Assembly: GCA_903913285.1 (NCBI GenBank) | Contig: CAIWKO010000036.1 | Location: 78,691-142,690 of the forward strand | Source of the DNA: an uncultured Bacteroidales bacterium | GTDB lineage: Bacteria; Bacteroidota; Bacteroidia; Bacteroidales; CAIWKO01 | Direction of reading: 5' to 3' | Length of the DNA: 64,000 nucleotides | Part shown: piece by piece, positions 1 to 64,000 of the stretch | How positions within the stretch are numbered: position 1 is the first letter of the stretch | How the letters are laid out: each line of letters starts with the position of its first letter | Made by a program: the position numbers and the translations under genes | The notes under the pieces: generated by a model | What the model was told of the DNA's origin: nothing | Databases searched by the model: none | The model's input: only the letters and a program-made list of their open reading frames with translations

Positions 1-1151
1 TCCTGGGAGGAGGTTTTGCCGGTATCCAAACCGCTATTGAACTCCAGAAGAAAAATGAATTTGAAGTCACTTTAATTTCTGACCGGGACTATCTTTACAT
101 TTTTCCGATATCCATTTGGATTCCTGTTCATATGGCTGAATTTGATGATGTAAAAGTTGCTTTGGCGGATGTTCAAAAAAAACACCCATTCAGAGTAATT
201 GTTGATTCAGTAAAAGAGATAAATGTTTCAGAAAATAAAGTTATTTGTGAACAACAAACTGTTACCTATGATTACCTGGTAATTGCCATGGGTGCAGAGA
301 AAATGCAACACAAAGGGATATCCAATACTTTATCTATTTGCGGGAAACCCGAAATGAGTTTATCTATTCGCAAAAGAATTGATGAACTGGTTGAAAAAGG
401 AAGCGGAAAGATAGCCATTGGCTTTGGCGGAAATCCGAAGGATAAATCAGCCGTGCGTGGAGGACCTGCTTTTGAACTGATGTTTAATATTCACAATTTT
501 TTGAAAAAGAAAAAGCTCAGAGATAAATTTGATCTCACCTTTTTTGCTCCTATGGATGAACCCGGAGCGAGAATGGGAAAAGCATCGCTGGCCATGCTCG
601 AAAAAATGTTTTCCAAATATAATATCAGTAAAAGGTTTGGAAAAAAAATCAAAGAGTTTGGAGAGGATGGTGTAATATTCCAAGATGATTCGAAATTAGA
701 TGCGGATATGATCATGTTTATTCCGGCAGGCAATGGGCACAGTGTACTTCAAAATTCAGACATTCCACTGAATGAAGCTGGTTTTATCAAAATAGATGAC
801 ACCTGCCTGGTGAACGGGACGGCAAATGTTTTTGCAATAGGTGATATTGCTGCTCTGGAAGGACCTGAATGGATAGCCAAGCAAGGACATATCGCTGAAC
901 TCATGGGGAGAAATGCAGCCAATAATATCACTGCAATAGAAAATGGCAGCATGAGCAGAGAAGGATACCAAAAGCATTTGAATATTTTATGCGTTATGGA
1001 TACAGGCGATGGTGCTGCCTTTGTTTTCCGGAACGGACAAAGAGCATTTATGATCCCTATGCCAATTGTGGGACATTGGATGAAAAAAGGCTGGGGAACG
1101 TATTCGAAATTAACCAAAACAGGGAAATTTCCAAGGTTACCAGGCATATAA
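1..1151 (+). CDS. SQR-type NAD(P)/FAD-dependent oxidoreductase, 5' end cut by window
   Basis: The reading frame is open from base 3, so the gene starts before the window. The first visible residues are an LGGGFAG dinucleotide-binding loop, which is the usual N-terminal FAD motif, so only a few residues are missing. A second FAD-contact motif (FAIGDIAAL, near 830-860) sits in the usual C-terminal place. The tail ending in KFPRLPGI resembles the membrane-facing end of sulfide:quinone oxidoreductases. Only scattered cysteines are seen, so the sulfide-active disulfide cannot be assigned. A membrane-bound flavoprotein passing electrons from sulfide or a related donor to quinone is likely; an NADH dehydrogenase-like relative is the alternative. 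It leads a + strand run of redox genes. Confidence 0.8.
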   Translation, partial: LGGGFAGIQTAIELQKKNEFEVTLISDRDYLYIFPISIWIPVHMAEFDDVKVALADVQKKHPFRVIVDSVKEINVSENKVICEQQTVTYDYLVIAMGAEKMQHKGISNTLSICGKPEMSLSIRKRIDELVEKGSGKIAIGFGGNPKDKSAVRGGPAFELMFNIHNFLKKKKLRDKFDLTFFAPMDEPGARMGKASLAMLEKMFSKYNISKRFGKKIKEFGEDGVIFQDDSKLDADMIMFIPAGNGHSVLQNSDIPLNEAGFIKIDDTCLVNGTANVFAIGDIAALEGPEWIAKQGHIAELMGRNAANNITAIENGSMSREGYQKHLNILCVMDTGDGAAFVFRNGQRAFMIPMPIVGHWMKKGWGTYSKLTKTGKFPRLPGI

Positions 1152-1212
1152 GTAGCAAGAATGATACAAGATTTAAAACTATTTTACTTTTCAAAACAAA
1201 ACATTACCAAAA

Positions 1213-2091
1213 ATGGAAGACAATAAAATGAACCGGATGCAAATGATAAAGAATAAAATTGATTCTTTACCTGATGGGAGTTTGTCAAAATCGAAACACT
1301 ATTGGTGTGTGACCTGTAAAAAATTCTTTGTGTTAGATAAGCCGGAATGTCCTTATATGACAGGCATGTGTGTAAACACGCCCATTGCTGTTGAGAACCT
1401 CGCCCCAGAAAGTACTGAATCTCTAGAAAAATTCGGTTTATTTTACCCAAAGATACCCCAAAGGATATTAAGCGACATCATTAAAACTGATCTTAAAGAA
1501 ACCGGGAAAAAGTTGGCTGAGATCTATCTCAATTTTCTCAAAGAATGGAAATTTGATATAGCAAAACAACAGCCTCTGCAAACCATTAAAAGCTTTATCA
1601 TCATTTTATCGGGATGTGAAACAGCACAAAGAGTGAACGAAGAAACTGTCACATTCGTATTAATGGATGCAGCAAAAATCTGGGAAAAAGAAAAAATCCG
1701 GGATATTCTTACAGGAAGTCTTGAATACCTACAAAATGTACTAGGTATAAAACACCATTTGAGTATAGATTTTATAGACATTTTAGGCGAAAGAGAAGTT
1801 GGAAAATACTTTTGTGCCAAATGCGGAATGTTTTTCGAATTTGGAATAAAACGAGATTCTGTAACCTGCCCATTGATGGCACAGAAATGTATGTTCGATC
1901 CACAACACATAGAAAAGGTCGAATATCCTTCGGAGAAAATGGTGAAACAATTTGAAATCACACCTGATATTTATAAAAGGTTTATTGAAAGCATTGAGAA
2001 TAAAAATGACTTTTCAGGTAGATTAAATGAAATATTGCAGGAATGGAAAATTACTGAAAACCAAAACAATATTATGAGATCATTACTATAA
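1213..2091 (+). CDS. Unknown protein with two Cys4 metal-binding repeats
   Basis: The 292 residues contain the same module twice. Cysteines at 32, 35, 46 and 53 and again at 201, 204, 219 and 226 form a CxxC followed by CPxMxxxC. In both copies the aromatic residues around the CxxC match (YWCVTC, YFCAKC), and a helical segment ending in EWKF or EWKI follows. The spacing suits a zinc ribbon or rubredoxin-like iron site. No signal peptide or membrane segment is visible, so it is probably cytosolic. It lies 61 bases after the flavoprotein and 32 bases before a methyltransferase on the same strand, suggesting a shared transcript. I do not recognise the family. An internal ATG at 1228 is an alternative start. 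Confidence 0.75.
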   Translation: MEDNKMNRMQMIKNKIDSLPDGSLSKSKHYWCVTCKKFFVLDKPECPYMTGMCVNTPIAVENLAPESTESLEKFGLFYPKIPQRILSDIIKTDLKETGKKLAEIYLNFLKEWKFDIAKQQPLQTIKSFIIILSGCETAQRVNEETVTFVLMDAAKIWEKEKIRDILTGSLEYLQNVLGIKHHLSIDFIDILGEREVGKYFCAKCGMFFEFGIKRDSVTCPLMAQKCMFDPQHIEKVEYPSEKMVKQFEITPDIYKRFIESIENKNDFSGRLNEILQEWKITENQNNIMRSLL

Positions 2092-2123
2092 AGCCTTTTA
2101 AAACATTGAATAATAAAATTGTA

Positions 2124-2744
2124 ATGACCCAAGAAAATAAAACCCATTGGTATGACGGATGGTTCTATGATACCTTTATTGCACCCAATCAAAAAGAGCT
2201 TTTTAAGCAAATTATCGAACTTATTGAACCTGATGGTAAAATAATTGATGTTGGATGCGGAACAGGACTTTTTAGTTTTACGGTAGCAGAAAAATGCAGT
2301 TCGGTTGTGGGAATAGACCTATCGAAAAGAAATATACACAAAGCCAATAAAAATCTCATAAATAATCCCAACCCAAAAGTTACCTTCCGGCACAACAGTA
2401 TTTCTGAAATAATTCAAGAAAATAATCAGCATTTTGATTATGCAGTTTTGACCTTTGTAATTCATGAAGTGGATGAGGAGGAACGTAATTTGCTTCTGAA
2501 AAATATTGCCAGGGTTGCAGATAAAATTATTATTGGTGATTATCTGGTGCCAAGGCCGAATAATTACACAGGTAAATTAACAAACCTTATTGAATATATG
2601 GCCGGTTCTGACCATTATTGGAATTTTAAAAAATATGTTGAATTGGGAGGTATCCCCTATCTGGCGCACAATGCCGGATTACAAATACTATCCGAAATAA
2701 AAAATCAGGAAAGTGCAAATCATATCACTATACTATCGAAATAA
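2124..2744 (+). CDS. Class I SAM-dependent methyltransferase
   Basis: Motif I of Rossmann methyltransferases is clear (DVGCGTGLFSF), followed by the acidic end of strand 2 (VVGIDLS) that would hold the SAM ribose. A motif IV-like segment (DYAVLTFVIHEV) comes about 60 residues later. The length, 206 residues, is usual for small class I enzymes. The frame is open from a TTG at 2106, but the ATG at 2124 gives a more normal N-terminus and is preferred. The substrate cannot be told from sequence. Its place between a Cys4 protein and a membrane ferredoxin in a sulfur-redox region makes a thiol or small metabolite plausible, as inference only. Confidence 0.8.
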   Translation: MTQENKTHWYDGWFYDTFIAPNQKELFKQIIELIEPDGKIIDVGCGTGLFSFTVAEKCSSVVGIDLSKRNIHKANKNLINNPNPKVTFRHNSISEIIQENNQHFDYAVLTFVIHEVDEEERNLLLKNIARVADKIIIGDYLVPRPNNYTGKLTNLIEYMAGSDHYWNFKKYVELGGIPYLAHNAGLQILSEIKNQESANHITILSK

Positions 2745-2810
2745 GCGAAAATGATTTACAGTACTATTCAATGAATCATAGTCAGAAACACTTATAAAAT
2801 CAAACTGCTC

Positions 2811-3314
2811 ATGCCAAAACTATCCAAATTATTGATTTCAAAACGTGTTATTATTCTTGCTGTTATTGGAATACTCCTGTTTATAGGAATCAGTCAGTTC
2901 AATATTTCACTGTGGTATGTATTACTTTTTGGCATCATTACGGGGGTTGTTTTCGGTAAGGTTTTTTGCCGCTGGATGTGCCCAATGGGTTTTATTATGG
3001 AAATGATTATGGGCAGGAATCCAGACAGTAAGTTTGGCGCCATGTATCAGTATCATAAGATGGGGTGCCCCATAGCCTGGATATCGGGATATCTGAACAA
3101 ATGGTCGTTATTCAAAATTAAGCTAAACATAGATACATGCAAAAATTGCGGATTGTGTGATAAACAGTGCTACATTTCCTCACTCGAACCTACGAAATAT
3201 AGTTTGTATAAAGCCGACAAGACTGATCCGGGGAAGAGTTATTCATGCTCAAAATGTCTTAAATGCGTGGAAGTATGTCCTAATGGAAGTTTGGCCTATA
3301 AAGCTTTTAAATAG
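2811..3314 (+). CDS. Membrane-bound 4Fe-4S protein, NapH/YccM-like
   Basis: Two hydrophobic segments (about residues 12-30 and 34-52) are followed by a CRWMCPMG motif at 53-60, the signature of the NapH/YccM/RdxA group of polyferredoxin membrane proteins. Two ferredoxin motifs then follow: C110, C113, C116, C120 and C146, C149, C152, C156. At 167 residues it is shorter than NapH (about 280), and has one pair of helices rather than four. It probably moves electrons at the inner face of the membrane between the quinone pool and soluble Fe-S proteins. It stands on the + strand after the methyltransferase, with a 66-base gap. Confidence 0.82.
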   Translation: MPKLSKLLISKRVIILAVIGILLFIGISQFNISLWYVLLFGIITGVVFGKVFCRWMCPMGFIMEMIMGRNPDSKFGAMYQYHKMGCPIAWISGYLNKWSLFKIKLNIDTCKNCGLCDKQCYISSLEPTKYSLYKADKTDPGKSYSCSKCLKCVEVCPNGSLAYKAFK

Positions 3315-3368
3315 TTAGAATGCAAAAAGGTCTGTGTTTATTATTCAATCCATGAAAATAATTTCGTG

Positions 3369-3420
3369 TAAATTTGTAAGAAAATAAGAACAAATAGTAT
3401 AATAGTGAAAGGTTTGTTCT
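3369..3420 (+). promoter_or_regulatory. Promoter -7 box and inverted repeat before the Crp/Fnr gene
   Basis: TAAATTTG at 3369-3376 fits the Bacteroidota -7 consensus TAnnTTTG; no good -33 TTG is seen. Just downstream, AGAACAAA (3387-3394) is repeated inverted as TTTGTTCT (3413-3420) with 18 bases between. It could be a binding site in the 5' leader, perhaps for autoregulation, or a weak hairpin. Confidence 0.4.
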
Positions 3421-3453
3421 CAATACATTTTTGACATTTTACGAAGTAACTGC

Positions 3454-4149
3454 ATGAAAACCATTTTAGAAATTGACAAGGATTTTGTTTGCGAAATAAA
3501 AGCGCCATGTTTTCAACTTTTATCAGCACCGGAAGTTGAACTGATACGAGCCAGTAAAACTCAGGTTTTGTTTCGAAAGGGAGAGAATTTAACCAAACAG
3601 GGAACTTTTGCATCGTATGTGCTGTTTTTGATGGATGGTTTCGTGAAACAATATGTTGAAGGCGGAGGGACACATAACTATAATTTGAGTATCATACCCA
3701 ATGGTGATTTTATTGGACTTTCGTCGGTGTTCAACAATGATACCTTTGCCTATTCTACAATAGCGCTGGTGGATACCCGTGTTCACCTGATAAGTAAAGA
3801 AGCAATTACCAATGTATTGAAACAAAACGGAACCTTTGCTTTCAGCATTTTCCGGCGGTACTCCGAAAACAATGCCTTATTATATAGTGCTATCAGCAAC
3901 CTGATGTATAAGCAAATGAATGGTCGTATTGCTGATGCCTTGCTTTATCTTGCTTCGGAAGAATTTGCCGGACTGGACATTTTTAAGCATTTATCACGAA
4001 AGGATATTGGCGACTTTGCAGGACTTTCGACCGAAAGTACCGTAAAGCTTTTAAAAAGTTTTGAGAAAGACGGTCTGATCAGGCTTGAAGAGAAGAATAT
4101 TATTATTCTGGATAAGGAGGCTTTGATGGAGATTAGTAAAAGAGGGTAG
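3454..4149 (+). CDS. Crp/Fnr family transcriptional regulator
   Basis: The 231 residues show the cyclic-nucleotide-type beta roll (with a GDFIGLSSVF segment near 90), a long dimer helix, and a C-terminal winged helix-turn-helix (LSRKDIGDFAGLSTESTVKL). Length matches the family. Two cysteines occur near the N-terminus (13 and 19), but there is no full FNR-type four-cysteine set, so direct oxygen sensing through a 4Fe-4S cluster is not supported. Bacteroidota members of this group often respond to redox, nitrosative or sulfur stress. It lies beside the Fe-S gene run and may control it. The ligand is unknown. Confidence 0.9.
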   Translation: MKTILEIDKDFVCEIKAPCFQLLSAPEVELIRASKTQVLFRKGENLTKQGTFASYVLFLMDGFVKQYVEGGGTHNYNLSIIPNGDFIGLSSVFNNDTFAYSTIALVDTRVHLISKEAITNVLKQNGTFAFSIFRRYSENNALLYSAISNLMYKQMNGRIADALLYLASEEFAGLDIFKHLSRKDIGDFAGLSTESTVKLLKSFEKDGLIRLEEKNIIILDKEALMEISKRG

Positions 4150-4150
4150 T

Positions 4151-6565
4151 TTACTTTTTACTAAAATCGAGAGGAACGATTAGTTTAAAACTGAAGTTCC
4201 GGCCCATGTTGAAAACTCCGGTACGTCCGGTTAGATTATTAACAGGTTCGTATTTTAAACGGCTCAAATGGCTCTGATAAGCAACGTCGGTAATGTTATT
4301 CGCACTTATATAAAGTGATAGCAGGGTTTTGTTTTTTACAGAAATATCAGTTCCGATGCCGAAATTAAGCAATGTATAGCCGGGAGTGGCCGTTTCGGTT
4401 TTGAATGCTGAATAGAATTTGTTTTGTGTGAAATAATAATCGATCCCTATCATGACATAGGCATTAGACAAATTCTTTCCAATTTTTTTGGCGGTGGCTT
4501 TTAGTTCTGAAGTAATTTTTGGGGCAGGGGTAAACGGCAAATATAGCGTTGAATCAGGTTGGTTTCTCTGAGTGGACAATACATAGGAAAATGAATTTTC
4601 GAAGTGCAACCAATCCATCGGATGGGGATGTATGTCAATCGATATTTCGCCACCCGACAGGTTTGCATTACCAGATGCATATCGAAAGGTGCTATAACCG
4701 GAAGTAAGAGAATCACCACCCAGAGTACTTTGAAGTTTCTGAAGGAAAATATAATTATTGATAAAATTGCTGAACAAATCGAGTTCGGCGGTTATATATT
4801 TTGCATTATATCCCAACGCATAGTCGAATTGCAAGCTGCTTTCTGCTTTAAGCGTAGGAACACCTATGATATAGTTAATGGTTCCCTCATGCACCCCATT
4901 GGCAGAAAGCTCAGCAATGTTGGGTGCGCGGAAACCTCTTGAAATATTTAGCTTGGTATATAATCTTTCGGAGAACTGGTAAGTTGCACCAATGCTTCCG
5001 GATATGCCGGTGAAAGTTGAATTGAATGAAGTGAATTGATGAAATGTTCCGGAATCTATGGTTTCAACTTTCTTCCCCTCTGCATCCAGATATAAATCTT
5101 TTCCTTTTTCATTTCGCACATCAAAACGCAAACCTCCGCTAATGTCTAATTTGTTGATTGTTTTTTTTGCAATAATAAAGACACCGATATCAAACAAATT
5201 ATAATCGGGGATGAGGAATTCTGTTCCTTTATTTTGCGATATCTGCTCCATGCCGTTAACGCCTATAGAAACATTGAAATTCTTTTTCTCAGGAAGAATG
5301 TAGCGGATATCGTAATTGATGGTGTTCAAAAGAAAAAATAGCCCGTAATGATTTAAGTCGAGAATATTGGCATATTCCTGTCGTTGGTTTTGCTGAAAGC
5401 CAATGATAGTTTTTAAATTACCGTTGCCAATGATAAAACTATTATCCAATACGGCTTTATAATGATGAATTTTCTGAAAAGGCGTAAACGGGGTGTATGA
5501 CATAAAATCTTTATGGGTTGCCATAGCGAACCCTTCGGTAGTATTGTTGATGGCAATTGGTTTGACAAACTGCCCTGTGGCGCTGTCGCGTTCGCCTTCG
5601 ACAATGCCGGGTTTGAAATTGTATGCGCTGAAATGAAGATGCGAATATCCCCAGGATTTGTTTAAACCAAGAATACCACTGAAAGTATTTTCACGATAGC
5701 CGGAATTAAAAACATAGCCATCGTATTTATTGTGATAGGAATGGGCCATTTTATTGCTATATCGAATATCCCATATAAATCCTTTGCGATTTCCGGCAAA
5801 ATTAAGCGAATAGCCTATCAAAGCATTGTTGGTTTGATAATCTGCCAAAATGTTACCCATTATTTTTCCATCGGGCAAGGTAGGTGCTGAAATTAGATTA
5901 ATAACACCTGCCATTGCATCGGAACCATAAGTTAAACTGGCCGGACCTTTTAATATTTCAACTTTGTTTACCGCATATTCGTCTACTTCAATGCCATGCT
6001 CGTCGCCCCATTGCTGACCTTCCTGACGGATACCATCGCATACGGTAACTACCCGGTTATATCCCAAACCCCTTATTACAGGTTTGGATATCCCTGAACC
6101 CGTTGTTACCTGAGAAATTCCGGGTTGCTTCGCCAGTGCATCAATAATGTTGTCGGACGAATTTTGTAAAAGCTGAATAGGCGGGACTAATGTAATTGAA
6201 GTGGGCGTACGGTTCTTTTCCCCTGCTTTAGACATGCCCGTAACAACCACTTCGTTTAGCTCGGCGGCTGTTACTTCAAGGGAAAAATCTTTGGTTTTGG
6301 TTATTGAAAGATCAATTATTTCGGCAATTAATTTATATCCAATAAAAGAAACCTGTACAAGCACTTTGGATTGAGGCAGGTTATCTATTTTATATGTCCC
6401 ATCAGCATTGCTGACTGCTCCTGTTTTCAGATCAGGCAAATAAATGCTGACTCCCGGTAATGACTCACCGGTTTCTTTGTCGGTTATGCGGCCTGTAATT
6501 TTGTTTTGTGCGTTGATGGATTGAACGAACAATGCCATAACGCAAATGATAAATAATTTTTTCAT
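4151..6565 (-). CDS. TonB-dependent outer-membrane receptor with carboxypeptidase-regulatory domain
   Basis: A signal peptide of about 19 residues ends in SINAQ. A CarboxypepD_reg-like domain follows (residues 20-105, GRITDKETGESLPGVSI), then a plug domain (about 120-230, with VEILKGPASLTYGSDAMAGVINL) and a C-terminal 22-strand barrel. The 804-residue length is normal. It imports a substrate across the outer membrane using TonB energy. The segment GIRQEGQQWGDEHGIEVD is typical of a Bacteroidota receptor subgroup often found with metal genes. The neighbour just upstream on the same strand is a His/Cys-rich small protein, so a metal or metal complex is the likely cargo. The stop codon is one base from the stop of the Crp/Fnr gene. 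Confidence 0.88.
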   Translation of the reverse strand: MKKLFIICVMALFVQSINAQNKITGRITDKETGESLPGVSIYLPDLKTGAVSNADGTYKIDNLPQSKVLVQVSFIGYKLIAEIIDLSITKTKDFSLEVTAAELNEVVVTGMSKAGEKNRTPTSITLVPPIQLLQNSSDNIIDALAKQPGISQVTTGSGISKPVIRGLGYNRVVTVCDGIRQEGQQWGDEHGIEVDEYAVNKVEILKGPASLTYGSDAMAGVINLISAPTLPDGKIMGNILADYQTNNALIGYSLNFAGNRKGFIWDIRYSNKMAHSYHNKYDGYVFNSGYRENTFSGILGLNKSWGYSHLHFSAYNFKPGIVEGERDSATGQFVKPIAINNTTEGFAMATHKDFMSYTPFTPFQKIHHYKAVLDNSFIIGNGNLKTIIGFQQNQRQEYANILDLNHYGLFFLLNTINYDIRYILPEKKNFNVSIGVNGMEQISQNKGTEFLIPDYNLFDIGVFIIAKKTINKLDISGGLRFDVRNEKGKDLYLDAEGKKVETIDSGTFHQFTSFNSTFTGISGSIGATYQFSERLYTKLNISRGFRAPNIAELSANGVHEGTINYIIGVPTLKAESSLQFDYALGYNAKYITAELDLFSNFINNYIFLQKLQSTLGGDSLTSGYSTFRYASGNANLSGGEISIDIHPHPMDWLHFENSFSYVLSTQRNQPDSTLYLPFTPAPKITSELKATAKKIGKNLSNAYVMIGIDYYFTQNKFYSAFKTETATPGYTLLNFGIGTDISVKNKTLLSLYISANNITDVAYQSHLSRLKYEPVNNLTGRTGVFNMGRNFSFKLIVPLDFSKK

Positions 6566-6600
6566 TTTATTACTGTTAAAGTTGAAACGAATTTTATTTA

Positions 6601-6618
6601 AACATCAAAAATGATGTT
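6601..6618 (-). promoter_or_regulatory. Small hairpin between the His/Cys-rich gene and the TonB receptor
   Basis: AACATCA (6601-6607) and TGATGTT (6612-6618) form a 7-bp inverted repeat with a 4-base loop, in the 58-base gap between two co-oriented genes. It may be a weak attenuator or processing site; its AT-rich stem makes strong termination unlikely. Confidence 0.3.
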
Positions 6619-6623
6619 GTTTT

Positions 6624-6938
6624 TCAAATTTGTTTAACGGGCGGGGCACGTAATGAAAATGAAAATTTGGATAGGTTGGAAAAAGATTGGCTATTGTAAC
6701 TATTACTATAATTATCGTTAGGACTTTCTTTAGTTATGGTTAAATTTTCAGTGATGGATGAAAATACTGAAAATTCGAAACTGCAAATACTACAACTATG
6801 ATGAAACTCATGATAGTGTTTCTCGTTTTTTGCGTTGCAATTAAAATGATCGTGATGATGTTCAAGCTTGACAAAGGAAGGAAACAGAAAAACCAATAAC
6901 AATAGTAAGGAGGCAATATTTATAAGTTTTCTGTTCAT
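6624..6938 (-). CDS. Small exported His/Cys-rich protein, putative metal-handling partner
   Basis: The 104 residues begin with a hydrophobic segment (about residues 7-25), then a dense run of potential metal ligands: HHHDHFNC, HYHEFHHSCSIC. The rest is Ser/Asn-rich and ends in a short tail without further motifs. It resembles the small Bacteroidota proteins found immediately before heavy-metal TonB receptors and efflux genes, though I cannot name a family with certainty. The two genes are 58 bases apart on the same strand and share the upstream promoter. It could bind metal in the periplasm or sense it; both are inference. Confidence 0.72.
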   Translation of the reverse strand: MNRKLINIASLLLLLVFLFPSFVKLEHHHDHFNCNAKNEKHYHEFHHSCSICSFEFSVFSSITENLTITKESPNDNYSNSYNSQSFSNLSKFSFSLRAPPVKQI

Positions 6939-6974
6939 TTATTTGTAACTAAGGCTTGTTTTGATTTTGTAGGA

Positions 6975-6982
6975 CAAAGGTA
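6975..6982 (-). promoter_or_regulatory. Bacteroidota -7 promoter box for the metal TonB operon
   Basis: On the minus strand this reads TACCTTTG, an exact TAnnTTTG match, 37 bases before the ATG of the His/Cys-rich gene. A clear -33 TTG is not visible, which is common in this phylum. Confidence 0.45.
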
Positions 6983-7085
6983 TTAATAATTGGGAAATTC
7001 GTAAAAGGGTTGAAAACGTATGAACCGCTGATTAAGTCGATTATTGTAATTAAAATGATTTTAAGGAAGGCAGATATTTTTAGAA

Positions 7086-7118
7086 TAGAACGACGGTGGT
7101 GAAACCGCCGCCGTTCTA
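7086..7118 (-). terminator. GC-rich 15-bp hairpin after the PepSY-like gene
   Basis: TAGAACGACGGTGGT pairs with ACCGCCGCCGTTCTA around a 3-base loop, with one wobble and one mismatch. It is the most GC-rich stretch in the vicinity and lies 22 bases past the stop codon of the minus-strand gene. No strong U-run follows, so it may act as a transcript end-stabiliser rather than a strict intrinsic terminator. Confidence 0.6.
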
Positions 7119-7140
7119 TAACTTTCTGCTCTATATCTAT

Positions 7141-7566
7141 TTATTGTTTTAATTCTGTTCCCTCCTGGGTGTATATAATTTCAACTGTTTTAGTACCATC
7201 TTTAAATTCCACCTCGTAATTGATAGTTTTTTTTGAAGTTTCGATTTTAGCGATGGCCTTTACAGTTGCACCTTTGTGAGTTGAATTAAATGTTGTCTGA
7301 ACTTTTTCGGGAAGTTGGCTGAAAGTTATCGTGCTTTCGGTTTCGAGCCATTCGCCTGATTCGGTGAAATTAGCTGAATATTTCTCCCCATTCCATTGGA
7401 AGTCGGCTTCGTATTCGTGAGGATTTTCTTTGCCCCACTTTATGTTTGTAGCACCTGAGAATTTTTGATTAAAAGCTGTGGTTACAGCAGTTGGTATTTT
7501 GCCCTGAGCAAAACTGGTTGCATAGGTGCATATAAACACCAAAGCAACAAAAATTATTTTTTTCAT
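7141..7566 (-). CDS. PepSY-like (DUF2874) exported protein
   Basis: A signal peptide (MKKIIFVALVFICTYATSFAQ) is followed by two beta-rich repeats of the kind seen in PepSY-like/BLIP-fold DUF2874 proteins of Bacteroidota. The motif FSGATNIKWGKENPHEYEAD occurs in the first and a weaker copy around ATVKAIAKIE in the second. The family is periplasmic and of unknown function; fold similarity to the beta-lactamase inhibitor protein suggests protein binding. The length, 141 residues, is typical. It follows another small exported protein on the same strand. A TAAATTTG box (minus strand, 7642-7649) lies about 75 bases upstream, inside the end of that gene. Confidence 0.8.
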   Translation of the reverse strand: MKKIIFVALVFICTYATSFAQGKIPTAVTTAFNQKFSGATNIKWGKENPHEYEADFQWNGEKYSANFTESGEWLETESTITFSQLPEKVQTTFNSTHKGATVKAIAKIETSKKTINYEVEFKDGTKTVEIIYTQEGTELKQ

Positions 7567-7636
7567 TGATTGTTTGATTAAAATTTATAAAAAGATTAAG
7601 ATAGCAGCTTATAAACTAAGCGCGCGTGTGATAAAA

Positions 7637-8032
7637 TCAAACAAATTTAGGAGGGTGAAAAATTTTGTTAACGTAACCGGAAGGTTGAAAATGAAAAGTA
7701 CCAATAGGTGTTTTTTCAACAAGCGGTTCATAGTATATTGCCGAAAAAACGAAATAAGTAACGAAGGAAATGTTTTGCTGTCCCTGGTTATGGTTTTGCA
7801 AAGGTTGATGTGGTTTTTGTTCGTCGCCATTTTTGTGGTTATCGAACATGCAATCGATGTTTATGAGGTGATCGGTAATGAAGTCGATAGGGGTCATATC
7901 TTTGTCCTCGGTAGCTTTGCAATGCCGATACATTTCGGGGAGCATGGCCAATTGAGAAAAGTCGCCTACAGGTAAAATTAATGTTCCTAAGGAATAGAAG
8001 GATAAGAATAATATGTAAAGTGTTATTTTCAG
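7637..8032 (-). CDS. Small exported or membrane protein with a non-ATG start
   Basis: The minus-strand frame is open from 8074 to the stop at 7637, with no ATG before the region that looks coded. Reading from a CTG at 8032 gives an N-terminal hydrophobic leader (KITLYILFLSFYSLGTLILP) and then a His/Asp-rich body (TPIDFITDHLINIDCMFDNH, QKPHQPLQNHNQGQQ). The composition and leader resemble a small conserved Bacteroidota protein of unknown function that sits near metal and TonB genes. An ATT at 8047 or a TTG at 7951 are the other possible starts; the latter would lose the leader. A TACCTTTG -7 box at 8050-8057 (minus strand) puts the transcript start near 8043, supporting a start at 8032 or below. 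About 131 residues. Confidence 0.6.
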   Translation of the reverse strand: MKITLYILFLSFYSLGTLILPVGDFSQLAMLPEMYRHCKATEDKDMTPIDFITDHLINIDCMFDNHKNGDEQKPHQPLQNHNQGQQNISFVTYFVFSAIYYEPLVEKTPIGTFHFQPSGYVNKIFHPPKFV

Positions 8033-8049
8033 AAAGAGATATTTAATAA

Positions 8050-8057
8050 CAAAGGTA
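8050..8057 (-). promoter_or_regulatory. -7 promoter box for the non-ATG-start gene
   Basis: The minus strand reads TACCTTTG, an exact TAnnTTTG match, 18 bases before the proposed CTG start. It implies a very short leader. Confidence 0.45.
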
Positions 8058-8198
8058 ACGTAATTTTTTGAAAACTATTGTGATAATAGATAAAAGGGTG
8101 TAACCATTGAGGAAAAATGAGTGAGTTGGGATTAGGATTATTGAATTGATTCAGGTAAGCGCCAAAAAGAATATTCAGACCCAGGTTGGAATCTCAGT

Positions 8199-9053
8199 CT
8201 ATTGAAGAGGATCTTTCGAAATTGTGCGTTGTTTGTTTGTTTTAACTATTCCCCAAATAATGAAACCTATTCCTAAAATAATAAATGGAATGCTTAGTAA
8301 TTGTCCCATATCAAGTTTCATTTGCTCTTCAAAAGGAACTTGTTTTTCCTTAATAAATTCGATAATGAACCGGGCAGCGAAAATCAGTGTAATTGCTAAT
8401 CCAAAAAAGAATCCATTTTGGAGTTTTTCCCGTTTGGTTTTGTATAAATAGAAAATCAAACCGAAAATAAATAAATACGCAATGGCTTCATAAAGTTGTG
8501 CAGGATGTCGAGGGATATTATCGACTTTTACAAAAATAAAAGACCAGGGAACATTTGAAGGAATTCCAATTATTTCAGAGTTCATTAAGTTGGCCAGCCT
8601 GATAAAACATCCGCCCAAAGGTGCAACAACCGCGATGAGATCAATTGTTTTAATAAATGATTCTTTTGTTTTTATTGAATAAAATATCAATGCCAGTATT
8701 AAACCGAAAGTGCCACCATGACTTGCCAGTCCCTTATAACCTACAAATGCATATCCACCATCTTCTTTGAGTTGAATTGGTATAAATATTTCTAATGGAT
8801 GACTCAGAAAATAAGAGGGTTCATAGAACAAACAATGACCCAATCTGGCACCAACAAAAATTCCAATTATCGCATAAATTGTCAAGACATTTAAGTTGGT
8901 AAGTGAAATATTTTCTTTCCGGAAGATCCATTTAAGAATGTAAAAACAGAGTACCAGGCCTCCGACAAATACTACACCGTAATATCTGATTGGAATCCCA
9001 AACAAAGTAAAAATGACGGGGTTGACATTCCAGTGTATAAAGTTTGCAACCAT
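8199..9053 (-). CDS. lgt: Prolipoprotein diacylglyceryl transferase
   Basis: This inner-membrane enzyme moves the diacylglyceryl group of phosphatidylglycerol to the lipobox cysteine of prolipoproteins. The 284 residues hold about seven membrane helices and the family signatures: an Arg-rich motif GARLGHCLFYEP, the SHGGTFG segment, and RHPAQLYEA near the C-terminal third. The order and spacing match Lgt. The length is usual for Bacteroidota. It is flanked by unrelated genes and is a housekeeping gene separating the metal genes from the next divergent promoter region. Confidence 0.96.
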   Translation of the reverse strand: MVANFIHWNVNPVIFTLFGIPIRYYGVVFVGGLVLCFYILKWIFRKENISLTNLNVLTIYAIIGIFVGARLGHCLFYEPSYFLSHPLEIFIPIQLKEDGGYAFVGYKGLASHGGTFGLILALIFYSIKTKESFIKTIDLIAVVAPLGGCFIRLANLMNSEIIGIPSNVPWSFIFVKVDNIPRHPAQLYEAIAYLFIFGLIFYLYKTKREKLQNGFFFGLAITLIFAARFIIEFIKEKQVPFEEQMKLDMGQLLSIPFIILGIGFIIWGIVKTNKQRTISKDPLQ

Positions 9054-9177
9054 ATTAATTATCAGTACCGTAGAAAAGTTTATAAAATGCGTTTGACGTT
9101 AATTTTCCTGTTGCGAAATTACTCATATTTGACAAGCATTTTTTGTTTTTTTGAAATTCGGGAAAATGTTAAATTCC

Positions 9178-9582
9178 TTAGTTGATCAAACTTTCAACCA
9201 TTTCTATCCGAACCGGATTATGATCTTTATCAATAGCAGCAAAAGTAAAACTTGCCTCTACTGCCTTACTTCTGTTATCGCTATCCATATCCTCGGTGAA
9301 TATCTCCACTTCTATTTCAATTTTCGCTTTTCCTGCTTTGGTTACTTTTCCGATAATTTCAGCAAAGGAACCATATTTTATGGGCTTCAGGAATTCCATT
9401 TTTCCACAACAAACTGTGACCATATTCATACGGGTGAAACGGGTAGCAGTGATATAAGCCACTTCGTCCATCCATTGCATAGCTGTGCCACCAAACAATG
9501 TATCATAGTCATTTACGGCATTGTGAAAAATCATTTTAAACTGACGGGTTTCGGTATTCATAATTCGTTCCTGAAGATTCAT
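9178..9582 (-). CDS. Acyl-CoA thioesterase, hotdog fold
   Basis: The sequence has the single-hotdog signature of YciA/BACH-type acyl-CoA hydrolases: DTLFGGTAMQWMDEVAYITA with the conserved Asp on the central helix, then a beta sheet with FLKPIKYGSFAEIIGKV. The expected reaction is hydrolysis of acyl-CoA to free acid and CoA in the cytosol. I chose the ATG at 9582 (135 residues); a TTG at 9600 and an ATG at 9561 are alternatives. The minus-strand box TAAATTTG at 9598-9605 would place the transcript start a few bases before this ATG. It is divergent from the DUF134 gene. Confidence 0.85.
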   Translation of the reverse strand: MNLQERIMNTETRQFKMIFHNAVNDYDTLFGGTAMQWMDEVAYITATRFTRMNMVTVCCGKMEFLKPIKYGSFAEIIGKVTKAGKAKIEIEVEIFTEDMDSDNRSKAVEASFTFAAIDKDHNPVRIEMVESLIN

Positions 9583-9622
9583 AAAAATATTTTTTTGCAA
9601 ATTTATAAAAATTATTGCACAT

Positions 9623-9660
9623 TATGAACAATAGTTCATTACCTTTGCAATGAACTATTG
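9623..9660. promoter_or_regulatory. Perfect 12-bp palindrome over the DUF134 promoter, with a second overlapping palindrome
   Basis: CAATAGTTCATT (9629-9640) and AATGAACTATTG (9649-9660) are perfect inverted repeats flanking an 8-base centre. The -7 box TACCTTTG (9640-9647) sits exactly in the centre. A second inverted repeat, ATGAAC-aata-GTTCAT, occupies 9623-9638 and shares a half-site. The three TGAAC/GTTCA half-sites look like an operator that would block the promoter of the downstream operon. The most obvious candidates to bind it are the DUF134 protein encoded 11 bases downstream or the Crp/Fnr protein at 3454. Confidence 0.7.
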
Positions 9661-9670
9661 CTAATAAAGT

Positions 9671-10267
9671 ATGTCACCCAGACCATTAAGAATAAGAAAG
9701 GTTAGTAATCCTCCGATAATATCAGGGTTGAAACCTTATGGTAATAAATCTGCACATGGCAAAACAGAGGTTGTATTTCTTCAATATGAAGAATACGAAG
9801 CCATACGATTATGTGATTTTGAGATGCTGAATCATCTTGAGGCTTCCGTAAAGATGAATGTTTCAAGACCTACGGTTACAAGAATATACGCCCAAGCAAG
9901 GTATAAAATTGCAGATGCTATAGTGACCGGCAAACAAATAATCATAGAAGGCGGCAAAGTTTATTTTGACAGTGAGTGGTATGTATGTTCATCCTGCGGC
10001 TGTTTTTTCAATCATCCTGAGAAACAAGATACAGTTGCCAACTGTCCTTTATGCGGAAGTAGCCAGATTTCAAATTGTGATCAAATTCCCGATGATTCAA
10101 TTGATACAAAACCACAATGTGATGATGGTTGTATTTGTCTCGCCTGTGGCTATGAAGAAACACATCAGTCAGGGAATCCTTGTGTAAATATAATATGCCC
10201 ACAATGTAATGAACCAATGCGCCGAAAAAACAGTCCACATAGCAGAAAATTTAAAAATGCTTTATAA
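9671..10267 (+). CDS. DUF134 DNA-binding protein with C-terminal zinc ribbons
   Basis: Residues 1-95 match the DUF134 domain: a PRPLRIRKV start, then LQYEEYEAIRLCDFEMLNHLEAS and a helix-turn-helix (MNVSRPTVTRIYAQARYKIADAI). The C-terminal half carries several CxxC pairs (CSSCGCFF, CPLCGS, CLACGY, CPQCNEPM), probably two zinc ribbons or an iron site. DUF134 proteins are often next to NifX-like proteins in anaerobes and are thought to be transcription factors. Its stop overlaps the ATG of the next gene by one base (TAATG), so translation is probably coupled. It is 198 residues long, and is the first gene of the Hdr operon. Confidence 0.88.
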   Translation: MSPRPLRIRKVSNPPIISGLKPYGNKSAHGKTEVVFLQYEEYEAIRLCDFEMLNHLEASVKMNVSRPTVTRIYAQARYKIADAIVTGKQIIIEGGKVYFDSEWYVCSSCGCFFNHPEKQDTVANCPLCGSSQISNCDQIPDDSIDTKPQCDDGCICLACGYEETHQSGNPCVNIICPQCNEPMRRKNSPHSRKFKNAL

Positions 10268-10605
10268 TGAAAGTAGCAATTACCAGTACAGGAAATAGTT
10301 TGGGTAGCCACCTCGACCAACGCTTTGGCAGATGTGACTTTTTCGTTATTTACGACACAGAAACCAAAGCATTGGAATATATCCCAAATCCAAATAAGGA
10401 GGCTCTTGAGGGCGCAGGTCCCGCATCAGTGCAATTAGTTGCCAGCCGAAATGTTAATAAAATAATCTCCGGAGAATTTGGAATTAAAATTAAGTCATTG
10501 CTTGACAGTTTAAAAATTCAGATGATCATTTTTAAAGAACCCGACAAAAAAATAAAAGATATCATTGATATATTAAACAACACATCGCAAACACACAGTA
10601 AATAG
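10267..10605 (+). CDS. NifX/NifB-type Fe-Mo cluster-binding domain protein (first copy)
   Basis: The 112 residues follow the dinitrogenase iron-molybdenum cofactor biosynthesis fold: an MKVAITSTG start, LDQRFGRCDFFVIYD, and a glycine-rich middle. These small cytosolic proteins carry Fe-S or Fe-Mo clusters. No nif structural genes are in the window, so a nitrogenase role is unlikely; cluster delivery or redox sensing for the neighbouring Hdr proteins is an inference. It is coupled to the DUF134 gene and lies 30 bases before a second member of the family. Confidence 0.85.
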   Translation: MKVAITSTGNSLGSHLDQRFGRCDFFVIYDTETKALEYIPNPNKEALEGAGPASVQLVASRNVNKIISGEFGIKIKSLLDSLKIQMIIFKEPDKKIKDIIDILNNTSQTHSK

Positions 10606-10635
10606 TTTTTTAAATTTAAACATGGGGAATCTTTT

Positions 10636-10974
10636 ATGAAAATTGCTATTCCGACAATTGGTGGTATTCTTGATGAATACTTTGAATCTTGTGAAGTTTT
10701 TACAATATTTTCAGTGGATGATTCGTATAACATATTAGATTCTGAAATATTTTATACACCTGAGGGCTGTGATTGTAAAAATAACAAACCACTGATTATG
10801 CAAGAGAAAGGAGTTACATTCATGGTTGCCTATAAAATGCCTTCACATGCAGACGGTGTTTGCGAGAAGCATGGTATTGAAGTTCACCTGGGCTATACAG
10901 GTAATGTTCGTGAAGTAGCTGAAGCTTTTTTACAAAAAAAAGTTAATTTAATAACAGATGAAGCCAGAAAGTAA
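10636..10974 (+). CDS. NifX/NifB-type Fe-Mo cluster-binding domain protein (second copy)
   Basis: Same fold and length as its neighbour (112 residues, MKIAIPTIGG start) but only distantly similar to it. It has cysteines at the CDCKN site in the middle and near the C-terminal third (GVCEKHG), where the first copy has none. The pair may make a heterodimer, or they may bind different clusters. The last 17 bases overlap the start of the HdrC-like gene in another frame, a sign of coupled translation within the operon. Confidence 0.8.
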   Translation: MKIAIPTIGGILDEYFESCEVFTIFSVDDSYNILDSEIFYTPEGCDCKNNKPLIMQEKGVTFMVAYKMPSHADGVCEKHGIEVHLGYTGNVREVAEAFLQKKVNLITDEARK

Positions 10975-11587
10975 AAATATTAAAGAAGTTTTAGAAAAAG
11001 ATATTCTTTTTATAGAAGGATTGAACGGCTGTATAAACTGTGGGACTTGCACTGCTATTTGCCCGGCAGCAAAATTCTTCGACTACGATCCGCGTCAACT
11101 TATGGATACAGTTCAAAGCATGAATAATGACGAGTTAATTGAACTATTAAAAAGTGATATCATTTGGTATTGCGGACAATGTTTAAGCTGCAAAACCCGT
11201 TGCCCACGAAATAATGTTCCGGGATTCATCATAACAGCCTTACGAAGATTATCGCAAGATATCGGATATTTTGCACAATCAGCAGAAGGCAGAAAACAGT
11301 TAACCGTGAAACGAATTGTAGGTGAGAATATTATTAAATACGGCTACTGTGTTTACATTGATGAAATAGAACTGAACGGGCATCCTGAACAAGGACCCGT
11401 TTGGCAATGGTATAAAAACAATGCAGCAAGTATTTTGAAAAAACTTGGTGCAAATTACAAAGGAAGCGGCGAAGGGACACTGAGAGAAATCTCAGAATCT
11501 GATTTAGCGGAATTAAACAGCATTTTAAAAGAAACAGGCGCGTTGGAAAAATTTGACAACATAGAAAGATACTGTCATGAAGATTGA
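10958..11587 (+). CDS. HdrC-like heterodisulfide reductase iron-sulfur subunit
   Basis: The first 90 residues carry two 4Fe-4S motifs, C25, C28, C31, C35 and C72, C75, C78, C82 (CxxCxxCxxxCP), spaced as in HdrC. The rest is helical and lacks cysteine clusters apart from the end. HdrC passes electrons to the HdrB catalytic subunit, which is encoded next with an 11-base overlap. At 209 residues it is near the usual length. No HdrA flavoprotein gene is nearby. It probably works in the cytosol on a disulfide or persulfide substrate. It is on the same transcript as the DUF134 and NifX-like genes. Confidence 0.88.
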   Translation: MKPESKNIKEVLEKDILFIEGLNGCINCGTCTAICPAAKFFDYDPRQLMDTVQSMNNDELIELLKSDIIWYCGQCLSCKTRCPRNNVPGFIITALRRLSQDIGYFAQSAEGRKQLTVKRIVGENIIKYGYCVYIDEIELNGHPEQGPVWQWYKNNAASILKKLGANYKGSGEGTLREISESDLAELNSILKETGALEKFDNIERYCHED

Positions 11588-12647
11588 TGGCAAACAAAAT
11601 ATCTGGAAAGAATATCAAAAAGAAATTCCAGACGACAATTATTATTATGCACGCAGTTGCATACGACAGAACTTTTTTCCTGCATCGGAAGAAACTTTCC
11701 TGAAAATCATTAAGGAAGTTTTAGGGAAAAATATATACGACGATGCTCATCAAACTACTTGCACAGGGATTGCTTATCATTCCGATCTGGTTTCTTTTGA
11801 CACCACTATGACCGTGGTTGCCCGTCAGTTTTCGCTTATGAATAATGTGCAGCTCAAAAACTTCGTGATCTCATGTGTTACTTCTTTTGGGATATATTCA
11901 GAAGCTATGGAAACATGGAAAAATTTTCCTGAAACTCTTGAAAAGACAAAAGAGCATTTAAAAAATGCAACAGGGCGTGATTTCACTTCACCGGAAATCA
12001 TTGCTCACACAAGTGATATTATTTATAAGTACCGGGAACAAATCAAAGAAAAAGCGAAATTTCATTTGGTTAATAAAAACACCGGAAAACCTTTACGGGT
12101 GGTGGAACATATCGGATGTCATTATGCAAAGATATTTCCAAGCAAAGGCATTGGAGGCGCTGAATTTCCATCAGTATTATCGGGAATGATTGAAAGCTGG
12201 GGAGGCGAAATAATTGATTATCCTGAACGCAGACATTGCTGTGGTTTTGGGTTTCGGCATTATATAATAAAAGAAAACCGGGGATATTCCTTATCAAATA
12301 CCAAAGTAAAATTCGATAGCATGGAACCCTATAAACCGGATTTTGTAATTACAAATTGTCCTGGCTGCACTTTCTTTATGGATAGATGGCAATATGTGAT
12401 TGCCGAAATGGATAATAAAACTTATGGGGAAAATGGTTTTGGTATTCCGGTTTTAACTTATGAAGAAGTTGCCGGGCTTGTTTTAGGATTTACACCTTAC
12501 ACTCTGGGACTACAATTGCACCAGGTTAGTATAGAACCGTTAATGGATAAAATTGGAATACCCTATGATATTAATGAAAAATATCTTGGTTTTGAAAATG
12601 AAGAAATCGGGAGACCTGAAAAACCGAAAGTTTTACAAGTAATTTAA
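11577..12647 (+). CDS. HdrB-like CCG-domain protein with one intact and one degenerate cluster motif
   Basis: HdrB binds noncubane 4Fe-4S clusters through two CCG motifs (Cx31-39CCx35-36CxxC) and reduces disulfides. Here the C-terminal motif is intact: C181, C221, C222, C261, C264 (HIGCHY, HCCGFGF, NCPGC). The N-terminal one is degenerate: single cysteines at 28, 62 and 100 stand where CC and CxxC are expected. The protein may therefore hold one catalytic cluster. At 356 residues it is longer than methanogen HdrB (about 290). It probably pairs with the adjacent HdrC-like subunit to reduce or form a sulfur-sulfur bond in the cytosol. Substrate unknown. Confidence 0.86.
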   Translation: MKIDGKQNIWKEYQKEIPDDNYYYARSCIRQNFFPASEETFLKIIKEVLGKNIYDDAHQTTCTGIAYHSDLVSFDTTMTVVARQFSLMNNVQLKNFVISCVTSFGIYSEAMETWKNFPETLEKTKEHLKNATGRDFTSPEIIAHTSDIIYKYREQIKEKAKFHLVNKNTGKPLRVVEHIGCHYAKIFPSKGIGGAEFPSVLSGMIESWGGEIIDYPERRHCCGFGFRHYIIKENRGYSLSNTKVKFDSMEPYKPDFVITNCPGCTFFMDRWQYVIAEMDNKTYGENGFGIPVLTYEEVAGLVLGFTPYTLGLQLHQVSIEPLMDKIGIPYDINEKYLGFENEEIGRPEKPKVLQVI

Positions 12648-12655
12648 GAAAAAAA

Positions 12656-13219
12656 ATGAATTGTATAGATTGTATAGATAAAATTTGCAGAAAACAGACC
12701 AGCTCCTGTACCATGGAACGTTTAAAAAAGTATGAAAACATTCATCTTTACAAAAACTTTTCGACCATTGAGGTTGTGGATGCCGCTGCACAATTAGTTG
12801 ATAACGGACGGGCCGGTAAATTGTCGAGAGTCGAAGAAATTATGGAGTTTGCACGCTTAATGCACTATCAAAAAATAGGGCTGGCTTATTGTTATGGAAT
12901 GGAAAAGCAAGCAGAAAAATTTCAAAGACTTTTCAGAAAAAACGGGTTTGAAGTGACTGCCATCTCATGTAGCGTAGGAGGATTAAAACAAAGCGAAGTA
13001 AATTCAAAGAGTTGTATTCATAAAGTTACCTGCAACCCTATTGGACAAGCATATCAATTAAATACAGAGAAGGTGGACTTAACACTTGTTATTGGCATTT
13101 GTATGGGACATGATATCTTATTACAACGTAATCTGAATATGGATTTTACGACATTGGTTGTAAAAGACAGAGTATTTAGTCATAATCCATTAAAACAAAT
13201 AGAGGATATTGAAGTATAG
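12656..13219 (+). CDS. DUF1847 metal-binding protein
   Basis: The N-terminus carries a cysteine-rich site (C3, C6, C11, C18) of the kind that names this family as metal-binding. A Rossmann-like core follows, including KIGLAYCYGMEKQAEKFQ and DLTLVIGICMGHDILLQR. The 187 residues are typical. The family is common in anaerobes and has no assigned reaction. Here it follows HdrB by 8 bases and precedes a PLP trans-sulfuration enzyme, so a role in sulfur transfer or thiol chemistry is a reasonable inference. A putative metal site at the start and a further CMGHD segment could hold a cofactor. Confidence 0.82.
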   Translation: MNCIDCIDKICRKQTSSCTMERLKKYENIHLYKNFSTIEVVDAAAQLVDNGRAGKLSRVEEIMEFARLMHYQKIGLAYCYGMEKQAEKFQRLFRKNGFEVTAISCSVGGLKQSEVNSKSCIHKVTCNPIGQAYQLNTEKVDLTLVIGICMGHDILLQRNLNMDFTTLVVKDRVFSHNPLKQIEDIEV

Positions 13220-13262
13220 AAAATCGATTATAAATCACAGAACATTAATTAAAACGCAAAAA

Positions 13263-14444
13263 ATGAACACAAACGACTATGGTTTTAATACCAAACTGAT
13301 TCACGCCGGAGCAATAGAAGATGAATACGGAAGTGCAACCGTTCCCATTTATCAAACATCTACTTTCCGTTTCAAAAATGCACAAGAAGGAGCAGATTGT
13401 TTCTCAGGAAAAAGTAAAGGCTATATTTACACACGTATTGCAAATCCAACAATCCGGGCTTTTGAACAAAATATAGCAGCCCTGGAAAATGGTTTCGATG
13501 GAATAGCCACAAGTTCGGGAATGGGGGCAATAAACTGTGTATATATGGCTCTGCTTGGTGCCAATAGTCATATCATCAGTTCCGATGCAGTTTATGGTCC
13601 GGCACGGGGTGTGCTGGAACAGGATTTTTCGCGTTTTAATGTGGAAGCTAGTTTTGTGAATACTTCAGATATTGAAAATATTAAAGCAGCCATTAAACCT
13701 AATACCAAAGTACTATATATAGAAACACCGGCTAATCCGACAATGGACATTACTGACATTGTTGCCTGTGCCAAAATTGCCAAAGAAAACAATTTGATTT
13801 TGGTGGTTGACAATACTTTTTCTTCTCCTTATTTACAAAAGCCACTGGATTTAGGTGCTGATGTAGTATTACACTCAGTAACCAAATTCATAAACGGACA
13901 TGCTGATATTGTCGGTGGAGTAATAGTAACAAAGGACCCTGAATTATATAAAAAGTTACGTCATTCCATGGTGTATATGGGGTGCAATATGGACCCGACA
14001 CAGGCCTATATGGTTTTAAGAGGAGTAAAAACATTGTCACTGCGTATAGAACGTGCCCAGGAAAGCGCTATGAAAATTGCCAAGTTCTTACAATCTCACC
14101 CGAAGATAGCCTGGATAAGATATCCGGGATTAGAAACCCATCCTCAATATGAATTGGCGAAAACCCAAATGAAAGGTTTTGGAGCTATGATGAGCTTTGG
14201 TCTTAAGGGAGGATATCAGGCAGGAAGTAAATTAATGGACAATGTGCATCTGGCAGTATTAGCAGTTTCTTTAGGAGGTGTCGAAACTCTTATTCAGCAT
14301 CCTGCATCGATGACACACGCGGCAGTGAGTAAAGAAAACAAACTGTCAGCCGGTATCACAGATGACTTAGTCAGGTTTTCTGTGGGAATTGAAGATGTTG
14401 AGGACATTATCACTGACTTAAAACAAGGGTTGGAATCGGTATAA
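13263..14444 (+). CDS. Trans-sulfuration PLP enzyme (cystathionine/methionine gamma-lyase family)
   Basis: The fold-type I Cys/Met metabolism family is clear: a YIYTRIANPTI segment, an SSGMGAINCVYMA loop binding PLP phosphate, and the catalytic lysine in HSVTKFINGHADIVGG. Reactions in the family break or form a bond at the gamma carbon of cysteine, homocysteine or methionine derivatives. The segment VYGPARGVLEQDF lacks the active-site cysteine that methionine gamma-lyases have at this place, so cystathionine or homocysteine lysis or sulfhydrylation is also possible. I chose the ATG at 13263 (393 residues) because a start at 13209 would add a non-homologous tail overlapping DUF1847. It sits in the sulfur operon. 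Confidence 0.88.
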   Translation: MNTNDYGFNTKLIHAGAIEDEYGSATVPIYQTSTFRFKNAQEGADCFSGKSKGYIYTRIANPTIRAFEQNIAALENGFDGIATSSGMGAINCVYMALLGANSHIISSDAVYGPARGVLEQDFSRFNVEASFVNTSDIENIKAAIKPNTKVLYIETPANPTMDITDIVACAKIAKENNLILVVDNTFSSPYLQKPLDLGADVVLHSVTKFINGHADIVGGVIVTKDPELYKKLRHSMVYMGCNMDPTQAYMVLRGVKTLSLRIERAQESAMKIAKFLQSHPKIAWIRYPGLETHPQYELAKTQMKGFGAMMSFGLKGGYQAGSKLMDNVHLAVLAVSLGGVETLIQHPASMTHAAVSKENKLSAGITDDLVRFSVGIEDVEDIITDLKQGLESV

Positions 14445-14455
14445 TTATAAAAAAC

Positions 14456-15148
14456 ATGAACCAAATTTCACAACGGACAAAAAAATCACAATCTATTATT
14501 GACAACATATTAAAGAAAAGAATTATGCCAAATCATTTTGACAAAGCTGCCCAGGATTGGGATAAAAACCAAATACATGTGAAAAGGACTGAAGCGATTG
14601 CTAAGATAATTTCAGATAAAATTGAATTTAAAAACAAAATGATTGCTCTTGAATTTGGAGCAGGCACGGGCTTGTTGAGCTTTGCTCTCAAAGATCATTT
14701 TGCTGAAATCACGCTGATGGACAGTTCGGCTGAGATGATTAAGACCACTGTAGAAAAGATAAAAGACTCCGGAGTGACACACATGTTCCCGCTGCTGTTT
14801 GATCTGGAAAAAGAAGATTATAACTCAAAAACTTTTGATGTTATTTTCACACAAATGGTGATGCACCATGTAGAAGATATTGAAAATATGATCGCGAAGT
14901 TTTCAATGCTTTTAAAAAACAGCGGTAAATTGGTGATAGCTGATTTGTATAAAGAAGACGGAAGTTTTCACGAAATGGAATTTCATGGCCATTTGGGTTT
15001 CGATCCTGAACAATTGGCTGAAATCCTTAAGAAAAAGGAATTTATAAATATAAACTATCAAAAATGTTTTGAAATTGAACGACCTCTGGAAGACGGGAAA
15101 ATAAAGAAATACCCTGTGTTTTTGATGACCGCTGAAAAACCAATTTAG
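14456..15148 (+). CDS. Class I SAM-dependent methyltransferase
   Basis: Motif I (LEFGAGTGLLSF), the strand-2 acidic residue (LMDSS) and a motif IV-like QMVMHHVEDIE give a standard small-molecule methyltransferase of the ubiquinone/arsenite-like group. It lies 11 bases after the PLP enzyme, so it is probably the last gene of the operon. The N-terminal 23 residues before a second ATG at 14525 are basic and may not be translated; the shorter form starts MPNHFDKAAQDWD. The substrate cannot be read from sequence. Given its place, a thiol, sulfide or a sulfur amino acid product is likely, as inference. Confidence 0.82.
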   Translation: MNQISQRTKKSQSIIDNILKKRIMPNHFDKAAQDWDKNQIHVKRTEAIAKIISDKIEFKNKMIALEFGAGTGLLSFALKDHFAEITLMDSSAEMIKTTVEKIKDSGVTHMFPLLFDLEKEDYNSKTFDVIFTQMVMHHVEDIENMIAKFSMLLKNSGKLVIADLYKEDGSFHEMEFHGHLGFDPEQLAEILKKKEFININYQKCFEIERPLEDGKIKKYPVFLMTAEKPI

Positions 15149-15189
15149 ATTAACCAAACGTTTCATAAATAATATTAACCAATAAAAAA

Positions 15190-15203
15190 AAGGAGAACAA
15201 AAA
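15190..15203 (+). promoter_or_regulatory. Strong Shine-Dalgarno site
   Basis: The bases AAAGGAG lie about nine bases before the ATG at 15204. Such a site is unusual in this phylum and in this window, and suggests the exported repeat protein is made in high amounts. Confidence 0.5.
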
Positions 15204-15626
15204 ATGAAAACAAAAATTATGATTATCAGTTTCGTTGTAATTCTGGTTTCTGCAATGGGAGCCGCTGCACAACAAAAAAGCACAACAAATGCAAGTTCCA
15301 CAACTGTTTCCAATAACAAGGGACCTAATTTTGTGGACAAGAATAATGATGGCATATGCGATCACAGAACGACTGGAACAGCTACGAAAAGCTTAACCGG
15401 TAAAAATTTTGTTGATAAAAATAATGACGGCATATGTGACAACAGGCAAACATCCAATAACACTCAAAATGCTAAAGGTAAAAACTATGTAGACAAAAAC
15501 AATGATGGTATTTGCGATAACAGGCAAGGCAACAATAGCGGAACCTGCTGTGGAAAAGGGAATGGATACGGAAAAGGAAAATGCAATGGTAATGGATGCC
15601 AACACCGTCACGGATGGAAAAATTGA
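15204..15626 (+). CDS. Exported protein with three calcium-type repeats and a Cys/His tail
   Basis: A signal peptide (ending SAMGAAAQ, about residue 23) is followed by a Ser/Thr-rich linker and three copies of a repeat that includes FVDKNNDGICDNR. The DxNxDG core resembles the thrombospondin type 3 or dockerin-like calcium loop. The C-terminal tail is rich in Gly, Asn, Cys and His (TCCGKGNGYGKGKCNGNGCQHRHGW). The repeats occur every 26 residues exactly. It would be secreted or periplasmic and could bind calcium or other metals. Function unknown. It stands between a methyltransferase and a NifX-like protein, upstream of the copper receptor. Confidence 0.8.
   Translation: MKTKIMIISFVVILVSAMGAAAQQKSTTNASSTTVSNNKGPNFVDKNNDGICDHRTTGTATKSLTGKNFVDKNNDGICDNRQTSNNTQNAKGKNYVDKNNDGICDNRQGNNSGTCCGKGNGYGKGKCNGNGCQHRHGWKN
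15327..15524 (+). repeat. Three coding repeats with an exact 78-bp period
   Basis: Unit starts are at 15327, 15405 and 15483. Each begins with the codons for NFV or NYV and continues DKNNDGICD. Synonymous differences between the copies show they have been kept by selection on the protein, not copied recently. Confidence 0.8.
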
Positions 15627-15689
15627 AATCAATAATGATTATTAATCGGGGAAAAGTTTCCCAAATAATAAATTTTACTAAATAAAACT

Positions 15690-16088
15690 ATGATAAAGAA
15701 CATGAAAATTGCCGTACCGGTTACTAATAATAACCAAATTGATGACCATTTTGGTCATTGCGAATCCTATAATATTTATAACATAATCGAAAACGGAGAG
15801 ATAAGCGGAGTGGAAAATGTACCGTCACCACAGGGTTGCGGATGCAAATCAAACATTGCAGGTGTCCTGGCAGCAAAGGGAGTAAGTATTATGCTGGCTG
15901 GCGGAATAGGCGGAGGTGCTATTAATGTGTTGAATTATTCGGGCATTGAAGTGGTTCGCGGTTGCTCGGGAGATGCAGCAGAGGTGGTAAAGCTTTTTGT
16001 TGAAGGAAGTGTTTTAGATAGCGGAAGCAGTTGTCAACAACACGAGCATCATCATGCCGATGGGCAAGATCATGTGTGTAATCACTAG
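15690..16088 (+). CDS. NifX/NifB-type cluster-binding protein with His-rich tail (third copy)
   Basis: The fold matches the two upstream copies (KIAVPVTNNNQIDDHFGHCESYNIY), with a GCGCKS cysteine site that they share only partly. An added C-terminal tail (HEHHHADGQDHVCNH) is a likely metal-binding patch. The start could be the ATG at 15690 or the one at 15702. It lies 63 bases after the calcium-repeat gene and 41 before the copper-type TonB receptor on the same strand. The tail links it to metal handling, perhaps as a copper or nickel buffer or sensor; this is inference. Confidence 0.82.
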   Translation: MIKNMKIAVPVTNNNQIDDHFGHCESYNIYNIIENGEISGVENVPSPQGCGCKSNIAGVLAAKGVSIMLAGGIGGGAINVLNYSGIEVVRGCSGDAAEVVKLFVEGSVLDSGSSCQQHEHHHADGQDHVCNH

Positions 16089-16129
16089 AGAATAAAAAAA
16101 ATAAAGACGTCCTCTAAAAATCTTATTAT

Positions 16130-18241
16130 ATGAAAAAATCATTATTCATTTTAGTCGGGTTATTAGGCTTTTCGTTTGTGTTAAAGGCTCAGATCACCCA
16201 GGACACAATTAAACTTACACCTTTTGAGGTAAGAGACAGTATTCTGAAAAAAGTACCATATCTGGAGTGTAAAATACTGAAGGAGCAACTTGATGGAGAA
16301 GACATAAGGGATGTGGGCGATTATCTTAGAACAATACCCAATGTTTCGGGTGTAAGAAAAGGCGGGGTATCTGTTGATCCTGTAATAAGGGGCTTTAAGT
16401 TCAGCCAGTTGAATGTAATATTGGATGGAGGGGTGAGAGTGGAAAACGGTTGTCCAAACCGAATGGACCCGGTATCATCTCATGTAGAAGCCGAGGATAT
16501 TGAAAACATTGAAGTGGTTAAAGGCCCTTTCATGCTGAAATATGGTCCGGCATTGGGAGGTGTGATAAACCTGGTGTCGAAAAAGCCACATCCATATGAA
16601 AAGTTTGAGATTCATGCGGATGCCCTGTATGGTTTTGAAACTAACTGGAACGGACAGAGAGAACATATATCTGTCTACGGGGGCAATAAAAAAATATATT
16701 TCCTGCTGACAGGCGGTTACAGAGACTATGGTAACTATCAAAGCGGAAATTCCGACGGCCATGATACAACCTTTAACTCATCTTTTCGAAAGTATAATTA
16801 TGGTGCCAAACTTGGCTATTCACCGAAAAAGAACCATAGCATCATGTTATCCTATAACGAAATTCATGGCAGAGATGTGTTATATCCGGCTTTACCTATG
16901 GATGAGAAAAGCGATGATACCCGGATGATAGCATTGGATTATAATGTAGTTGATCTATCCTCCATAATAAAATCGCTGGATGTGAAGATCTATTATTCGG
17001 ATGTCGACCACGTGATGGATAATAGCCACCGTGCGGGATGGGACAGTAAACAAATGGTGTCGGTGGTAGATGCTTCGAATATAGGAGGAAGGGCAGAAAT
17101 GGGCATGCAGATAAAAAAACACAAAATATTTGTAGGGCTTGATTACGAAAATATTTATAAAGACGGTGCCCGAACCATGACTATGTTAATGATGGGAACT
17201 ACAACGGTAAAGAAAGCCAACCTTTGGAAAGAAGCAAAAACTCAGAATATTGGCCTGTTTGCCGAATACAAAACTTTATTTTCGTCCTGGGAATTGGATG
17301 CAGCTCTCAGGCTCGATTATAATACTGCCAACTCGGAAGACACTCTGAAACTGATCAAAAATGAAGTGGAATATTTCAATGACCTACCTTCAAATTATTT
17401 GAATTTTAGCTTTTCGCTGGGCATCACAAAAGAGATAGCCAGCGGATTGTATGTTTCTCTGGCTTTAGGACGCGGAACCTGTTCGCCCAATATGCTAGAA
17501 CGCTTTATTAAACTGATGAGCGTGGGATACGATAATTTCGATTACCTCGGTAACCCACAATTGAAACCTGAAAAAAATAATGAAGCCGATCTTACTCTCA
17601 AATATGTAAACGATAAGATAGGGAGTTTTTATCTCAATGGTTTCTACTCTTATGTGCAGGATTATATTGGTGCAGTTATGCTGCCATCGTCAGTGATAAT
17701 GCCACAAACCGCAGGGGTGTTGGGAGTAAAGCAATTCATTAATGTGAAATCAGTTGGTTTTACCGGAGTTGAATTTGGGTATACCACAGCGGAAAAATAT
17801 AAATGGGGCGGAAGTATTGTGGCAGCATATACCTATGGGTATATTCCTACTGTGACCAAATATATTGTGACAGGCGGAAGTGTCACAGGCGATACAGTTT
17901 TGAAGAATGATGCCTTATCTGAAATACCGCCTTTGGAAACTACTGTCAGCTTCTTTTACAAATTTTTGAAAGGGAAACTGGTTCCAAAGATTTCAGCCCG
18001 TATTGTTGCGGACCAGCGTCATGTATCAGAAGCATCTTACGAACCCTATACGCCAGGATTTGCCTTGTTAAACTTTTCCGTAAAATATAATATCGTAAAG
18101 TATGTTTCGGTGGCAGCCGGAGTAAATAATATGTTTGACCGTGCCTATTACGAGCATCTGAACCGAAAGATCATTGGAACCACAGGCAAATTGTATGAAC
18201 CAGGAAGAGTATTTTATATTAATGTAAACGTAAAAATATAA
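16130..18241 (+). CDS. OprC/NosA-like TonB-dependent copper receptor
   Basis: A signal peptide ends at LKAQ (residue 21). A plug domain (about 45-155) carries VEVVKGPFMLKYGPALGGVINL-type sequence, and a beta barrel completes the 703 residues. There is no CarboxypepD_reg domain, unlike the other receptor here. The plug has CPNRMDP (C108, M112), the CxxxM motif of OprC-type copper receptors. The barrel has DHVM (H294, M296), the HxM motif. The two are 186 residues apart, against 180 for the ligands of OprC. Together they argue for outer-membrane copper import. The next gene is an MbnP-like copper protein, which supports the call. Confidence 0.85.
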   Translation: MKKSLFILVGLLGFSFVLKAQITQDTIKLTPFEVRDSILKKVPYLECKILKEQLDGEDIRDVGDYLRTIPNVSGVRKGGVSVDPVIRGFKFSQLNVILDGGVRVENGCPNRMDPVSSHVEAEDIENIEVVKGPFMLKYGPALGGVINLVSKKPHPYEKFEIHADALYGFETNWNGQREHISVYGGNKKIYFLLTGGYRDYGNYQSGNSDGHDTTFNSSFRKYNYGAKLGYSPKKNHSIMLSYNEIHGRDVLYPALPMDEKSDDTRMIALDYNVVDLSSIIKSLDVKIYYSDVDHVMDNSHRAGWDSKQMVSVVDASNIGGRAEMGMQIKKHKIFVGLDYENIYKDGARTMTMLMMGTTTVKKANLWKEAKTQNIGLFAEYKTLFSSWELDAALRLDYNTANSEDTLKLIKNEVEYFNDLPSNYLNFSFSLGITKEIASGLYVSLALGRGTCSPNMLERFIKLMSVGYDNFDYLGNPQLKPEKNNEADLTLKYVNDKIGSFYLNGFYSYVQDYIGAVMLPSSVIMPQTAGVLGVKQFINVKSVGFTGVEFGYTTAEKYKWGGSIVAAYTYGYIPTVTKYIVTGGSVTGDTVLKNDALSEIPPLETTVSFFYKFLKGKLVPKISARIVADQRHVSEASYEPYTPGFALLNFSVKYNIVKYVSVAAGVNNMFDRAYYEHLNRKIIGTTGKLYEPGRVFYINVNVKI

Positions 18242-18246
18242 ACCAG

Positions 18247-19059
18247 ATGAAAAGTAAATTCTTATTGCTTTCAGCTTTCTTTGCTTTATACGGATTATAT
18301 GGATGCAAGGACAAGCAAATCGAACCCGAACCTGCAAAAGAATATGGAAAAGTTAAATTCAACTTCACGCATTTGGTGGATGGTTTGCCTCTTGACAAAG
18401 ATACCATGATATACACCAATGCCGCCGGAAATAATTATGAAGTGGATCAACTGATGTATTTTATTTCGGATGTCACGCTGCACAATTCGGATGGAAGCAC
18501 AAAACTGATTGACGGTTGGAAAGACATTAATTATGTTGATATTGATTTACCCGCAAAACTTAGCTGGAGCGTTTATGATGATATTCCAGTGGGGACATAC
18601 AATTCGATATCATTCACCTTTGGTATATCCGAAGCGAAGAACATCACCATGATGTATGTGAATCCGCCAGAGGTAAATATGATGTGGCCCAGCATACTCG
18701 GAGGGGGATATCATTATATGATGATGAACGGGAAATGGAAGGATACGGCCAACGTGATTCAGAATTTTGCTTTCCACCTAGGTATAGGACAATTATATCA
18801 TAGTAATGTGATCAATACTGATTCTATCTATGCCTTTGTGCAGAATTATTTTAATGTCGAATTGCCCAATTCAACTTTCACCATCGAAAAAGACAAGACC
18901 CGCCAGATTGAAATTATAATGAACATCGATAGCTGGTTTAAGACACCTTATGTGTACGACCATAATTATTGGGGTAGCGGAATTATGCAAAACCAACCGG
19001 CTATGCAAATGGCAAAGGATAATGGTTTTGATGTTTTTACGACCGGGTTAATACAATAG
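18247..19059 (+). CDS. MbnP-family copper-binding lipoprotein
   Basis: A lipobox (LYGC, Cys at 20) marks a lipoprotein. The 270-residue body matches the MbnP family: an N-terminal beta domain with VDQLMYFISDVTLHN, the segment VNPPEVNMMWPS with W147, then GYHYMMMNGKW. MbnP proteins bind copper through a modified tryptophan in their relatives. It starts six bases after the copper receptor stop codon, so the two are one transcript. The protein would receive copper in the periplasm or sit on the outer membrane. A paired MbnH cytochrome is not seen in the window. Confidence 0.85.
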   Translation: MKSKFLLLSAFFALYGLYGCKDKQIEPEPAKEYGKVKFNFTHLVDGLPLDKDTMIYTNAAGNNYEVDQLMYFISDVTLHNSDGSTKLIDGWKDINYVDIDLPAKLSWSVYDDIPVGTYNSISFTFGISEAKNITMMYVNPPEVNMMWPSILGGGYHYMMMNGKWKDTANVIQNFAFHLGIGQLYHSNVINTDSIYAFVQNYFNVELPNSTFTIEKDKTRQIEIIMNIDSWFKTPYVYDHNYWGSGIMQNQPAMQMAKDNGFDVFTTGLIQ

Positions 19060-19072
19060 ATCATTTAAGATA

Positions 19073-19354
19073 ATGATTGAAGAAAAAACTAAGATAATAC
19101 CTATCCAGCTTCCGGTTATCGATTATTCGCTTTGCACGCAATGCAAAATTTGCATTGAGGTATGCCCCAGCGTTGTTATTTCAGATCCCGTGAGTTTCAC
19201 TTGCGGCAAATGTGTAAAATATTGTATCACTATGGAAGTGCCCTGCTCCCCCGACCAATTTGTTTTTAACTATGAGGTTTGCGATAGTTGCGGCATATGC
19301 ATAGAACATTGCCCCACAAAAGCGATGTATTGGCATAAAGTGGCTCAAAAATAG
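19073..19354 (+). CDS. Ferredoxin-like protein with an extra cysteine motif
   Basis: The 93 residues have two standard ferredoxin motifs at C21, C24, C27, C31 and C70, C73, C76, C80. Between them is a third cysteine set, C44, C47, C51, C58 (TCGKCVKYC), in place of the usual short linker. It could ligate a third cluster or a zinc. The protein is cytosolic by appearance, with no leader. It begins 13 bases after the MbnP-like gene, so an electron-transfer role linked to copper or to the Hdr system is likely. It closes the + strand gene run. Confidence 0.82.
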   Translation: MIEEKTKIIPIQLPVIDYSLCTQCKICIEVCPSVVISDPVSFTCGKCVKYCITMEVPCSPDQFVFNYEVCDSCGICIEHCPTKAMYWHKVAQK

Positions 19355-19371
19355 TGTTTAACAGATTACAG

Positions 19372-19722
19372 CTATAAGGATAGAAGTTGGAAAGGGTTGG
19401 TAATTGTATCCCTTCCGAAAACCTTTAACAAAGAAACAGCATCTTTACGATTGATATTAGCTGTAGTGATCTTTTTTTCGTGAAATGGCTGATTAAGATT
19501 AGGAATACGTGCGGCGAAGAAAGGCCATAACTGATCACTCTGATATTTCTTTTCGACATCAGGGAAATCAATAATAGGAGTAATCGGTTTTTGTGATTTG
19601 AATTCTGTAGAATACTCAAAATACCAATTGCCCTGCTCAAAACGAAGTATTCCGATGATTAATTTTTTATAAGTCAACTGAAAAGCCCCCATGGAATTGA
19701 CGGGAGTATCTAATTTGTTCAC
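19372..19722 (-). CDS. Stand-alone HipA N-terminal-domain-like protein
   Basis: The 116 residues match the N-terminal subdomain of HipA in order and spacing: a WYFEYSTEF strand, P-rich loops, LWPFFAARIPN and a closing FGRDTITNPFQLL segment (compare IGRDSVGA in E. coli HipA). The kinase part is absent, so it cannot phosphorylate substrates. It is the last gene of a four-gene minus-strand operon with a toxin, an antitoxin and a SecB-like chaperone, 41 bases downstream of the chaperone. It may help the complex contact DNA or a partner, or be a leftover of a hip module. Its role is inference. Confidence 0.7.
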   Translation of the reverse strand: MNKLDTPVNSMGAFQLTYKKLIIGILRFEQGNWYFEYSTEFKSQKPITPIIDFPDVEKKYQSDQLWPFFAARIPNLNQPFHEKKITTANINRKDAVSLLKVFGRDTITNPFQLLSL

Positions 19723-19763
19723 AACCGATAAATTAAAAGAAAATGAAAATATTATTTTAGGAA

Positions 19764-20213
19764 TTACTTTTTATGAAGTAATACGTTTTTATCTTTTATA
19801 AATGCATTAAGATCAACTGCAGGAAGAACATATTTCCCAAAAGGATAATAAGCAGTAGTATTGATTAAATAGGATCTGACATGACTGATAAGAATAGGTA
19901 AAGCAGCACGAACCAGCAAACCATCAATGTGCTCTTTTTGCATGCTCTCTAATCCGACAATGTGAAAAATGCCTTCGGATGCTACAGAAAATGAATAGCC
20001 AGGTTTCAATACTTTAGAAATATTCCCGGATATTGAAAGAAAAACTTTAAAAGTTGATTTATCTTTAGAATTGGTCCGTATATTAAAATCAGCATCTAAG
20101 TCGATATTATCTAAAGAAACAAATTTTGTTTCAGGAGTAGTTGGTACAATCACAATGTTACTGGCAACGATCAATAACTTATCGATTGTCAATTCTGACC
20201 TTTTAATTTGCAT
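19764..20213 (-). CDS. SecB-like chaperone of a toxin-antitoxin-chaperone system
   Basis: SecB folds show a beta sheet followed by a long helix, then a short C-terminal helix. Here the middle (FSVASEGIFHIVG) and the C-terminal half (LPILISHVRSYLINTTAYYPFGKYVLPAVDLNAFI) match the family pattern of LFPYARE and PPLxLPPINF-type segments. The 149 residues fit. In the TAC systems of Mycobacterium tuberculosis and of E. coli CmdTAC, such a chaperone protects the antitoxin. The gene lies 11 bases after the antitoxin gene, as in those systems. It would work in the cytosol as a tetramer. A general Sec export role is unlikely in this context. Confidence 0.75.
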   Translation of the reverse strand: MQIKRSELTIDKLLIVASNIVIVPTTPETKFVSLDNIDLDADFNIRTNSKDKSTFKVFLSISGNISKVLKPGYSFSVASEGIFHIVGLESMQKEHIDGLLVRAALPILISHVRSYLINTTAYYPFGKYVLPAVDLNAFIKDKNVLLHKK

Positions 20214-20224
20214 AATAAATGATT

Positions 20225-20680
20225 TTAAAGACCATTAACGGAGGAATAATCAGCAACTGAAGATAGCTTGTAATCTTTATCACCTTTTTCTTTTTTACTG
20301 AAATCATATAATTGTATGATTTTAGCTTCAGGCAATTTATATTCCTTGATTTCCTCAAATTCCATATCAGGCCAATAACTAAAATCGACAGAAAAATTAA
20401 CATTAAATATACGCTGTAATTTTGCAAGAATCTTATAGTTAATAAGTTTATCAGCAGTGAAAAGCTGGGTAATAAAACTGGGAGAAGTCTGAAGTTCCAC
20501 AGCTAATTCCTTTTTATTCATTTTTTTCTCCTGCATTAATTTTTCAACCATTTTCATGGTATTTAAATGGAGCATTTCGGCTTCAAATTGAAGCTTCTCC
20601 TCATCAGAATTGAATTTAAGGACAGATTGCAAAATAGAATCCAATTCATCAATTTTGGGTGCAACTTGTTTAGAATTCAT
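20225..20680 (-). CDS. HigA-like XRE antitoxin with chaperone-addiction tail
   Basis: Residues 55-105 form a helix-turn-helix of the Cro/CI type (NKKELAVELQTSPSFITQLFTADKLINYKILAKLQRIF). The N-terminal 50 residues are helical. The tail after residue 115 (FEEIKEYKLPEAKIIQLYDF) is hydrophobic and would fit the chaperone-addiction segment known in TAC antitoxins, which needs the SecB-like protein to fold. It overlaps the toxin gene by 11 bases. It is likely to repress its own operon by binding the repeat at 21153. The family call is firm; the tail role is inference. Confidence 0.82.
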   Translation of the reverse strand: MNSKQVAPKIDELDSILQSVLKFNSDEEKLQFEAEMLHLNTMKMVEKLMQEKKMNKKELAVELQTSPSFITQLFTADKLINYKILAKLQRIFNVNFSVDFSYWPDMEFEEIKEYKLPEAKIIQLYDFSKKEKGDKDYKLSSVADYSSVNGL

Positions 20681-21080
20681 ATTCGTAAGCTTTAATTTTT
20701 TCGATTATAGATATTATACCGGGATCATCCTGGTTTTTTTCAACTTTTTTGAAATATGGAGATACCATAACAATCTTTTTGCCGTCAATAAAAATCTCTT
20801 TACAATAAATGCGGGCATTATTAGATTTTCTGCCAAGAAATTTCATAGCTGTGACGTGTGTGTCTTCTATTTTGTAAAGATTTTCGTGGTACTCATTTTT
20901 TAATATGATGTACAAAATACGTTTGAACTTATCGTTAAAAGGAGAAATAATATCATGCACCAGCATTTTACATTGCTTTTCGTCCTCAATGTCATAAAAA
21001 ACTCTGACTGTAGAGTTCGAAAGCTCAGGAAATTCCTTTTTAAAATTGTCCAAACCATATTCTCTACATTTTCTTTTCAC
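20670..21080 (-). CDS. RelE/HigB-like toxin of the TAC system
   Basis: The 136 residues end with the pattern of RelE/HigB mRNA interferases: strands with NARIYCKEIFIDGKKIVMV, then PYFKKVEKN and a final helix. The basic residues in the strands and KK motif fit the ribosome-binding face. It is the first gene of the operon, with an antitoxin directly after it, an order typical of the higBA type. It would cut mRNA on the ribosome to stop growth. Similarity is visible only at the C-terminus; the N-terminal 60 residues are unusual, so another toxin fold is possible. Confidence 0.68.
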   Translation of the reverse strand: MKRKCREYGLDNFKKEFPELSNSTVRVFYDIEDEKQCKMLVHDIISPFNDKFKRILYIILKNEYHENLYKIEDTHVTAMKFLGRKSNNARIYCKEIFIDGKKIVMVSPYFKKVEKNQDDPGIISIIEKIKAYEYEF

Positions 21081-21410
21081 GGCAAAATTAAGCTATAGGT
21101 TAATTGAAACCAAATAATTTTTTATAAATTTTATTAAAAAATAAATAAGACACTGTATATCAAAAAAGTATACAGAAAAAAATTTTTATAAAAAACGGTA
21201 TTTATTTTAATAATTTTCAAAAAAAACTGGATTCTGTTATAAAGCTATTTATTTCTTTCTTTAATTGGTCGCTTGAATAACTAATAATATAACAAAAATA
21301 AAAATTAATTATCAGATAAAGTGCAAATGTTCAAAAAATAATAATCAATTACCTTTCATGACCTTAATTTCTTCCTAAGTCTGCAAGTACAACCTATAAA
21401 CCATCAGGTT
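21081..21410. other. AT-rich region without genes; holds the TAC operon promoter region
   Basis: No open frame of interest and no RNA gene is visible. The bases are very AT-rich with long A and T runs. It contains the inverted repeat at 21153-21175 and separates the TAC operon from the DsrE gene. Confidence 0.5.
21153..21175 (-). promoter_or_regulatory. Inverted repeat, likely operator of the TAC operon
   Basis: CTGTATA (21153-21159) and TATACAG (21169-21175) form a perfect 7-bp inverted repeat with a 9-base centre, 73 bases before the toxin start. The GTATA/TATAC halves resemble operators of HigA-type antitoxins. Confidence 0.55.
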
Positions 21411-21833
21411 TTAAAAGGTAAGTACGATCTTGCTTTTCCTAATCATATTATACAGGTCGGCCATGGATGAGAATTTACAAACCTGAGGCTGATCTATCTT
21501 GCGGCTTTGCAAACAAGTGCCGCAACCTAGTATTGAAGTGGTGCCACCTTCGAGAAATGACTCGGTTTGTTCTTTTATGTTTTCGTCGGATTTCACGAGA
21601 AAATCAACTTCAACACCTTTGCCAAGAAGAAATATGCTAACAGTATCGCCCTGGGTTTTGGAGTAATTTGCAAAACGCATGGCATTCCAAACGGTTTCTA
21701 CATCGTTGGAATAGATAACGATTCCGACACTGGTGGGTTTGTAGGCGGTTGTCGCAGAGCCACCACATTGTGCGTAAATGCTGAGTGAAAATAAACTACA
21801 CAAGAATGTCAGAATTAAAAATGATTTTTTCAT
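21411..21833 (-). CDS. Exported DsrE-family sulfur-carrier protein
   Basis: A signal peptide (MKKSFLILTFLCSLFSLSIYAQ) is followed by a DsrE-like fold (VGIVIYSNDVETVWNAMRFANYSKTQGD, then VSIFLLGKGV). The cysteines at 104 and 107 (LGCGTCLQSR) sit where the family carries persulfide sulfur. DsrE proteins transfer sulfur during oxidation or reduction of sulfur compounds; most are cytosolic, so an exported form is of interest. It is alone on the minus strand between the TAC operon and a restriction enzyme gene. It may belong to the sulfur genes of the left part of the window. Confidence 0.85.
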   Translation of the reverse strand: MKKSFLILTFLCSLFSLSIYAQCGGSATTAYKPTSVGIVIYSNDVETVWNAMRFANYSKTQGDTVSIFLLGKGVEVDFLVKSDENIKEQTESFLEGGTTSILGCGTCLQSRKIDQPQVCKFSSMADLYNMIRKSKIVLTF

Positions 21834-21866
21834 AAATTGAATTGTTATGTAAATTTAAAATAGTCA

Positions 21867-24800
21867 TTATGTTCCTTCCACAATTTTTACTTCTTGGTCT
21901 GTTAATCCATAAAGCTCATAAACCATGTTATCAATCTTTTTGTCGGTTTTATCGATTTCGGATTTCAGGGCCAGGGCTTTTTGTTTGTTTTCGTTGAACA
22001 GGTCGATCCATTCGAATTCGTCTTTTTTGGAGAGGGCATTGCCTTTGGCTGTTTTGATGGCTTTGTTGAGTTCGGATATAAAGGCCGGGAATTCCAGATC
22101 GTACCAATTTTCTAATTTGCCGGAGAGAATAGTTAGTTTGTATTGACCAGAAAAGAATGATGAGAACTTATTTGACAGAGCTTGCAATTCTTTATTTAAG
22201 GAAAGCATGATATCTGCTTTTTCGATGAAAGCAGATTGATTAATAGGAATTTTAATAGGTAATCTTTCAATAAATACAACTTTTACTTCTGCAAGCGGTT
22301 TTCCAATCATGTGAAAATTTTGAAACTGAAAAAACCAATTTATTAGTTTGGAATTAAGTATAGATAGCAAAAATTTTAATGAAATAGCATCATTTATAGA
22401 TCGTAAACAGTGGATTGAATTTAAACCAATAATTTTTGTATCATCATAAACTGACAATATTTTATCATCAGTTCTGCGGATAAATATTTTGGGCTTGTAA
22501 AAAGAGTCAGGGTTTCTTGGGGCTGCTAAGCAATCACCATATTTTATGTATTCGCCATCCCATACTAACAAATACCTATTAACCTGTGTGCCCCTAATTA
22601 ATTTTAACCAATCATCACCTCTTTTTTCGAATGAAGTGTATGGTTTTTTTTCAACTATTTCATCAGTTTGTAATGGATTTCCCTTATTCTTTTCATAAGG
22701 TTTCACACCAGCAGTTACTTTTGTAATATCCCCGAATTTCTGTGCATTTTTACAAATTTTCTTTGATAACTTGATATTCTGCTCTGATGCACGATAGTTA
22801 AAAATCAGATCATCTCTCTCAAATAATTCAGAATAAGGGAAATTTAATACATTGCAGTTATTTACATCAATTTGAGATAGCACAATACCTCTTTGTTGCA
22901 AAAAACACAAAACAGAGTCATCTGATTTTGGGAATTCTTTTGAAAGTACTGTGGTTATTGGTTCAACAACTGCATCTTGAAAGACATTAAATGTTTCCAG
23001 AAATGATACAATTCTACAGTTTCTGAATAATAATTTTCTAAGTTCAACCCCATTCTCAATTACTAAATAAGTATTAGGAGTTATAAAACCCAAGTAGCCC
23101 GAAGCTTTCAATATTTGGTAAGACTTTTCAAAAAACAATCCATAGCTATCATAATTAGGAAACCTGGTTTTATAAAAATTATTATAAAACGATTTTTCTG
23201 AATTACTGATTTTTGCACCATAAGGTGGATTACCAATAATGATATCAAAACCACCCCGAGCGAAAACTTCCGGGAATTCGTTGGGCCAATTAAAAGCCTT
23301 ATCGCCAGCAATGGCAGGATCGTCGATGAGGGAGTTGCCGCATTTGATGTTGTTGTTGAGAGAGGTGAGTTTACGGCCACGCTGGGCAGTTCGCAACCAC
23401 AAAGAAAGACGGGCAATTTCGACGCTTTCGTCGTTGATATCGACACCGAAAATATTCTTTTCGAGGATGTGGTTTTCAACATCCGGAAAAATGAAAGAAC
23501 TGCCCAGCAATTGCGCCTGCAGTTCATCAAGATATTGATGTTCTTCAATTAAAAACTCCAGGGCCTGATTGAGAAAAGCACCACTGCCACATGCCGGATC
23601 GCAAATGGTTATGTTCAGCAACCATTGGCGGTAGGCCTGTAATTGTTCATCAAGCTTTAGCAGGGTTTCCTTTTTGCGGTTCTTACGGCCTTTGGCATAT
23701 TCTTCGTCGATGATGCCATGTTCTGCCTTTTTTTCTTCGCATAATTTGCCGAGGGTGTTTTCGACAATGTATTTGGTGATATAGCGAGGGGTATAGAAAA
23801 TACCGTCTTTCTTACGTTTGCTTTTACTTTTATCTGTTTCCTGACCTTCGATCTGCGCTTTTACGTTTTCAATCTCACTAAGACTGTTCTCGAAAATGTG
23901 GCCCAAAATATTAACATCGACCTCGCTTTGGAAATCGTAAGCGGATAGCTTCATGGTATGCGTTTGCAATACCAGATCATCAATGCGAATGGTGTCGAGA
24001 ATTTCGTCAGGGAGAAACAAACCACCGTTGAATTCAAAGATATCATCGTTTGTTGTTTTGCCTTTACGGCCGGTGTTGATATATCCGAAAAACTGTCTGA
24101 AAATGTCGTAGAGCGGTTTGTAGGCATCTTCATCCTTTAGCACCTGCCAGCGTTCGACCATGCGGGAAATGGAATTGGGAGGCAGCAAACCGCTGTCTTC
24201 GGCAAAGAATACGAAGAGGAAACGGTCGAGCAGTTTTTGAGTTTTGCGAAAAAGTATTAACTGGTCGACCTGTGGGTTATTCAGAACCATGTTTTGCCAA
24301 AGGTCCGTGCGGAAACTGGCGTAATCCCTGTAAAGGTATTTGGTAATGTTTTCTTCCTCAATTGAGCTTTCTTCCTTGATCTTTGCCGGAATGCCTTTTA
24401 ACAGTGATTCGGCAGCAAGGCAAAGCCACAGCAGTTGAAATTCGTTTTCGGTCAGGGTGAACAGGTTGAATTCAAGATGATCGACAGAGTTATGAATGAA
24501 AAAGCGAAGTTTTTCGAAATTTGATGTGACAACATAAACGCAGTCGGGCTGGTTGTTCTTGTAATTGAAAGCCTGGCCACTGATCTTGTCCAGATCCCTT
24601 GTTTCGGTTCCTTTCAGTTCGACAACAGCCAGGGCTTTTCTGTCCTGAAGTATGGCCCCATCTGCTTTTTTTGCCCCGGTGAGGTTTTTAAATTCTGTTG
24701 TGAGGTTAAAGGCCGGTTCGGGATTGATGACATAACCAAGGATATTTACGAATAGTTCGCGCAGGAAGCCTTCCTGAAACTGTTCTTCTTTGGCATCGCG

Positions 24801-24923
24801 GATGTTGTTCTGAATTTCGGGGTTGTGGAAATAGGTTGTAAACTTTTTATAGGATTGCTGAACCATTGCTGGATTCAGAGTTTTAAGATACTTGTTTAGG
24901 ACAGCGTTTTGGAAGAATGACAT
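21867..24923 (-). CDS. Type IIG restriction-modification enzyme (Eco57I-like)
   Basis: One polypeptide holds the nuclease and methylase. The N-terminal PD-(D/E)XK site is visible as D97, E111, K113 (GAKKADGAI, VVELKG; numbered from 24950). Residues 450-590 carry an adenine methylase with motif I (CDPACGSGAFLNQ) and motif IV (GNPPYG). The last 400 residues form a TaqI-like specificity part. About 1,018 residues from the ATG at 24923; the start at 24950 adds nine residues. It would cut unmodified DNA and methylate adenine in the host. It lies between the TAC genes and an integrative element, as expected in a defence island. Confidence 0.88.
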   Translation of the reverse strand: MSFFQNAVLNKYLKTLNPAMVQQSYKKFTTYFHNPEIQNNIRDAKEEQFQEGFLRELFVNILGYVINPEPAFNLTTEFKNLTGAKKADGAILQDRKALAVVELKGTETRDLDKISGQAFNYKNNQPDCVYVVTSNFEKLRFFIHNSVDHLEFNLFTLTENEFQLLWLCLAAESLLKGIPAKIKEESSIEEENITKYLYRDYASFRTDLWQNMVLNNPQVDQLILFRKTQKLLDRFLFVFFAEDSGLLPPNSISRMVERWQVLKDEDAYKPLYDIFRQFFGYINTGRKGKTTNDDIFEFNGGLFLPDEILDTIRIDDLVLQTHTMKLSAYDFQSEVDVNILGHIFENSLSEIENVKAQIEGQETDKSKSKRKKDGIFYTPRYITKYIVENTLGKLCEEKKAEHGIIDEEYAKGRKNRKKETLLKLDEQLQAYRQWLLNITICDPACGSGAFLNQALEFLIEEHQYLDELQAQLLGSSFIFPDVENHILEKNIFGVDINDESVEIARLSLWLRTAQRGRKLTSLNNNIKCGNSLIDDPAIAGDKAFNWPNEFPEVFARGGFDIIIGNPPYGAKISNSEKSFYNNFYKTRFPNYDSYGLFFEKSYQILKASGYLGFITPNTYLVIENGVELRKLLFRNCRIVSFLETFNVFQDAVVEPITTVLSKEFPKSDDSVLCFLQQRGIVLSQIDVNNCNVLNFPYSELFERDDLIFNYRASEQNIKLSKKICKNAQKFGDITKVTAGVKPYEKNKGNPLQTDEIVEKKPYTSFEKRGDDWLKLIRGTQVNRYLLVWDGEYIKYGDCLAAPRNPDSFYKPKIFIRRTDDKILSVYDDTKIIGLNSIHCLRSINDAISLKFLLSILNSKLINWFFQFQNFHMIGKPLAEVKVVFIERLPIKIPINQSAFIEKADIMLSLNKELQALSNKFSSFFSGQYKLTILSGKLENWYDLEFPAFISELNKAIKTAKGNALSKKDEFEWIDLFNENKQKALALKSEIDKTDKKIDNMVYELYGLTDQEVKIVEGT

Positions 24924-25240
24924 AGATGATTTTACTGTTTCCGGATGCAAGAAAAATTAGGAAGTATAAAAATAGAAATTATTTGAGAATGGTGATGAGA
25001 AAAAAGAAACAGGATAAAAATTCAAACTGCAAAAAAAAAGTGTTCTTATAATTTTTCTAAATTTGATTTTAAGGTTACCCACCCTACCCATAATTGATGT
25101 ATGGCAGACCTGACAATAATTTCAAGATGGGTAAGGATGAATTCTTGGGCAAGGTTAAAAAAACATTACCCGCAATGAAATGCCCATCCAATGAAGGGAG
25201 TAAAGCCAACGGGTAAGGAGGGTAATGTTTTTTTCTGTTT
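24924..25240. other. Non-coding region with TTACCC/GGGTAA motifs and a long inverted repeat
   Basis: The gap between the restriction gene and the primase-helicase gene holds six TTACCC-like or GGGTAA motifs: 25075-25080, 25084-25089, 25129-25134, 25166-25171, 25211-25216 and 25220-25225. Some lie in the 15-bp inverted repeat listed separately. The motif density next to a VapE primase suggests an origin of replication or a regulatory region of the mobile element. Confidence 0.5.
25157..25234. repeat. Perfect 15-bp inverted repeat with 48-base loop
   Basis: The arms at 25157-25171 and 25220-25234 are exact reverse complements: seven A then CATTACCC, and GGGTAATG then seven T. It is seven bases past the stop codon of the primase-helicase gene. 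It may terminate transcription from the minus strand or be the structured core of an origin. Confidence 0.7.
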
Positions 25241-27313
25241 CTAAGAATTTTTATATCGAATGTAATATCCATATTTGCGGTCGGTCCCGACCTTTTCACG
25301 AGTAAATCCTAATGATTTCAATCCTTTACCAATGTTATTTACGTTCATGTGGACATGATTCTCCGTAGCTTCGTTTAGATAAATCAAGATATCAGTTGCT
25401 GTCATAAATTTATCATTGTTATCCGTAGTGCCAGGCTCCAGATATTTATCGATCAGTTCCCGTTCGGAAGTGGTCAACTGAAACTGGTGGTTGTATTCCT
25501 CGTTTTCTTTGATGTCTTCGGGAGTGAGTTCGCAAGGGAAGTTGGCTTTGAAAAGATGATATGCCTGTGCCCAAACGTTATCAATATTTATCTCTTTGCT
25601 ATAAGCCCAATCAATACCTTCAATCGCAAAACAAAGCCAACGGACAGAGCCGGATTCGTCGTTAAGAAATTCGACCTGATTTGTGGAACCGATAAAAGAA
25701 GCCCGGCGCGGAATGATGGAATTTTTACGATCGTAGGGCAGGCGGTCATTAATCTTATCTTTTGAGAAAAGCGATTTCAATGAGCTTATTTCCACTTTTG
25801 AAAGGGTTGAAAGTTCGTCGAGATTTATCAGAAGGTTGGTGGTTAACAGGATGCGGCTGTCTTTATCTATTGATAAATTCTCGGCAATGTAATTTGAAAG
25901 CCGTGGAGGGCAAAGAAAACGGCAGAATGTAGATTTGCCGGAATTCTGTTTGTCGTGTACCAGAATAAATGCCTGTTTGTTGAAAAATCTATCGACTATG
26001 GCGCATTTGACAGCCCTAACGAGCCATTTCTTAAAATGGTTGTCGAACCTGTTGCGAACTTCGGGTTTGAGTTTTACATAAGCTGCCAGCTCGCTGATAT
26101 GATCGGTGTAACCATCCCATGGCGGAAGCGATTCGAAATATTGAATGAAAGGGTTGTAATGAGGAATTAAATCGGATTTGAGGATTGCCATGAGGTTGTT
26201 GAGTGTGAACATTAAGCCGTCGAGAGACATTTTGACAAAAATATTGTTCTCGTTCAAAACTGTATATTCGTCCTGGTCTTTTTCCCGGTATTCAAATTGA
26301 GTTGAAACGGTGTTGTAACGGATGTCGAAATTTTCGCTGAGGTAATCACGGACCAAATGAAATTTATTTGTTTTTCTCTTTGGAAGTTTAACAGGAATTT
26401 CATTTGAAGATTGCTGATCGTTGTTGGAGGTGGCCTCACTCCTATCTTTACTATTAAGTTTGTCAGGATAATAGGCAGGGTTATTTGAAATCCTTATTCC
26501 GTAGTCTTTGGCAAAACCAAAGAATGTGCGGATGGTTATTCCTGAGTTATTTGATCTCAGGCACTTGTCGTACTGATCATCACATTTTTGCGCATTGTAA
26601 GCCGAATAGAACTTACTTACGCGGTGGAAATAGTCGCGGCCACCCTCACCCAATGCATCAGAAAGGGCAAAACCTATGTGCAGCCAGTCTTTATAATCTG
26701 AGGTAATGTCAATATGATTGGTCTCTATTTGTTGTAGTACATTTTCAATGTCTTGTTCAAGCATATTTAAAGATGTTTTGAAAATTTCAGAATAAGAGTT
26801 TAAAAACAGATCCTCATCGAATGAGTAAAAGCAGAGGCGGGTAATGTCGCTGCCTGAAACATCGATAGGAACGTTTAACAAGGTTTTGTAATATTCCTTT
26901 ACCTGATTGAAAGCCTGTTTGTGATGCTGGGGTTTGCTATCGACCTTAACCAGTATTTTCAGACCATTTTTACCAGGGCTTATAAAACAGGAATAGGTGA
27001 AAGGAATATCAATTGCTGTGGATTTAGCTTTTGCAAGCTGTTCGGGAGTTAAATCATCAATATCTAAAATAATACACGAAGAATATTGATTTAGATTTGC
27101 AAGGATTCTCCGGTCGTTGAACGTTGCCGAAGGTGTGAAAGCTGGCAATAACTTTTTTCTCAGTTTGTATTCATCAATTTTACCTTGCATTTTTAATGAG
27201 CGAAGATCTTCGACCTGGCTTTTATACCTGCCATCCCTGATCTGACCAAGGACGACAGGCAAGGCCAAGTCTTCGGAAACCTGGTTAAGGTTTTTAATCA
27301 CTGACACCAGCAT
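25241..27313 (-). CDS. Primase-helicase of a mobile element (BT4734-like, PriCT_2, VapE domains)
   Basis: Three parts are visible in 690 residues. Residues 1-165 match the BT4734/BF3469-type archaeo-eukaryotic primase-like domain (SSCIILDIDDL, ISPGKNGLKILVKV). Residues 185-265 match PriCT_2 (DYKDWLHIGFALSDALGEGG). Residues 380-600 form a VapE-type helicase with Walker A (DKQNSGKSTFC), then NLDELSTLS and the segment around FIGSTNQVEFLND. Such proteins start replication of phage satellites and integrative elements. The start is four bases after the stop of the excisionase-like gene. It anchors the element ending at the integrase. Confidence 0.85.
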   Translation of the reverse strand: MLVSVIKNLNQVSEDLALPVVLGQIRDGRYKSQVEDLRSLKMQGKIDEYKLRKKLLPAFTPSATFNDRRILANLNQYSSCIILDIDDLTPEQLAKAKSTAIDIPFTYSCFISPGKNGLKILVKVDSKPQHHKQAFNQVKEYYKTLLNVPIDVSGSDITRLCFYSFDEDLFLNSYSEIFKTSLNMLEQDIENVLQQIETNHIDITSDYKDWLHIGFALSDALGEGGRDYFHRVSKFYSAYNAQKCDDQYDKCLRSNNSGITIRTFFGFAKDYGIRISNNPAYYPDKLNSKDRSEATSNNDQQSSNEIPVKLPKRKTNKFHLVRDYLSENFDIRYNTVSTQFEYREKDQDEYTVLNENNIFVKMSLDGLMFTLNNLMAILKSDLIPHYNPFIQYFESLPPWDGYTDHISELAAYVKLKPEVRNRFDNHFKKWLVRAVKCAIVDRFFNKQAFILVHDKQNSGKSTFCRFLCPPRLSNYIAENLSIDKDSRILLTTNLLINLDELSTLSKVEISSLKSLFSKDKINDRLPYDRKNSIIPRRASFIGSTNQVEFLNDESGSVRWLCFAIEGIDWAYSKEINIDNVWAQAYHLFKANFPCELTPEDIKENEEYNHQFQLTTSERELIDKYLEPGTTDNNDKFMTATDILIYLNEATENHVHMNVNNIGKGLKSLGFTREKVGTDRKYGYYIRYKNS

Positions 27314-27317
27314 ACAT

Positions 27318-27608
27318 TTACTTTTTAAGGTTAAATGCTTTTACATAGTGGCGGTTTAAGTGCTCTTCAATATCAGTTGCTTTAAAATAAATCTTACCGC
27401 CTATTTGACTGAATGGGATAGTACCATTGTCGCGGTATGATTGCAGGGTGCGTTTTGAGATCTTCAACAACAAACATACATCCTGTATGTCGAGCCATTT
27501 GTCAGATAATGGGTGTTGATTGTTTGCACGGTCGATCTTTTTACTTATTTCAGAAATATCGTTTGTGATTTTCTGAAAAGCTTCGGAGGTGATAGTTATT
27601 ACTTCCAT
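27318..27608 (-). CDS. Excisionase-like helix-turn-helix protein (MerR/HTH_17 type)
   Basis: A helix-turn-helix of the DNA-binding HTH_17 kind is seen (WLDIQDVCLLLKISKRTLQSYRDNGTIPFSQIGGKIYFKATDIEEHL), typical of excisionases and small regulators on Bacteroidota mobile elements. I start it at the ATG 27608, giving 96 residues; a longer frame upstream is a non-homologous stretch with repeats. It precedes the primase-helicase gene by four bases, suggesting one transcript. It may regulate excision or replication of the element. Confidence 0.82.
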   Translation of the reverse strand: MEVITITSEAFQKITNDISEISKKIDRANNQHPLSDKWLDIQDVCLLLKISKRTLQSYRDNGTIPFSQIGGKIYFKATDIEEHLNRHYVKAFNLKK

Positions 27609-27718
27609 TTTCTTTATGTTTTTAAATTTTACAATAAATGATTTGATGTTTTTTTGTCGACGAAAAACATTACAAAGAAAATACTGAAAAAGCCTGTAAA
27701 TTGACGCCATCGGGAACC

Positions 27719-27828
27719 GTAGAGTGAAGTGCAGAGTGTAGAGTGTTCTAAAAGCACTGATAGATGGGCATTTCAATCGAAGCCCAAAGGACAAAATATT
27801 TGTAAAAAAATGGTGTAGAGTAGAGTGT
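27719..27828 (-). repeat. Degenerate tandem ACACTCTAC-type repeats
   Basis: The minus strand reads several ACTCTAC units around 27719-27750 and 27813-27828. They lie between the excisionase-like gene and a large unknown gene. A copy of the 12-base ACACTCTACTCT is also found in the other orientation at 33795-33806 in the decayed region. Confidence 0.4.
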
Positions 27829-29873
27829 TATTTCAAATGATCAACAGCTTTTTCTATTAAATCTGCTTTGGCAGGGTGTTTTTGCCCTCTGAATTTATTT
27901 TTGTCAAAAGGGTTGCCATTAATATCGACAAAAAGATTTGCTGTAATTTTCCAAATATTAGCATTTAGATTGCTTATAAGATTGAAATCGTTGTGAAGCA
28001 ATTTAATAAAATAAGCAAGTTCAGAAAAATTGCCAGACCAGATTATGGGTTTCAATGGAGCAGTATTGTTGAATATCTTGCGGAATTCTTTTTTATCTGT
28101 ACCTTCCGGAAGGAGCTTAATTTTGATCAAAGAAGTCATCAAATCTGTTATTGCTGAAAGATTGCTTTTGTACTTGATGTATGTATACGCAACAGGGATT
28201 ATCTTTTTTGGTTTTGATACTGATGCCGGATCCAGTTTTTGAACTTGGCTATTATCCGGGACCGGCAGATTACTTATAAAGTTTTCAAGTTTATTGATAT
28301 AATGTCCTGAAATGAGGAAAATGAAATCAGAATGAAGGTCAATGACTTTATAATCGACACCTTTTTGCTTAAGCTGAGGAAATGTGTAATTAAAGTAGCC
28401 TGGAAATGTATCATGGGAAATTCCCTGCACCTTAATTTGATTCTCAAATACATCCTCTAATGTGAGTTTGTGTTTCTTCAGATAATATTCTGCATTGTCC
28501 GGAGTTCCGGCAATATATTGGCTTGATTTGTCTTTAATATGGCTTAAATACGATTTAATAATAAGATCCCTATCAGAAGGATTTACTTTTGCATAAAAAA
28601 TTTGGAATTCAGGTTCAAGCTCTATCTGGAGGTTTTTTAAAAAATTGTAAAAGCCCCTGCAGGACCAATCGGATTTGTATTTATCAGACGGGTTTGCCTT
28701 TCTTAGAAAATTTTCAACAGAAGGCTCAAAACTTGCTTTCATTTTTTCAGAAATTTCATTGATACCAGTAGAAAGGCTAAAATCCTCGTATTGTTTTTGT
28801 GATTCATTACTTTTCAGATAGATATCCTTTAATAGATGAAGCCACTTTTCAGCTAACCGAGGAAGGGAATTGATTTTTATATCATCAGGCATTTTTTGAT
28901 GTACCAAATAATTTTCGTTTTTTCTTAGCAGGGAGTCAACGAAATCAATTCTATCAATGTGGTTATGAATTTCTGAGAGTTTTCTTTTATTGTCATCTTT
29001 GAAAAATTTAAGCATAGAAGAATTGAAAGAATCTAAAACAAAGATATTGTAGTCGTTTAACTGAGAATTTAGCGCATGAGTATTAACAAATATGTAATTT
29101 TCAAGGGCAATAACATTTTGGGTGAATGTATGGTCAAAGTCCGCGTCACCGGAGACTGAATTTTTCAAATTTGAAAAATTATTGAAGACTTTAATATTTG
29201 TATTCAACAAATGGCACGTTTTCTTGTAATCGTAATTTTTCTCATTTAAAAATCTTCTTGTTTCTACAAAATACATTTTTATTGAATCGTACTTACTTCT
29301 TACTATTGGAGCAGGCTCGCGAAAATGTTGACTATAAATATCATTAATATTTTCTAATCGTTTTGAGGAAATATAAGCAGCATAAGTCTTTTGAACATGC
29401 AAGGATAATTCAATCAAATATTCGTTGAAATAGTACAAAATATCTCTAATGGCACATTTTTTCTTGTACTTATTATCCAGGTTAATCATTCTAACATAGC
29501 GAGCTTCAAATTCCTCACCAAAGTCCCGTTTTTTTAGATTGACTTTATTCATTAACAACAACAGTCTATCGTACTGTTTTGTAATATAGAATGAGAAGTC
29601 TTCTCGCTTTTCACTTGAAGCGAGAACATGATCAAATACATTAACAAGTCGATTGCATTCCCTTTTTATAGTTCCAATATAGTATATTGCAATTCTGCTT
29701 TCGGTCTGAATATTACTGATGTTTATTATTTTATCGAAAGATTCATCTTTTAACTCCCGGGGCGAATCTTCTTTGAAGTATTGCTCGAAATTACGGTCAT
29801 AGGTATTCTCGGGGATAGTGGGATTCATTTCACCTTCCAGAATGTTATAAAAAAGTGAGTAATCTTCAGCCAT
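27828..29873 (-). CDS. Large unknown protein of the mobile element
   Basis: The 681 residues are rich in Asn, Lys, Phe and Tyr and have no signal peptide, membrane segment or recognised motif. Predicted by eye to be largely alpha-helical (long runs such as YNIFVLDSFNSSMLKFF). The C-terminal 60 residues end in a stretch matching the style of RteC-like helper proteins, but not enough to call. It lies between the integrase and the excisionase-like gene on the same strand, so it is element-borne. Possible functions include a mobilisation helper or a defence payload. I do not recognise the family. Confidence 0.65.
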   Translation of the reverse strand: MAEDYSLFYNILEGEMNPTIPENTYDRNFEQYFKEDSPRELKDESFDKIINISNIQTESRIAIYYIGTIKRECNRLVNVFDHVLASSEKREDFSFYITKQYDRLLLLMNKVNLKKRDFGEEFEARYVRMINLDNKYKKKCAIRDILYYFNEYLIELSLHVQKTYAAYISSKRLENINDIYSQHFREPAPIVRSKYDSIKMYFVETRRFLNEKNYDYKKTCHLLNTNIKVFNNFSNLKNSVSGDADFDHTFTQNVIALENYIFVNTHALNSQLNDYNIFVLDSFNSSMLKFFKDDNKRKLSEIHNHIDRIDFVDSLLRKNENYLVHQKMPDDIKINSLPRLAEKWLHLLKDIYLKSNESQKQYEDFSLSTGINEISEKMKASFEPSVENFLRKANPSDKYKSDWSCRGFYNFLKNLQIELEPEFQIFYAKVNPSDRDLIIKSYLSHIKDKSSQYIAGTPDNAEYYLKKHKLTLEDVFENQIKVQGISHDTFPGYFNYTFPQLKQKGVDYKVIDLHSDFIFLISGHYINKLENFISNLPVPDNSQVQKLDPASVSKPKKIIPVAYTYIKYKSNLSAITDLMTSLIKIKLLPEGTDKKEFRKIFNNTAPLKPIIWSGNFSELAYFIKLLHNDFNLISNLNANIWKITANLFVDINGNPFDKNKFRGQKHPAKADLIEKAVDHLK

Positions 29874-29895
29874 AGCGAAAAATTAGAATCCAAAT

Positions 29896-31104
29896 TTAAG
29901 AATTAAATACATCCATTGCCTTATCAAGTTCATCATTTACGATTTTTGCATAGACCTGAGTTGTTTTGATGGATGAATGGCCCATAAGCTTTGAAACATA
30001 TTCAATGCGCATTCCTTTGCGAAGTGCACGGGTAGCCCATGTATGACGGCTGGTATGAAAATGTAAATTGTGATTGATTTCTGCAAGCTTTGCAAGATCC
30101 TTTAAATCCGTATTAGTGTATGCCGTGAGTGATGAAATAGCGCGGAATAAAACTTTAGGATTTGAGTAATCGATATCATTTTTTAGGAATGGAAAAACAA
30201 AATCGGCCGGCTTGCAATTTTCATTTTTATAGAGGTTCATAATTTCAATGGCCTTGGCCGGCAATTTTATTGAAATTACGGCTCCGGTTTTCTGAGTTGT
30301 GAGAAGTACCCTCTCCCCATCATAATTTTCCCACTTTAACTGAAAAATATCAGAAATTCTCATTCCCCCTACGTATGCCGCATATACATATATATTTCTA
30401 TGGTGATATTTCTTTGAACCTTCAACCAGTGGTAATTTTTCGAGAATTTCAAGCTCATCCTCAGATAAGAATTCCTTTGTTGTATTTTCCCACTTCAGCT
30501 TATAGCGAAGGAATGGGTTTTTCTCAATTGGCATTAACTCGTCATTTATTGCATCATTAATGATACGACGGATTACTTTTAAATTGCTATAAATTGTATT
30601 CGGGCTGTTGTGTAATTCGGTCCGGAGGTATTCTTCATATTGTTTAAGGAAATATACAGTGAGATCATCGAAAGTGAAATCCTGATTGCCAATGAAGGTC
30701 TTTAGCTTAGAAATAACAGCGTTTGCTTTATCATGAGTGCCAATCTTACCCTTTGATTCAATTGATGCCAGGAACCGTTCAGCATAAGGAATAAACTGTT
30801 CAGTAGTTTTTCCCATGACAGCCTGTTTGATGCTTTTAGGCGAAACAAATTTTGATTTTGTTTCCATCTCAAGACTGACGTCTCGGGCCTCGGCAATTTT
30901 ATGAGCCAAAAAATTATTAAGCCGGTTTGAATTTGGATGAGATTTCCGGACTACCTGGTCTTCATCATTCCAGAATTTAGGATCGATAGTTTGACCAAGG
31001 GAAATGAATTTTGCTTTTCTGTCTTTGATTATTCTCAAATAAAGTGGAGCTTCTCCTTTTTTATTTGCTTTTTCAGTTTTAAGAATTATCTTTGTTGTTG
31101 CCAT
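29896..31104 (-). CDS. Tyrosine recombinase (integrase) of the mobile element
   Basis: An N-terminal arm-binding domain (ATTKIILKTEKANKKGEAPLYLRII) leads to a SAM-like core-binding domain (about 105-210), then the catalytic domain. The catalytic residues are seen as GGMRISDIFQLKW (Arg), HTSRHTWATRALRKG (His, Arg) and LMGHSSIKTTQVYAKI (His and Tyr nucleophile). The 402 residues are typical of Bacteroidota integrases. It is the outermost gene of the element, transcribed inward, with a promoter at 31121-31150. Sites that it may use are at 31276-31293 and 31348-31368. Confidence 0.95.
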   Translation of the reverse strand: MATTKIILKTEKANKKGEAPLYLRIIKDRKAKFISLGQTIDPKFWNDEDQVVRKSHPNSNRLNNFLAHKIAEARDVSLEMETKSKFVSPKSIKQAVMGKTTEQFIPYAERFLASIESKGKIGTHDKANAVISKLKTFIGNQDFTFDDLTVYFLKQYEEYLRTELHNSPNTIYSNLKVIRRIINDAINDELMPIEKNPFLRYKLKWENTTKEFLSEDELEILEKLPLVEGSKKYHHRNIYVYAAYVGGMRISDIFQLKWENYDGERVLLTTQKTGAVISIKLPAKAIEIMNLYKNENCKPADFVFPFLKNDIDYSNPKVLFRAISSLTAYTNTDLKDLAKLAEINHNLHFHTSRHTWATRALRKGMRIEYVSKLMGHSSIKTTQVYAKIVNDELDKAMDVFNS

Positions 31105-31120
31105 TTGCGTTGGTTTTCCT

Positions 31121-31150
31121 CAAAGTTACGAAATAAAATAATAGGTACAA
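31121..31150 (-). promoter_or_regulatory. Integrase promoter
   Basis: On the minus strand a TTG (31148-31150) and TAACTTTG (31121-31128) are 19 bases apart, exactly the Bacteroides TTG-N19-TAnnTTTG spacing. Transcription would start about ten bases before the integrase ATG. Confidence 0.65.
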
Positions 31151-31275
31151 CAAATGGTACAACATTTTTTTCATTTGCTTGCTTTTTTATGCTTTGGCTT
31201 GCATCAACAATAAGACTAAATTACTGATTTACAGATTTTAAAGCTAAATAGAAAGCAAAATAAAGAAGATATATT

Positions 31276-31293
31276 AGTCCCGTCCGGACCGCC
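31276..31293. other. Candidate attachment site core
   Basis: AGTCCCGTCCGGACCGCC is a GC-rich island in AT-rich DNA, with the palindrome GTCCGGAC in it. It looks like the 3' end of a tRNA-type gene, a common integration target, but no tRNA precedes it here. A matching copy elsewhere at the left end would be required; I did not find one. Confidence 0.3.
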
Positions 31294-31347
31294 TCAACAA
31301 AAATAATGCCTTTGAAACACAACGTTTTAAGGGCATTTTTCTTTAAA

Positions 31348-31368
31348 GGGGGGACAAAAGGGGGGACA
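31348..31368. repeat. Two GGGGGGACA direct repeats, possible integrase arm sites
   Basis: GGGGGGACA at 31348-31356 and 31360-31368 is repeated with a 12-base period. The position about 250 bases outside the integrase start, beside the candidate attachment core, fits arm-type binding sites. Confidence 0.5.
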
Positions 31369-31565
31369 GATTAAAATTACTTAGAGCATTGTTTTATTAT
31401 TTCACAAGACTTATTATTCAACTTTTTTGACAGATTACTTTAAATCATTTATCATTTAAGTGTCAAATAAAAATTAAAGAATAAATCTATTCTTCTTGAA
31501 AAATTGATAATTTTACATAGAATCCTTCTATCATTTATATTTTGCCTGAATTAAATCTATTATCT

Positions 31566-32351
31566 ATGGAAAAACAGGAACCAAAGCAACTTTTATTAAA
31601 CCCTTTGAAAGCCGGTATACAATTTAATGCACCTACTACATTTCGTTCAAAGAAGATTACCATAAAAACTCCAAAAGGAAGATTTATCAAAAGTTTTGAT
31701 TTTACTCCTCTTTTAAATGCATCAAACGCAAAGCAAATAGCAAAAAATGGGGAATATCAGGAAGATTTGTGTATTGAGTTGTGTAAGGTGGTTAACTTTC
31801 ACTATTGCAGGACTATTGCTTTTTATTTTTCAAACCATGCTGATGTGTTTAATCTGCCTGAGAAAATGAAAATTGAAAATGTAAAGTCAAGGGTCATAGA
31901 TAAAGCCACTCTGTTGCTTAATTTGTATGAGAATAATTTGGTAGAAGAAAGGATGTGGCTATTTGCAGGAAAATTTCTTATGGATAAAGATAAAGATATA
32001 TTTAAAGAGTTGGAGTTTGCGGCACGTTTTGAATTCAACCGATTGGTATTCGAAGCAGAGACAATAAAGAAAAGTAAAACATCGTTACTACAACAGATTC
32101 TGTTATTGAACGAATTCTATGTAATAGACCTTTTGGATTATAAGGTTAAATCGACTGACAAAAAAGCTATACTCCTATCTTATATACTAAACAGAGACAA
32201 GGAAAATATCCGCCATGCTTTATTAGCACTATATGATCCCCGATTGGATGAAAATAAAACAAAAACAATTAACAAATTTAAAATTTCTACGTCAAAAAAC
32301 CTGAATTTCCTGAATAAGGTGCTCGAAGAACTAAAGCTTGATAAGGAATGA
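31566..32351 (+). CDS. Unknown accessory protein
   Basis: About 261 residues from the ATG at 31566 (a TTG at 31542 would add eight). The sequence is helical and rich in Lys, Leu and Asn, with no membrane segment or signal peptide; I see no motif to name it. It resembles the kind of proteins that accompany excisionase-like genes in Bacteroidota conjugative elements, but no family is recognised. It is divergent from the integrase and is followed by a hairpin and then an HTH gene. It is probably part of a second, older mobile segment. Confidence 0.6.
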   Translation: MEKQEPKQLLLNPLKAGIQFNAPTTFRSKKITIKTPKGRFIKSFDFTPLLNASNAKQIAKNGEYQEDLCIELCKVVNFHYCRTIAFYFSNHADVFNLPEKMKIENVKSRVIDKATLLLNLYENNLVEERMWLFAGKFLMDKDKDIFKELEFAARFEFNRLVFEAETIKKSKTSLLQQILLLNEFYVIDLLDYKVKSTDKKAILLSYILNRDKENIRHALLALYDPRLDENKTKTINKFKISTSKNLNFLNKVLEELKLDKE

Positions 32352-32356
32352 AAAAA

Positions 32357-32379
32357 TGGGGTATAAATTCAATACCCCA
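32357..32379 (+). terminator. Hairpin after the unknown gene
   Basis: TGGGGTAT and ATACCCCA form an 8-bp stem with a 7-base loop, five bases after the stop codon at 32351. A T-rich stretch follows about ten bases later. It probably ends the transcript. Confidence 0.55.
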
Positions 32380-32416
32380 GAGAACAAGCAGTTTTTAAAT
32401 TAGGGAAATTTTGCTA

Positions 32417-32424
32417 TATTTTTG
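32417..32424 (+). promoter_or_regulatory. -7 promoter box before the HTH gene
   Basis: TATTTTTG is an exact TAnnTTTG match, 20 bases before the ATG at 32445. Confidence 0.4.
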
Positions 32425-32444
32425 TTTTTCAAAATAAAAAAAGT

Positions 32445-32747
32445 ATGGCACAAATTATTTTACAAATTAATGATGATGACTTTAGAAGGATTATTCGTGA
32501 AGAGATCTCCGCTATAAATACTAAATCAGATAATGATTCTCCTAAGCATAGTATAAGATACCTAACAAGATCAGAAACTGCTGCTTTTATTCATGTTTCG
32601 AAAGTTACACTAGCTAAATATCAGAGGCTTGGCATTCTTGTTCCGAAAAAAATAGGTGGAAGGGTACTTTATGACTATGACAATATAATAGAATGTATTA
32701 AAAGTAAGCAATTTAGAAAAACTAATAGCTTTAAATATTCATCCTAA
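32445..32747 (+). CDS. Helix-turn-helix excisionase-like protein (second)
   Basis: The 100 residues include an HTH_17-type segment (LTRSETAAFIHVSKVTLAKYQRLGILVPKKIGGRVLYDYDNIIECI), with the winged end typical of excisionases and small DNA binders on mobile elements. The N-terminal 35 residues are acidic and helical. It is followed by two small genes on the same strand, with 18 and 1 base gaps. It probably regulates or excises the segment that once carried the integrase whose remnant lies near 34.8-35.1 kb; that link is inference. Confidence 0.78.
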   Translation: MAQIILQINDDDFRRIIREEISAINTKSDNDSPKHSIRYLTRSETAAFIHVSKVTLAKYQRLGILVPKKIGGRVLYDYDNIIECIKSKQFRKTNSFKYSS

Positions 32748-32765
32748 AATAATGAAAGGCAAAAA

Positions 32766-33116
32766 ATGAAAAAAGATATAGGCATTGATCCTCTAACCGG
32801 AGAATATTTCGAAAAAACAAGATCTAACCAAATTCATCTTACACCGGAACACCGGAAAAAATTTCATAATGAAAATGCAAAAGCAGTACGTCATAAAATA
32901 GCAGAGGTCCAGAGAGGTCTATTAAATAATAGAAAAATACTCCTCAAAGCACTCGGAGAGAAGAATGAATTCTTATGCAGCTATGAACACTTAGCAAGAT
33001 TGGGTATTAATGACAATTTTTTTACCGGAACATCAAATAATGGTACCACAATAATAATCTATGAATTTGAGCTAACGAAAGAAAATGAAAAAATCAAAAT
33101 AAAAAGGAGAAATTAA
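32766..33116 (+). CDS. Small unknown protein, likely mobile-element cargo
   Basis: The 116 residues are basic and helical with a DPLTGEYFEKTRSNQIHLTPEHRKKFHNENAKAVRHK-type N-terminal half. No motif is recognised. The N-terminal half could be a short DNA- or RNA-binding module. It is between the HTH gene and a small membrane protein gene, all three in one probable transcript. Confidence 0.6.
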   Translation: MKKDIGIDPLTGEYFEKTRSNQIHLTPEHRKKFHNENAKAVRHKIAEVQRGLLNNRKILLKALGEKNEFLCSYEHLARLGINDNFFTGTSNNGTTIIIYEFELTKENEKIKIKRRN

Positions 33117-33117
33117 G

Positions 33118-33327
33118 ATGGATAATTTTTTTGATATATTAAATAACTCTGCTGCAAAACTGACAACAGAAAATCAAAATTTGCAATATGAGGTAACTAA
33201 AAACAAAAATATCAATACAATTCTTGTTATAACGGTAATAGTCTTTTTAGGCATTACGACTTTTATAATAGTAAAAAGTGTTCAAGATGGCAAGGGAGAG
33301 AAAAAGGAAGTAAAAAAATCTAAATAA
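33118..33327 (+). CDS. Small single-pass membrane protein
   Basis: The 69 residues have an N-terminal helix with Asn/Gln/Leu (TTENQNLQYEVTKNKN, which could be a coiled coil), one hydrophobic segment of about 20 residues (TILVITVIVFLGITTFIIV) and a Lys-rich end. It starts one base after the stop of the previous gene. The topology predicts a cytosolic basic tail. The function is unknown. Confidence 0.6.
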   Translation: MDNFFDILNNSAAKLTTENQNLQYEVTKNKNINTILVITVIVFLGITTFIIVKSVQDGKGEKKEVKKSK

Positions 33328-34729
33328 TTGTTGACTTAATTCGTTAATAAATAAAATTTGTATCTAGATTTTTTTTCTGATGCTATTTTTTTGATTACAA
33401 AAAATTCACAATAACGTTATTAGTAAATTTTTAATTTAAATAAGGCATTATTAAAGTTTATTATGCAGCCTATTATGCTATTTAATAATACTTATATTTT
33501 GTAATGAAAATTTCAAATTACTCCCCTTTTCTACTCTAATAAAAAAATCAAAAACTTTTATCACCAGCTAATTATTAACATTAATATTAGTGATTTAAAC
33601 GTTTGAGTATTCATCAATGTATAAGGGATTATTCTTTTAAGTTTCCATATTGCCTTTAAAAAATAGCGGCCAACTTCGTGCCGTAGTGTCAGACTATTTT
33701 TTTGACATTTTTTCTATCCATTTGTTATAATATTGTTTTTTTTGGTAGGGTTTACTCCAGAAATACTGGCCTAATATATTCCGGAATCTCTGGCACACTC
33801 TACTCTGAAATCGTCACCTGCTTTAGTTTATTATTTTTTGGGTTTTGGCCATTCAGGAATAACGGACCAACTTTGGTGCGAATGCCGGCTGGATTTGGTC
33901 TGGACTTACAACAAGGTTTTATGTGTTTATAAATAATTTGGTTCATGCAAAAAGACGTAATTTACCATACAAAAAGCAAAATAAAACGTATTAATTTGTT
34001 TTAAAAACATTTTAAAGCGCTTTAATATAAAAAAAACAAAGCTTCTTAAAACGTTTTAATACGTTTTAACTCATTTAAACATCTTTCTTAGTTCAATGTA
34101 AACCAAATAATTAATAATAATTGTATTGTTTGGATCAAAAAACCGTATGCCATCAAGATTTATTAAAGCAATCTTATTAAATAGAAAATGTTGATTTTTT
34201 TAATTTAATTCAAATGGCCCTGCCGTTGATCAAAATCAATTCGAATTTACTGGCATACCGTTAATATAAGTGTCAACAAACACAAAATCTTGTTTAGGGT
34301 TCTTTCGCCAACTTTTAAAATTCAAGAACAATGGGCTTCGCTCCTATTATAAAGTCCAAAACTTCATCACGTAATGTATAACGTTTGGCAAAATGATAAC
34401 CCTCAATATTTTTTTCAACTTTGGCGGATTTTAGGTTTTTTTTTACAAAGTTTTTTGATGGCATTTATTATTGGTTACGGAATTCTTCGAAGGAATCGTG
34501 AAATCACCCGTATCTCATATGTGTTGTGAATATTCCTCTATGAATTTTTTTAATTAACTCCCATCTTAAGGGTACTTGAAATACATCTGTTAGCAGAGCA
34601 GAATTTCTTTACGGTAATTTTAATGATCCTTTCCATTGAGATTTGCCAATATGAGGATGTACGCGACATTTATTTCGTCGCGATGGGAGTTCTCATTCAA
34701 AATCTACATTATCCAAAAATGACACACTT
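33328..34729. other. Decayed intergenic region with palindromes and repeats
   Basis: There is no gene that I can support over 1.4 kb. The bases are AT-rich with scraps of open frames that do not look coded. It contains two 14-bp palindromes (next entry), and an imperfect direct repeat of CCAACTT near 33670 and 33867. It looks like old mobile DNA decaying towards the integrase remnant. Confidence 0.5.
33983..34069. repeat. Cluster of 14-bp palindromes and AAAACGT motifs
   Basis: TTAAAGCGCTTTAA (34012-34025) and TTAAAACGTTTTAA (34046-34059) are perfect palindromes. AAAACGTATTAA (33983-33994) and ACGTTTTAA (34061-34069) are related. They may be operators or part of a former origin of the decayed element. 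Confidence 0.5.
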
Positions 34730-35160
34730 TCAATTTATGATTGTTTTTGACTTTCTTTTATAACGCAGTTCGCTGACCATTATGCCAAACGTATCCAAAG
34801 CATTTTGAATATTTATAACAATCAGAAAAAACTTTCCGATTATATATTCCCTATTTTGAATGAAAGTCATATTACCCCACAACAACAATACGATAGAATC
34901 TGTATGGTACGGGCGCACATCAACAGAAATTTAAAAGAAATTGCTGAAACAGCAAAAATTGATATTCATATTATAGCATATGTTGCCAGACATTCAAGGG
35001 CAAATATTCATAAGAAAAAGGCACCAAAACATCGATTATTAATGAATTAATGGGACACCAGACTGAAGAATAATTAAACTGTCTTGATCTTAAAATAATA
35101 TATCAGCATATTCGAATCTATTGACAAAATTGCAACCTATTCAGACGAAGTTGAAATTAT
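34730..35160 (+). pseudogene. C-terminal remnant of a tyrosine integrase
   Basis: An 81-residue open frame at 34805-35050 reads DYIFPILNESHITPQQQYDRI, then NRNLKEIAETAKIDIHIIAYVARHS, a typical integrase catalytic end with an Arg and His of the active site (VARHS). The frame then breaks. After a shift, ELMGHQTEE is readable at about 35045-35075, matching the second active-site box, and no complete Tyr box is intact. The gene is disrupted by frameshifts and stops. It shows that an older mobile element decayed here, next to the intact integrase element. Confidence 0.7.
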
Positions 35161-36111
35161 ATGAATGACCAAGGTGAAACCTCGGTAGATAAAATCCAGC
35201 GGGGTTTTTGGGCTCATTTTCATTTTTCTCATCATTCGCAAATGGGTTATAACTTTTCTTCAACATTATTATTAATTTTGTTTTATAAAATCCATGTTAT
35301 AATAGCCTTTGTGATAACCCAAATATTTTTACTTCAATTGTTATTGACATTTCTGATTGGAAGTTGTTGGATTTATTTTACTGTTTTAGTCGGACATCGA
35401 TTAGGCAGTAAGACCGGAGGATTTATTGGAGGGCTTCCCTCAACGGCATTATTGTCGTTTTTCTTTGTCGGATTAACGCAAACACCTGCAATAGCTTCGT
35501 CTGTTACAACTATATTTCCAATTGCTATGGTAATATCCTGTTTATTTCTGGTGGTGTATGCTTCAATAATTCGCCGGGGTTTTTTGCCTGCAATGATCGC
35601 GGCCTTATGTTTCTGGTTTCTTGCTTCAGGAATCATAGTCCTTTTTCATTGGGATAACTTTCTTCTTAATCTTATAATTTATACAGTTGTAATGGTGTTG
35701 GCATACCTTATTCTTGAAAAATCCCTGTTGATAAAGTCTGTGGCTGTTGATAAAAAAGGTAAGCCTGAAAGATTTCTCTTCGTACGATCATTATTTGGAG
35801 GACTTGCAGTTATGATAACCGTTCTGATAACAAAGACCGGAGGCCATGTGTTAGGAGGTCTTTTTGCCGCTTTCCCTGCCATGTTTATTTCAATACTGGC
35901 AATTTCGTATAAGACTCATGGCATTGAATTTTCGAGGGCGATGACCAAGCCATTAATGGTGACAGGAATGATCAATATTGCAGTATATGCAATTGCGCTC
36001 AGGTATTCGTATCTTCTTACTGGGCTTTATATTGGTACATTATTATCCATAAGTATATCAGGGGTCAGTGCATACCTGACCTATCGTTTTATTTTACCCC
36101 GGATTAAATAG
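35161..36111 (+). CDS. Multi-pass membrane protein, DUF3147/GlpM-like
   Basis: About eight to nine membrane helices are visible in 316 residues. Two halves share a pattern of GSKTGGFIGGLPSTALL and GGHVLGGLFAAFPAMF, like duplicated GlpM/DUF3147 units. The family function is unknown; transport of a small substrate is an inference. The true start is unclear: residues 1-30 look non-coding and a later ATG (35242) or TTG (35338) may be used. Its end overlaps by 18 bases the end of the opposite formyltransferase gene. Confidence 0.7.
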   Translation: MNDQGETSVDKIQRGFWAHFHFSHHSQMGYNFSSTLLLILFYKIHVIIAFVITQIFLLQLLLTFLIGSCWIYFTVLVGHRLGSKTGGFIGGLPSTALLSFFFVGLTQTPAIASSVTTIFPIAMVISCLFLVVYASIIRRGFLPAMIAALCFWFLASGIIVLFHWDNFLLNLIIYTVVMVLAYLILEKSLLIKSVAVDKKGKPERFLFVRSLFGGLAVMITVLITKTGGHVLGGLFAAFPAMFISILAISYKTHGIEFSRAMTKPLMVTGMINIAVYAIALRYSYLLTGLYIGTLLSISISGVSAYLTYRFILPRIK

Positions 36112-37026
36112 GAAGCCTTCAGGGAATGATAAAATATCGCTCCATTTATCTTCGGTAACAGGTTGTAGTATCTTGTTTTTAATTGTTTCCGGGATCATGC
36201 TTTCAAAGTCTATATGGTTTGTCCATCCTGTACCGCCCGATTGAAATTTATCTGTCAGTTCTTTCACAAGATAATATGCAATAGGGCTTAACACTTCGGC
36301 TATTTTATGATAAATAACCAAAGGATCGGCAGATAGTTGGCCATTCGCATCTAGCACATTGACCTCGGGAGATTTGCCGACCACCGTTCCGCCGTCAATT
36401 TCTTCTGAAACATGATGTACAGACCATACCGTTGTTGATGCCTTACGCTGGATCAGGTCTTCAAAAGGAGCAGGACCGGCACCTTGTTTTTTTGTAAGAT
36501 CAGATGGATGGAAATTATAAATACCGTTTGGTGGTAATTGAATAGTGAAGGAATCAATTAATTGTCCGAAAACACAAACAAGGATAACCTCAGGATTCCA
36601 TTTCTTTAAAATCCTGTGAAACGAATCAACTTTAACATCACCTGTATAGACAGGTATTCCATGGACAAGTCCGGATTCAATAATAAGGGTTTCATCAAGA
36701 ACCCTATAGGGAAGATCAAGAATGTTCCACACGCGTTTCTTTAGCGATATTTTTGCTTTGAGGTTTAGCGGATCATCAGTGACTAATCCAACAAGATTTA
36801 ATTTATCCGGATATTTATTCTCAAATTTCTTCAATGTTTCGAGAACAAGGTAGCCAAAGTCCCAACTACCAAAAAGCGCAACCTTTAAGCCTTTCTCAGT
36901 TTTGTTTTTGTTTTCTGGCGGGTTAGGTTCTATAAGACCTCCCCAGCGTGTATCGCTTTCTGACGTATACTTACGACCAGGTTTATTCAATACTACCAAA
37001 TAATCGACGATTTTTTCATTTTCCAT
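36094..37026 (-). CDS. Formyltransferase-like enzyme
   Basis: Residues 47-230 match the formyl transferase N-terminal fold. The catalytic triad Asn-His-Asp is at N171, H173 (YNFHPSD) and D211 (EEIDGG). The donor is probably 10-formyltetrahydrofolate. It is not a standard methionyl-tRNA formyltransferase: residues 1-46 form an unusual N-terminal extension and the C-terminal domain is not the usual beta-barrel. Sugar or amino-sugar formylation or a hydrolase role is possible. It follows an NCS2 permease on the same strand with a 151-base gap. Confidence 0.78.
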   Translation of the reverse strand: MENEKIVDYLVVLNKPGRKYTSESDTRWGGLIEPNPPENKNKTEKGLKVALFGSWDFGYLVLETLKKFENKYPDKLNLVGLVTDDPLNLKAKISLKKRVWNILDLPYRVLDETLIIESGLVHGIPVYTGDVKVDSFHRILKKWNPEVILVCVFGQLIDSFTIQLPPNGIYNFHPSDLTKKQGAGPAPFEDLIQRKASTTVWSVHHVSEEIDGGTVVGKSPEVNVLDANGQLSADPLVIYHKIAEVLSPIAYYLVKELTDKFQSGGTGWTNHIDFESMIPETIKNKILQPVTEDKWSDILSFPEGFLFNPG

Positions 37027-37063
37027 ATAGACATTTATTGAAACAAGTACCAGGACATTTTGG

Positions 37064-37107
37064 AATACCCTCCAATATCTTAATCAAATCTGGAGAATTG
37101 GGGTATT
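37064..37107 (-). terminator. Possible hairpin between the NCS2 permease and formyltransferase genes
   Basis: AATACCC/TCCA at 37064-37074 can pair with TGGA and GGGTATT around 37091-37107, with a loop and an internal bulge. It lies past the stop codon of the permease. Confidence 0.35.
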
Positions 37108-37177
37108 TAAAATGGATGTAACATAACATGATATATGAGTGTTTTGGTGATTATTTCGCTTTCAAAGTTGATTATTT

Positions 37178-38569
37178 TTATTTGTTTAACACTGAATTTT
37201 TGTTGTATGCACCTGCTACTTTTTCATTTTGTTGTATGTTTTTATTTTTCAAACCAATATGGAAAATTTGATTCAAAATGATTGCAAGAAAAGTTGATAA
37301 GGTGAGTGATGATGCAAAGATTGGACTCAGCCAGGATGGAAGTCTGGAATACAGGTCGGGAAGAATGATTGCGCTTAATCCGAAGATAAATGATAGTCCA
37401 ATCACAAACGTTTTCCTTGTGTCTAATTTGCAGTTCTGAATAATTTGAATGCCTGAAATAATCATAAAACAGGTTACAAATATCACTAAAGCACCCATCA
37501 CAGCCGCGGGCATTATTGAGAATATAGCTGTGAATTTTGGTATGAATGCAATTCCAACAAAAATAAATCCGGCATAGACTCCAATAATACGGCTCGTAGC
37601 TGATGTAGCTACTGATAATCCTACGTTACTGGCAGAAGTGTCGGTGGCAACTCCGCCTAAAACACCTGAAATTGTTACACTCAAACCGTCAGCAAGTAAA
37701 CCCTTTCCTATATTTTTCATATCAGGATTGCTCCATTTTTCATCATTGATCTTTTGGCAAGTAATGAGGTTGCCAATTGATTTGAGACTTGAGCAAAGTG
37801 AAACGATTATAAAAGGGATCACCAATCCCAAATCAAATTTATAGCTTAGCAAATGTGTTCCTTTACCTGGTAATGAAAACCAAGGAGCATGTAGAAATGC
37901 TGTATATTCGTTGTGTGAAATAACACCTGTGGCAAAAGACATCGCATATCCAATTCCAAGTCCTATCAATACACAGAATAGTTTCAATTTTCCTTTACCC
38001 CATATATTAAAACCTATCATTGAGAAGAGAGTAACTATTGCTATGATTAACTCTTTCATATTAATAGAATCCCCTGAATAATCAATACCCACAAACTTTG
38101 ACACACCAACGGGTATCAATGAAACAGCAATCATGAGGACAACAAGACCAGTGATTTCAGGAGGGAAAAAAGATCTGAGTTTATATACAATTCTGGAAAA
38201 AAGAACTTCAAATATACCTGTTACTATTGTCATACCATGCATTAATGGGAGTCCACCAAGCGCTGCGGCCTGTATTGAAACAGACAAATAAGAAGGCCCG
38301 TTAAGGTGTGGGCAAAGATAACCTGATCCAATAGGACCTTTATTGAAAGATTGCAATACGGTACCTAAACCTGAAGCTATCATAGAAAAGCAGACCAGTG
38401 ATTGAATGATATCAAAGCTGCCTCCTATCTCATGGGCAATAATCACAGGGATAAACAAACAACTGGACATAGTGAAGACATGCTGTAAACCAAGAATAAA
38501 TGCAATTCTCCATGGCGGCTTATCATCCACACCATATATTAAATTTACAGGTTTTGTTGCCATAGTCAA
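37178..38569 (-). CDS. NCS2-family nucleobase permease (uracil/xanthine type)
   Basis: The 463 residues have about 12-14 membrane helices and the nucleobase-ascorbate transporter signatures: QHVFTMSS, GPIGSGYLCPHLNGPSYL, and a C-terminal half with GLLADGLSVTISGVLGGVATDTSASNVGLSVAT. The Asn-Val-Gly of this last segment is part of the binding site. It probably imports xanthine or uracil by proton symport. It is separated by three bases from the Cache lipoprotein gene, so the two are likely co-transcribed. A second ATG two codons in is an alternative start. Confidence 0.9.
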   Translation of the reverse strand: MTMATKPVNLIYGVDDKPPWRIAFILGLQHVFTMSSCLFIPVIIAHEIGGSFDIIQSLVCFSMIASGLGTVLQSFNKGPIGSGYLCPHLNGPSYLSVSIQAAALGGLPLMHGMTIVTGIFEVLFSRIVYKLRSFFPPEITGLVVLMIAVSLIPVGVSKFVGIDYSGDSINMKELIIAIVTLFSMIGFNIWGKGKLKLFCVLIGLGIGYAMSFATGVISHNEYTAFLHAPWFSLPGKGTHLLSYKFDLGLVIPFIIVSLCSSLKSIGNLITCQKINDEKWSNPDMKNIGKGLLADGLSVTISGVLGGVATDTSASNVGLSVATSATSRIIGVYAGFIFVGIAFIPKFTAIFSIMPAAVMGALVIFVTCFMIISGIQIIQNCKLDTRKTFVIGLSFIFGLSAIILPDLYSRLPSWLSPIFASSLTLSTFLAIILNQIFHIGLKNKNIQQNEKVAGAYNKNSVLNK

Positions 38570-38572
38570 ATA

Positions 38573-39517
38573 TTAAAATTTCTTCCAGATAGATTCCATA
38601 AGAAACAAACTCGAACCAACGATAACAGTATCAGCGTCTGACAACACTTTTCTGGCATATATAATCTTTCTCGATGGATTAACCTGCCCTGGAGCAGGCC
38701 ACATATATGAAACATACACGTTATCTTTTTCCTTCAACTTTTTTTGCATTTCCTGTATAATCAGATTACCTGAATAATCCTTAAAATCAATTACATTTCT
38801 GCCAATATTGGTCGGATAAGAGGGATCTACAAGTAGTCTTCCATCTAAAGTTAGTACGAAAATATAAGTATCATTAAAATAAAAAATGCTTGCTTTATCC
38901 AAAAAGTGAGGATATGATTCCTTTCCTGAACTTTGGATAAGTTTTGCAGCAGAATCAACAATGTCTGAAACAAATGTTACCTCTGTGCGTATATTATATG
39001 TGCCACTACCAATAGCATAGGTTTTGCCATCATGTCCATTCACTCTAACTATATATGCATTTTTCCAGGAAGGGAAAATCTCTCCTGGCTCAGCCCAAAG
39101 GTAATGAATCCATCCATACGGTTTTTTGGTATTGGTAGCTATCGACTGAATAAATTGAACTATCGGCTTTCCATTTATATCAGTAAGCCCTATTTGGTTT
39201 TTACCAACAAGCTCCTTTAAAACAGGATGAAAAACACATACTCCAGATAAGTCATAAATAAAAATGTATCTTGTGCCTGAATACCATTTGCTGTCCTTTT
39301 TAGCAAATTCAACAAATGCATCTTCCCCTTTTTCTGAAAACAGTTCCGCTGCTTCATTAACAAAATTAACCATATCACGAGTTTCCTTAAACTGATACTG
39401 AGTCAAATCAACTTGAGTCTTTGAAACTTTCCCGCAAGAAAGTAATACCAATATACAGAAGTAAAAGGAGGTTTTTATAAAGTATGTGATGTCATTTCTC
39501 ATATACTTAGTTGTCAA
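38573..39517 (-). CDS. Lipoprotein with two single-Cache sensor domains
   Basis: A lipobox (LLSCGK) after a hydrophobic N-terminus marks export and lipidation. Two similar domains follow, each with the pattern YIFIYDLSG...HPVLKELVG and a closing WIHYLWAEPGEIFPSWKNAYI; the second reads YIFVLTLDGRLLVDPSYP and YMWPAPGQVNPSRKIIY. This is the sCache fold, which senses small molecules in the periplasm. There is no signalling part in this protein. It may bind a nucleobase for the adjacent permease or signal to the SpoIIE-type phosphatase two genes upstream. An ATG at 39502 is an alternative start. Confidence 0.8.
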   Translation of the reverse strand: MTTKYMRNDITYFIKTSFYFCILVLLSCGKVSKTQVDLTQYQFKETRDMVNFVNEAAELFSEKGEDAFVEFAKKDSKWYSGTRYIFIYDLSGVCVFHPVLKELVGKNQIGLTDINGKPIVQFIQSIATNTKKPYGWIHYLWAEPGEIFPSWKNAYIVRVNGHDGKTYAIGSGTYNIRTEVTFVSDIVDSAAKLIQSSGKESYPHFLDKASIFYFNDTYIFVLTLDGRLLVDPSYPTNIGRNVIDFKDYSGNLIIQEMQKKLKEKDNVYVSYMWPAPGQVNPSRKIIYARKVLSDADTVIVGSSLFLMESIWKKF

Positions 39518-39575
39518 TTTTAATAGGTAGATTTAACTATAAATGCAGTTTCTTTGTTAAACAAAAATTGATTTT

Positions 39576-39914
39576 TCATTTCATTGAAGCAAACCATTCC
39601 TCAATTGTTGGATAAATTGAAACGATTGTGTCGAACCCACTGATGCGAAAAACTTCCAATATGGTTTCATTCAGGGAACAAAGCGCCAGCGAATTGTTAC
39701 TTTTCTTTGTCTCTTTAGCAAGAATGAGCACAGTGCGTAAACCAGCACTACTGATATATTCGAGCTTTCCAAAATCAATTAATACAGGATGTTCTGATTG
39801 TTGAATCATCGGCATTACTTCTTTTTCAAATTCTACAGATGTTATGGCATCAAGCCTGCCTTCGGTATGAATGATCAGTAATTCTGATATTTTTTCATTT
39901 GTTATTTTCATCAT
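39576..39914 (-). CDS. STAS-domain anti-anti-sigma-type protein (first)
   Basis: The 112 residues match the STAS fold of anti-sigma antagonists such as SpoIIAA, with the conserved phosphorylated serine in DFGKLEYISSAGLRTVL. Phosphorylation by a HATPase kinase and dephosphorylation by a PP2C phosphatase would switch its partner binding. The gene is 10 bases from the phosphatase-kinase gene, which carries both activities in one protein. It would be cytosolic. Confidence 0.88.
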   Translation of the reverse strand: MMKITNEKISELLIIHTEGRLDAITSVEFEKEVMPMIQQSEHPVLIDFGKLEYISSAGLRTVLILAKETKKSNNSLALCSLNETILEVFRISGFDTIVSIYPTIEEWFASMK

Positions 39915-39924
39915 TGTTTTGTTG

Positions 39925-42297
39925 TTAAAATTGGATTATGATTTTGATTTTATTTTTACTATCTTCTCTTTGATAGGTAAAGGCATCAGAAAGGCTCTTG
40001 ACTAAGTGAATTCCCAGCCCTCCAACTTGCCGTTCATTAATATCTGAATTAATATCTGCGCTTTTCTGTGTAATTGGATTAAATTCTTTAGCATCATCAA
40101 TAATTTCGATGCTTATGGTACTTTCATCATACATTAGATTGAGAATAATATCATGCTCAAACGTGTCACTGTATCCATAAAAAATAGTATTTGAAATTAA
40201 TTCTTCAACAACAAGATTGACTTTGTTAAGAACATCAGATGACATTTCCCAATTATTGCACAATTGAGTTATCTTTTCTGATAATGAGGAAAGATTGCCA
40301 ATGGAATTTTTTATTACCATTTGATAATTTTGTGTAGGAACTTTTGAAAGTGGCTTACCTAAATACTTAATAGCAAGTACGCTGATATCGTCTGATTGTT
40401 CTGTACCTTGCGAAAAATCCTTCACATCATCAATAATATGTTGAATAATTTCAAAAGGAGTATGGTTTGCTTGGTTATGGAGTATTTCAGATATTTTTTT
40501 AATTGAATATTGTTGGTCATCAATGTTAAAGGCTTCGCTTACGCCATCAGTGTATAAAAAGATTGTATCGCCCTTTTCAAGCTTGAAAGTGTTCGGATTA
40601 CTACACGTATTTATGCTGATACCAAGAGGTATGCAATGCGTGGTATTTAATTCACTAACAGCCCCATTGCATTTAATAACAAAAGGATAATTGTGTCCCG
40701 CATTAATATATTCCACTTCACCAGTTGATGTATTTAAAATGCCCAAGAAAAGCGTTACAAATAAATTGCCCTCATTATTCTTGCAAAGATAATTATTCAT
40801 AAGATTTATAACACTGCTGGTATTTAACCCTGCAATCTGGTTTTCAGCACGCATGATGGTAGTTGTAATAGCCATAAACAAAGCTGCTGGTGTCCCTTTT
40901 CCGGATACGTCGCCTATTGCAAAGCAAAGACGGACATCGTCAATAAAGAAAAAATCATAAAGATCTCCGCCAACCTCTTTGGCAGGTTCAATAAATCCAT
41001 AAATATCAAATTCTTTTTTTTCAGGGAAAGCGGGAAATTTTCTGGGAATCATACCCATCTGTATTTCACGGGCAATTTTTAATTCACTTTCAATTTTTTC
41101 TTTGGCAGAAGTGGTAAGTCTAAGGTTCTCGATATATTTTTTTAGAGCGGACTGCATATGAGCAAATGATTTATTTAGCGAGCCAACCTCATCATTTGAA
41201 GAACTAGGAGGAATTTCAAAATCAAAATCACCTTCTGCAAATTTATTGGCAGCAATTGAAAGCTTTCTTAGCGGACTTGTGATAGAACGGGAAATAAAAA
41301 TTATCACAAGACAAATAAAAAACAATCCTCCCAACCCAAGGAACATAACCCGTATAAAAAGATTATTTACATCTTTCATAAACTCATCTACCGGAAAAAC
41401 GACACCGACTGACCAGCCATTTAATGAAACAGGGGCATATGCAATCCTACTAAGTTTATTGTATTTTATGTTATAATATTCTGTATCAGCAAAACTTGAT
41501 TCTCCTTTGACCATATCTCTCCCAATTACACGCATCTCGGATGATTTCTGTGCATCAGCAATACTGAAGATTGTTTCGTTAATAATTAGCTCCTTAATTG
41601 GATGTGAAATATAAGTACCCTTTTTCGAAATCATAAAAGCATAACCTGTCTTATATACCTTAATCGATTCGAAGTATTCACGCAGCAAATTCAGTGATAC
41701 ATCAGCAGTTAGAATTCCGATGAAATATTTTTTTCCGTTCTTTTCCCTATATAGAGGAACCGAATAAGTTGACATGATTACATTTCCTCCACCTTTATCA
41801 TAATATGGCTCGCTCCACATAGGACGATTTATTTCTTTTGGTATTTTATACCAATCCATAATAAAATAATCGTATTGCTCATTTCCTAAGCATTTGAATT
41901 CAATTTCTTTTTTGTTCCGATAGTAATAGGGTGCATAATATTTCTTTGTTGAATTAAAATAGAATGGTTCATATGCAATACAAGCGCCATAGATTTCAGA
42001 ATTGTTTTCCACTTCCATTTTTAAAATCCTATTTATCTCTGCTTCCGAATAGCTGCTGTCTTCGATTATCTTTGAAAAATTATTTGGTATTTCCTGAACA
42101 GAACCAAGGATTTTTTCCGCTTTATAGACTATGTTCTTCGTAATTAGTTCGGCATTAAGCTTTAAATTTTTCTCAACCATCTTTTTGGAAATATCGTAAT
42201 TGTCAAGAAAAATGAGCGTAAAAATTATTGCAACACTTAAAAAAATAAAAATAATAAGTTTAAAAGTAAGTCCTCGCTTATTTTTTATTCGTTTCAT
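39925..42297 (-). CDS. Cache-HAMP-PP2C (SpoIIE) phosphatase fused to an RsbW-like HATPase
   Basis: Parts in order: transmembrane helix (12-30), extracellular Cache domain (35-300, WYKIPKEINRPMWSEPYYD), second helix (about 315-338), HAMP (340-395), SpoIIE/PP2C phosphatase (420-640; EVGGDLYDFF, DVSGKG, FLYTDG, SDDISVL) and a C-terminal HATPase (660-790; VVEELISNTIFYGY, VGGLGIHLVKSL). The 790-residue protein joins a receptor, a phosphatase and a kinase domain. It would convert a periplasmic signal into the phosphorylation state of the STAS proteins encoded on both sides. The signal is unknown. Confidence 0.92.
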   Translation of the reverse strand: MKRIKNKRGLTFKLIIFIFLSVAIIFTLIFLDNYDISKKMVEKNLKLNAELITKNIVYKAEKILGSVQEIPNNFSKIIEDSSYSEAEINRILKMEVENNSEIYGACIAYEPFYFNSTKKYYAPYYYRNKKEIEFKCLGNEQYDYFIMDWYKIPKEINRPMWSEPYYDKGGGNVIMSTYSVPLYREKNGKKYFIGILTADVSLNLLREYFESIKVYKTGYAFMISKKGTYISHPIKELIINETIFSIADAQKSSEMRVIGRDMVKGESSFADTEYYNIKYNKLSRIAYAPVSLNGWSVGVVFPVDEFMKDVNNLFIRVMFLGLGGLFFICLVIIFISRSITSPLRKLSIAANKFAEGDFDFEIPPSSSNDEVGSLNKSFAHMQSALKKYIENLRLTTSAKEKIESELKIAREIQMGMIPRKFPAFPEKKEFDIYGFIEPAKEVGGDLYDFFFIDDVRLCFAIGDVSGKGTPAALFMAITTTIMRAENQIAGLNTSSVINLMNNYLCKNNEGNLFVTLFLGILNTSTGEVEYINAGHNYPFVIKCNGAVSELNTTHCIPLGISINTCSNPNTFKLEKGDTIFLYTDGVSEAFNIDDQQYSIKKISEILHNQANHTPFEIIQHIIDDVKDFSQGTEQSDDISVLAIKYLGKPLSKVPTQNYQMVIKNSIGNLSSLSEKITQLCNNWEMSSDVLNKVNLVVEELISNTIFYGYSDTFEHDIILNLMYDESTISIEIIDDAKEFNPITQKSADINSDINERQVGGLGIHLVKSLSDAFTYQREDSKNKIKIIIQF

Positions 42298-42361
42298 CTG
42301 ACTGCTTATTTGACAAAAAGGTTTCTGAATTTATAATTATTTTTTTGAGTACTAGAAATGG

Positions 42362-42655
42362 TTATCCAATATTAATAATTTCTGTCAAATTAGCTATTTT
42401 AAACACCTTCATTACTGAGGGATTAACATTTTTAATTACAAAATTTTCTTTACTTACAGCTTTGACAATTTTTATGACTATCCGCAAAAAAGAAGAAGAT
42501 ATATAATCCACTTCCTGCATATCAATTACTACAGAAGTAATATCCTCTATCATGTTTTCGTTAATTTCATTTTCAAGCACAGAGGTGTTCAAAGTGTCAA
42601 TTTTACCACTTAAAATACATGTTAACAGCTTGCCGTTTCTTTCATATTTATTCAT
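42362..42655 (-). CDS. STAS-domain protein (second)
   Basis: At 97 residues this is a minimal STAS domain with the serine motif DMQEVDYISSSFLRIVIKI. It is similar in kind but not close in sequence to the other STAS protein, so they may have different partners. It starts 11 bases after the aldehyde dehydrogenase gene, so the dehydrogenase is probably co-transcribed with the signalling genes. Confidence 0.85.
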   Translation of the reverse strand: MNKYERNGKLLTCILSGKIDTLNTSVLENEINENMIEDITSVVIDMQEVDYISSSFLRIVIKIVKAVSKENFVIKNVNPSVMKVFKIANLTEIINIG

Positions 42656-42666
42656 ATTATAATGAT

Positions 42667-44088
42667 TTAAAAGTTTCTATTGTATATTTTATTTATTTCA
42701 TCTGCTTTCATATTTTCATCAAGATATAACGCTATATCGAAGCGTAAAAACCTCTCGTTTGGTCTTCGCCTCGAAATTCTCTGAATATTAATTAGGTGTT
42801 TAGCACTTACATTGTCGGTTGTAATGTTCTTGCCTCCCGTGCCACACCCAAGTGTGAGCGAAGGACTAAGTTTGTTGAACATTCCACCAACAGCACCATG
42901 AGAGGATGGTGTGTTCACACAAATTCTTCCGGCATTCATGTGCATTGCAAAGTATTTTATTTTTTCATCATCATTTGAGAAAATGCTAGCAGAATGACCT
43001 ATTCCACCATGATAGTTGAGGTTTATACACATGTTAATGGCTTTTTCAAAATTATCAACCACATAAAAAGCAAGAATAGGCGCAAGTACTTCGGATGACA
43101 ATGGGTATTCATTGCCTACAGATTTAATAGGAGCTATAAGTATCGCTACATCTATAGGTGCGTTAATTCCGGCTTTTTGCGCAATTTCAAATGCAGGGCG
43201 ACCAACTATATCAGGACTCATCAGATGAGAAGTTTCGTCAATAGCTACTTTGTTCAAAAGGATTATTTCTTCATCATTCAGAAAATAGGCTTTGTTTTTT
43301 TTAAATTCCTCAATAACTTCTTCTGCAATTTCTTGTTCCACAACCACAGCCTGTTCACTTGCACAAATAGTTCCATTGTCAAAGGTTTTTGAGAAAAAAA
43401 TTTGTTCAACTGAAAATGGTATGTCAGCAGTTTTTTCAATAAAAACCGGCACATTACCAGCACCTACTCCAATTGTTGGGGTTCCTGAACTATATGCAGA
43501 CTTTACAAGACTGGAACCTCCTGTGGCAAGAATAAGTGCAAGGCTCTTATGCGACATCAACTCCTGCGTTTGCTCGCGTGTGACGCTGGTAAGCCACTGA
43601 ATACAACCTTCCGGAGCTCCTTCTTTTAATGCAGCTTCGTAGCATATTTGGGCTGTTTCACTGCAACAATTGATCGCTTTTTTGGAAGGACAGATAATTA
43701 CTGGGTTTCGGGATTTTAAGGATATCAGTATTTTAAAAATAACTGTTGAGGTTGGATTTGTTACCGGAATTATTGCAAGTATTGGCCCCATTGGTTGTGC
43801 TATCTCGACAATCCCGCTCTCATTATCCTCATTAATTATACCAACAGTTTTTAAGTTTTTAATGTCTTCATAAACAAGTTGCGATGCCACAACATTTTTC
43901 AGAACTTTATGTTCCCAGATACCAATATTGGTTTCCTGATGTGCCATTTTCGCAAGCATTATTCTCTTGTCAAACGCTGCTTCAAAAACACTTTTTACAA
44001 TTTTATCAGTCTGTTCCTGAGTAAACTGACTGTATTCAGCCGCAGCCATAGTTGCGTTCTGCATTACTTCTTCAATATAATCTTTCAT
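42667..44088 (-). CDS. CoA-acylating aldehyde dehydrogenase
   Basis: The 473 residues match the ALDH half of AdhE-type and EutE/PduP-type enzymes, which turn an aldehyde, CoA and NAD into acyl-CoA. The catalytic cysteine is in FDNGTICASEQ, and the PITNPTSTVIFK-like cofactor segment (PVTNPTSTVIFKIL) is clear. There is no N-terminal microcompartment-targeting helix and no shell genes are nearby, so it is probably free in the cytosol. Ethanol or a longer alcohol fermentation step is possible; the substrate is not known. It is upstream of the STAS gene and 126 bases from a permease gene. Confidence 0.9.
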   Translation of the reverse strand: MKDYIEEVMQNATMAAAEYSQFTQEQTDKIVKSVFEAAFDKRIMLAKMAHQETNIGIWEHKVLKNVVASQLVYEDIKNLKTVGIINEDNESGIVEIAQPMGPILAIIPVTNPTSTVIFKILISLKSRNPVIICPSKKAINCCSETAQICYEAALKEGAPEGCIQWLTSVTREQTQELMSHKSLALILATGGSSLVKSAYSSGTPTIGVGAGNVPVFIEKTADIPFSVEQIFFSKTFDNGTICASEQAVVVEQEIAEEVIEEFKKNKAYFLNDEEIILLNKVAIDETSHLMSPDIVGRPAFEIAQKAGINAPIDVAILIAPIKSVGNEYPLSSEVLAPILAFYVVDNFEKAINMCINLNYHGGIGHSASIFSNDDEKIKYFAMHMNAGRICVNTPSSHGAVGGMFNKLSPSLTLGCGTGGKNITTDNVSAKHLINIQRISRRRPNERFLRFDIALYLDENMKADEINKIYNRNF

Positions 44089-44164
44089 ATTAATATAATT
44101 TTGTTTAAGTAATAAATTTAAAATAATTCAGATTTATTAATAATATTTGTCATAAAGAAATTCT

Positions 44165-44172
44165 CAAATTTA
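44165..44172 (-). promoter_or_regulatory. -7 promoter box upstream of the aldehyde dehydrogenase gene
   Basis: On the minus strand TAAATTTG fits TAnnTTTG, 77 bases before the ATG. It would drive the dehydrogenase-STAS-phosphatase run. Confidence 0.35.
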
Positions 44173-44214
44173 CATTTTTTTTCATAATACACGGCTTTAA
44201 TCACTTTCAATTCA

Positions 44215-45504
44215 CTAAGATTCTTTACTCATCAGGCCGAGTTTATCAAAACACCAAAAAGTCAAAGACAAAACAATGCCTACAATAGCGGCTAAGTCCA
44301 TTCCCCTTAGCTTTACCGTTCCCATGCTGATACCCGCCCCACTTACACCTGCAACAAAAGTAATTGCTCCTATAACCATATTGCGGTTTTTGCTGAAATC
44401 AACCTTTTGCTCAACAAACATTCTAATCCCTTGTACAGCAATTATTCCAAATAAAAGCATTGTTATGCCACCAATCACCGCAGCAGGTATTGTGGAAATT
44501 GCAGATGAAACCTTTCCAATACATGAAAAAATAATAGCAAGCAAGGCAGCCCCTCGTATTACCCAAACGGAATATACACGTGTAATTGCCATGACTCCGA
44601 TATTTTCACCATAAGTGGTATTGGGAGTTGAACCCACCAATCCTGACAAAACATTGCTAATACCATCCCCCATAAGAGAGCGATGTAAACCTGGTTTTTC
44701 AATAAGGTTTGATTCCGTAATTCTTCCGGTAACAATTAAATGACTGATATGTTCAGCCAGTATAACAACACAAACAGGAGCAATAATAAAAATGGCATTC
44801 AAATCGAAAACTGGTGCAGTGAACTTAGGCAAAGCAAACCAAGCAGCATTGCTAATCGCAGTTGTATCAACCATACCCATAAAAAAGGCAAGCAAATAAC
44901 CGACAACAACTGCAATCAGGATAATGATGACTTGTATAAAACCCCTGAACATCACTGAGCCAAAAACACCAATACAAAGGGTTGACATTGAAATTATAAC
45001 AACCTTGTTGTCTATTACAAATGGTTGAACAACTTTTCCAATTGCTGTGGGCCAGGGAGCTAGACCAGCCTGTTGTGCAGCAAAAGGCGCCAATTCAAGC
45101 CCGATAATGGCTACTACCGCACCCATAACACAAGGAGGCATCACAATATCAATCCACCCTATGCCCCAACGTTTAACTACAAATGACATCAGTATGAAGA
45201 ACAACCCAAAGAAGATGAACCCTGACTGGGCATGACTATATCCACCATAAACGCCAATAATCAATAATGTGGGAGCAATAAAAGCAGAACTTGAACCCAA
45301 ATAAGCAGGGATTCCTCCTTTGGTAACCCATGAATAAAGTAAAGTACCAATGCCATTCATAAGTAATGCAATAGCAGGGTCAACTCCTAAAAGAATTGGG
45401 GCTATAATTGTACCACTAAACATTGCTGTCAAGTGCTGGAAACTAAGTGGCAAACTTTCCAACAAAGGAAGTTTTTCATGAATACCAATAATGCGACGTG
45501 CCAT
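44215..45504 (-). CDS. NCS2-family uracil-type permease
   Basis: The 429 residues give about 12-14 helices with the UraA pattern: LGSSSAFIAP near 70, and GDGISNVLSGLVGSTPNTTYGENIGVMAIT in the second half. Uracil or a related nucleobase would be taken up by proton symport. It starts 30 bases after the MFS gene of the peptide cluster on the same strand, so it may share that transcript. Confidence 0.9.
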   Translation of the reverse strand: MARRIIGIHEKLPLLESLPLSFQHLTAMFSGTIIAPILLGVDPAIALLMNGIGTLLYSWVTKGGIPAYLGSSSAFIAPTLLIIGVYGGYSHAQSGFIFFGLFFILMSFVVKRWGIGWIDIVMPPCVMGAVVAIIGLELAPFAAQQAGLAPWPTAIGKVVQPFVIDNKVVIISMSTLCIGVFGSVMFRGFIQVIIILIAVVVGYLLAFFMGMVDTTAISNAAWFALPKFTAPVFDLNAIFIIAPVCVVILAEHISHLIVTGRITESNLIEKPGLHRSLMGDGISNVLSGLVGSTPNTTYGENIGVMAITRVYSVWVIRGAALLAIIFSCIGKVSSAISTIPAAVIGGITMLLFGIIAVQGIRMFVEQKVDFSKNRNMVIGAITFVAGVSGAGISMGTVKLRGMDLAAIVGIVLSLTFWCFDKLGLMSKES

Positions 45505-45534
45505 GTTATTTATTGAAAATTTAATCTTAACGTA

Positions 45535-46989
45535 TTATTTTATAATTTGCTTTTTCGGTGTTAAAAATGAAAATATAATCGCCAATCCATAAAGAACTGC
45601 AGCAAGTATAATGACAAAATGTAATCCTGAAATAATACTTTCAGGGGAAAAGCCTGACAATGTTTTTGATTGAATTCCGATATTTGTATTTCTTTCGACA
45701 AAGAATAAGCTGAAAATGATTTCAAAAATTGCGACTCCAATTACAGACCCAAGATTTGTCAATGTTCGCAGTATTCCCGAAGCAACACCAGGCGCATCTT
45801 TAGGGGCTGCGCTCATGATTTGATTATTGTTAGGCGGCAGGAAGATGCCCAGGGAAAATCCTGTAATGAACAAAAAAGTTACTACTGGCCAAAGTCCCTG
45901 AAAATACATTGAAAATGGGAAAATAATTGTGGCAATTAAGCTAATTGACGCTCCGATGATGCATAAAGAACGCGAGGATATCATCTTATCTGAAGCCTTG
46001 CCTGCAAGGGGTCCTATTATCATATTTGTCAACGGGAAAGCCATTAGAACCAACCCGGCTTTTTCAGGTGAGAGACCAAGCGCATATATCAAATAAAAGG
46101 GCAAAACGAAGTTTGTGCCATTTGCAGCCATGAAAACAAAGAAATTCGCAAGATTCGGATAGGTAAAGCTTTTAATTCTGAATAACTTTAAATTGAGCAG
46201 TGGAAATTTGAAGTTATTCTCCTGCCTGATAAAAAGAAATAGGAAAACCAAAGACACTAAAAAAGAACCAACAATCAAAGGAGATGTCCAGCCAAACTTT
46301 CTTCCCGTATTTAATGAGAACATCAATGTTACGAGCCAGAAAAAACAATAGAATACTCCCGGAATATCGAATTTCTCGCGAATCAAACTAATTTCTTTTT
46401 CACGGGGAAATTTTCTTAGAACAATGATTATCGCAATAATACCGATAGGAATGTTTATTAGAAACACCCCTTGCCAACCAAAATTAGCCGTAATAAGTCC
46501 TCCGAGTGGCGCTCCCATGGCAAACCCAACAGCTGCAGCGGTAGCCAGTATGCCAAAAGAATATCCCCGTTTTTCCGGTGGAAGAAACCTTGTAATGATA
46601 GCTGAAGGTACAGTGTAAAGAATAGCGCCACCCAGGGCTTGCAAAGACCGGGAGAATATCAGCACATATAATGAAGATGAAATACTACACAGAATTGAAC
46701 CTAAGACAAATACTAAATAGCCGACAATAAAGAGTTTTATCAATCCTACTCTATCTCCTAATTTTCCAAAAAATGGAATGGCGCTCGTCAAAATAAGCAG
46801 ATATACAATAACAATCCATGAAACTCCATCAATACCAACATTCAATGATTTAGAAATTGCAGGCAGTGAGATATTCACAATATAGTTATCGAGCATACAC
46901 ATGAAGGCAGCAAAAGCGATACTATATATTATCCAACGTTGTTTTGCAGGGTCAGTAACAATTATCTGATTTGAATCTGTATTTATCAT
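45535..46989 (-). CDS. MFS exporter, DHA2 (EmrB/QacA-type) family
   Basis: Fourteen membrane helices fit in 484 residues, as in DHA2 drug exporters. The family motifs are seen: DNYIVNISLPAIS in helix 1 (motif D1) and GKLGDRVGLIK in loop 2-3 (motif A). It is nine bases after the phosphopantetheinyl transferase gene in the NRPS cluster, so it probably exports the peptide product or gives self-resistance. The real substrate is unknown. Confidence 0.9.
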   Translation of the reverse strand: MINTDSNQIIVTDPAKQRWIIYSIAFAAFMCMLDNYIVNISLPAISKSLNVGIDGVSWIVIVYLLILTSAIPFFGKLGDRVGLIKLFIVGYLVFVLGSILCSISSSLYVLIFSRSLQALGGAILYTVPSAIITRFLPPEKRGYSFGILATAAAVGFAMGAPLGGLITANFGWQGVFLINIPIGIIAIIIVLRKFPREKEISLIREKFDIPGVFYCFFWLVTLMFSLNTGRKFGWTSPLIVGSFLVSLVFLFLFIRQENNFKFPLLNLKLFRIKSFTYPNLANFFVFMAANGTNFVLPFYLIYALGLSPEKAGLVLMAFPLTNMIIGPLAGKASDKMISSRSLCIIGASISLIATIIFPFSMYFQGLWPVVTFLFITGFSLGIFLPPNNNQIMSAAPKDAPGVASGILRTLTNLGSVIGVAIFEIIFSLFFVERNTNIGIQSKTLSGFSPESIISGLHFVIILAAVLYGLAIIFSFLTPKKQIIK

Positions 46990-46998
46990 GAGTAGCTT

Positions 46999-47664
46999 TT
47001 ATTCCGGAATGCGGATTTTTATATCATTACTAAATTGTGTGTCTAAACTACATGCGCAAAGTTTGTAGCCATTATCAAAATCATATTGTTTCAAACTGTA
47101 TCCCCTTTCAACATCACCGGTCAGGAGGATTTGATGGTTATTCATACTTGCTCCAAAAGAATCAGGGGCTATAGAAAATCCAGCACCTATTGCCTTCAGG
47201 TAACTTTCTTTAATTGTCCAAATTGTGTAGAAATAATCAAGTTGTTCAGCTTTATCTGCAATACAGGTCATTGTTTTAAATTCTTTTTCTGTAAAACAAT
47301 TCTTCGCAATACTTAAGTCTATTGGCTGTATTATTTCTATATCAACCCCTACAGGTAATGCTGATACAGCACAAACGGACCAATTCCCGGAATGTGATAT
47401 GTTAAAATGCGGTCCAAAAGTAGAGTTGTAAAATGGTTTTCCGTTTTTGCCATAATCAATCATAATCTCATATAAATCCAAATGAAGTTTTTCAGATAAC
47501 ACAGACCTTGTGAGCCATTCCCCGGCAAGAGACCTCAATGCATCTTCAATGTGCAAGAATGAATTTATATGCTTTCTTCGCTCAGAATTTATATAAGGAT
47601 ACATTCTGTCGAAGTAAAATGTTTTATACTCTTTCGTTGCCTGTACAGCATAAATCTCCACCAT
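46999..47664 (-). CDS. 4'-phosphopantetheinyl transferase (Sfp type)
   Basis: It attaches the phosphopantetheine arm of CoA to the carrier domains of the NRPS. The signatures are VGVDIEII (Mg-binding Asp and Glu) and WTIKESYLKAIGAG (WxxKESxxK), with the FxxxE segment CFTEKEF between them. At 221 residues it is the two-domain Sfp form. The gene lies 32 bases after the GMC oxidoreductase and nine before the exporter. It is the natural partner of the NRPS. Confidence 0.93.
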   Translation of the reverse strand: MVEIYAVQATKEYKTFYFDRMYPYINSERRKHINSFLHIEDALRSLAGEWLTRSVLSEKLHLDLYEIMIDYGKNGKPFYNSTFGPHFNISHSGNWSVCAVSALPVGVDIEIIQPIDLSIAKNCFTEKEFKTMTCIADKAEQLDYFYTIWTIKESYLKAIGAGFSIAPDSFGASMNNHQILLTGDVERGYSLKQYDFDNGYKLCACSLDTQFSNDIKIRIPE

Positions 47665-47696
47665 AAAATTCTATTGGGATCTCAACAGTTATACTA

Positions 47697-48932
47697 TCAA
47701 CATTTTTTTCCAAACCACTTTGCAATAGCCATAATTGTAAGGATAGGCGGCAATCCTGGCGATTCTGGTAAAATACTTCCATCGCAAACAAACAGGTTGT
47801 CTATTTTTGTTTGCAGGTTATTGTCCACCACAACACCTAATGCTGCTGATGCTCCGTTATGCCCACCATATATACCTTCCCGTTTTTGAATAGTTTCGGG
47901 CCTAGCTCCGGCAGCCATTAAAAGCTCTCTTGCTGCCTCACCTCCCTTATCGAGACGTTTTCTGTCCTGAGTTGTGGCTGCTTTGGAAAATGTACCGTCA
48001 GGATAGATTTTTCCCTGCGCCTCATCTTTGATTTTAACAATAACAGCAAATAGATTATTGTTCATATAGGCATCTACATTGTCCTTTAAATAATATTTTA
48101 GTTTGCTTTTGTCCTTGAAAGAACCTGTAGAGTGAATAAATCCTTCTTTCTCTAAAAACTCTGTATTAACTAGTTGCATTGGTGGTTCATGAGATAAATC
48201 TATATCAGGAGTTATGCCATAATAAAGCTCGCAAATATCAATAAATAAATTTTGCCCTGCATTTTTAATTCCGGAGTTCTGTAGAATAACCGGAGATTTA
48301 ATTCCTCCTGCTGCCAGGACTGTTGAATTACTATAATATTTAACAGGCCCGTTTGGAGAAATACATTCCACCCCTTTGGCTTTGCCATTTTGCACAATGA
48401 CTTTTTCTACTTTGGTGTTATAGACCACTTCCACACCCAGTGATTCCGCTTCCCTGAGAAAACTCAGAGCTGTCCATTTTGCACCCGACGGGCAACCCAG
48501 ACTGCAATTGCCGCATCCTGTACATTTTGTATGGTCAATAAATTTGGGCATTTTGCGCATCCCTATTCCGGCTTTTTTACATATTTCAAGCAATCTGTGT
48601 GAACCCTCAGGGGAAAGAAGAGAATCATGAATCGGTGCCAGCCCTGTCGCTTTTTCAAGTTCCGTATATTCATTTTCCAAAAAAATACCGAACTCAGCAA
48701 GAGGTTTTTCCAGGCTGCGTACACCATTTGCATTGGCTAAAACTGTTGCACCCCCGGCACCATAAGCAGTAAATATATCGGTTCCTTCCGCCGATTTTTC
48801 AAGTACAAAAGGCAGAGGATAAACATTACTGCCGGTTTCAACTACAAGAACTTTTCGTCCTTTCTTTGCAAGTTCAAGAGATAGGGTAGCGCCTCCTGCA
48901 CCTGACCCTACAATAATAAAATCATAATTCAT
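47697..48932 (-). CDS. GMC-type FAD oxidoreductase with an Fe-S motif
   Basis: FAD motif VGSGAGGATLSLELAKKGRKV at the start and the C-terminal GMC signature near GGHNGASAALGVVVD and GLPPILTIMAIAKW are clear. Between residues 137 and 147 is CTGCGNCSLGCPSGAKW, a cysteine set of the kind found in some GMC enzymes that could carry an Fe-S cluster. At 411 residues it is short. It starts 11 bases after the NRPS gene and could oxidise the peptide product, for example a dihydropyrazinone to a pyrazinone. That role is inference. Confidence 0.87.
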   Translation of the reverse strand: MNYDFIIVGSGAGGATLSLELAKKGRKVLVVETGSNVYPLPFVLEKSAEGTDIFTAYGAGGATVLANANGVRSLEKPLAEFGIFLENEYTELEKATGLAPIHDSLLSPEGSHRLLEICKKAGIGMRKMPKFIDHTKCTGCGNCSLGCPSGAKWTALSFLREAESLGVEVVYNTKVEKVIVQNGKAKGVECISPNGPVKYYSNSTVLAAGGIKSPVILQNSGIKNAGQNLFIDICELYYGITPDIDLSHEPPMQLVNTEFLEKEGFIHSTGSFKDKSKLKYYLKDNVDAYMNNNLFAVIVKIKDEAQGKIYPDGTFSKAATTQDRKRLDKGGEAARELLMAAGARPETIQKREGIYGGHNGASAALGVVVDNNLQTKIDNLFVCDGSILPESPGLPPILTIMAIAKWFGKKC

Positions 48933-48943
48933 ACTACATGTTT

Positions 48944-51900
48944 TTAATTATTAATAAATGTTATTTCCTTGAGATAATTTAAAATCAGACTGAGATAATC
49001 GGCATATTTTTCCGGATATTGAATACCCAACGTATGTCCTTTTTCCTTCACCTCCTTCGAATTCCAGCGGGAAAATGTTTTCCATTCCCTGGTCATAATA
49101 TCTTTTCTTTCCCTTAAATAAAATTCCCTGATAGGATACATTGCATTTTTTTCATCTGCCATTGCAAGATGTTTATCCTTCCATATATTTACCGGAAGCA
49201 AATCCAGTTTGTAACCACAACTTTTTATAATATCAATATATTCCCTCCAGCTAATCTCATGAGGATTGCTGATATTGTAAATATTAAACCCCCGTGAGCT
49301 ATTGGCCAGTTCTATGATTGCATTACCAAGGATATCAACCGGCATCATTTCCACCGACCTCTGCCAATCCGGTGCAGCTCCCATCTGAATACATCCTTTC
49401 ATAACAAGGAGAGCATGGTTCTTTTCGGGAGGACAGATTCCTTCTTTGCTGTCACCGGTGATGTTTCCGGGGCGGAAAATGTTAATGTCAATGCCCTGTA
49501 CATTACTTAATATTTTCTCGGAAACCCATTTGCTTAATGTATATCCGTTTGTTGATATCGGTGAGTCTTTGGCGTCAACTTCAACCTGGAATCCTTTAGC
49601 ATCTCTGATACTTGCCACGCCCAATGTCGAAATATAATTGAGGGTTTTCTTTTTGCCTGTGGCCGCAATTTTAAGAAGCTCCACTGTTGATAAAACATTG
49701 GATTTGCGCATCGTATTATAATCATACATGTGATGAACCATAGCTCCCGAATGAAAGATGGAATCAAGCTTTTCTTTCATCATTTCTAATGTGGAATCAT
49801 CCATTCCAAGATTTGTTTCAGCTAAATTTCCCTTTACAAGGAATACTCTTGGGTGATTTTTTAAATATTCCTTTTTATATAAATCAAGGGTTTCTTCGTA
49901 ACGGTGCTGAATATCTTCATTATCCTTGCCTCTTACCAGGCAGTAAATGTCAGCCTTAGTTTTCTTAATTAACCCATCAAGCAGATATATGCCCAAAAAC
50001 CCTGTGATACCTGTGAGAAATACAGATTGGGGTTCCTTATCATTAATTAATGTAGTGTTCTCAACTTTTACAGTAATTTCAGCATCTTTAAGAGCTAAAC
50101 TTAAATTGTTTTCGGATGCGCCTGAAGTTATTCCTGTACCGTCAATAAATGCAGACAGATATGCAATAGTGGGCTGCGCGAACATTTGAGATATATTCAC
50201 ATCTGCGCCAAGTTTCCTCTTAACACTTGAAAGCATTCTTACGGTGAAAATGGAATTACCTCCTATTTCAAAGAAGTTATCATTGACACTTATCTTGTCA
50301 AGTTTTAAAAGTTCTTTCCATATTTCAGCCAACGTAATTTCTGTTTGAGTAACAGGCGGGTTATATTCTCTTTTAGAAGACATAATTTCTTCTAATTTTG
50401 GTGTAGGGAGTTTGCTTCTGTCAACTTTAAAATTACTGTTTAGTTTGAATGATTCCATTTTTATAAAAGCTGTTGGAATCATAAATTCGGGAAGCTGACG
50501 GGCAAGGAAAGTTTTCATATCTTCTTGCGCTACTGCATTATCTCTGGGAACCCAATAAGCAATAAGATATTGATTCCAGGGAATTACCACACATTGTTTA
50601 ACCTCCTCATGCCTCAGAAGTACAGCTTCAATCTCCTCCGGTTCGATTCTGAAACCGCGTATTTTCACCTGGAAGTCTATCCGTCCGAGGAACTCGATAT
50701 TGCCGTCCTGCATCCATCTGACCAAATCGCCTGTCTTATACAGACGTGTATTTCTATTCTTCTCTTTATCCTCTTTAGTGGCGAATGGATTATCAACAAA
50801 CCGCTCTTTTGTAAGTTCAGGTCTGTTAAGATAACCTATTGCAAGAGAATCTCCGCCAATATAAAGTTCTCCTGGTACACCTACAGGTGTTGGATTTAAT
50901 TTAGTATCAAGTATATAGGCGGCATAATTGTGGAGTGGCTTTCCAATAGGGATAACATCGCTGTCAATATATTTGTCAGTAATAAGACAGTAAGTGCTGA
51001 AACAAGTACATTCTGTGGGTCCATAACAGTTGTAGACATTCAGAGTATCTGGTTTCGCTTCAAGTAATTTTCTAACGCAACCGACATTAACAGCTTCACC
51101 ACCAAATAATACGGATTTGAGCGAAAAGAGGGCCTCTGTGTCGCAGTCCACGACAGCGTTAAACAGAGAAGTTGTAAGCCAGGCAGATGTGATTTTGTTA
51201 TCAGAAATTTCCTTTTTTAACAAATTAAAATTCTCAATTTTGTCGCTGTCAATAATGACAATAGTTGCCCCAATAAGTAATGTTGCCCAGAACTCGTATA
51301 TTGTAGCGTCGAAGGCATAATTTGCACTTTGTGCAATAATATCATTTTCAGAAATTACATCTGTTTTAATGCTTGTAACGAAATTGGTTACCGCTCGTTG
51401 AGGGATTGTTACGCCTTTGGGGTTGCCTGTTGAGCCGGAAGTATAGATGATATAAGCAATATCTTCCGTGCTGATTTTATTACCCGGGTTTTTATCTGAA
51501 ATATCGGCGTTATCTACAGCTTCTTTATCAAGAGGGATGACAATTCTTTCTTCTTCTGCAAGAAAAGGCAATTTCTTCAATAGATTACTTTGAGTGAGGA
51601 TTATCTTTAACGCGGAATCTTCCATAATAAACCGGATGCGGTTTTCAGGATAATTAGGTGGTATCGGAACATAAGCGCAGCCCGATTTGAGAATCCCCAG
51701 CAAACCAATCAGCATATCAGAGCAGCGGTCCATACATATACCGATGCAGGCATTTTGTGTATCAGGAGAAGTCTTCTGTTGAATTTTATTCAGCTTGTTT
51801 GCTAATTTATTGGCTTCTGCATTTAATTTTTTGTAAGAAATTTTTTTGCCGTTATGAACGATTGCAACTTTATCAGGATGCCGGTTCACCTGCTCTTCAA

Positions 51901-54900
51901 ACGTGTCAATTATTGTGAGGCTCCTGTCGTATTTCACGGCGTTATCATTGAATCCAAACAATATATGTTCTTTCTCCTTAGGCAGCAGTATGTTTACATC
52001 TTCAATATTTTTCCCGGGAGATTTAATTATTTCTTCCAGCAGTGTGAGGTAATGCTCAAACATTCCCTCAATTGTTTCTCTTTTAAAAATATCGCTGTTG
52101 TATTCCCAAACAATAGTTATATCTTCCGTTTCCAATTGAGCTGATTCGGTGGCTACATGCTGTTCTGCCCGCGGGATACAGATGACATTCATATCCACTT
52201 TGGCCGTGGCATTATGTCTTTCAAGCAATTCGCCATGAAGCCCGGCAAAATCGAGAAGAGGAATATCGCTGTCGTGAAAAGCGAACAAGACCTGAAACAA
52301 TGGATTTCGCCCTGGCGTAACACCTGCTTTCATCCGCTCCACAATATGCATGAAAGGTATATCATAATGAGCAGCATCGTAAATCATGCTTTCCTTTGTT
52401 TTATTTAAAAGCTCTTTAAAGGTCGGATTTTTTGATAAATCGGAATAAAGGAGAACGGTATTCACAAACATCCCCATCAGTCCTTCGGTTTCCTTTAAAT
52501 TGCGGTTGGCAACCCCGGTGCCTATGAGAAACTGCGACTGCCTACTGTATTTTGAAATCAATATGGCAAAGGCAGAGTACATTGTATTAAAAAGAGTGAC
52601 CTTATTGTTTCTGCTGAATTCGCGCAGAGAATGATACAGGCTTCTTTTTAAATTAAGCCTAATAGCATCCCCGTTAAAACTCTGAACGGAAGGACGCGGA
52701 TGGTCGGTAGGAAGATTTAAAACAGAGGGATAATCCTTGATTTTATTTATCCAATAACTTATTTTTTCTTCAAGACGGTCGCCTGAAAGATTGTTGCGCT
52801 GCCATATAGTATAATCGGCATATTGTATGGGCAATTCCTGCAAAGGCGAGGGCTTCCCTTCTTTGCAGGCAATATAAAACGCTTTCATTTCTCTCAGGAA
52901 AATACCGGCTTCCCATCCGTCATGAAGAAAATGATGCTCCATGTGCAGGAAAATATGTTCTTCTTCACTGATTTTAAAAAGGCTCCACGATATAAGCGGA
53001 AGTTTGCTAAAGTCGAATGAGTGGGATAATACTTTTTCCATAAGTTTTTCCGCTTCTCCGGCTCTTTTATCTTCGGGCAAACCGGTGAGGTCAACCTCAT
53101 TAAGTTTTACCTTCCAGGGTGCATGGACAATCTGAACCGGCCCCTGTGTGCCTTCATGGAAAGTTGTTCTCAAAATCTCATGACGAATGACCATTTCATT
53201 GAGAAACTGCACTAAACTATTTTTGTCGAGTTTTCCTTTCAGCGACAGTGAAAATTGAAAGTTATAAGCCCTGTTGTTGGGAACAAGTTTGCTCAAAAAC
53301 CATATCTGTTCCTGCTGAAATGAAAGTGGAATGTTTTTCCTTTTAGGTACCCGCGAAATTGAAATAAGTTCCGCCTTTTCATTCACGGTTATCTCAGAGA
53401 TAAATTTTGCCAGACTCTGAATATTCCGGTGCTCAAAAATATCTTTTAGTTCAATCTTTTTCGAAAATTTCTTTCTTATTTCAGAAGCTATCTTTGCAGC
53501 CATCAGAGAATGAACACCCATGTCGAAGATATCCCTGTCTGCACTGATTTTTTCAAGATTCATGACTACACAAAGAATTTCAGAAATCAATACTTCATGC
53601 GGAGTTTGAGGAGCCACATATTCTCTGGGGGATTTATCGCCGGTGCATAAAAGTCCTATTGTTGGTGCTGGTAATAACCTTCGTTCTATCTTATTGTTTG
53701 GCGACAAAGGCATTTCCGCAAGTTCTACAAATACGGCCGGAATCATAAAATAAGGTAAAAACTCTGACAAATGTGCTTTTAAGTCAGTGATAGCAGGCGA
53801 AGTTTCAGGCATGGGTACATAATAAGCAGCCAGGCGGTTTTCATTACCCTCTTCATAAGGAACAACAACACATTCTTTAATTTCTCCATGAGTCGAAAGA
53901 ACGGCTTCAATTTCGCCCGGTTCAACACGAAATCCTCTTATTTTTACCTGGAAATCAACTCGTCCAAGGAAATCAATTGAACCATTGTTGAGCCACCTTA
54001 CGCGATCGCCCGACTTGTAAAGCCTGAGATTTTTTCCTTCTTCTTTTTCTTCAAGGGTAACAAAGGGGTTTTCAATAAAACGTTCGGCTGTGAGTTCCTG
54101 ACGATTCAAATATCCCCGGCAGACACCCGTTCCGCCAATATGAAGCTCACCTGGTACGCCTATAGGTGCCGGATACAAATATTTGTCGAGGACATAGACT
54201 TTCATATTATCGTTAGGTCCACCTATTTCAGTAGTTAAACACTGATTATTAAAAAGACATCCATTTGAAATTACTGTACATTCGGTAGGTCCGTATACGT
54301 TGAATAAAGCTCTGCCTTTACTCCAGAAATTCAATGTTTCTCTGTCGGAAATCTCACCTCCGGTATAAATGGATTTCAGAGAAGGCAGTTCCTCTTTCGG
54401 CATGGCATTTAATACGGCAGGTGTTAAAAACACATCACTGATGCATTGGTCCTTTAGATAACTAAATAATGCTTCTGGATCCATTCTTAGTTCATTATGG
54501 GTAATGTACAATGTAGACCCGAATAATAATGCAGGGAAAATATCCCCCACCGACATATCAAAATTTATTGAGGAAAACTGTAGTATACGGGAATCAGTAT
54601 TGAGTTCCCGGTTTTTCCGGGCAAAAAAGGCATAGTTAATAACATTTCTATGTTCAATCATTGCACCTTTTGGTTTGCCTGTTGACCCTGAAGTATAAAT
54701 GATATATGCCAGGTTACGTGAATTGTTGATGAGTTCAGGATTCTTATCAGAATATTTTGAGATGACTCCCCAACCGCCATCAAGAGAAATTACGCCATAA
54801 TCTGTTTCATTTAAAAAAAGAAGTTTGTCAAGATTGACCATTTCTGTTACAACCAAAGGTGCAAGGGCATCATCCATCATAAACCGGAGGCGGTCTGCAG

Positions 54901-55912
54901 GATAATCAGGGTCAATAGGCATATAGGCACAGCCTGCCTTAAGAATACCCATCATTGCCACAATCATCCCAATACCTCTATCCATACAGATGCCTATGGG
55001 AGTATCAGGAAGTATATCCTGTTTATATAATGTACGGTAGAAGCCTCTGATGGTATGACCCAGACGATTCGCCTTTTCATTTAATTCCCTATATGTAATG
55101 CTTTCATTCTTATAAACCACGGCAATGTTATCGGGGGTTCTTAGAACCTGCTCCTCAAAAAGCTGATGAAGGGTAACATCCTCTCGGAAATTTTCGTCAG
55201 ATTTATTGAAATCGAAAAGTATTCGCTGACTTTCATCTTCAGTGATGATGGGCATTGAGCTGAGGCTTGCTTCCGGTTTTGACATGGCACCATGGAGCAA
55301 TGAAATAAAATGTTCCCCCATTATTTGAATATAAAACTCTTCAAACCTGTCGTTAAAAATAATATCAAAAGAGAAGGGATTTTCCGAAGCAAATTCAAAG
55401 ATTATGTCAAAAGGTTTTTGATGCATGGAAGATTGAGCGCTTGCTTCCCTAATCGCGACATATCCTGACTGTGTGTTTGCTTTGGTTCCTGAACCGGTAA
55501 GCTCAATCAACGGGTCAATATTTAAGAGGGGCTGTTTTTTGCCTTCCTCCGTTTGCAATGCCAGGCCAGTCATAAGTCCGGCTATGGTGGTTTCGTTGGT
55601 TATCGAAACTTTTAAAGGGATAAACGGGAAGGATGAAATTATCACAATGTTTTCCAGGTCGGTATAACGCGAAACCAATGCGCCCCAAATTGCTGTGTAA
55701 AGGTTGGCAGTAGTGCATTTGTGCGAAGAAGTGAATAGCACTATGTCTTTTAGCAGTTCGGGGTGCAATTTTAAATGAATGGTTTTGTAGATGCTGCCAT
55801 CTCCTTTTCCCGAAAAATAAAGCGGATTCTGCAAAGGCGAGTCTTGCAGATAATTTTTCCAATAATCCAGACTTTCTATTGGAAATTTGCCCGATTCATT
55901 CAATGTTGTCAT
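48944..55912 (-). CDS. Bimodular non-ribosomal peptide synthetase with reductase release
   Basis: Domains by residue: half C domain without an HHxxxDG site (1-235), A1 (250-750; IIYTSGSTGKPKGAM at 404-418), carrier T1 (775-840; Ser at GVHSL, S802), C2 (855-1310; HHFLHDG at 993-999), A2 (1330-1840; IIYTSGSTGNPKGVT), T2 (1850-1925; Ser in IGGNSI, S1887), reductase R (1960-2322; GITGFLG and YTLSK). Residues read by eye with GrsA numbering are D-M-G-F-Y-G-V-V-I for A1 and D-A-Y-W-L-G-C-C-F for A2; neither matches a known code that I am sure of. The product is predicted to be a dipeptide aldehyde, which may cyclise to a pyrazinone-like ring. Confidence 0.95.
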   Translation of the reverse strand: MTTLNESGKFPIESLDYWKNYLQDSPLQNPLYFSGKGDGSIYKTIHLKLHPELLKDIVLFTSSHKCTTANLYTAIWGALVSRYTDLENIVIISSFPFIPLKVSITNETTIAGLMTGLALQTEEGKKQPLLNIDPLIELTGSGTKANTQSGYVAIREASAQSSMHQKPFDIIFEFASENPFSFDIIFNDRFEEFYIQIMGEHFISLLHGAMSKPEASLSSMPIITEDESQRILFDFNKSDENFREDVTLHQLFEEQVLRTPDNIAVVYKNESITYRELNEKANRLGHTIRGFYRTLYKQDILPDTPIGICMDRGIGMIVAMMGILKAGCAYMPIDPDYPADRLRFMMDDALAPLVVTEMVNLDKLLFLNETDYGVISLDGGWGVISKYSDKNPELINNSRNLAYIIYTSGSTGKPKGAMIEHRNVINYAFFARKNRELNTDSRILQFSSINFDMSVGDIFPALLFGSTLYITHNELRMDPEALFSYLKDQCISDVFLTPAVLNAMPKEELPSLKSIYTGGEISDRETLNFWSKGRALFNVYGPTECTVISNGCLFNNQCLTTEIGGPNDNMKVYVLDKYLYPAPIGVPGELHIGGTGVCRGYLNRQELTAERFIENPFVTLEEKEEGKNLRLYKSGDRVRWLNNGSIDFLGRVDFQVKIRGFRVEPGEIEAVLSTHGEIKECVVVPYEEGNENRLAAYYVPMPETSPAITDLKAHLSEFLPYFMIPAVFVELAEMPLSPNNKIERRLLPAPTIGLLCTGDKSPREYVAPQTPHEVLISEILCVVMNLEKISADRDIFDMGVHSLMAAKIASEIRKKFSKKIELKDIFEHRNIQSLAKFISEITVNEKAELISISRVPKRKNIPLSFQQEQIWFLSKLVPNNRAYNFQFSLSLKGKLDKNSLVQFLNEMVIRHEILRTTFHEGTQGPVQIVHAPWKVKLNEVDLTGLPEDKRAGEAEKLMEKVLSHSFDFSKLPLISWSLFKISEEEHIFLHMEHHFLHDGWEAGIFLREMKAFYIACKEGKPSPLQELPIQYADYTIWQRNNLSGDRLEEKISYWINKIKDYPSVLNLPTDHPRPSVQSFNGDAIRLNLKRSLYHSLREFSRNNKVTLFNTMYSAFAILISKYSRQSQFLIGTGVANRNLKETEGLMGMFVNTVLLYSDLSKNPTFKELLNKTKESMIYDAAHYDIPFMHIVERMKAGVTPGRNPLFQVLFAFHDSDIPLLDFAGLHGELLERHNATAKVDMNVICIPRAEQHVATESAQLETEDITIVWEYNSDIFKRETIEGMFEHYLTLLEEIIKSPGKNIEDVNILLPKEKEHILFGFNDNAVKYDRSLTIIDTFEEQVNRHPDKVAIVHNGKKISYKKLNAEANKLANKLNKIQQKTSPDTQNACIGICMDRCSDMLIGLLGILKSGCAYVPIPPNYPENRIRFIMEDSALKIILTQSNLLKKLPFLAEEERIVIPLDKEAVDNADISDKNPGNKISTEDIAYIIYTSGSTGNPKGVTIPQRAVTNFVTSIKTDVISENDIIAQSANYAFDATIYEFWATLLIGATIVIIDSDKIENFNLLKKEISDNKITSAWLTTSLFNAVVDCDTEALFSLKSVLFGGEAVNVGCVRKLLEAKPDTLNVYNCYGPTECTCFSTYCLITDKYIDSDVIPIGKPLHNYAAYILDTKLNPTPVGVPGELYIGGDSLAIGYLNRPELTKERFVDNPFATKEDKEKNRNTRLYKTGDLVRWMQDGNIEFLGRIDFQVKIRGFRIEPEEIEAVLLRHEEVKQCVVIPWNQYLIAYWVPRDNAVAQEDMKTFLARQLPEFMIPTAFIKMESFKLNSNFKVDRSKLPTPKLEEIMSSKREYNPPVTQTEITLAEIWKELLKLDKISVNDNFFEIGGNSIFTVRMLSSVKRKLGADVNISQMFAQPTIAYLSAFIDGTGITSGASENNLSLALKDAEITVKVENTTLINDKEPQSVFLTGITGFLGIYLLDGLIKKTKADIYCLVRGKDNEDIQHRYEETLDLYKKEYLKNHPRVFLVKGNLAETNLGMDDSTLEMMKEKLDSIFHSGAMVHHMYDYNTMRKSNVLSTVELLKIAATGKKKTLNYISTLGVASIRDAKGFQVEVDAKDSPISTNGYTLSKWVSEKILSNVQGIDINIFRPGNITGDSKEGICPPEKNHALLVMKGCIQMGAAPDWQRSVEMMPVDILGNAIIELANSSRGFNIYNISNPHEISWREYIDIIKSCGYKLDLLPVNIWKDKHLAMADEKNAMYPIREFYLRERKDIMTREWKTFSRWNSKEVKEKGHTLGIQYPEKYADYLSLILNYLKEITFINN

Positions 55913-55983
55913 ATGTATTCTCCTTTAATGTTATGTTTTATAAAATTGTTAAATAATCTTTTTCTGTGGTTGTTTAATTAAAT

Positions 55984-57201
55984 TTACTGTTTCCTGAAAC
56001 GGTGTTCAATATACTTTAAAGCTTCACTAATATCCAGTGCATTACTTGATGGCCCCACACGAATGTACATCTCCTCATCATACCCCGGCTGACGAAGAAA
56101 TGCCGGTCTGCTCGAAGGAAGACAATCAACAATGCAAACAGTCTTTTCTTCCATTTTATCCAACTTGCTACGGATATAAGGGCTGAAATCACTTCCAATA
56201 TAGTTTCGAATAAGAGTCCAGAGGTGAAGCAGAAACTTATCGTCATTGGCAAATTTATCGGTTTCAATACCTTCAATAGAGCCATCATCTCGAACCCCAA
56301 TCAGTAAATTACCACCATAAGTGTTAAGGAAAGCCGATATAGTTTTCAGACATGCTCGTTCAATAGCAGGGTTGGTTTTTCCTGCGCGGATATCCCAGCG
56401 AAGAGTTGATTTAAACTCTACCGTTTCACTCTCACCATTTTTGATAAGTGCAGATGGCGTCTTACCCTGGGCAGATTTTTGTATTATAGAATCAAGATAT
56501 GTTTTTACCAAGACCACCCCGGTAAGGACTTCCGAATATTGTTCTTTTGACTGAATTTTAAGTGATATAAGACCTCTCACATATTCCATCTGACTAATTT
56601 CGCCTAATACAAGCATTAAGGGCAAAACGATGCAGGCATCATGTATGCTGCTCATTGCCTGAACTGCCACTTTTTGGTCAGAAGATAAACAGGTATACCT
56701 TAACTTTATGAGTTCAGGAAATGGATGCAAATCACTTTCTTCCATTATGATTTCACTTATCATCTTTTCTGAGAAATCATTTACTTTCCCCATCAAACTT
56801 GTAAGGTTTGTAATGGCAAAGTTAAAAAGAGGATCATCCTGGTCGATTAGCTGATTAGAGGCCTTCCCGGAAGTTTTGAAACGTACAAACGGGTCAGTAT
56901 AAAGCTGGTTTTCCCAAAGGCGAAGAAAGGGGTCATCATTATTATTAAATACATCCTTCTTGTATGAGTACAGCACTAGCGAAGATAACATTTGCATTGG
57001 CAAACCACTATATAGTTGTATGTCCGTAACTATTAACCGGATTAAGTTTTCAGAAGGATGTGAAAAAACATTTCCGTAGGGAGTTAGCAAAGGCCTGGAA
57101 CCTTCGTATATGCAGTATTCTATATCTTTCGTTCCGAAATCCAGCATTTCCGTATTGCATGTAATGATAAATGAATCCGAATATTCTTTAAATGTTTTCA
57201 T
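55984..57201 (-). CDS. Putative ATP12-like domain fused to an AlbA_2 (Schlafen-type) domain
   Basis: Residues 256-400 match AlbA_2: ESETVEFKSTLRWD, then ACLKTISAFLNTYGGNLLIGV and a closing MYIRVGPSSNALD. AlbA_2 domains bind nucleic acid and occur in Schlafen-like proteins and regulators. Residues 30-230 follow the ATP12 chaperone pattern: RPLLTPYGNVFSHPSENL, a TDPFVRFK segment with QDDPLFNF behind it, and a helical end (QAMSSIHDACIVLPLMLVLGEI). The pairing of these two is unexpected. The gene is 71 bases before the NRPS on the same strand, so it may regulate it. The ATP12 part is my reading, not a proven match. Confidence 0.6.
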   Translation of the reverse strand: MKTFKEYSDSFIITCNTEMLDFGTKDIEYCIYEGSRPLLTPYGNVFSHPSENLIRLIVTDIQLYSGLPMQMLSSLVLYSYKKDVFNNNDDPFLRLWENQLYTDPFVRFKTSGKASNQLIDQDDPLFNFAITNLTSLMGKVNDFSEKMISEIIMEESDLHPFPELIKLRYTCLSSDQKVAVQAMSSIHDACIVLPLMLVLGEISQMEYVRGLISLKIQSKEQYSEVLTGVVLVKTYLDSIIQKSAQGKTPSALIKNGESETVEFKSTLRWDIRAGKTNPAIERACLKTISAFLNTYGGNLLIGVRDDGSIEGIETDKFANDDKFLLHLWTLIRNYIGSDFSPYIRSKLDKMEEKTVCIVDCLPSSRPAFLRQPGYDEEMYIRVGPSSNALDISEALKYIEHRFRKQ

Positions 57202-57282
57202 TAATACATATCGTTTTCCATGTCTTTTATGTCAAATAATTCAAGATTATAAAACCGAATTCTTTTTTACAAAAAAATATTG

Positions 57283-59037
57283 CTATTTCACCAACATCAT
57301 TCTCCTTGTTTCGGAGTAATTGTTTGTCGAAAATTTGCAAAAATATACTCCACTCATTAATAAAGATCCATCGAACGACAATTGATATATTCCGGGAGTC
57401 AGTGTTTTGTTTACAAGTGTTTCTACCTCTCGCCCCATAAAATCATAAACAACTATCTTAACATCTCTTTCTTCAGATACATAAAATTTTATGTTTGTTT
57501 TAGTAACAAAAGGATTTGGATAATTTTGAACGAACGAAGACTCCTGCAATGATTCCTGCTTTGTATTCCCCGTCACTATTGATTCGCCTCCCGATTCTAT
57601 ATATCTTTGACTAAATTCCTGATAATAAAGATTATTGATTCTATCGTCAAATATGGTTAGCGAGTTTTCATCATTTCCTGTTTCAGCAGGCACTTCCCAA
57701 TTAAAAGAACCGGTCGAAATAACTTTATTTCCTCCGGGTATATCAGCATCTGTAATCATGTATTTGTGATGAATTAAACCGACAATAGTGTCAATAAATA
57801 CATCAGCAGCAGGGTTCCACGTATTTAAAACAGGCAAACCCTTCATGCGCGGATAGGCGCTGTTTGCCAAAAAAGAATCAGTTGAATCAAACACGCCTTC
57901 AATTTGAATTCCATTATTAAAATCAGTATGCAAAGCATTCTCGATAACAGGTAGCTCAAATTTCAACATACAGAAGTACAAGCTATGAGTCGGTTTGGTA
58001 AGTATAAGATTGTTTAGAAAAACAGAGACACTGTCCGAAGGCGAGAAATAGGCTTCCATCCTTGTGCCTGCAACATTAAGAATATGGGGGACGTTATCAA
58101 CTTTTTGCGAGCCAAATTTTGCTCTTACTTTGTCGAACTGATCAGTATGCGAACCCCACATTTCCTCAAACTCCCTGGTATAAACAGCACAAAGAGACTC
58201 GTCCTGCACTGTAATAATATTGTTCCTGTCCTGGTGAAACTGAGCATGCGATACGTTGGTCGAACCTGTTAAAAGGTATTTATTGTTCGGATTGTTATTG
58301 TATCTGTAATCAAATATCCAGAATTTGTTATGCATTGAAAATATGGTATCATATTTTCTTTGTATTACAGGTATGCCATGTGCTATCATTGAATCGATCT
58401 GTGGTGTGAAGGCCGTGTGATTATATACGAATCTGATCTTAACCCCGCGTTTTTTTGCATTTATCAAGGCTGTAGAAATTGAATTATAATATGCAAATTC
58501 CCATAAAGTTATGTCAATGCTGTGTTTGGCGCTATCGATCTGTTTGATATACAGGCTTTCGAAGTTCTGGTTGCCATTGGCAAATTCTCCTGTGCTGACA
58601 GTTAGGTCAACACTATGGTTGAAGTAAATATCGACCGAACCGGAAGATAATGATTGGGTTACAAAGTATCCTGAATCAAGAGTTGAACCTCCCGTGTTTT
58701 GCGATATAACATTATATTTATATATAGTTGCAGGTTGCAGGTTGGTTATGATTTGAACATGATTAGTTGTTAAAGCCGGATTGTATATTGAATCAGTAAA
58801 GATCAGCGGTTGATAATTAGAATCTGGTGCCATCCATTTTATTTTTGAATCCGATGGCAAATCAGTTGTCCAAAAAACAGTAATACTATTTTGTTTTATA
58901 CTGTCGTAAGTCAAATTTGAAATTACAAGTCCGCTTTTTGGCAAATGAACAGGCTGGCAAAAACATTGCTCAATATTTAAGCTGCATTGAAGCATCAGGA
59001 TGAATGCGAGAGAGAAGATTGTTTTTTTCATATTCAT
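57283..59037 (-). CDS. Secreted phospholipase-D-like protein with T9SS sorting domain
   Basis: A signal peptide is followed by a fibronectin type III-like domain (residues 30-130), then two PLD half-sites of HxK type: SMHNKFWIFDYR and LIHHKYMITDAD, each followed by a TGSTN or TGSFNW segment. The C-terminal 80 residues form a type IX secretion sorting domain (NYPNPF, YDFMGREVETLVN, SGVYFCKF). It would be secreted to the cell surface and hydrolyse phosphodiester bonds in lipids or nucleic acids. An ATG at 59031 is an alternative start. It is probably expressed independently of the NRPS. Confidence 0.88.
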   Translation of the reverse strand: MNMKKTIFSLAFILMLQCSLNIEQCFCQPVHLPKSGLVISNLTYDSIKQNSITVFWTTDLPSDSKIKWMAPDSNYQPLIFTDSIYNPALTTNHVQIITNLQPATIYKYNVISQNTGGSTLDSGYFVTQSLSSGSVDIYFNHSVDLTVSTGEFANGNQNFESLYIKQIDSAKHSIDITLWEFAYYNSISTALINAKKRGVKIRFVYNHTAFTPQIDSMIAHGIPVIQRKYDTIFSMHNKFWIFDYRYNNNPNNKYLLTGSTNVSHAQFHQDRNNIITVQDESLCAVYTREFEEMWGSHTDQFDKVRAKFGSQKVDNVPHILNVAGTRMEAYFSPSDSVSVFLNNLILTKPTHSLYFCMLKFELPVIENALHTDFNNGIQIEGVFDSTDSFLANSAYPRMKGLPVLNTWNPAADVFIDTIVGLIHHKYMITDADIPGGNKVISTGSFNWEVPAETGNDENSLTIFDDRINNLYYQEFSQRYIESGGESIVTGNTKQESLQESSFVQNYPNPFVTKTNIKFYVSEERDVKIVVYDFMGREVETLVNKTLTPGIYQLSFDGSLLMSGVYFCKFSTNNYSETRRMMLVK

Positions 59038-59073
59038 ATTTCTTTTTATAGTAAAATTATATGTCAGCTAAAA

Positions 59074-60024
59074 TTATCCCAAAAAATAAAAAACCACCGG
59101 AATCATCACTATACAAGCAATTATATGTGTCAAAACCAGCGCCGAAGCTGTGTCGGGGGCGCAGTTGTATCGGGTTGCAAAAATAGGTCCGAGTATAGCC
59201 GAAGGCATTGAGCTGATTAATACCAATATTTGGCTTTGCAAGGTTGATAAATGATATATTGATGCCTGGGTGTGGGATAGGAATGGCTGAAACCACATTT
59301 GCAGTATTGCTGAAATAATAAACAATTGGAAAATGCCTTTTAATGACTTGAATTTTATTTGCAATGATAAAATAAGACATGCCAATATTGCCATGGCTCC
59401 ATTTATCATTTTAAGCGCTACAACAAAAGGTGCAACAAAACTGTTGGTTCTGTCAATAGGAATTAATGAAACTACTATCCCCAGTATAACTGCAATGAAA
59501 ATTGGAGAGCGGAAATACGACAGGGTGAATGCTTTTTTCATACTATAACCCTCCGGTTTATCGCCAAAATAAATTGCAACGGCCGGACCAAAAATAAACA
59601 TGGGTAAGCCAACTCCCAATTCGCTTAAAAGCACTGCATCCGATATGGCTTCAGGATTATTCGGAAATGCAAATATTATAAACGGATAACCAAGAATTGC
59701 TGAAGAACCAAAGGATGAACAAAGCATCAACGCCCCTGTTTTTGCTTTTGACAATTTCAATAAACGACCTGCAAGAAATGCTAATGACATGGATATGACT
59801 CCTGTAAGTATCATTGCAAATACCATTATAAACTGATCGCCTTTTATCGGAATTGCCGATAATTGAAAGAAAATAACAGCCGGTAGCACTGCCTGGGTCA
59901 TTAATTTTGAAAAAACAGTCCCATCTTCTTCCTTAATAATTGAAAACTTACGAAGCAACAAACAAATTGATACTACAATTATAAATGCAAAAACTGTTTG
60001 AAATACTTGAAGATTTACTGGCAT
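59074..60024 (-). CDS. AEC-family transporter
   Basis: Ten membrane helices in 316 residues fit the auxin efflux carrier family, with a two-part repeat and central GxxP motifs (LGVGLPMFIFGPAVAIYFGD and AILGPIFATRY). Bacterial members move organic acids such as malate or similar anions. The substrate is not known. It is 10 bases after the AzgA-like permease gene on the same strand, so the two may be co-transcribed. Confidence 0.85.
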   Translation of the reverse strand: MPVNLQVFQTVFAFIIVVSICLLLRKFSIIKEEDGTVFSKLMTQAVLPAVIFFQLSAIPIKGDQFIMVFAMILTGVISMSLAFLAGRLLKLSKAKTGALMLCSSFGSSAILGYPFIIFAFPNNPEAISDAVLLSELGVGLPMFIFGPAVAIYFGDKPEGYSMKKAFTLSYFRSPIFIAVILGIVVSLIPIDRTNSFVAPFVVALKMINGAMAILACLILSLQIKFKSLKGIFQLFIISAILQMWFQPFLSHTQASIYHLSTLQSQILVLISSMPSAILGPIFATRYNCAPDTASALVLTHIIACIVMIPVVFYFLG

Positions 60025-60033
60025 AGATTTTAC

Positions 60034-61359
60034 TTATTCATTAATCAAAAGCAAGACAGAAAATACATCAATGATTATTATGCCTATTGATATTTCTTTG
60101 AATTTCCCCATAAATAATTTGATAAGTGTCCAGCTAAGTAAGCCCCAGATAATCCCCTGCGTTATGCTATATGTGAAAGGAATCATAACCATTGCTATAA
60201 ATGCAGGGATTGCATCATCAAGCACAAGCCAGTTAATTTTTAGAATGGGTTTTAACATAAATACACCTATCAGCACCAATGCAGGCGCAGTTGCAACTGA
60301 TGGAATAATTGATAGTAAAGGGGAAAAGAACATGAAGGGAATAAACAATAATCCTGCAACAATAGCAGTGAGCCCTGTTCTTCCTCCTTGCTGAACGCCG
60401 GCAGCAGATTCAATATATGCGGTTCCTGACGAAGTGCCCAGAACTCCGGCAAAGCCGGTAGCTATGGCATCAACAACCAGCGACTGCTTAATATTGCGTG
60501 GCTCTCCTTTTTCATCAACCAGATTGGCTGCTTCTGCAACACCCACAAAGGTTGAAAGGCTGTCGAACATATCGGTGAAAAGGATTGAAAATGTTATTGG
60601 CCAAATTGCAAATTTAAGCGACCCTAGCAAGTCAAGTTTGCCTATAAGGCTGAAGTCTGGTGCTGCAATAAATCCTTTCCATGAAACCAGGGTTGGTGCT
60701 CCTAGGTTAAAAGATGTTGCATCTCCATAGTAACGCCCAATAGGGATGCAAAGAATAGTGGTAATAATGATACCAATAATTAATGAACCTTTGATGTTTT
60801 TGGCTAAAAGAATTGAAGTAATAATAAGACCAATAATAAAGGTAATTATAATTGCATCAGGATGCGCCATTCCAAGCAAAGGATTTCCTTTAGAAACAAT
60901 GAACTTTGAATTGGCAAAACCAATGAAAGAAATAAAAAGACCAATACCAGCAGAAACTGCAAACCTGATTTGCTTAGGAATTGCCTTCACAATATAAGTC
61001 CGGACATTGAATATTGACAGAAAAAAGAAAAAAACTCCTGCCCAAAATACTGCTCCCAAAGCTGTTTCTACCGGAACTTTCATACCAATAACCACAGTAT
61101 AAGTAAAAAAGGCATTTAACCCCATGCCCGGAGCAACAAGAATTGGGTTATTTGCATAAACACCCATCATGATTGTACAAAAAGCACTCAATACCACAGT
61201 GGCTGTCAATACTGAATTATACGGTAATCCTGTCTGGCTGAGAATTGCAGGATTAACAATAATGATATACATTGCAGCCACAAAAGTGGTTATACCAGCA
61301 ATGATTTCTGTACGAATTATTGTATTGTTCTCTGCAAGTTTAAAATATTTTGCTATCAT
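60034..61359 (-). CDS. AzgA-like NCS2 permease (purine type)
   Basis: The 441 residues contain about 12-14 helices with the AzgA pattern VAPGMGLNAFFTYTVV near 90 and FTDMFDSLSTFVGVAEAANLVDEKGEPRN near 270, then GTSSGTAYIESAAGVQQGGRTGLTAIV. It would take up adenine, guanine or hypoxanthine. It is the third NCS2 transporter gene in this window. Confidence 0.92.
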   Translation of the reverse strand: MIAKYFKLAENNTIIRTEIIAGITTFVAAMYIIIVNPAILSQTGLPYNSVLTATVVLSAFCTIMMGVYANNPILVAPGMGLNAFFTYTVVIGMKVPVETALGAVFWAGVFFFFLSIFNVRTYIVKAIPKQIRFAVSAGIGLFISFIGFANSKFIVSKGNPLLGMAHPDAIIITFIIGLIITSILLAKNIKGSLIIGIIITTILCIPIGRYYGDATSFNLGAPTLVSWKGFIAAPDFSLIGKLDLLGSLKFAIWPITFSILFTDMFDSLSTFVGVAEAANLVDEKGEPRNIKQSLVVDAIATGFAGVLGTSSGTAYIESAAGVQQGGRTGLTAIVAGLLFIPFMFFSPLLSIIPSVATAPALVLIGVFMLKPILKINWLVLDDAIPAFIAMVMIPFTYSITQGIIWGLLSWTLIKLFMGKFKEISIGIIIIDVFSVLLLINE

Positions 61360-61701
61360 TTTTTAAATCATCTATACTTAAACAAAAATAAGGTTTTTTG
61401 TAAAATCAATTTAATAAAACTCTAACCCCATATTCAATCCAAAACTTCCAAATGCAAACTTCTCCTTTAATTATTGTCTTGGGTCAGTGATAGTATGTAT
61501 CGTTATTATTAGCGCTATAACTATCAACAAAATCAACTTCCTTTTCACTGCTTGTCTTACCGGGCAACCGGTCGACACCATCTAATGTTGATCTTGTTAC
61601 TTCTCCTTTGATTGGGGAATAGATTAAATTTACCATCTTGATTTCGCCGAATAAAGATACCAATTTATTTAGTTGGTTTTCATTGCTACAAATGCAAACT
61701 C
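61360..61701. other. Intergenic region beside the truncated LRR gene
   Basis: No convincing gene. A 50-codon open frame (61484-61636, minus) ends in an acidic Asp/Ser/Asn-rich tail and has no recognised motif. The rest is AT-rich without a clear promoter or hairpin. Confidence 0.4.
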
Positions 61702-62442
61702 TTATTCTTTAATGAATTTCTTTGTTATTATTTCCTTGTCATATGTTGCTTTTAATAAATAAATTCCACTTGTAAGATCAAATAGATCAATGGTCAGTTT
61801 ATTGTTGGCTACTTCAAATACTTTTATAGTTTGCCCTTCACTGTTTAGTATCTCTATCGTCCCATTCTCAAAGGATTCAATTGTTATATCTTTAATTACA
61901 GGATTCGGATAAATGGATAATGAATTGCCGCTTATTTCATTTATACCTGTTGCGCAATTATTACTATAACTTGCACCGGGGTCTTTATAGGTCCAGTTGG
62001 CTATTGACCACACAGCATTATCCACCTGAATACAGGTTAAACTCGGATTATGTTCTGCATCAAATTGATTAATGGTAGTATTGTGCCCATTTTTTACATT
62101 CAAACTCATTAATGAATTATTGTTGCAAAACAATGTATTAAGAGCCATATTGGATGAAACATCGAGTGACGCTAACTGATTGTCTGAACAATCAAAATAA
62201 GAAAGTGGCGTAAGTTCGGAAACATTCAGACTCGTGAGTAGATTGTTCTGGAGTTCAAAATCTGAAAGAGAAGTAAGTCCTGTCACATTCAAGGCCGTCA
62301 ATTGATTATTATTACAGTAGAATTCCAGAAGAGCAGTATTGGCTGTAACATCCAAGGTGTTTATGCTATTAATACCACAGTAAAAATACTTAAGCGCAGT
62401 ATCGGATGAAACATTCAAAGTTGTCAATAAATTGTTTGGCAT
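61702..62442 (-). pseudogene. 5'-truncated leucine-rich-repeat gene with T9SS sorting domain
   Basis: The reading frame gives about nine short LRR-like repeats (LTTLNVS, LKYFYC, NQLTALNV, NQLASLDV) and a C-terminal T9SS type A sorting domain (YPNPVIKDI, LTSGIYLLKATY). There is no signal peptide; the first in-frame codons come from the end of a different gene. The protein would be secreted if the 5' part were present. As it stands it is unlikely to be exported, and looks like a fusion product of a recombination or an assembly join. Confidence 0.7.
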
Positions 62443-63523
62443 TGGTGAATTGACCCGAAAGCTGGTCGTCCAAATCGGTGCGGTCGGTGATCAAAACTAT
62501 GGTCGGACTTTCGAAATGCTCGCTCTTCATCAAAAGTCTTGTCAGATATAGCATGGTGAAACTTTTGCCCGAACCCGTGGCGCCAAAATAGGTACCGCCT
62601 TTTCCATTGCCGCCCGGCTTTTGTGCTTTCTTTATGTTTTCGAACAACGCCCTTGCCGCATAATATTGCGGATAGCGGCAAACGATCTTTTCGTTTTTCT
62701 TCGAAGTGTCGGGTATATAAATAAAGTTGCGGATGATATCCCTCAAACGGTTTTTGTGGAACATGCCCTGCACCAATGTGTACATACTATCAATGCCGTC
62801 CACCTCTTTTGCCAAACCTGCCACCCGGCGCCATCCGTAATAAAACTCGTAAGGAGCAAAAAACGAACCCGCTTTATTGTTAATGCCATCGCTGATCACA
62901 CAAAAGGCATTGTATTTAAACAATTCGGGTATATCTCTGCGATAGCGAACCGTCAATTGTTTGTAGGCATCATAAATGGTAGCTTCTTCACGTATGGCAC
63001 TTTTAAACTCAAATACCACCAACGGCAAACCATTAATATAAACTATGCCATCAGGAATGCGCTTTTCGTAACCATAAATCTCCAGTTGATTCACGAAACT
63101 GTAGATATTATTATCCTCCTTGTAATGCTCTTCACCCTCGGCAACAAGACTTATAAGATGTTCTTCCTCGGGTTGACGGTGTTTGTTCAATCCCGCGTAG
63201 TCGATCAATTGAATGTAAATATCCTTTTGGCTGCGGTCTTCACGTTTCAGTATAAAACCATCCGAAAGCATTTTCACAAAGGTCTTGTTCGATTCGTACA
63301 AATCGGACGACGACAGCGTTCGTAACTGAAGAATAATAGATTTGGCCTCGGTGATTGTTAACCCCTGCTGTTGATATTGTTTTAACAGGAAATTCTTCAG
63401 GTCTTCCTCAATCAGAACATCATCAACGGTACGCGGTATGGTATAACCCAATCGATGTTGAAATCCTTCCTGACCCAACAATTCAATAAATGCCTTTTCT
63501 AATTTTTCTTCTGTGAATTTCAT
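62390..63523 (-). pseudogene. hsdR: Truncated type I restriction endonuclease subunit R
   Basis: The 377 residues match the N-terminal third of HsdR: a PD-(D/E)XK site (D158, E172, K174), Walker A (FGATGSGKS, about 313-321) and ITDRTDLDDQL (motif Ia region, 345-355). Usual HsdR proteins have about 1,000 residues; this one loses family similarity after residue 364, just where the LRR gene begins in another frame. It cannot translocate DNA. It overlaps the RhuM gene by four bases, as in intact type I loci. Confidence 0.8.
62420..62446. other. Chimeric junction between hsdR and the LRR gene
   Basis: Family similarity of hsdR stops and LRR similarity starts within a stretch of about 25 bases. 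The minus-strand AACAATTTATTGACA in it codes for QFID in one frame and NNLLT in the other, so a short shared sequence probably served as the crossover point. Confidence 0.55.
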
Positions 63524-64000
63524 TTTTCTGGCAGTTTCAATTTTTTTATGTCTTCTTCAATTTCTTTCAGACTTTGTTCTTTTTCTAAAGTCTGTTGTGC
63601 TCTTTTGTATTTTTCAAATTCCTCACCCGATCTTTCCAATGCCATTTCGTGACTAATTTTACCTGCATGGGTCAACAGTTCCCTGCCATTAAGTTGCAGG
63701 ATTGCATCCAATCTTTCAATCCAGTCTTTCATATACATGGGCGTCTGTTGTTGCGCCATGGTTTCTGCAAATGCCAGGTATTGTTCCACCAACAGACCAA
63801 GCAATTTTATTTCATCTTCATTCAAATAGTTTTTGGCAATGCTTACATCAGTTTTTTTTATGGGTGTGACTGCTTTTTTGTCAAACGATTGCATACCTAT
63901 CAAAGGCAGGGAGGCATCAACCCTTCTGTACACCAACTCGGCAGCTGTCTGTTCGCTGATAGCCCAAAGCAATTTGTTTTGTACCACCTTAAAAAACGAT
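63520..64000 (-). CDS. RhuM family protein, 5' end cut by window
   Basis: The frame is open to the right edge, and residues read FKVVQNKLLWAISEQTAAELVYRRVDASLPLIGMQSF, typical of RhuM, then a coiled helical C-terminus rich in Glu and Lys. RhuM proteins often lie inside type I restriction loci between hsdS and hsdR, which fits the neighbour. The function is unknown. The missing N-terminal part would be beyond base 64,000. Confidence 0.82.
   Translation of the reverse strand, partial: SFFKVVQNKLLWAISEQTAAELVYRRVDASLPLIGMQSFDKKAVTPIKKTDVSIAKNYLNEDEIKLLGLLVEQYLAFAETMAQQQTPMYMKDWIERLDAILQLNGRELLTHAGKISHEMALERSGEEFEKYKRAQQTLEKEQSLKEIEEDIKKLKLPEK

Follow-up and report, generated by a model that had tools for sequence, protein, structure and literature searches.

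The toxin-antitoxin-chaperone (TAC) module of Mycobacterium tuberculosis, HigB1-HigA1-SecB(TA) (Rv1955-Rv1957), comprises a HigB-fold toxin, an XRE-type antitoxin with a C-terminal extension and a SecB-like chaperone, in the same gene order as the locus that we describe here. Passages of PMC8165232 report that HigA1 ends in Val-Ala, and that this end is read by ClpX and lies within the chaperone-binding tail. The anti-phage system CmdTAC of Escherichia coli also encodes a toxin, an antitoxin and a SecB-like chaperone; its toxin, CmdT, is an mRNA ADP-ribosyltransferase, and its antitoxin, CmdA, has a terminal LAA, as do antitoxins from other known TACs, and undergoes proteolysis by ClpP (excerpts of PMC11618068).

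Stand-alone proteins corresponding to subdomain 1 of the HipA N-terminal region (HipA-N) occur in HipBST of E. coli and Legionella. In these systems HipS is encoded ahead of its kinase, and the E. coli protein blocks its kinase, HipT, by Trp65, a residue conserved in some HipS proteins but not all (excerpts of PMC10627512). In hipJS modules, as an excerpt of PMC8262856 describes them, the HipS gene follows that of the HipJ kinase. Close to these modules stands the PADLOC candidate PDC-M03, which pairs a kinase (A) with a protein of HipA-N plus a C-terminal part (B); the PDC-M03B models span 232-262 positions and may represent HipS-HIRAN proteins. Across CC-licensed PubMed Central papers, we found neither a TAC with a HipA-N gene nor the name PDC-M03, and the excerpt of PMC6581861, where both 'SecB-like' and 'HipA N-terminal' occur, mentions the M. 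tuberculosis TAC merely as another three-gene module.

Here we analyse a locus in which a HipA-N-like gene directly follows such a trio. Our preferred reading, to which we assign a probability of about 0.7, is that genes 1-3 are a conserved TAC-type module with a predicted HigB-fold toxin, and that gene 4 is a kinase-less HipS, likely a passenger derived from a hipJS module.

The locus and its surroundings

The locus lies in a 64-kb stretch of DNA, hereafter the window, whose list of open reading frames places four minus-strand genes in the order toxin, XRE antitoxin, SecB-like protein and HipA-N-like protein (genes 1-4; Table 1). An initial annotation had described four minus-strand genes with overlaps or short gaps, encoding a RelE/HigB-like toxin, an XRE antitoxin, a SecB-like protein of 149 residues and a HipA-N protein of 116 residues. 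The spacing, the profile matches of genes 2 and 4 and the predicted folds of genes 1 and 3 described below all bear out this description. The same annotation had set the locus next to a type IIG enzyme and an integrase. The type IIG gene is indeed close, being the second gene upstream of the toxin gene with a DsrE-like gene in between, but the integrase is a neighbor only in a loose sense. We treat the type IIG gene as context of the TAC and as no more than a candidate for membership; its presence nearby makes a defence neighborhood plausible.

Table 1. Features of the four-gene locus and its neighborhood, in window positions
Feature	Position	Strand	Length	Remarks
Toxin, predicted HigB/RelE fold	20670..21080	-	136 aa	GTG start
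Antitoxin, XRE/Cro-type HTH	20225..20680	-	151 aa	11-nt overlap with toxin gene; HTH_3 25.5 bits (cut-off 23), HTH at residues 46-96
SecB-like chaperone	19764..20213	-	149 aa	11-nt gap after antitoxin gene
Gene 4, HipS-like (HipA N-subdomain 1)	19372..19722	-	116 aa	GTG start; 41-nt gap after secB; Pfam Couple_hipA (PF13657) 35.8 bits (cut-off 22.5); PADLOC PDC-M03B 51.1 bits; 89% identity to P0044
TAC/hipS junction	19690..19722	-		GTG aligned with family-internal Met; HipS similarity starts here
DsrE-like gene	21411-21833	-		Upstream of toxin gene
Type IIG restriction-methyltransferase	21867..24950	-		Pfam Eco57I, TaqI_C; PADLOC E 2e-299
VapE-type primase	25241-27313	-		Upstream
Tyrosine integrase	29896-31104	-		Upstream, ~9 kb from TAC
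Ferredoxin	19073-19354	convergent		Downstream of gene 4

Between positions 21867 and 31104, the integrase, an HTH_17 protein, the VapE-type primase and the type IIG gene stand as a block on one strand, and this block is probably a small integrative element. ARAGORN detected no tRNA genes in the whole 64-kb window, a search gave no convincing direct repeats marking the ends of a mobile element, and promoter and terminator scans came out near chance level. We found no empty site in the same genus: three other genomes show no synteny at the locus, and the matches there are limited to relatives of the lipoprotein, joined in one genome by a relative of the TonB receptor, or to relatives of DsrE.

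Genes 1-3 as a TAC-type module

Sequence searches of Pfam, NCBIfam, PADLOC and the PDB with the toxin returned nothing meaningful: Pfam gave sub-threshold matches alone (best E 0.024), the best PDB rows were ribosomal protein L35 at E 0.9, and the PDB searches showed no sequence similarity to the M. tuberculosis toxin. We therefore placed the toxin by its fold. In structure prediction and comparison, its model aligns to 7nbu, a HigB/RelE fold, supporting its assignment as a predicted HigB/RelE-fold protein, in contrast to the ADP-ribosyltransferase of CmdTAC. The toxin belongs to a mainly Bacteroidota, sequence-novel branch of HigB-like proteins that lies outside Pfam recognition.

The SecB-like protein scores 23.7 bits (E 4.9e-5) against Pfam SecB, just below the cut-off of 26. 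Its profile matches E. coli SecB at E 0.0015 and, in the PDB, also an adhesin at E 0.0064 beside SecB, while phmmer with the protein alone found nothing in the PDB. The predicted model of the chaperone aligns to 5mtw, which has the SecB fold.

We identified toxin carriers at 25 named loci and in 7 of 395 genomes of the phylum, including that of the window; these loci and two further ones gave, after removal of duplicates, 32 loci with a recognizable antitoxin. A SecB-like gene lies directly downstream of the antitoxin gene in 22 of them (window included) and is absent in 10, and the trio is found among Bacteroidota, Chlorobiota, Ignavibacteriota and one Spirochaetales record. Nine more toxin loci came from a later draw of 395 genomes of the class: one with SecB (L133) and eight scored by threshold as without it. 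One of these eight, L136, was scored in this way although the third gene behind its toxin-antitoxin pair (540-1019) could encode a highly divergent SecB-like protein (3.3 bits, and no Pfam match above cut-off). On the toxin tree, the presence of SecB takes 7 changes to explain (also 7 across the 5-95% bootstrap range), three of them forced by the well-supported branches alone.

The predicted folds and the conserved trio together support the view, already taken in the initial annotation, that genes 1-3 are a conserved TAC-type module. What is new is a mainly Bacteroidota branch of the already known HigB-type TACs; the kind of module is known. By analogy with HigBA1-SecB(TA) and CmdTAC, the C-terminal tail of the antitoxin would be bound by the SecB-like protein, and the antitoxin would in this state fold, cover the toxin and escape Clp proteolysis. 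Phage or unfolded proteins that occupy the chaperone would then leave the antitoxin to be degraded, and the freed HigB-like toxin would cut ribosome-bound mRNA, arresting growth.

Gene 4 and the HipS family

Gene 4 is 51% identical to HipS of genome G054, and it matches PDC-M03B over just 95 of 245 model positions, being shorter than the proteins which these models describe. With split-hipA members added, a mixed profile picks up Legionella HipS (PDB 7vkb) at E 2.7e-13, while the close-family profile alone reaches HipS entries in the PDB at E 0.23-0.83 only. The family profile matches 1082 proteins in a large protein set; gene 4 was not found in phage and plasmid collections. Counting the window each time, gene 4 has matches in 7 of 59 relatives, in 19 of the 395 genomes drawn from the phylum and in 36 of the 395 drawn from the class. 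Most are distant HipA-N proteins with E above 1e-11, and the distant matches examined in the 59 relatives and the 395 phylum genomes are mostly split-hipA pairs.

We defined the close HipS family by E below 1e-18, which gave 13 loci besides the window. A kinase resembling that of G054 is encoded directly upstream on the same strand in nine of the 13 (G054, G108, G472, G198, G777, G672, G683, G526 and G506), with the kinase gene split in G526. G409 has only a kinase fragment beside HipS, and G113 has an Apea-HEPN protein (PF18739, 36.8 bits, cut-off 24.4) where the kinase would be. In G667 (L126 7676-8080) and G545 (L129 9984-10370), hipS is solitary, and the visible stretches show no kinase. 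Four kinases that we tested (G054, G108, G472 and G198) match the PF07804 and PDC-M03A profiles, and the others were assigned because they resemble the G054 kinase in phmmer or BLAST searches. From the gene order, we infer that the close-family kinases are HipJ proper; by its sequence, gene 4 is a member of the HipS family of hipJS modules. Unlike in those modules and in PDC-M03, no HipJ-like (A-type) kinase gene adjoins hipS in the window: secB lies upstream, the convergent ferredoxin gene downstream, and the N-terminal leader of HipS is missing.

Both viral contigs with a close-family hipS carry kinase and HipS. On these IMG/VR contigs, the hipJ-hipS pairs (L130 4926-6339 and L131 2713-4126) lie by genes that, from a reading of their open reading frames, resemble phage structural genes; hipJS probably travels on phages.

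Two further features of the neighborhood were considered and set aside. An upstream type IIG gene is no general rule for HipS, as it occurs at three of the 13 family loci (G108, G113 and G198); PADLOC identifies the upstream genes of G113 and G198 as type IIG, and DNA alignment shows that the G108 and G113 loci share one origin. DsrE genes lie near hipS both in the window and in G108 (39% identity), but DsrE genes are common and we saw none similar beside hipS in G113, so we did not use them as a sign of a shared island.

The initial annotation had proposed a new type of TAC with a HipA-N partner, to be examined through conserved synteny of HipA-N with SecB-like genes. Across TAC loci, we found no conserved TAC-hipS neighborhood. 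A HipA-N gene stands behind one of the 22 TACs, that of the window, a count that covers the visible stretches (the L010 record ends inside secB, and several loci extend 1-2 kb past the antitoxin); L133, the sole TAC of the later draw, has none in its visible stretch. The trio is conserved, and the lack of a conserved neighborhood, which the annotation had itself named as a refutation, concerns gene 4 only, whose relatives lie mostly behind HipJ-like kinases. The proposal of a new TAC type is not supported, and the four genes are not conserved as a unit.

A four-component TAC, in which a HipS-like accessory binds one of the three TAC proteins and modulates the system, would explain why gene 4 lies on the same strand at tight spacing, why its HipA-N domain is intact, and why it retains 89% identity to the full-length P0044, with no decay beyond the leader. 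Against these points stand the single occurrence among 22 TACs, the habitual company of kinases in the close HipS family and the lost leader, and we consider such a system unlikely. The gene 4 reading frame is uninterrupted and closely follows secB, and its product may possibly serve as an accessory in this single genome.

The junction and effector exchange beside HipS

Among the matches listed, the nearest relative of gene 4 is P0044, a protein of 130 aa with ~14 residues ahead of the Met that aligns with the GTG of gene 4; the window protein has no such leader. The codons in the 41 nt between the secB stop codon and this GTG are unrelated to the HipS family, so the GTG marks both the end of the TAC part and the start of HipS-family similarity. 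Reading gene 4 as a passenger is the most economical account of this arrangement: the TAC, or DNA bearing it, would have come to occupy the former site of a HipJ kinase, with the break falling inside the 5' end of hipS. We infer the replaced kinase at the window locus, and found neither an intermediate nor an empty site.

An exchange of this kind can be followed in G108 and G113, two genomes of one genus (L088 1-5500 in G108 compared with L089 6439-10722 in G113). The two sequences can be aligned along the type IIG gene as far as its stop codon, except for ~240 nt near the 3' end. Over the kinase gene of G108 and the Apea-HEPN gene of G113 the alignment fails; it picks up again 17 and 8 nt inside hipS, and the flanks are collinear apart from interruptions by repeats and small insertions. 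This pattern shows that hipS can stay while the effector is replaced, and that in this pair the effector was exchanged beside a constant HipS. The dN/dS ratio (NG86) between G108 and G113 is 0.33 for hipS, similar to the 0.31 of the restriction-modification gene and far higher than the 0.03 and 0.09 of two flanking genes; for the phage hipS pair it is 0.07. These ratios show some constraint on hipS of G108 and G113, and cannot tell its function after the swap.

From this exchange, one could extrapolate to a modular defence operon that begins with a type IIG gene and keeps HipS as its fixed final subunit. The effector between them would be exchangeable (a HipJ kinase, an Apea-HEPN RNase or, in the window, a whole HigB-type TAC), and HipS would sense or restrain it. 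In the window, a DsrE gene and 330 nt intervene between the type IIG gene and the toxin gene, which makes the parallel with G108 and G113, and the TAC as a third kind of HipS neighbor, suggestive only; we hold this modular operon to be quite doubtful. That HipS can stay when the kinase is swapped for a HEPN-type effector nevertheless prompts one to ask what part HipS plays in these operons, and effector exchange beside HipS and the chaperone-degron link described below are the parts of this analysis worth following.

Gene 4 and other Hip kinases

In our alignments, Trp65 and Glu63 (of the P-E-G-W stretch) are absent from the window HipS and its branch, which also differs from HipS of HipBST in normally following its kinase. 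A search of the window's genome, which is 97% complete, gave nothing close to the G054 kinase (best E 0.155). Contig C16 of this genome carries two other Hip kinase loci (L052 2419-4034 and L053 1833-3475), one a three-gene set of XRE protein, HipA-N protein and kinase, the other an XRE gene with a fused 430-aa HipA. These kinases score 27.2 and 21.1 bits against PDC-M03A, compared with 75-118 for true HipJ-like ones. Each has its own HipA-N part, and phmmer gave no match between these parts and gene 4. Action of gene 4 in trans on one of the two kinases is possible.

A solitary HipS could also be kept for immunity or anti-addiction, blocking the HipJ of incoming mobile elements, with the TAC unrelated to it. 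Kinase-less HipS stands alone in two other genomes (G667 and G545), and the hipJS pairs on two viral contigs imply that HipJ-bearing elements circulate. Yet solitary cases make up just two of the 13 family loci, the missing leader may impair kinase binding, inhibition is an assumption in a branch that lacks the HipT-blocking Trp65, and the two resident Hip kinases offer a further alternative target. We regard immunity as improbable. If gene 4 is a passenger, as we prefer, its product, if made, would most likely have no effect on the TAC, and would at most blunt incoming HipJ kinases.

Antitoxin C-termini and the chaperone

The window antitoxin carries a 55-residue tail after the HTH match that ends in Val-Asn-Gly-Leu. 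Its final Gly-Leu differs both from the Val-Ala of the M. tuberculosis antitoxin and from the LAA that excerpts of PMC11618068 give for CmdA. In the main set, the last residue is Ala in 16 and either Ala or Gly in 19 of the 22 antitoxins beside SecB, and neither of the two in any of the 10 without SecB. The later set agrees, with an Ala end in its one antitoxin with SecB (L133) and no Ala or Gly end among the eight without; its Fisher P value of 0.11 reflects a set with a single TAC, which mainly tests the absence side. Combined, an Ala or Gly end is present in 20 of 23 antitoxins with SecB and in 0 of 18 without (Fisher 7.5e-9, treating the loci as independent, which they are not). Three Lutibacter loci in the count are near copies. 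On supported branches of the toxin tree, three independent pairs are available, of which a mean of 2.7 agree and 0 oppose, too few for significance.

We dropped six loci from this count: L038, where the toxin is a fragment below threshold (its antitoxin ends in Asn, and no SecB was seen); L029 and L032 as duplicates; and L002, L005 and L006, which have a SecB-like gene and no toxin of the family noted in their short stretches. The three exceptions to the Ala or Gly end beside SecB are the window (Leu), L012 (Asp) and L028 (Gln). The aliphatic Leu of the window antitoxin could possibly act as a weaker degron.

Since Ala and Gly ends are tied to SecB and match the ClpX degrons of PMC8165232 and PMC11618068, chaperone and degron fit as coupled traits, and the sequences are consistent with a family of antitoxins in which a chaperone and a putative ClpX-type degron come and go together. 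That the SecB-like gene encodes an ordinary export chaperone which the toxin-antitoxin pair merely adjoins is very improbable, as the gene lies directly downstream in the same order in 22 of 32 pairs and the antitoxin ends track SecB despite 7 changes (3 forced) on the toxin tree. This branch is rich in natural examples that have or lack the chaperone, the last antitoxin residue varying accordingly, which opens the coupling of chaperone addiction to a ClpX-type degron to direct testing.

Other genes accompany the pairs and trios of this family. In chaperone-less relatives, a third gene encodes a protein of ~129 aa (L137 2224-2610, L139 2398-2787 and perhaps L138 637-1026); two of these three proteins match DUF6941 weakly, below the curated cut-off, and the protein is a possible alternative third component of such pairs. 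At two loci (L023 2464-3378 and L002 176-1333), two genes follow the SecB-like gene; judged by the appearance of their open reading frames, one would encode a STAS-type protein and the other a histidine-kinase-type ATPase.
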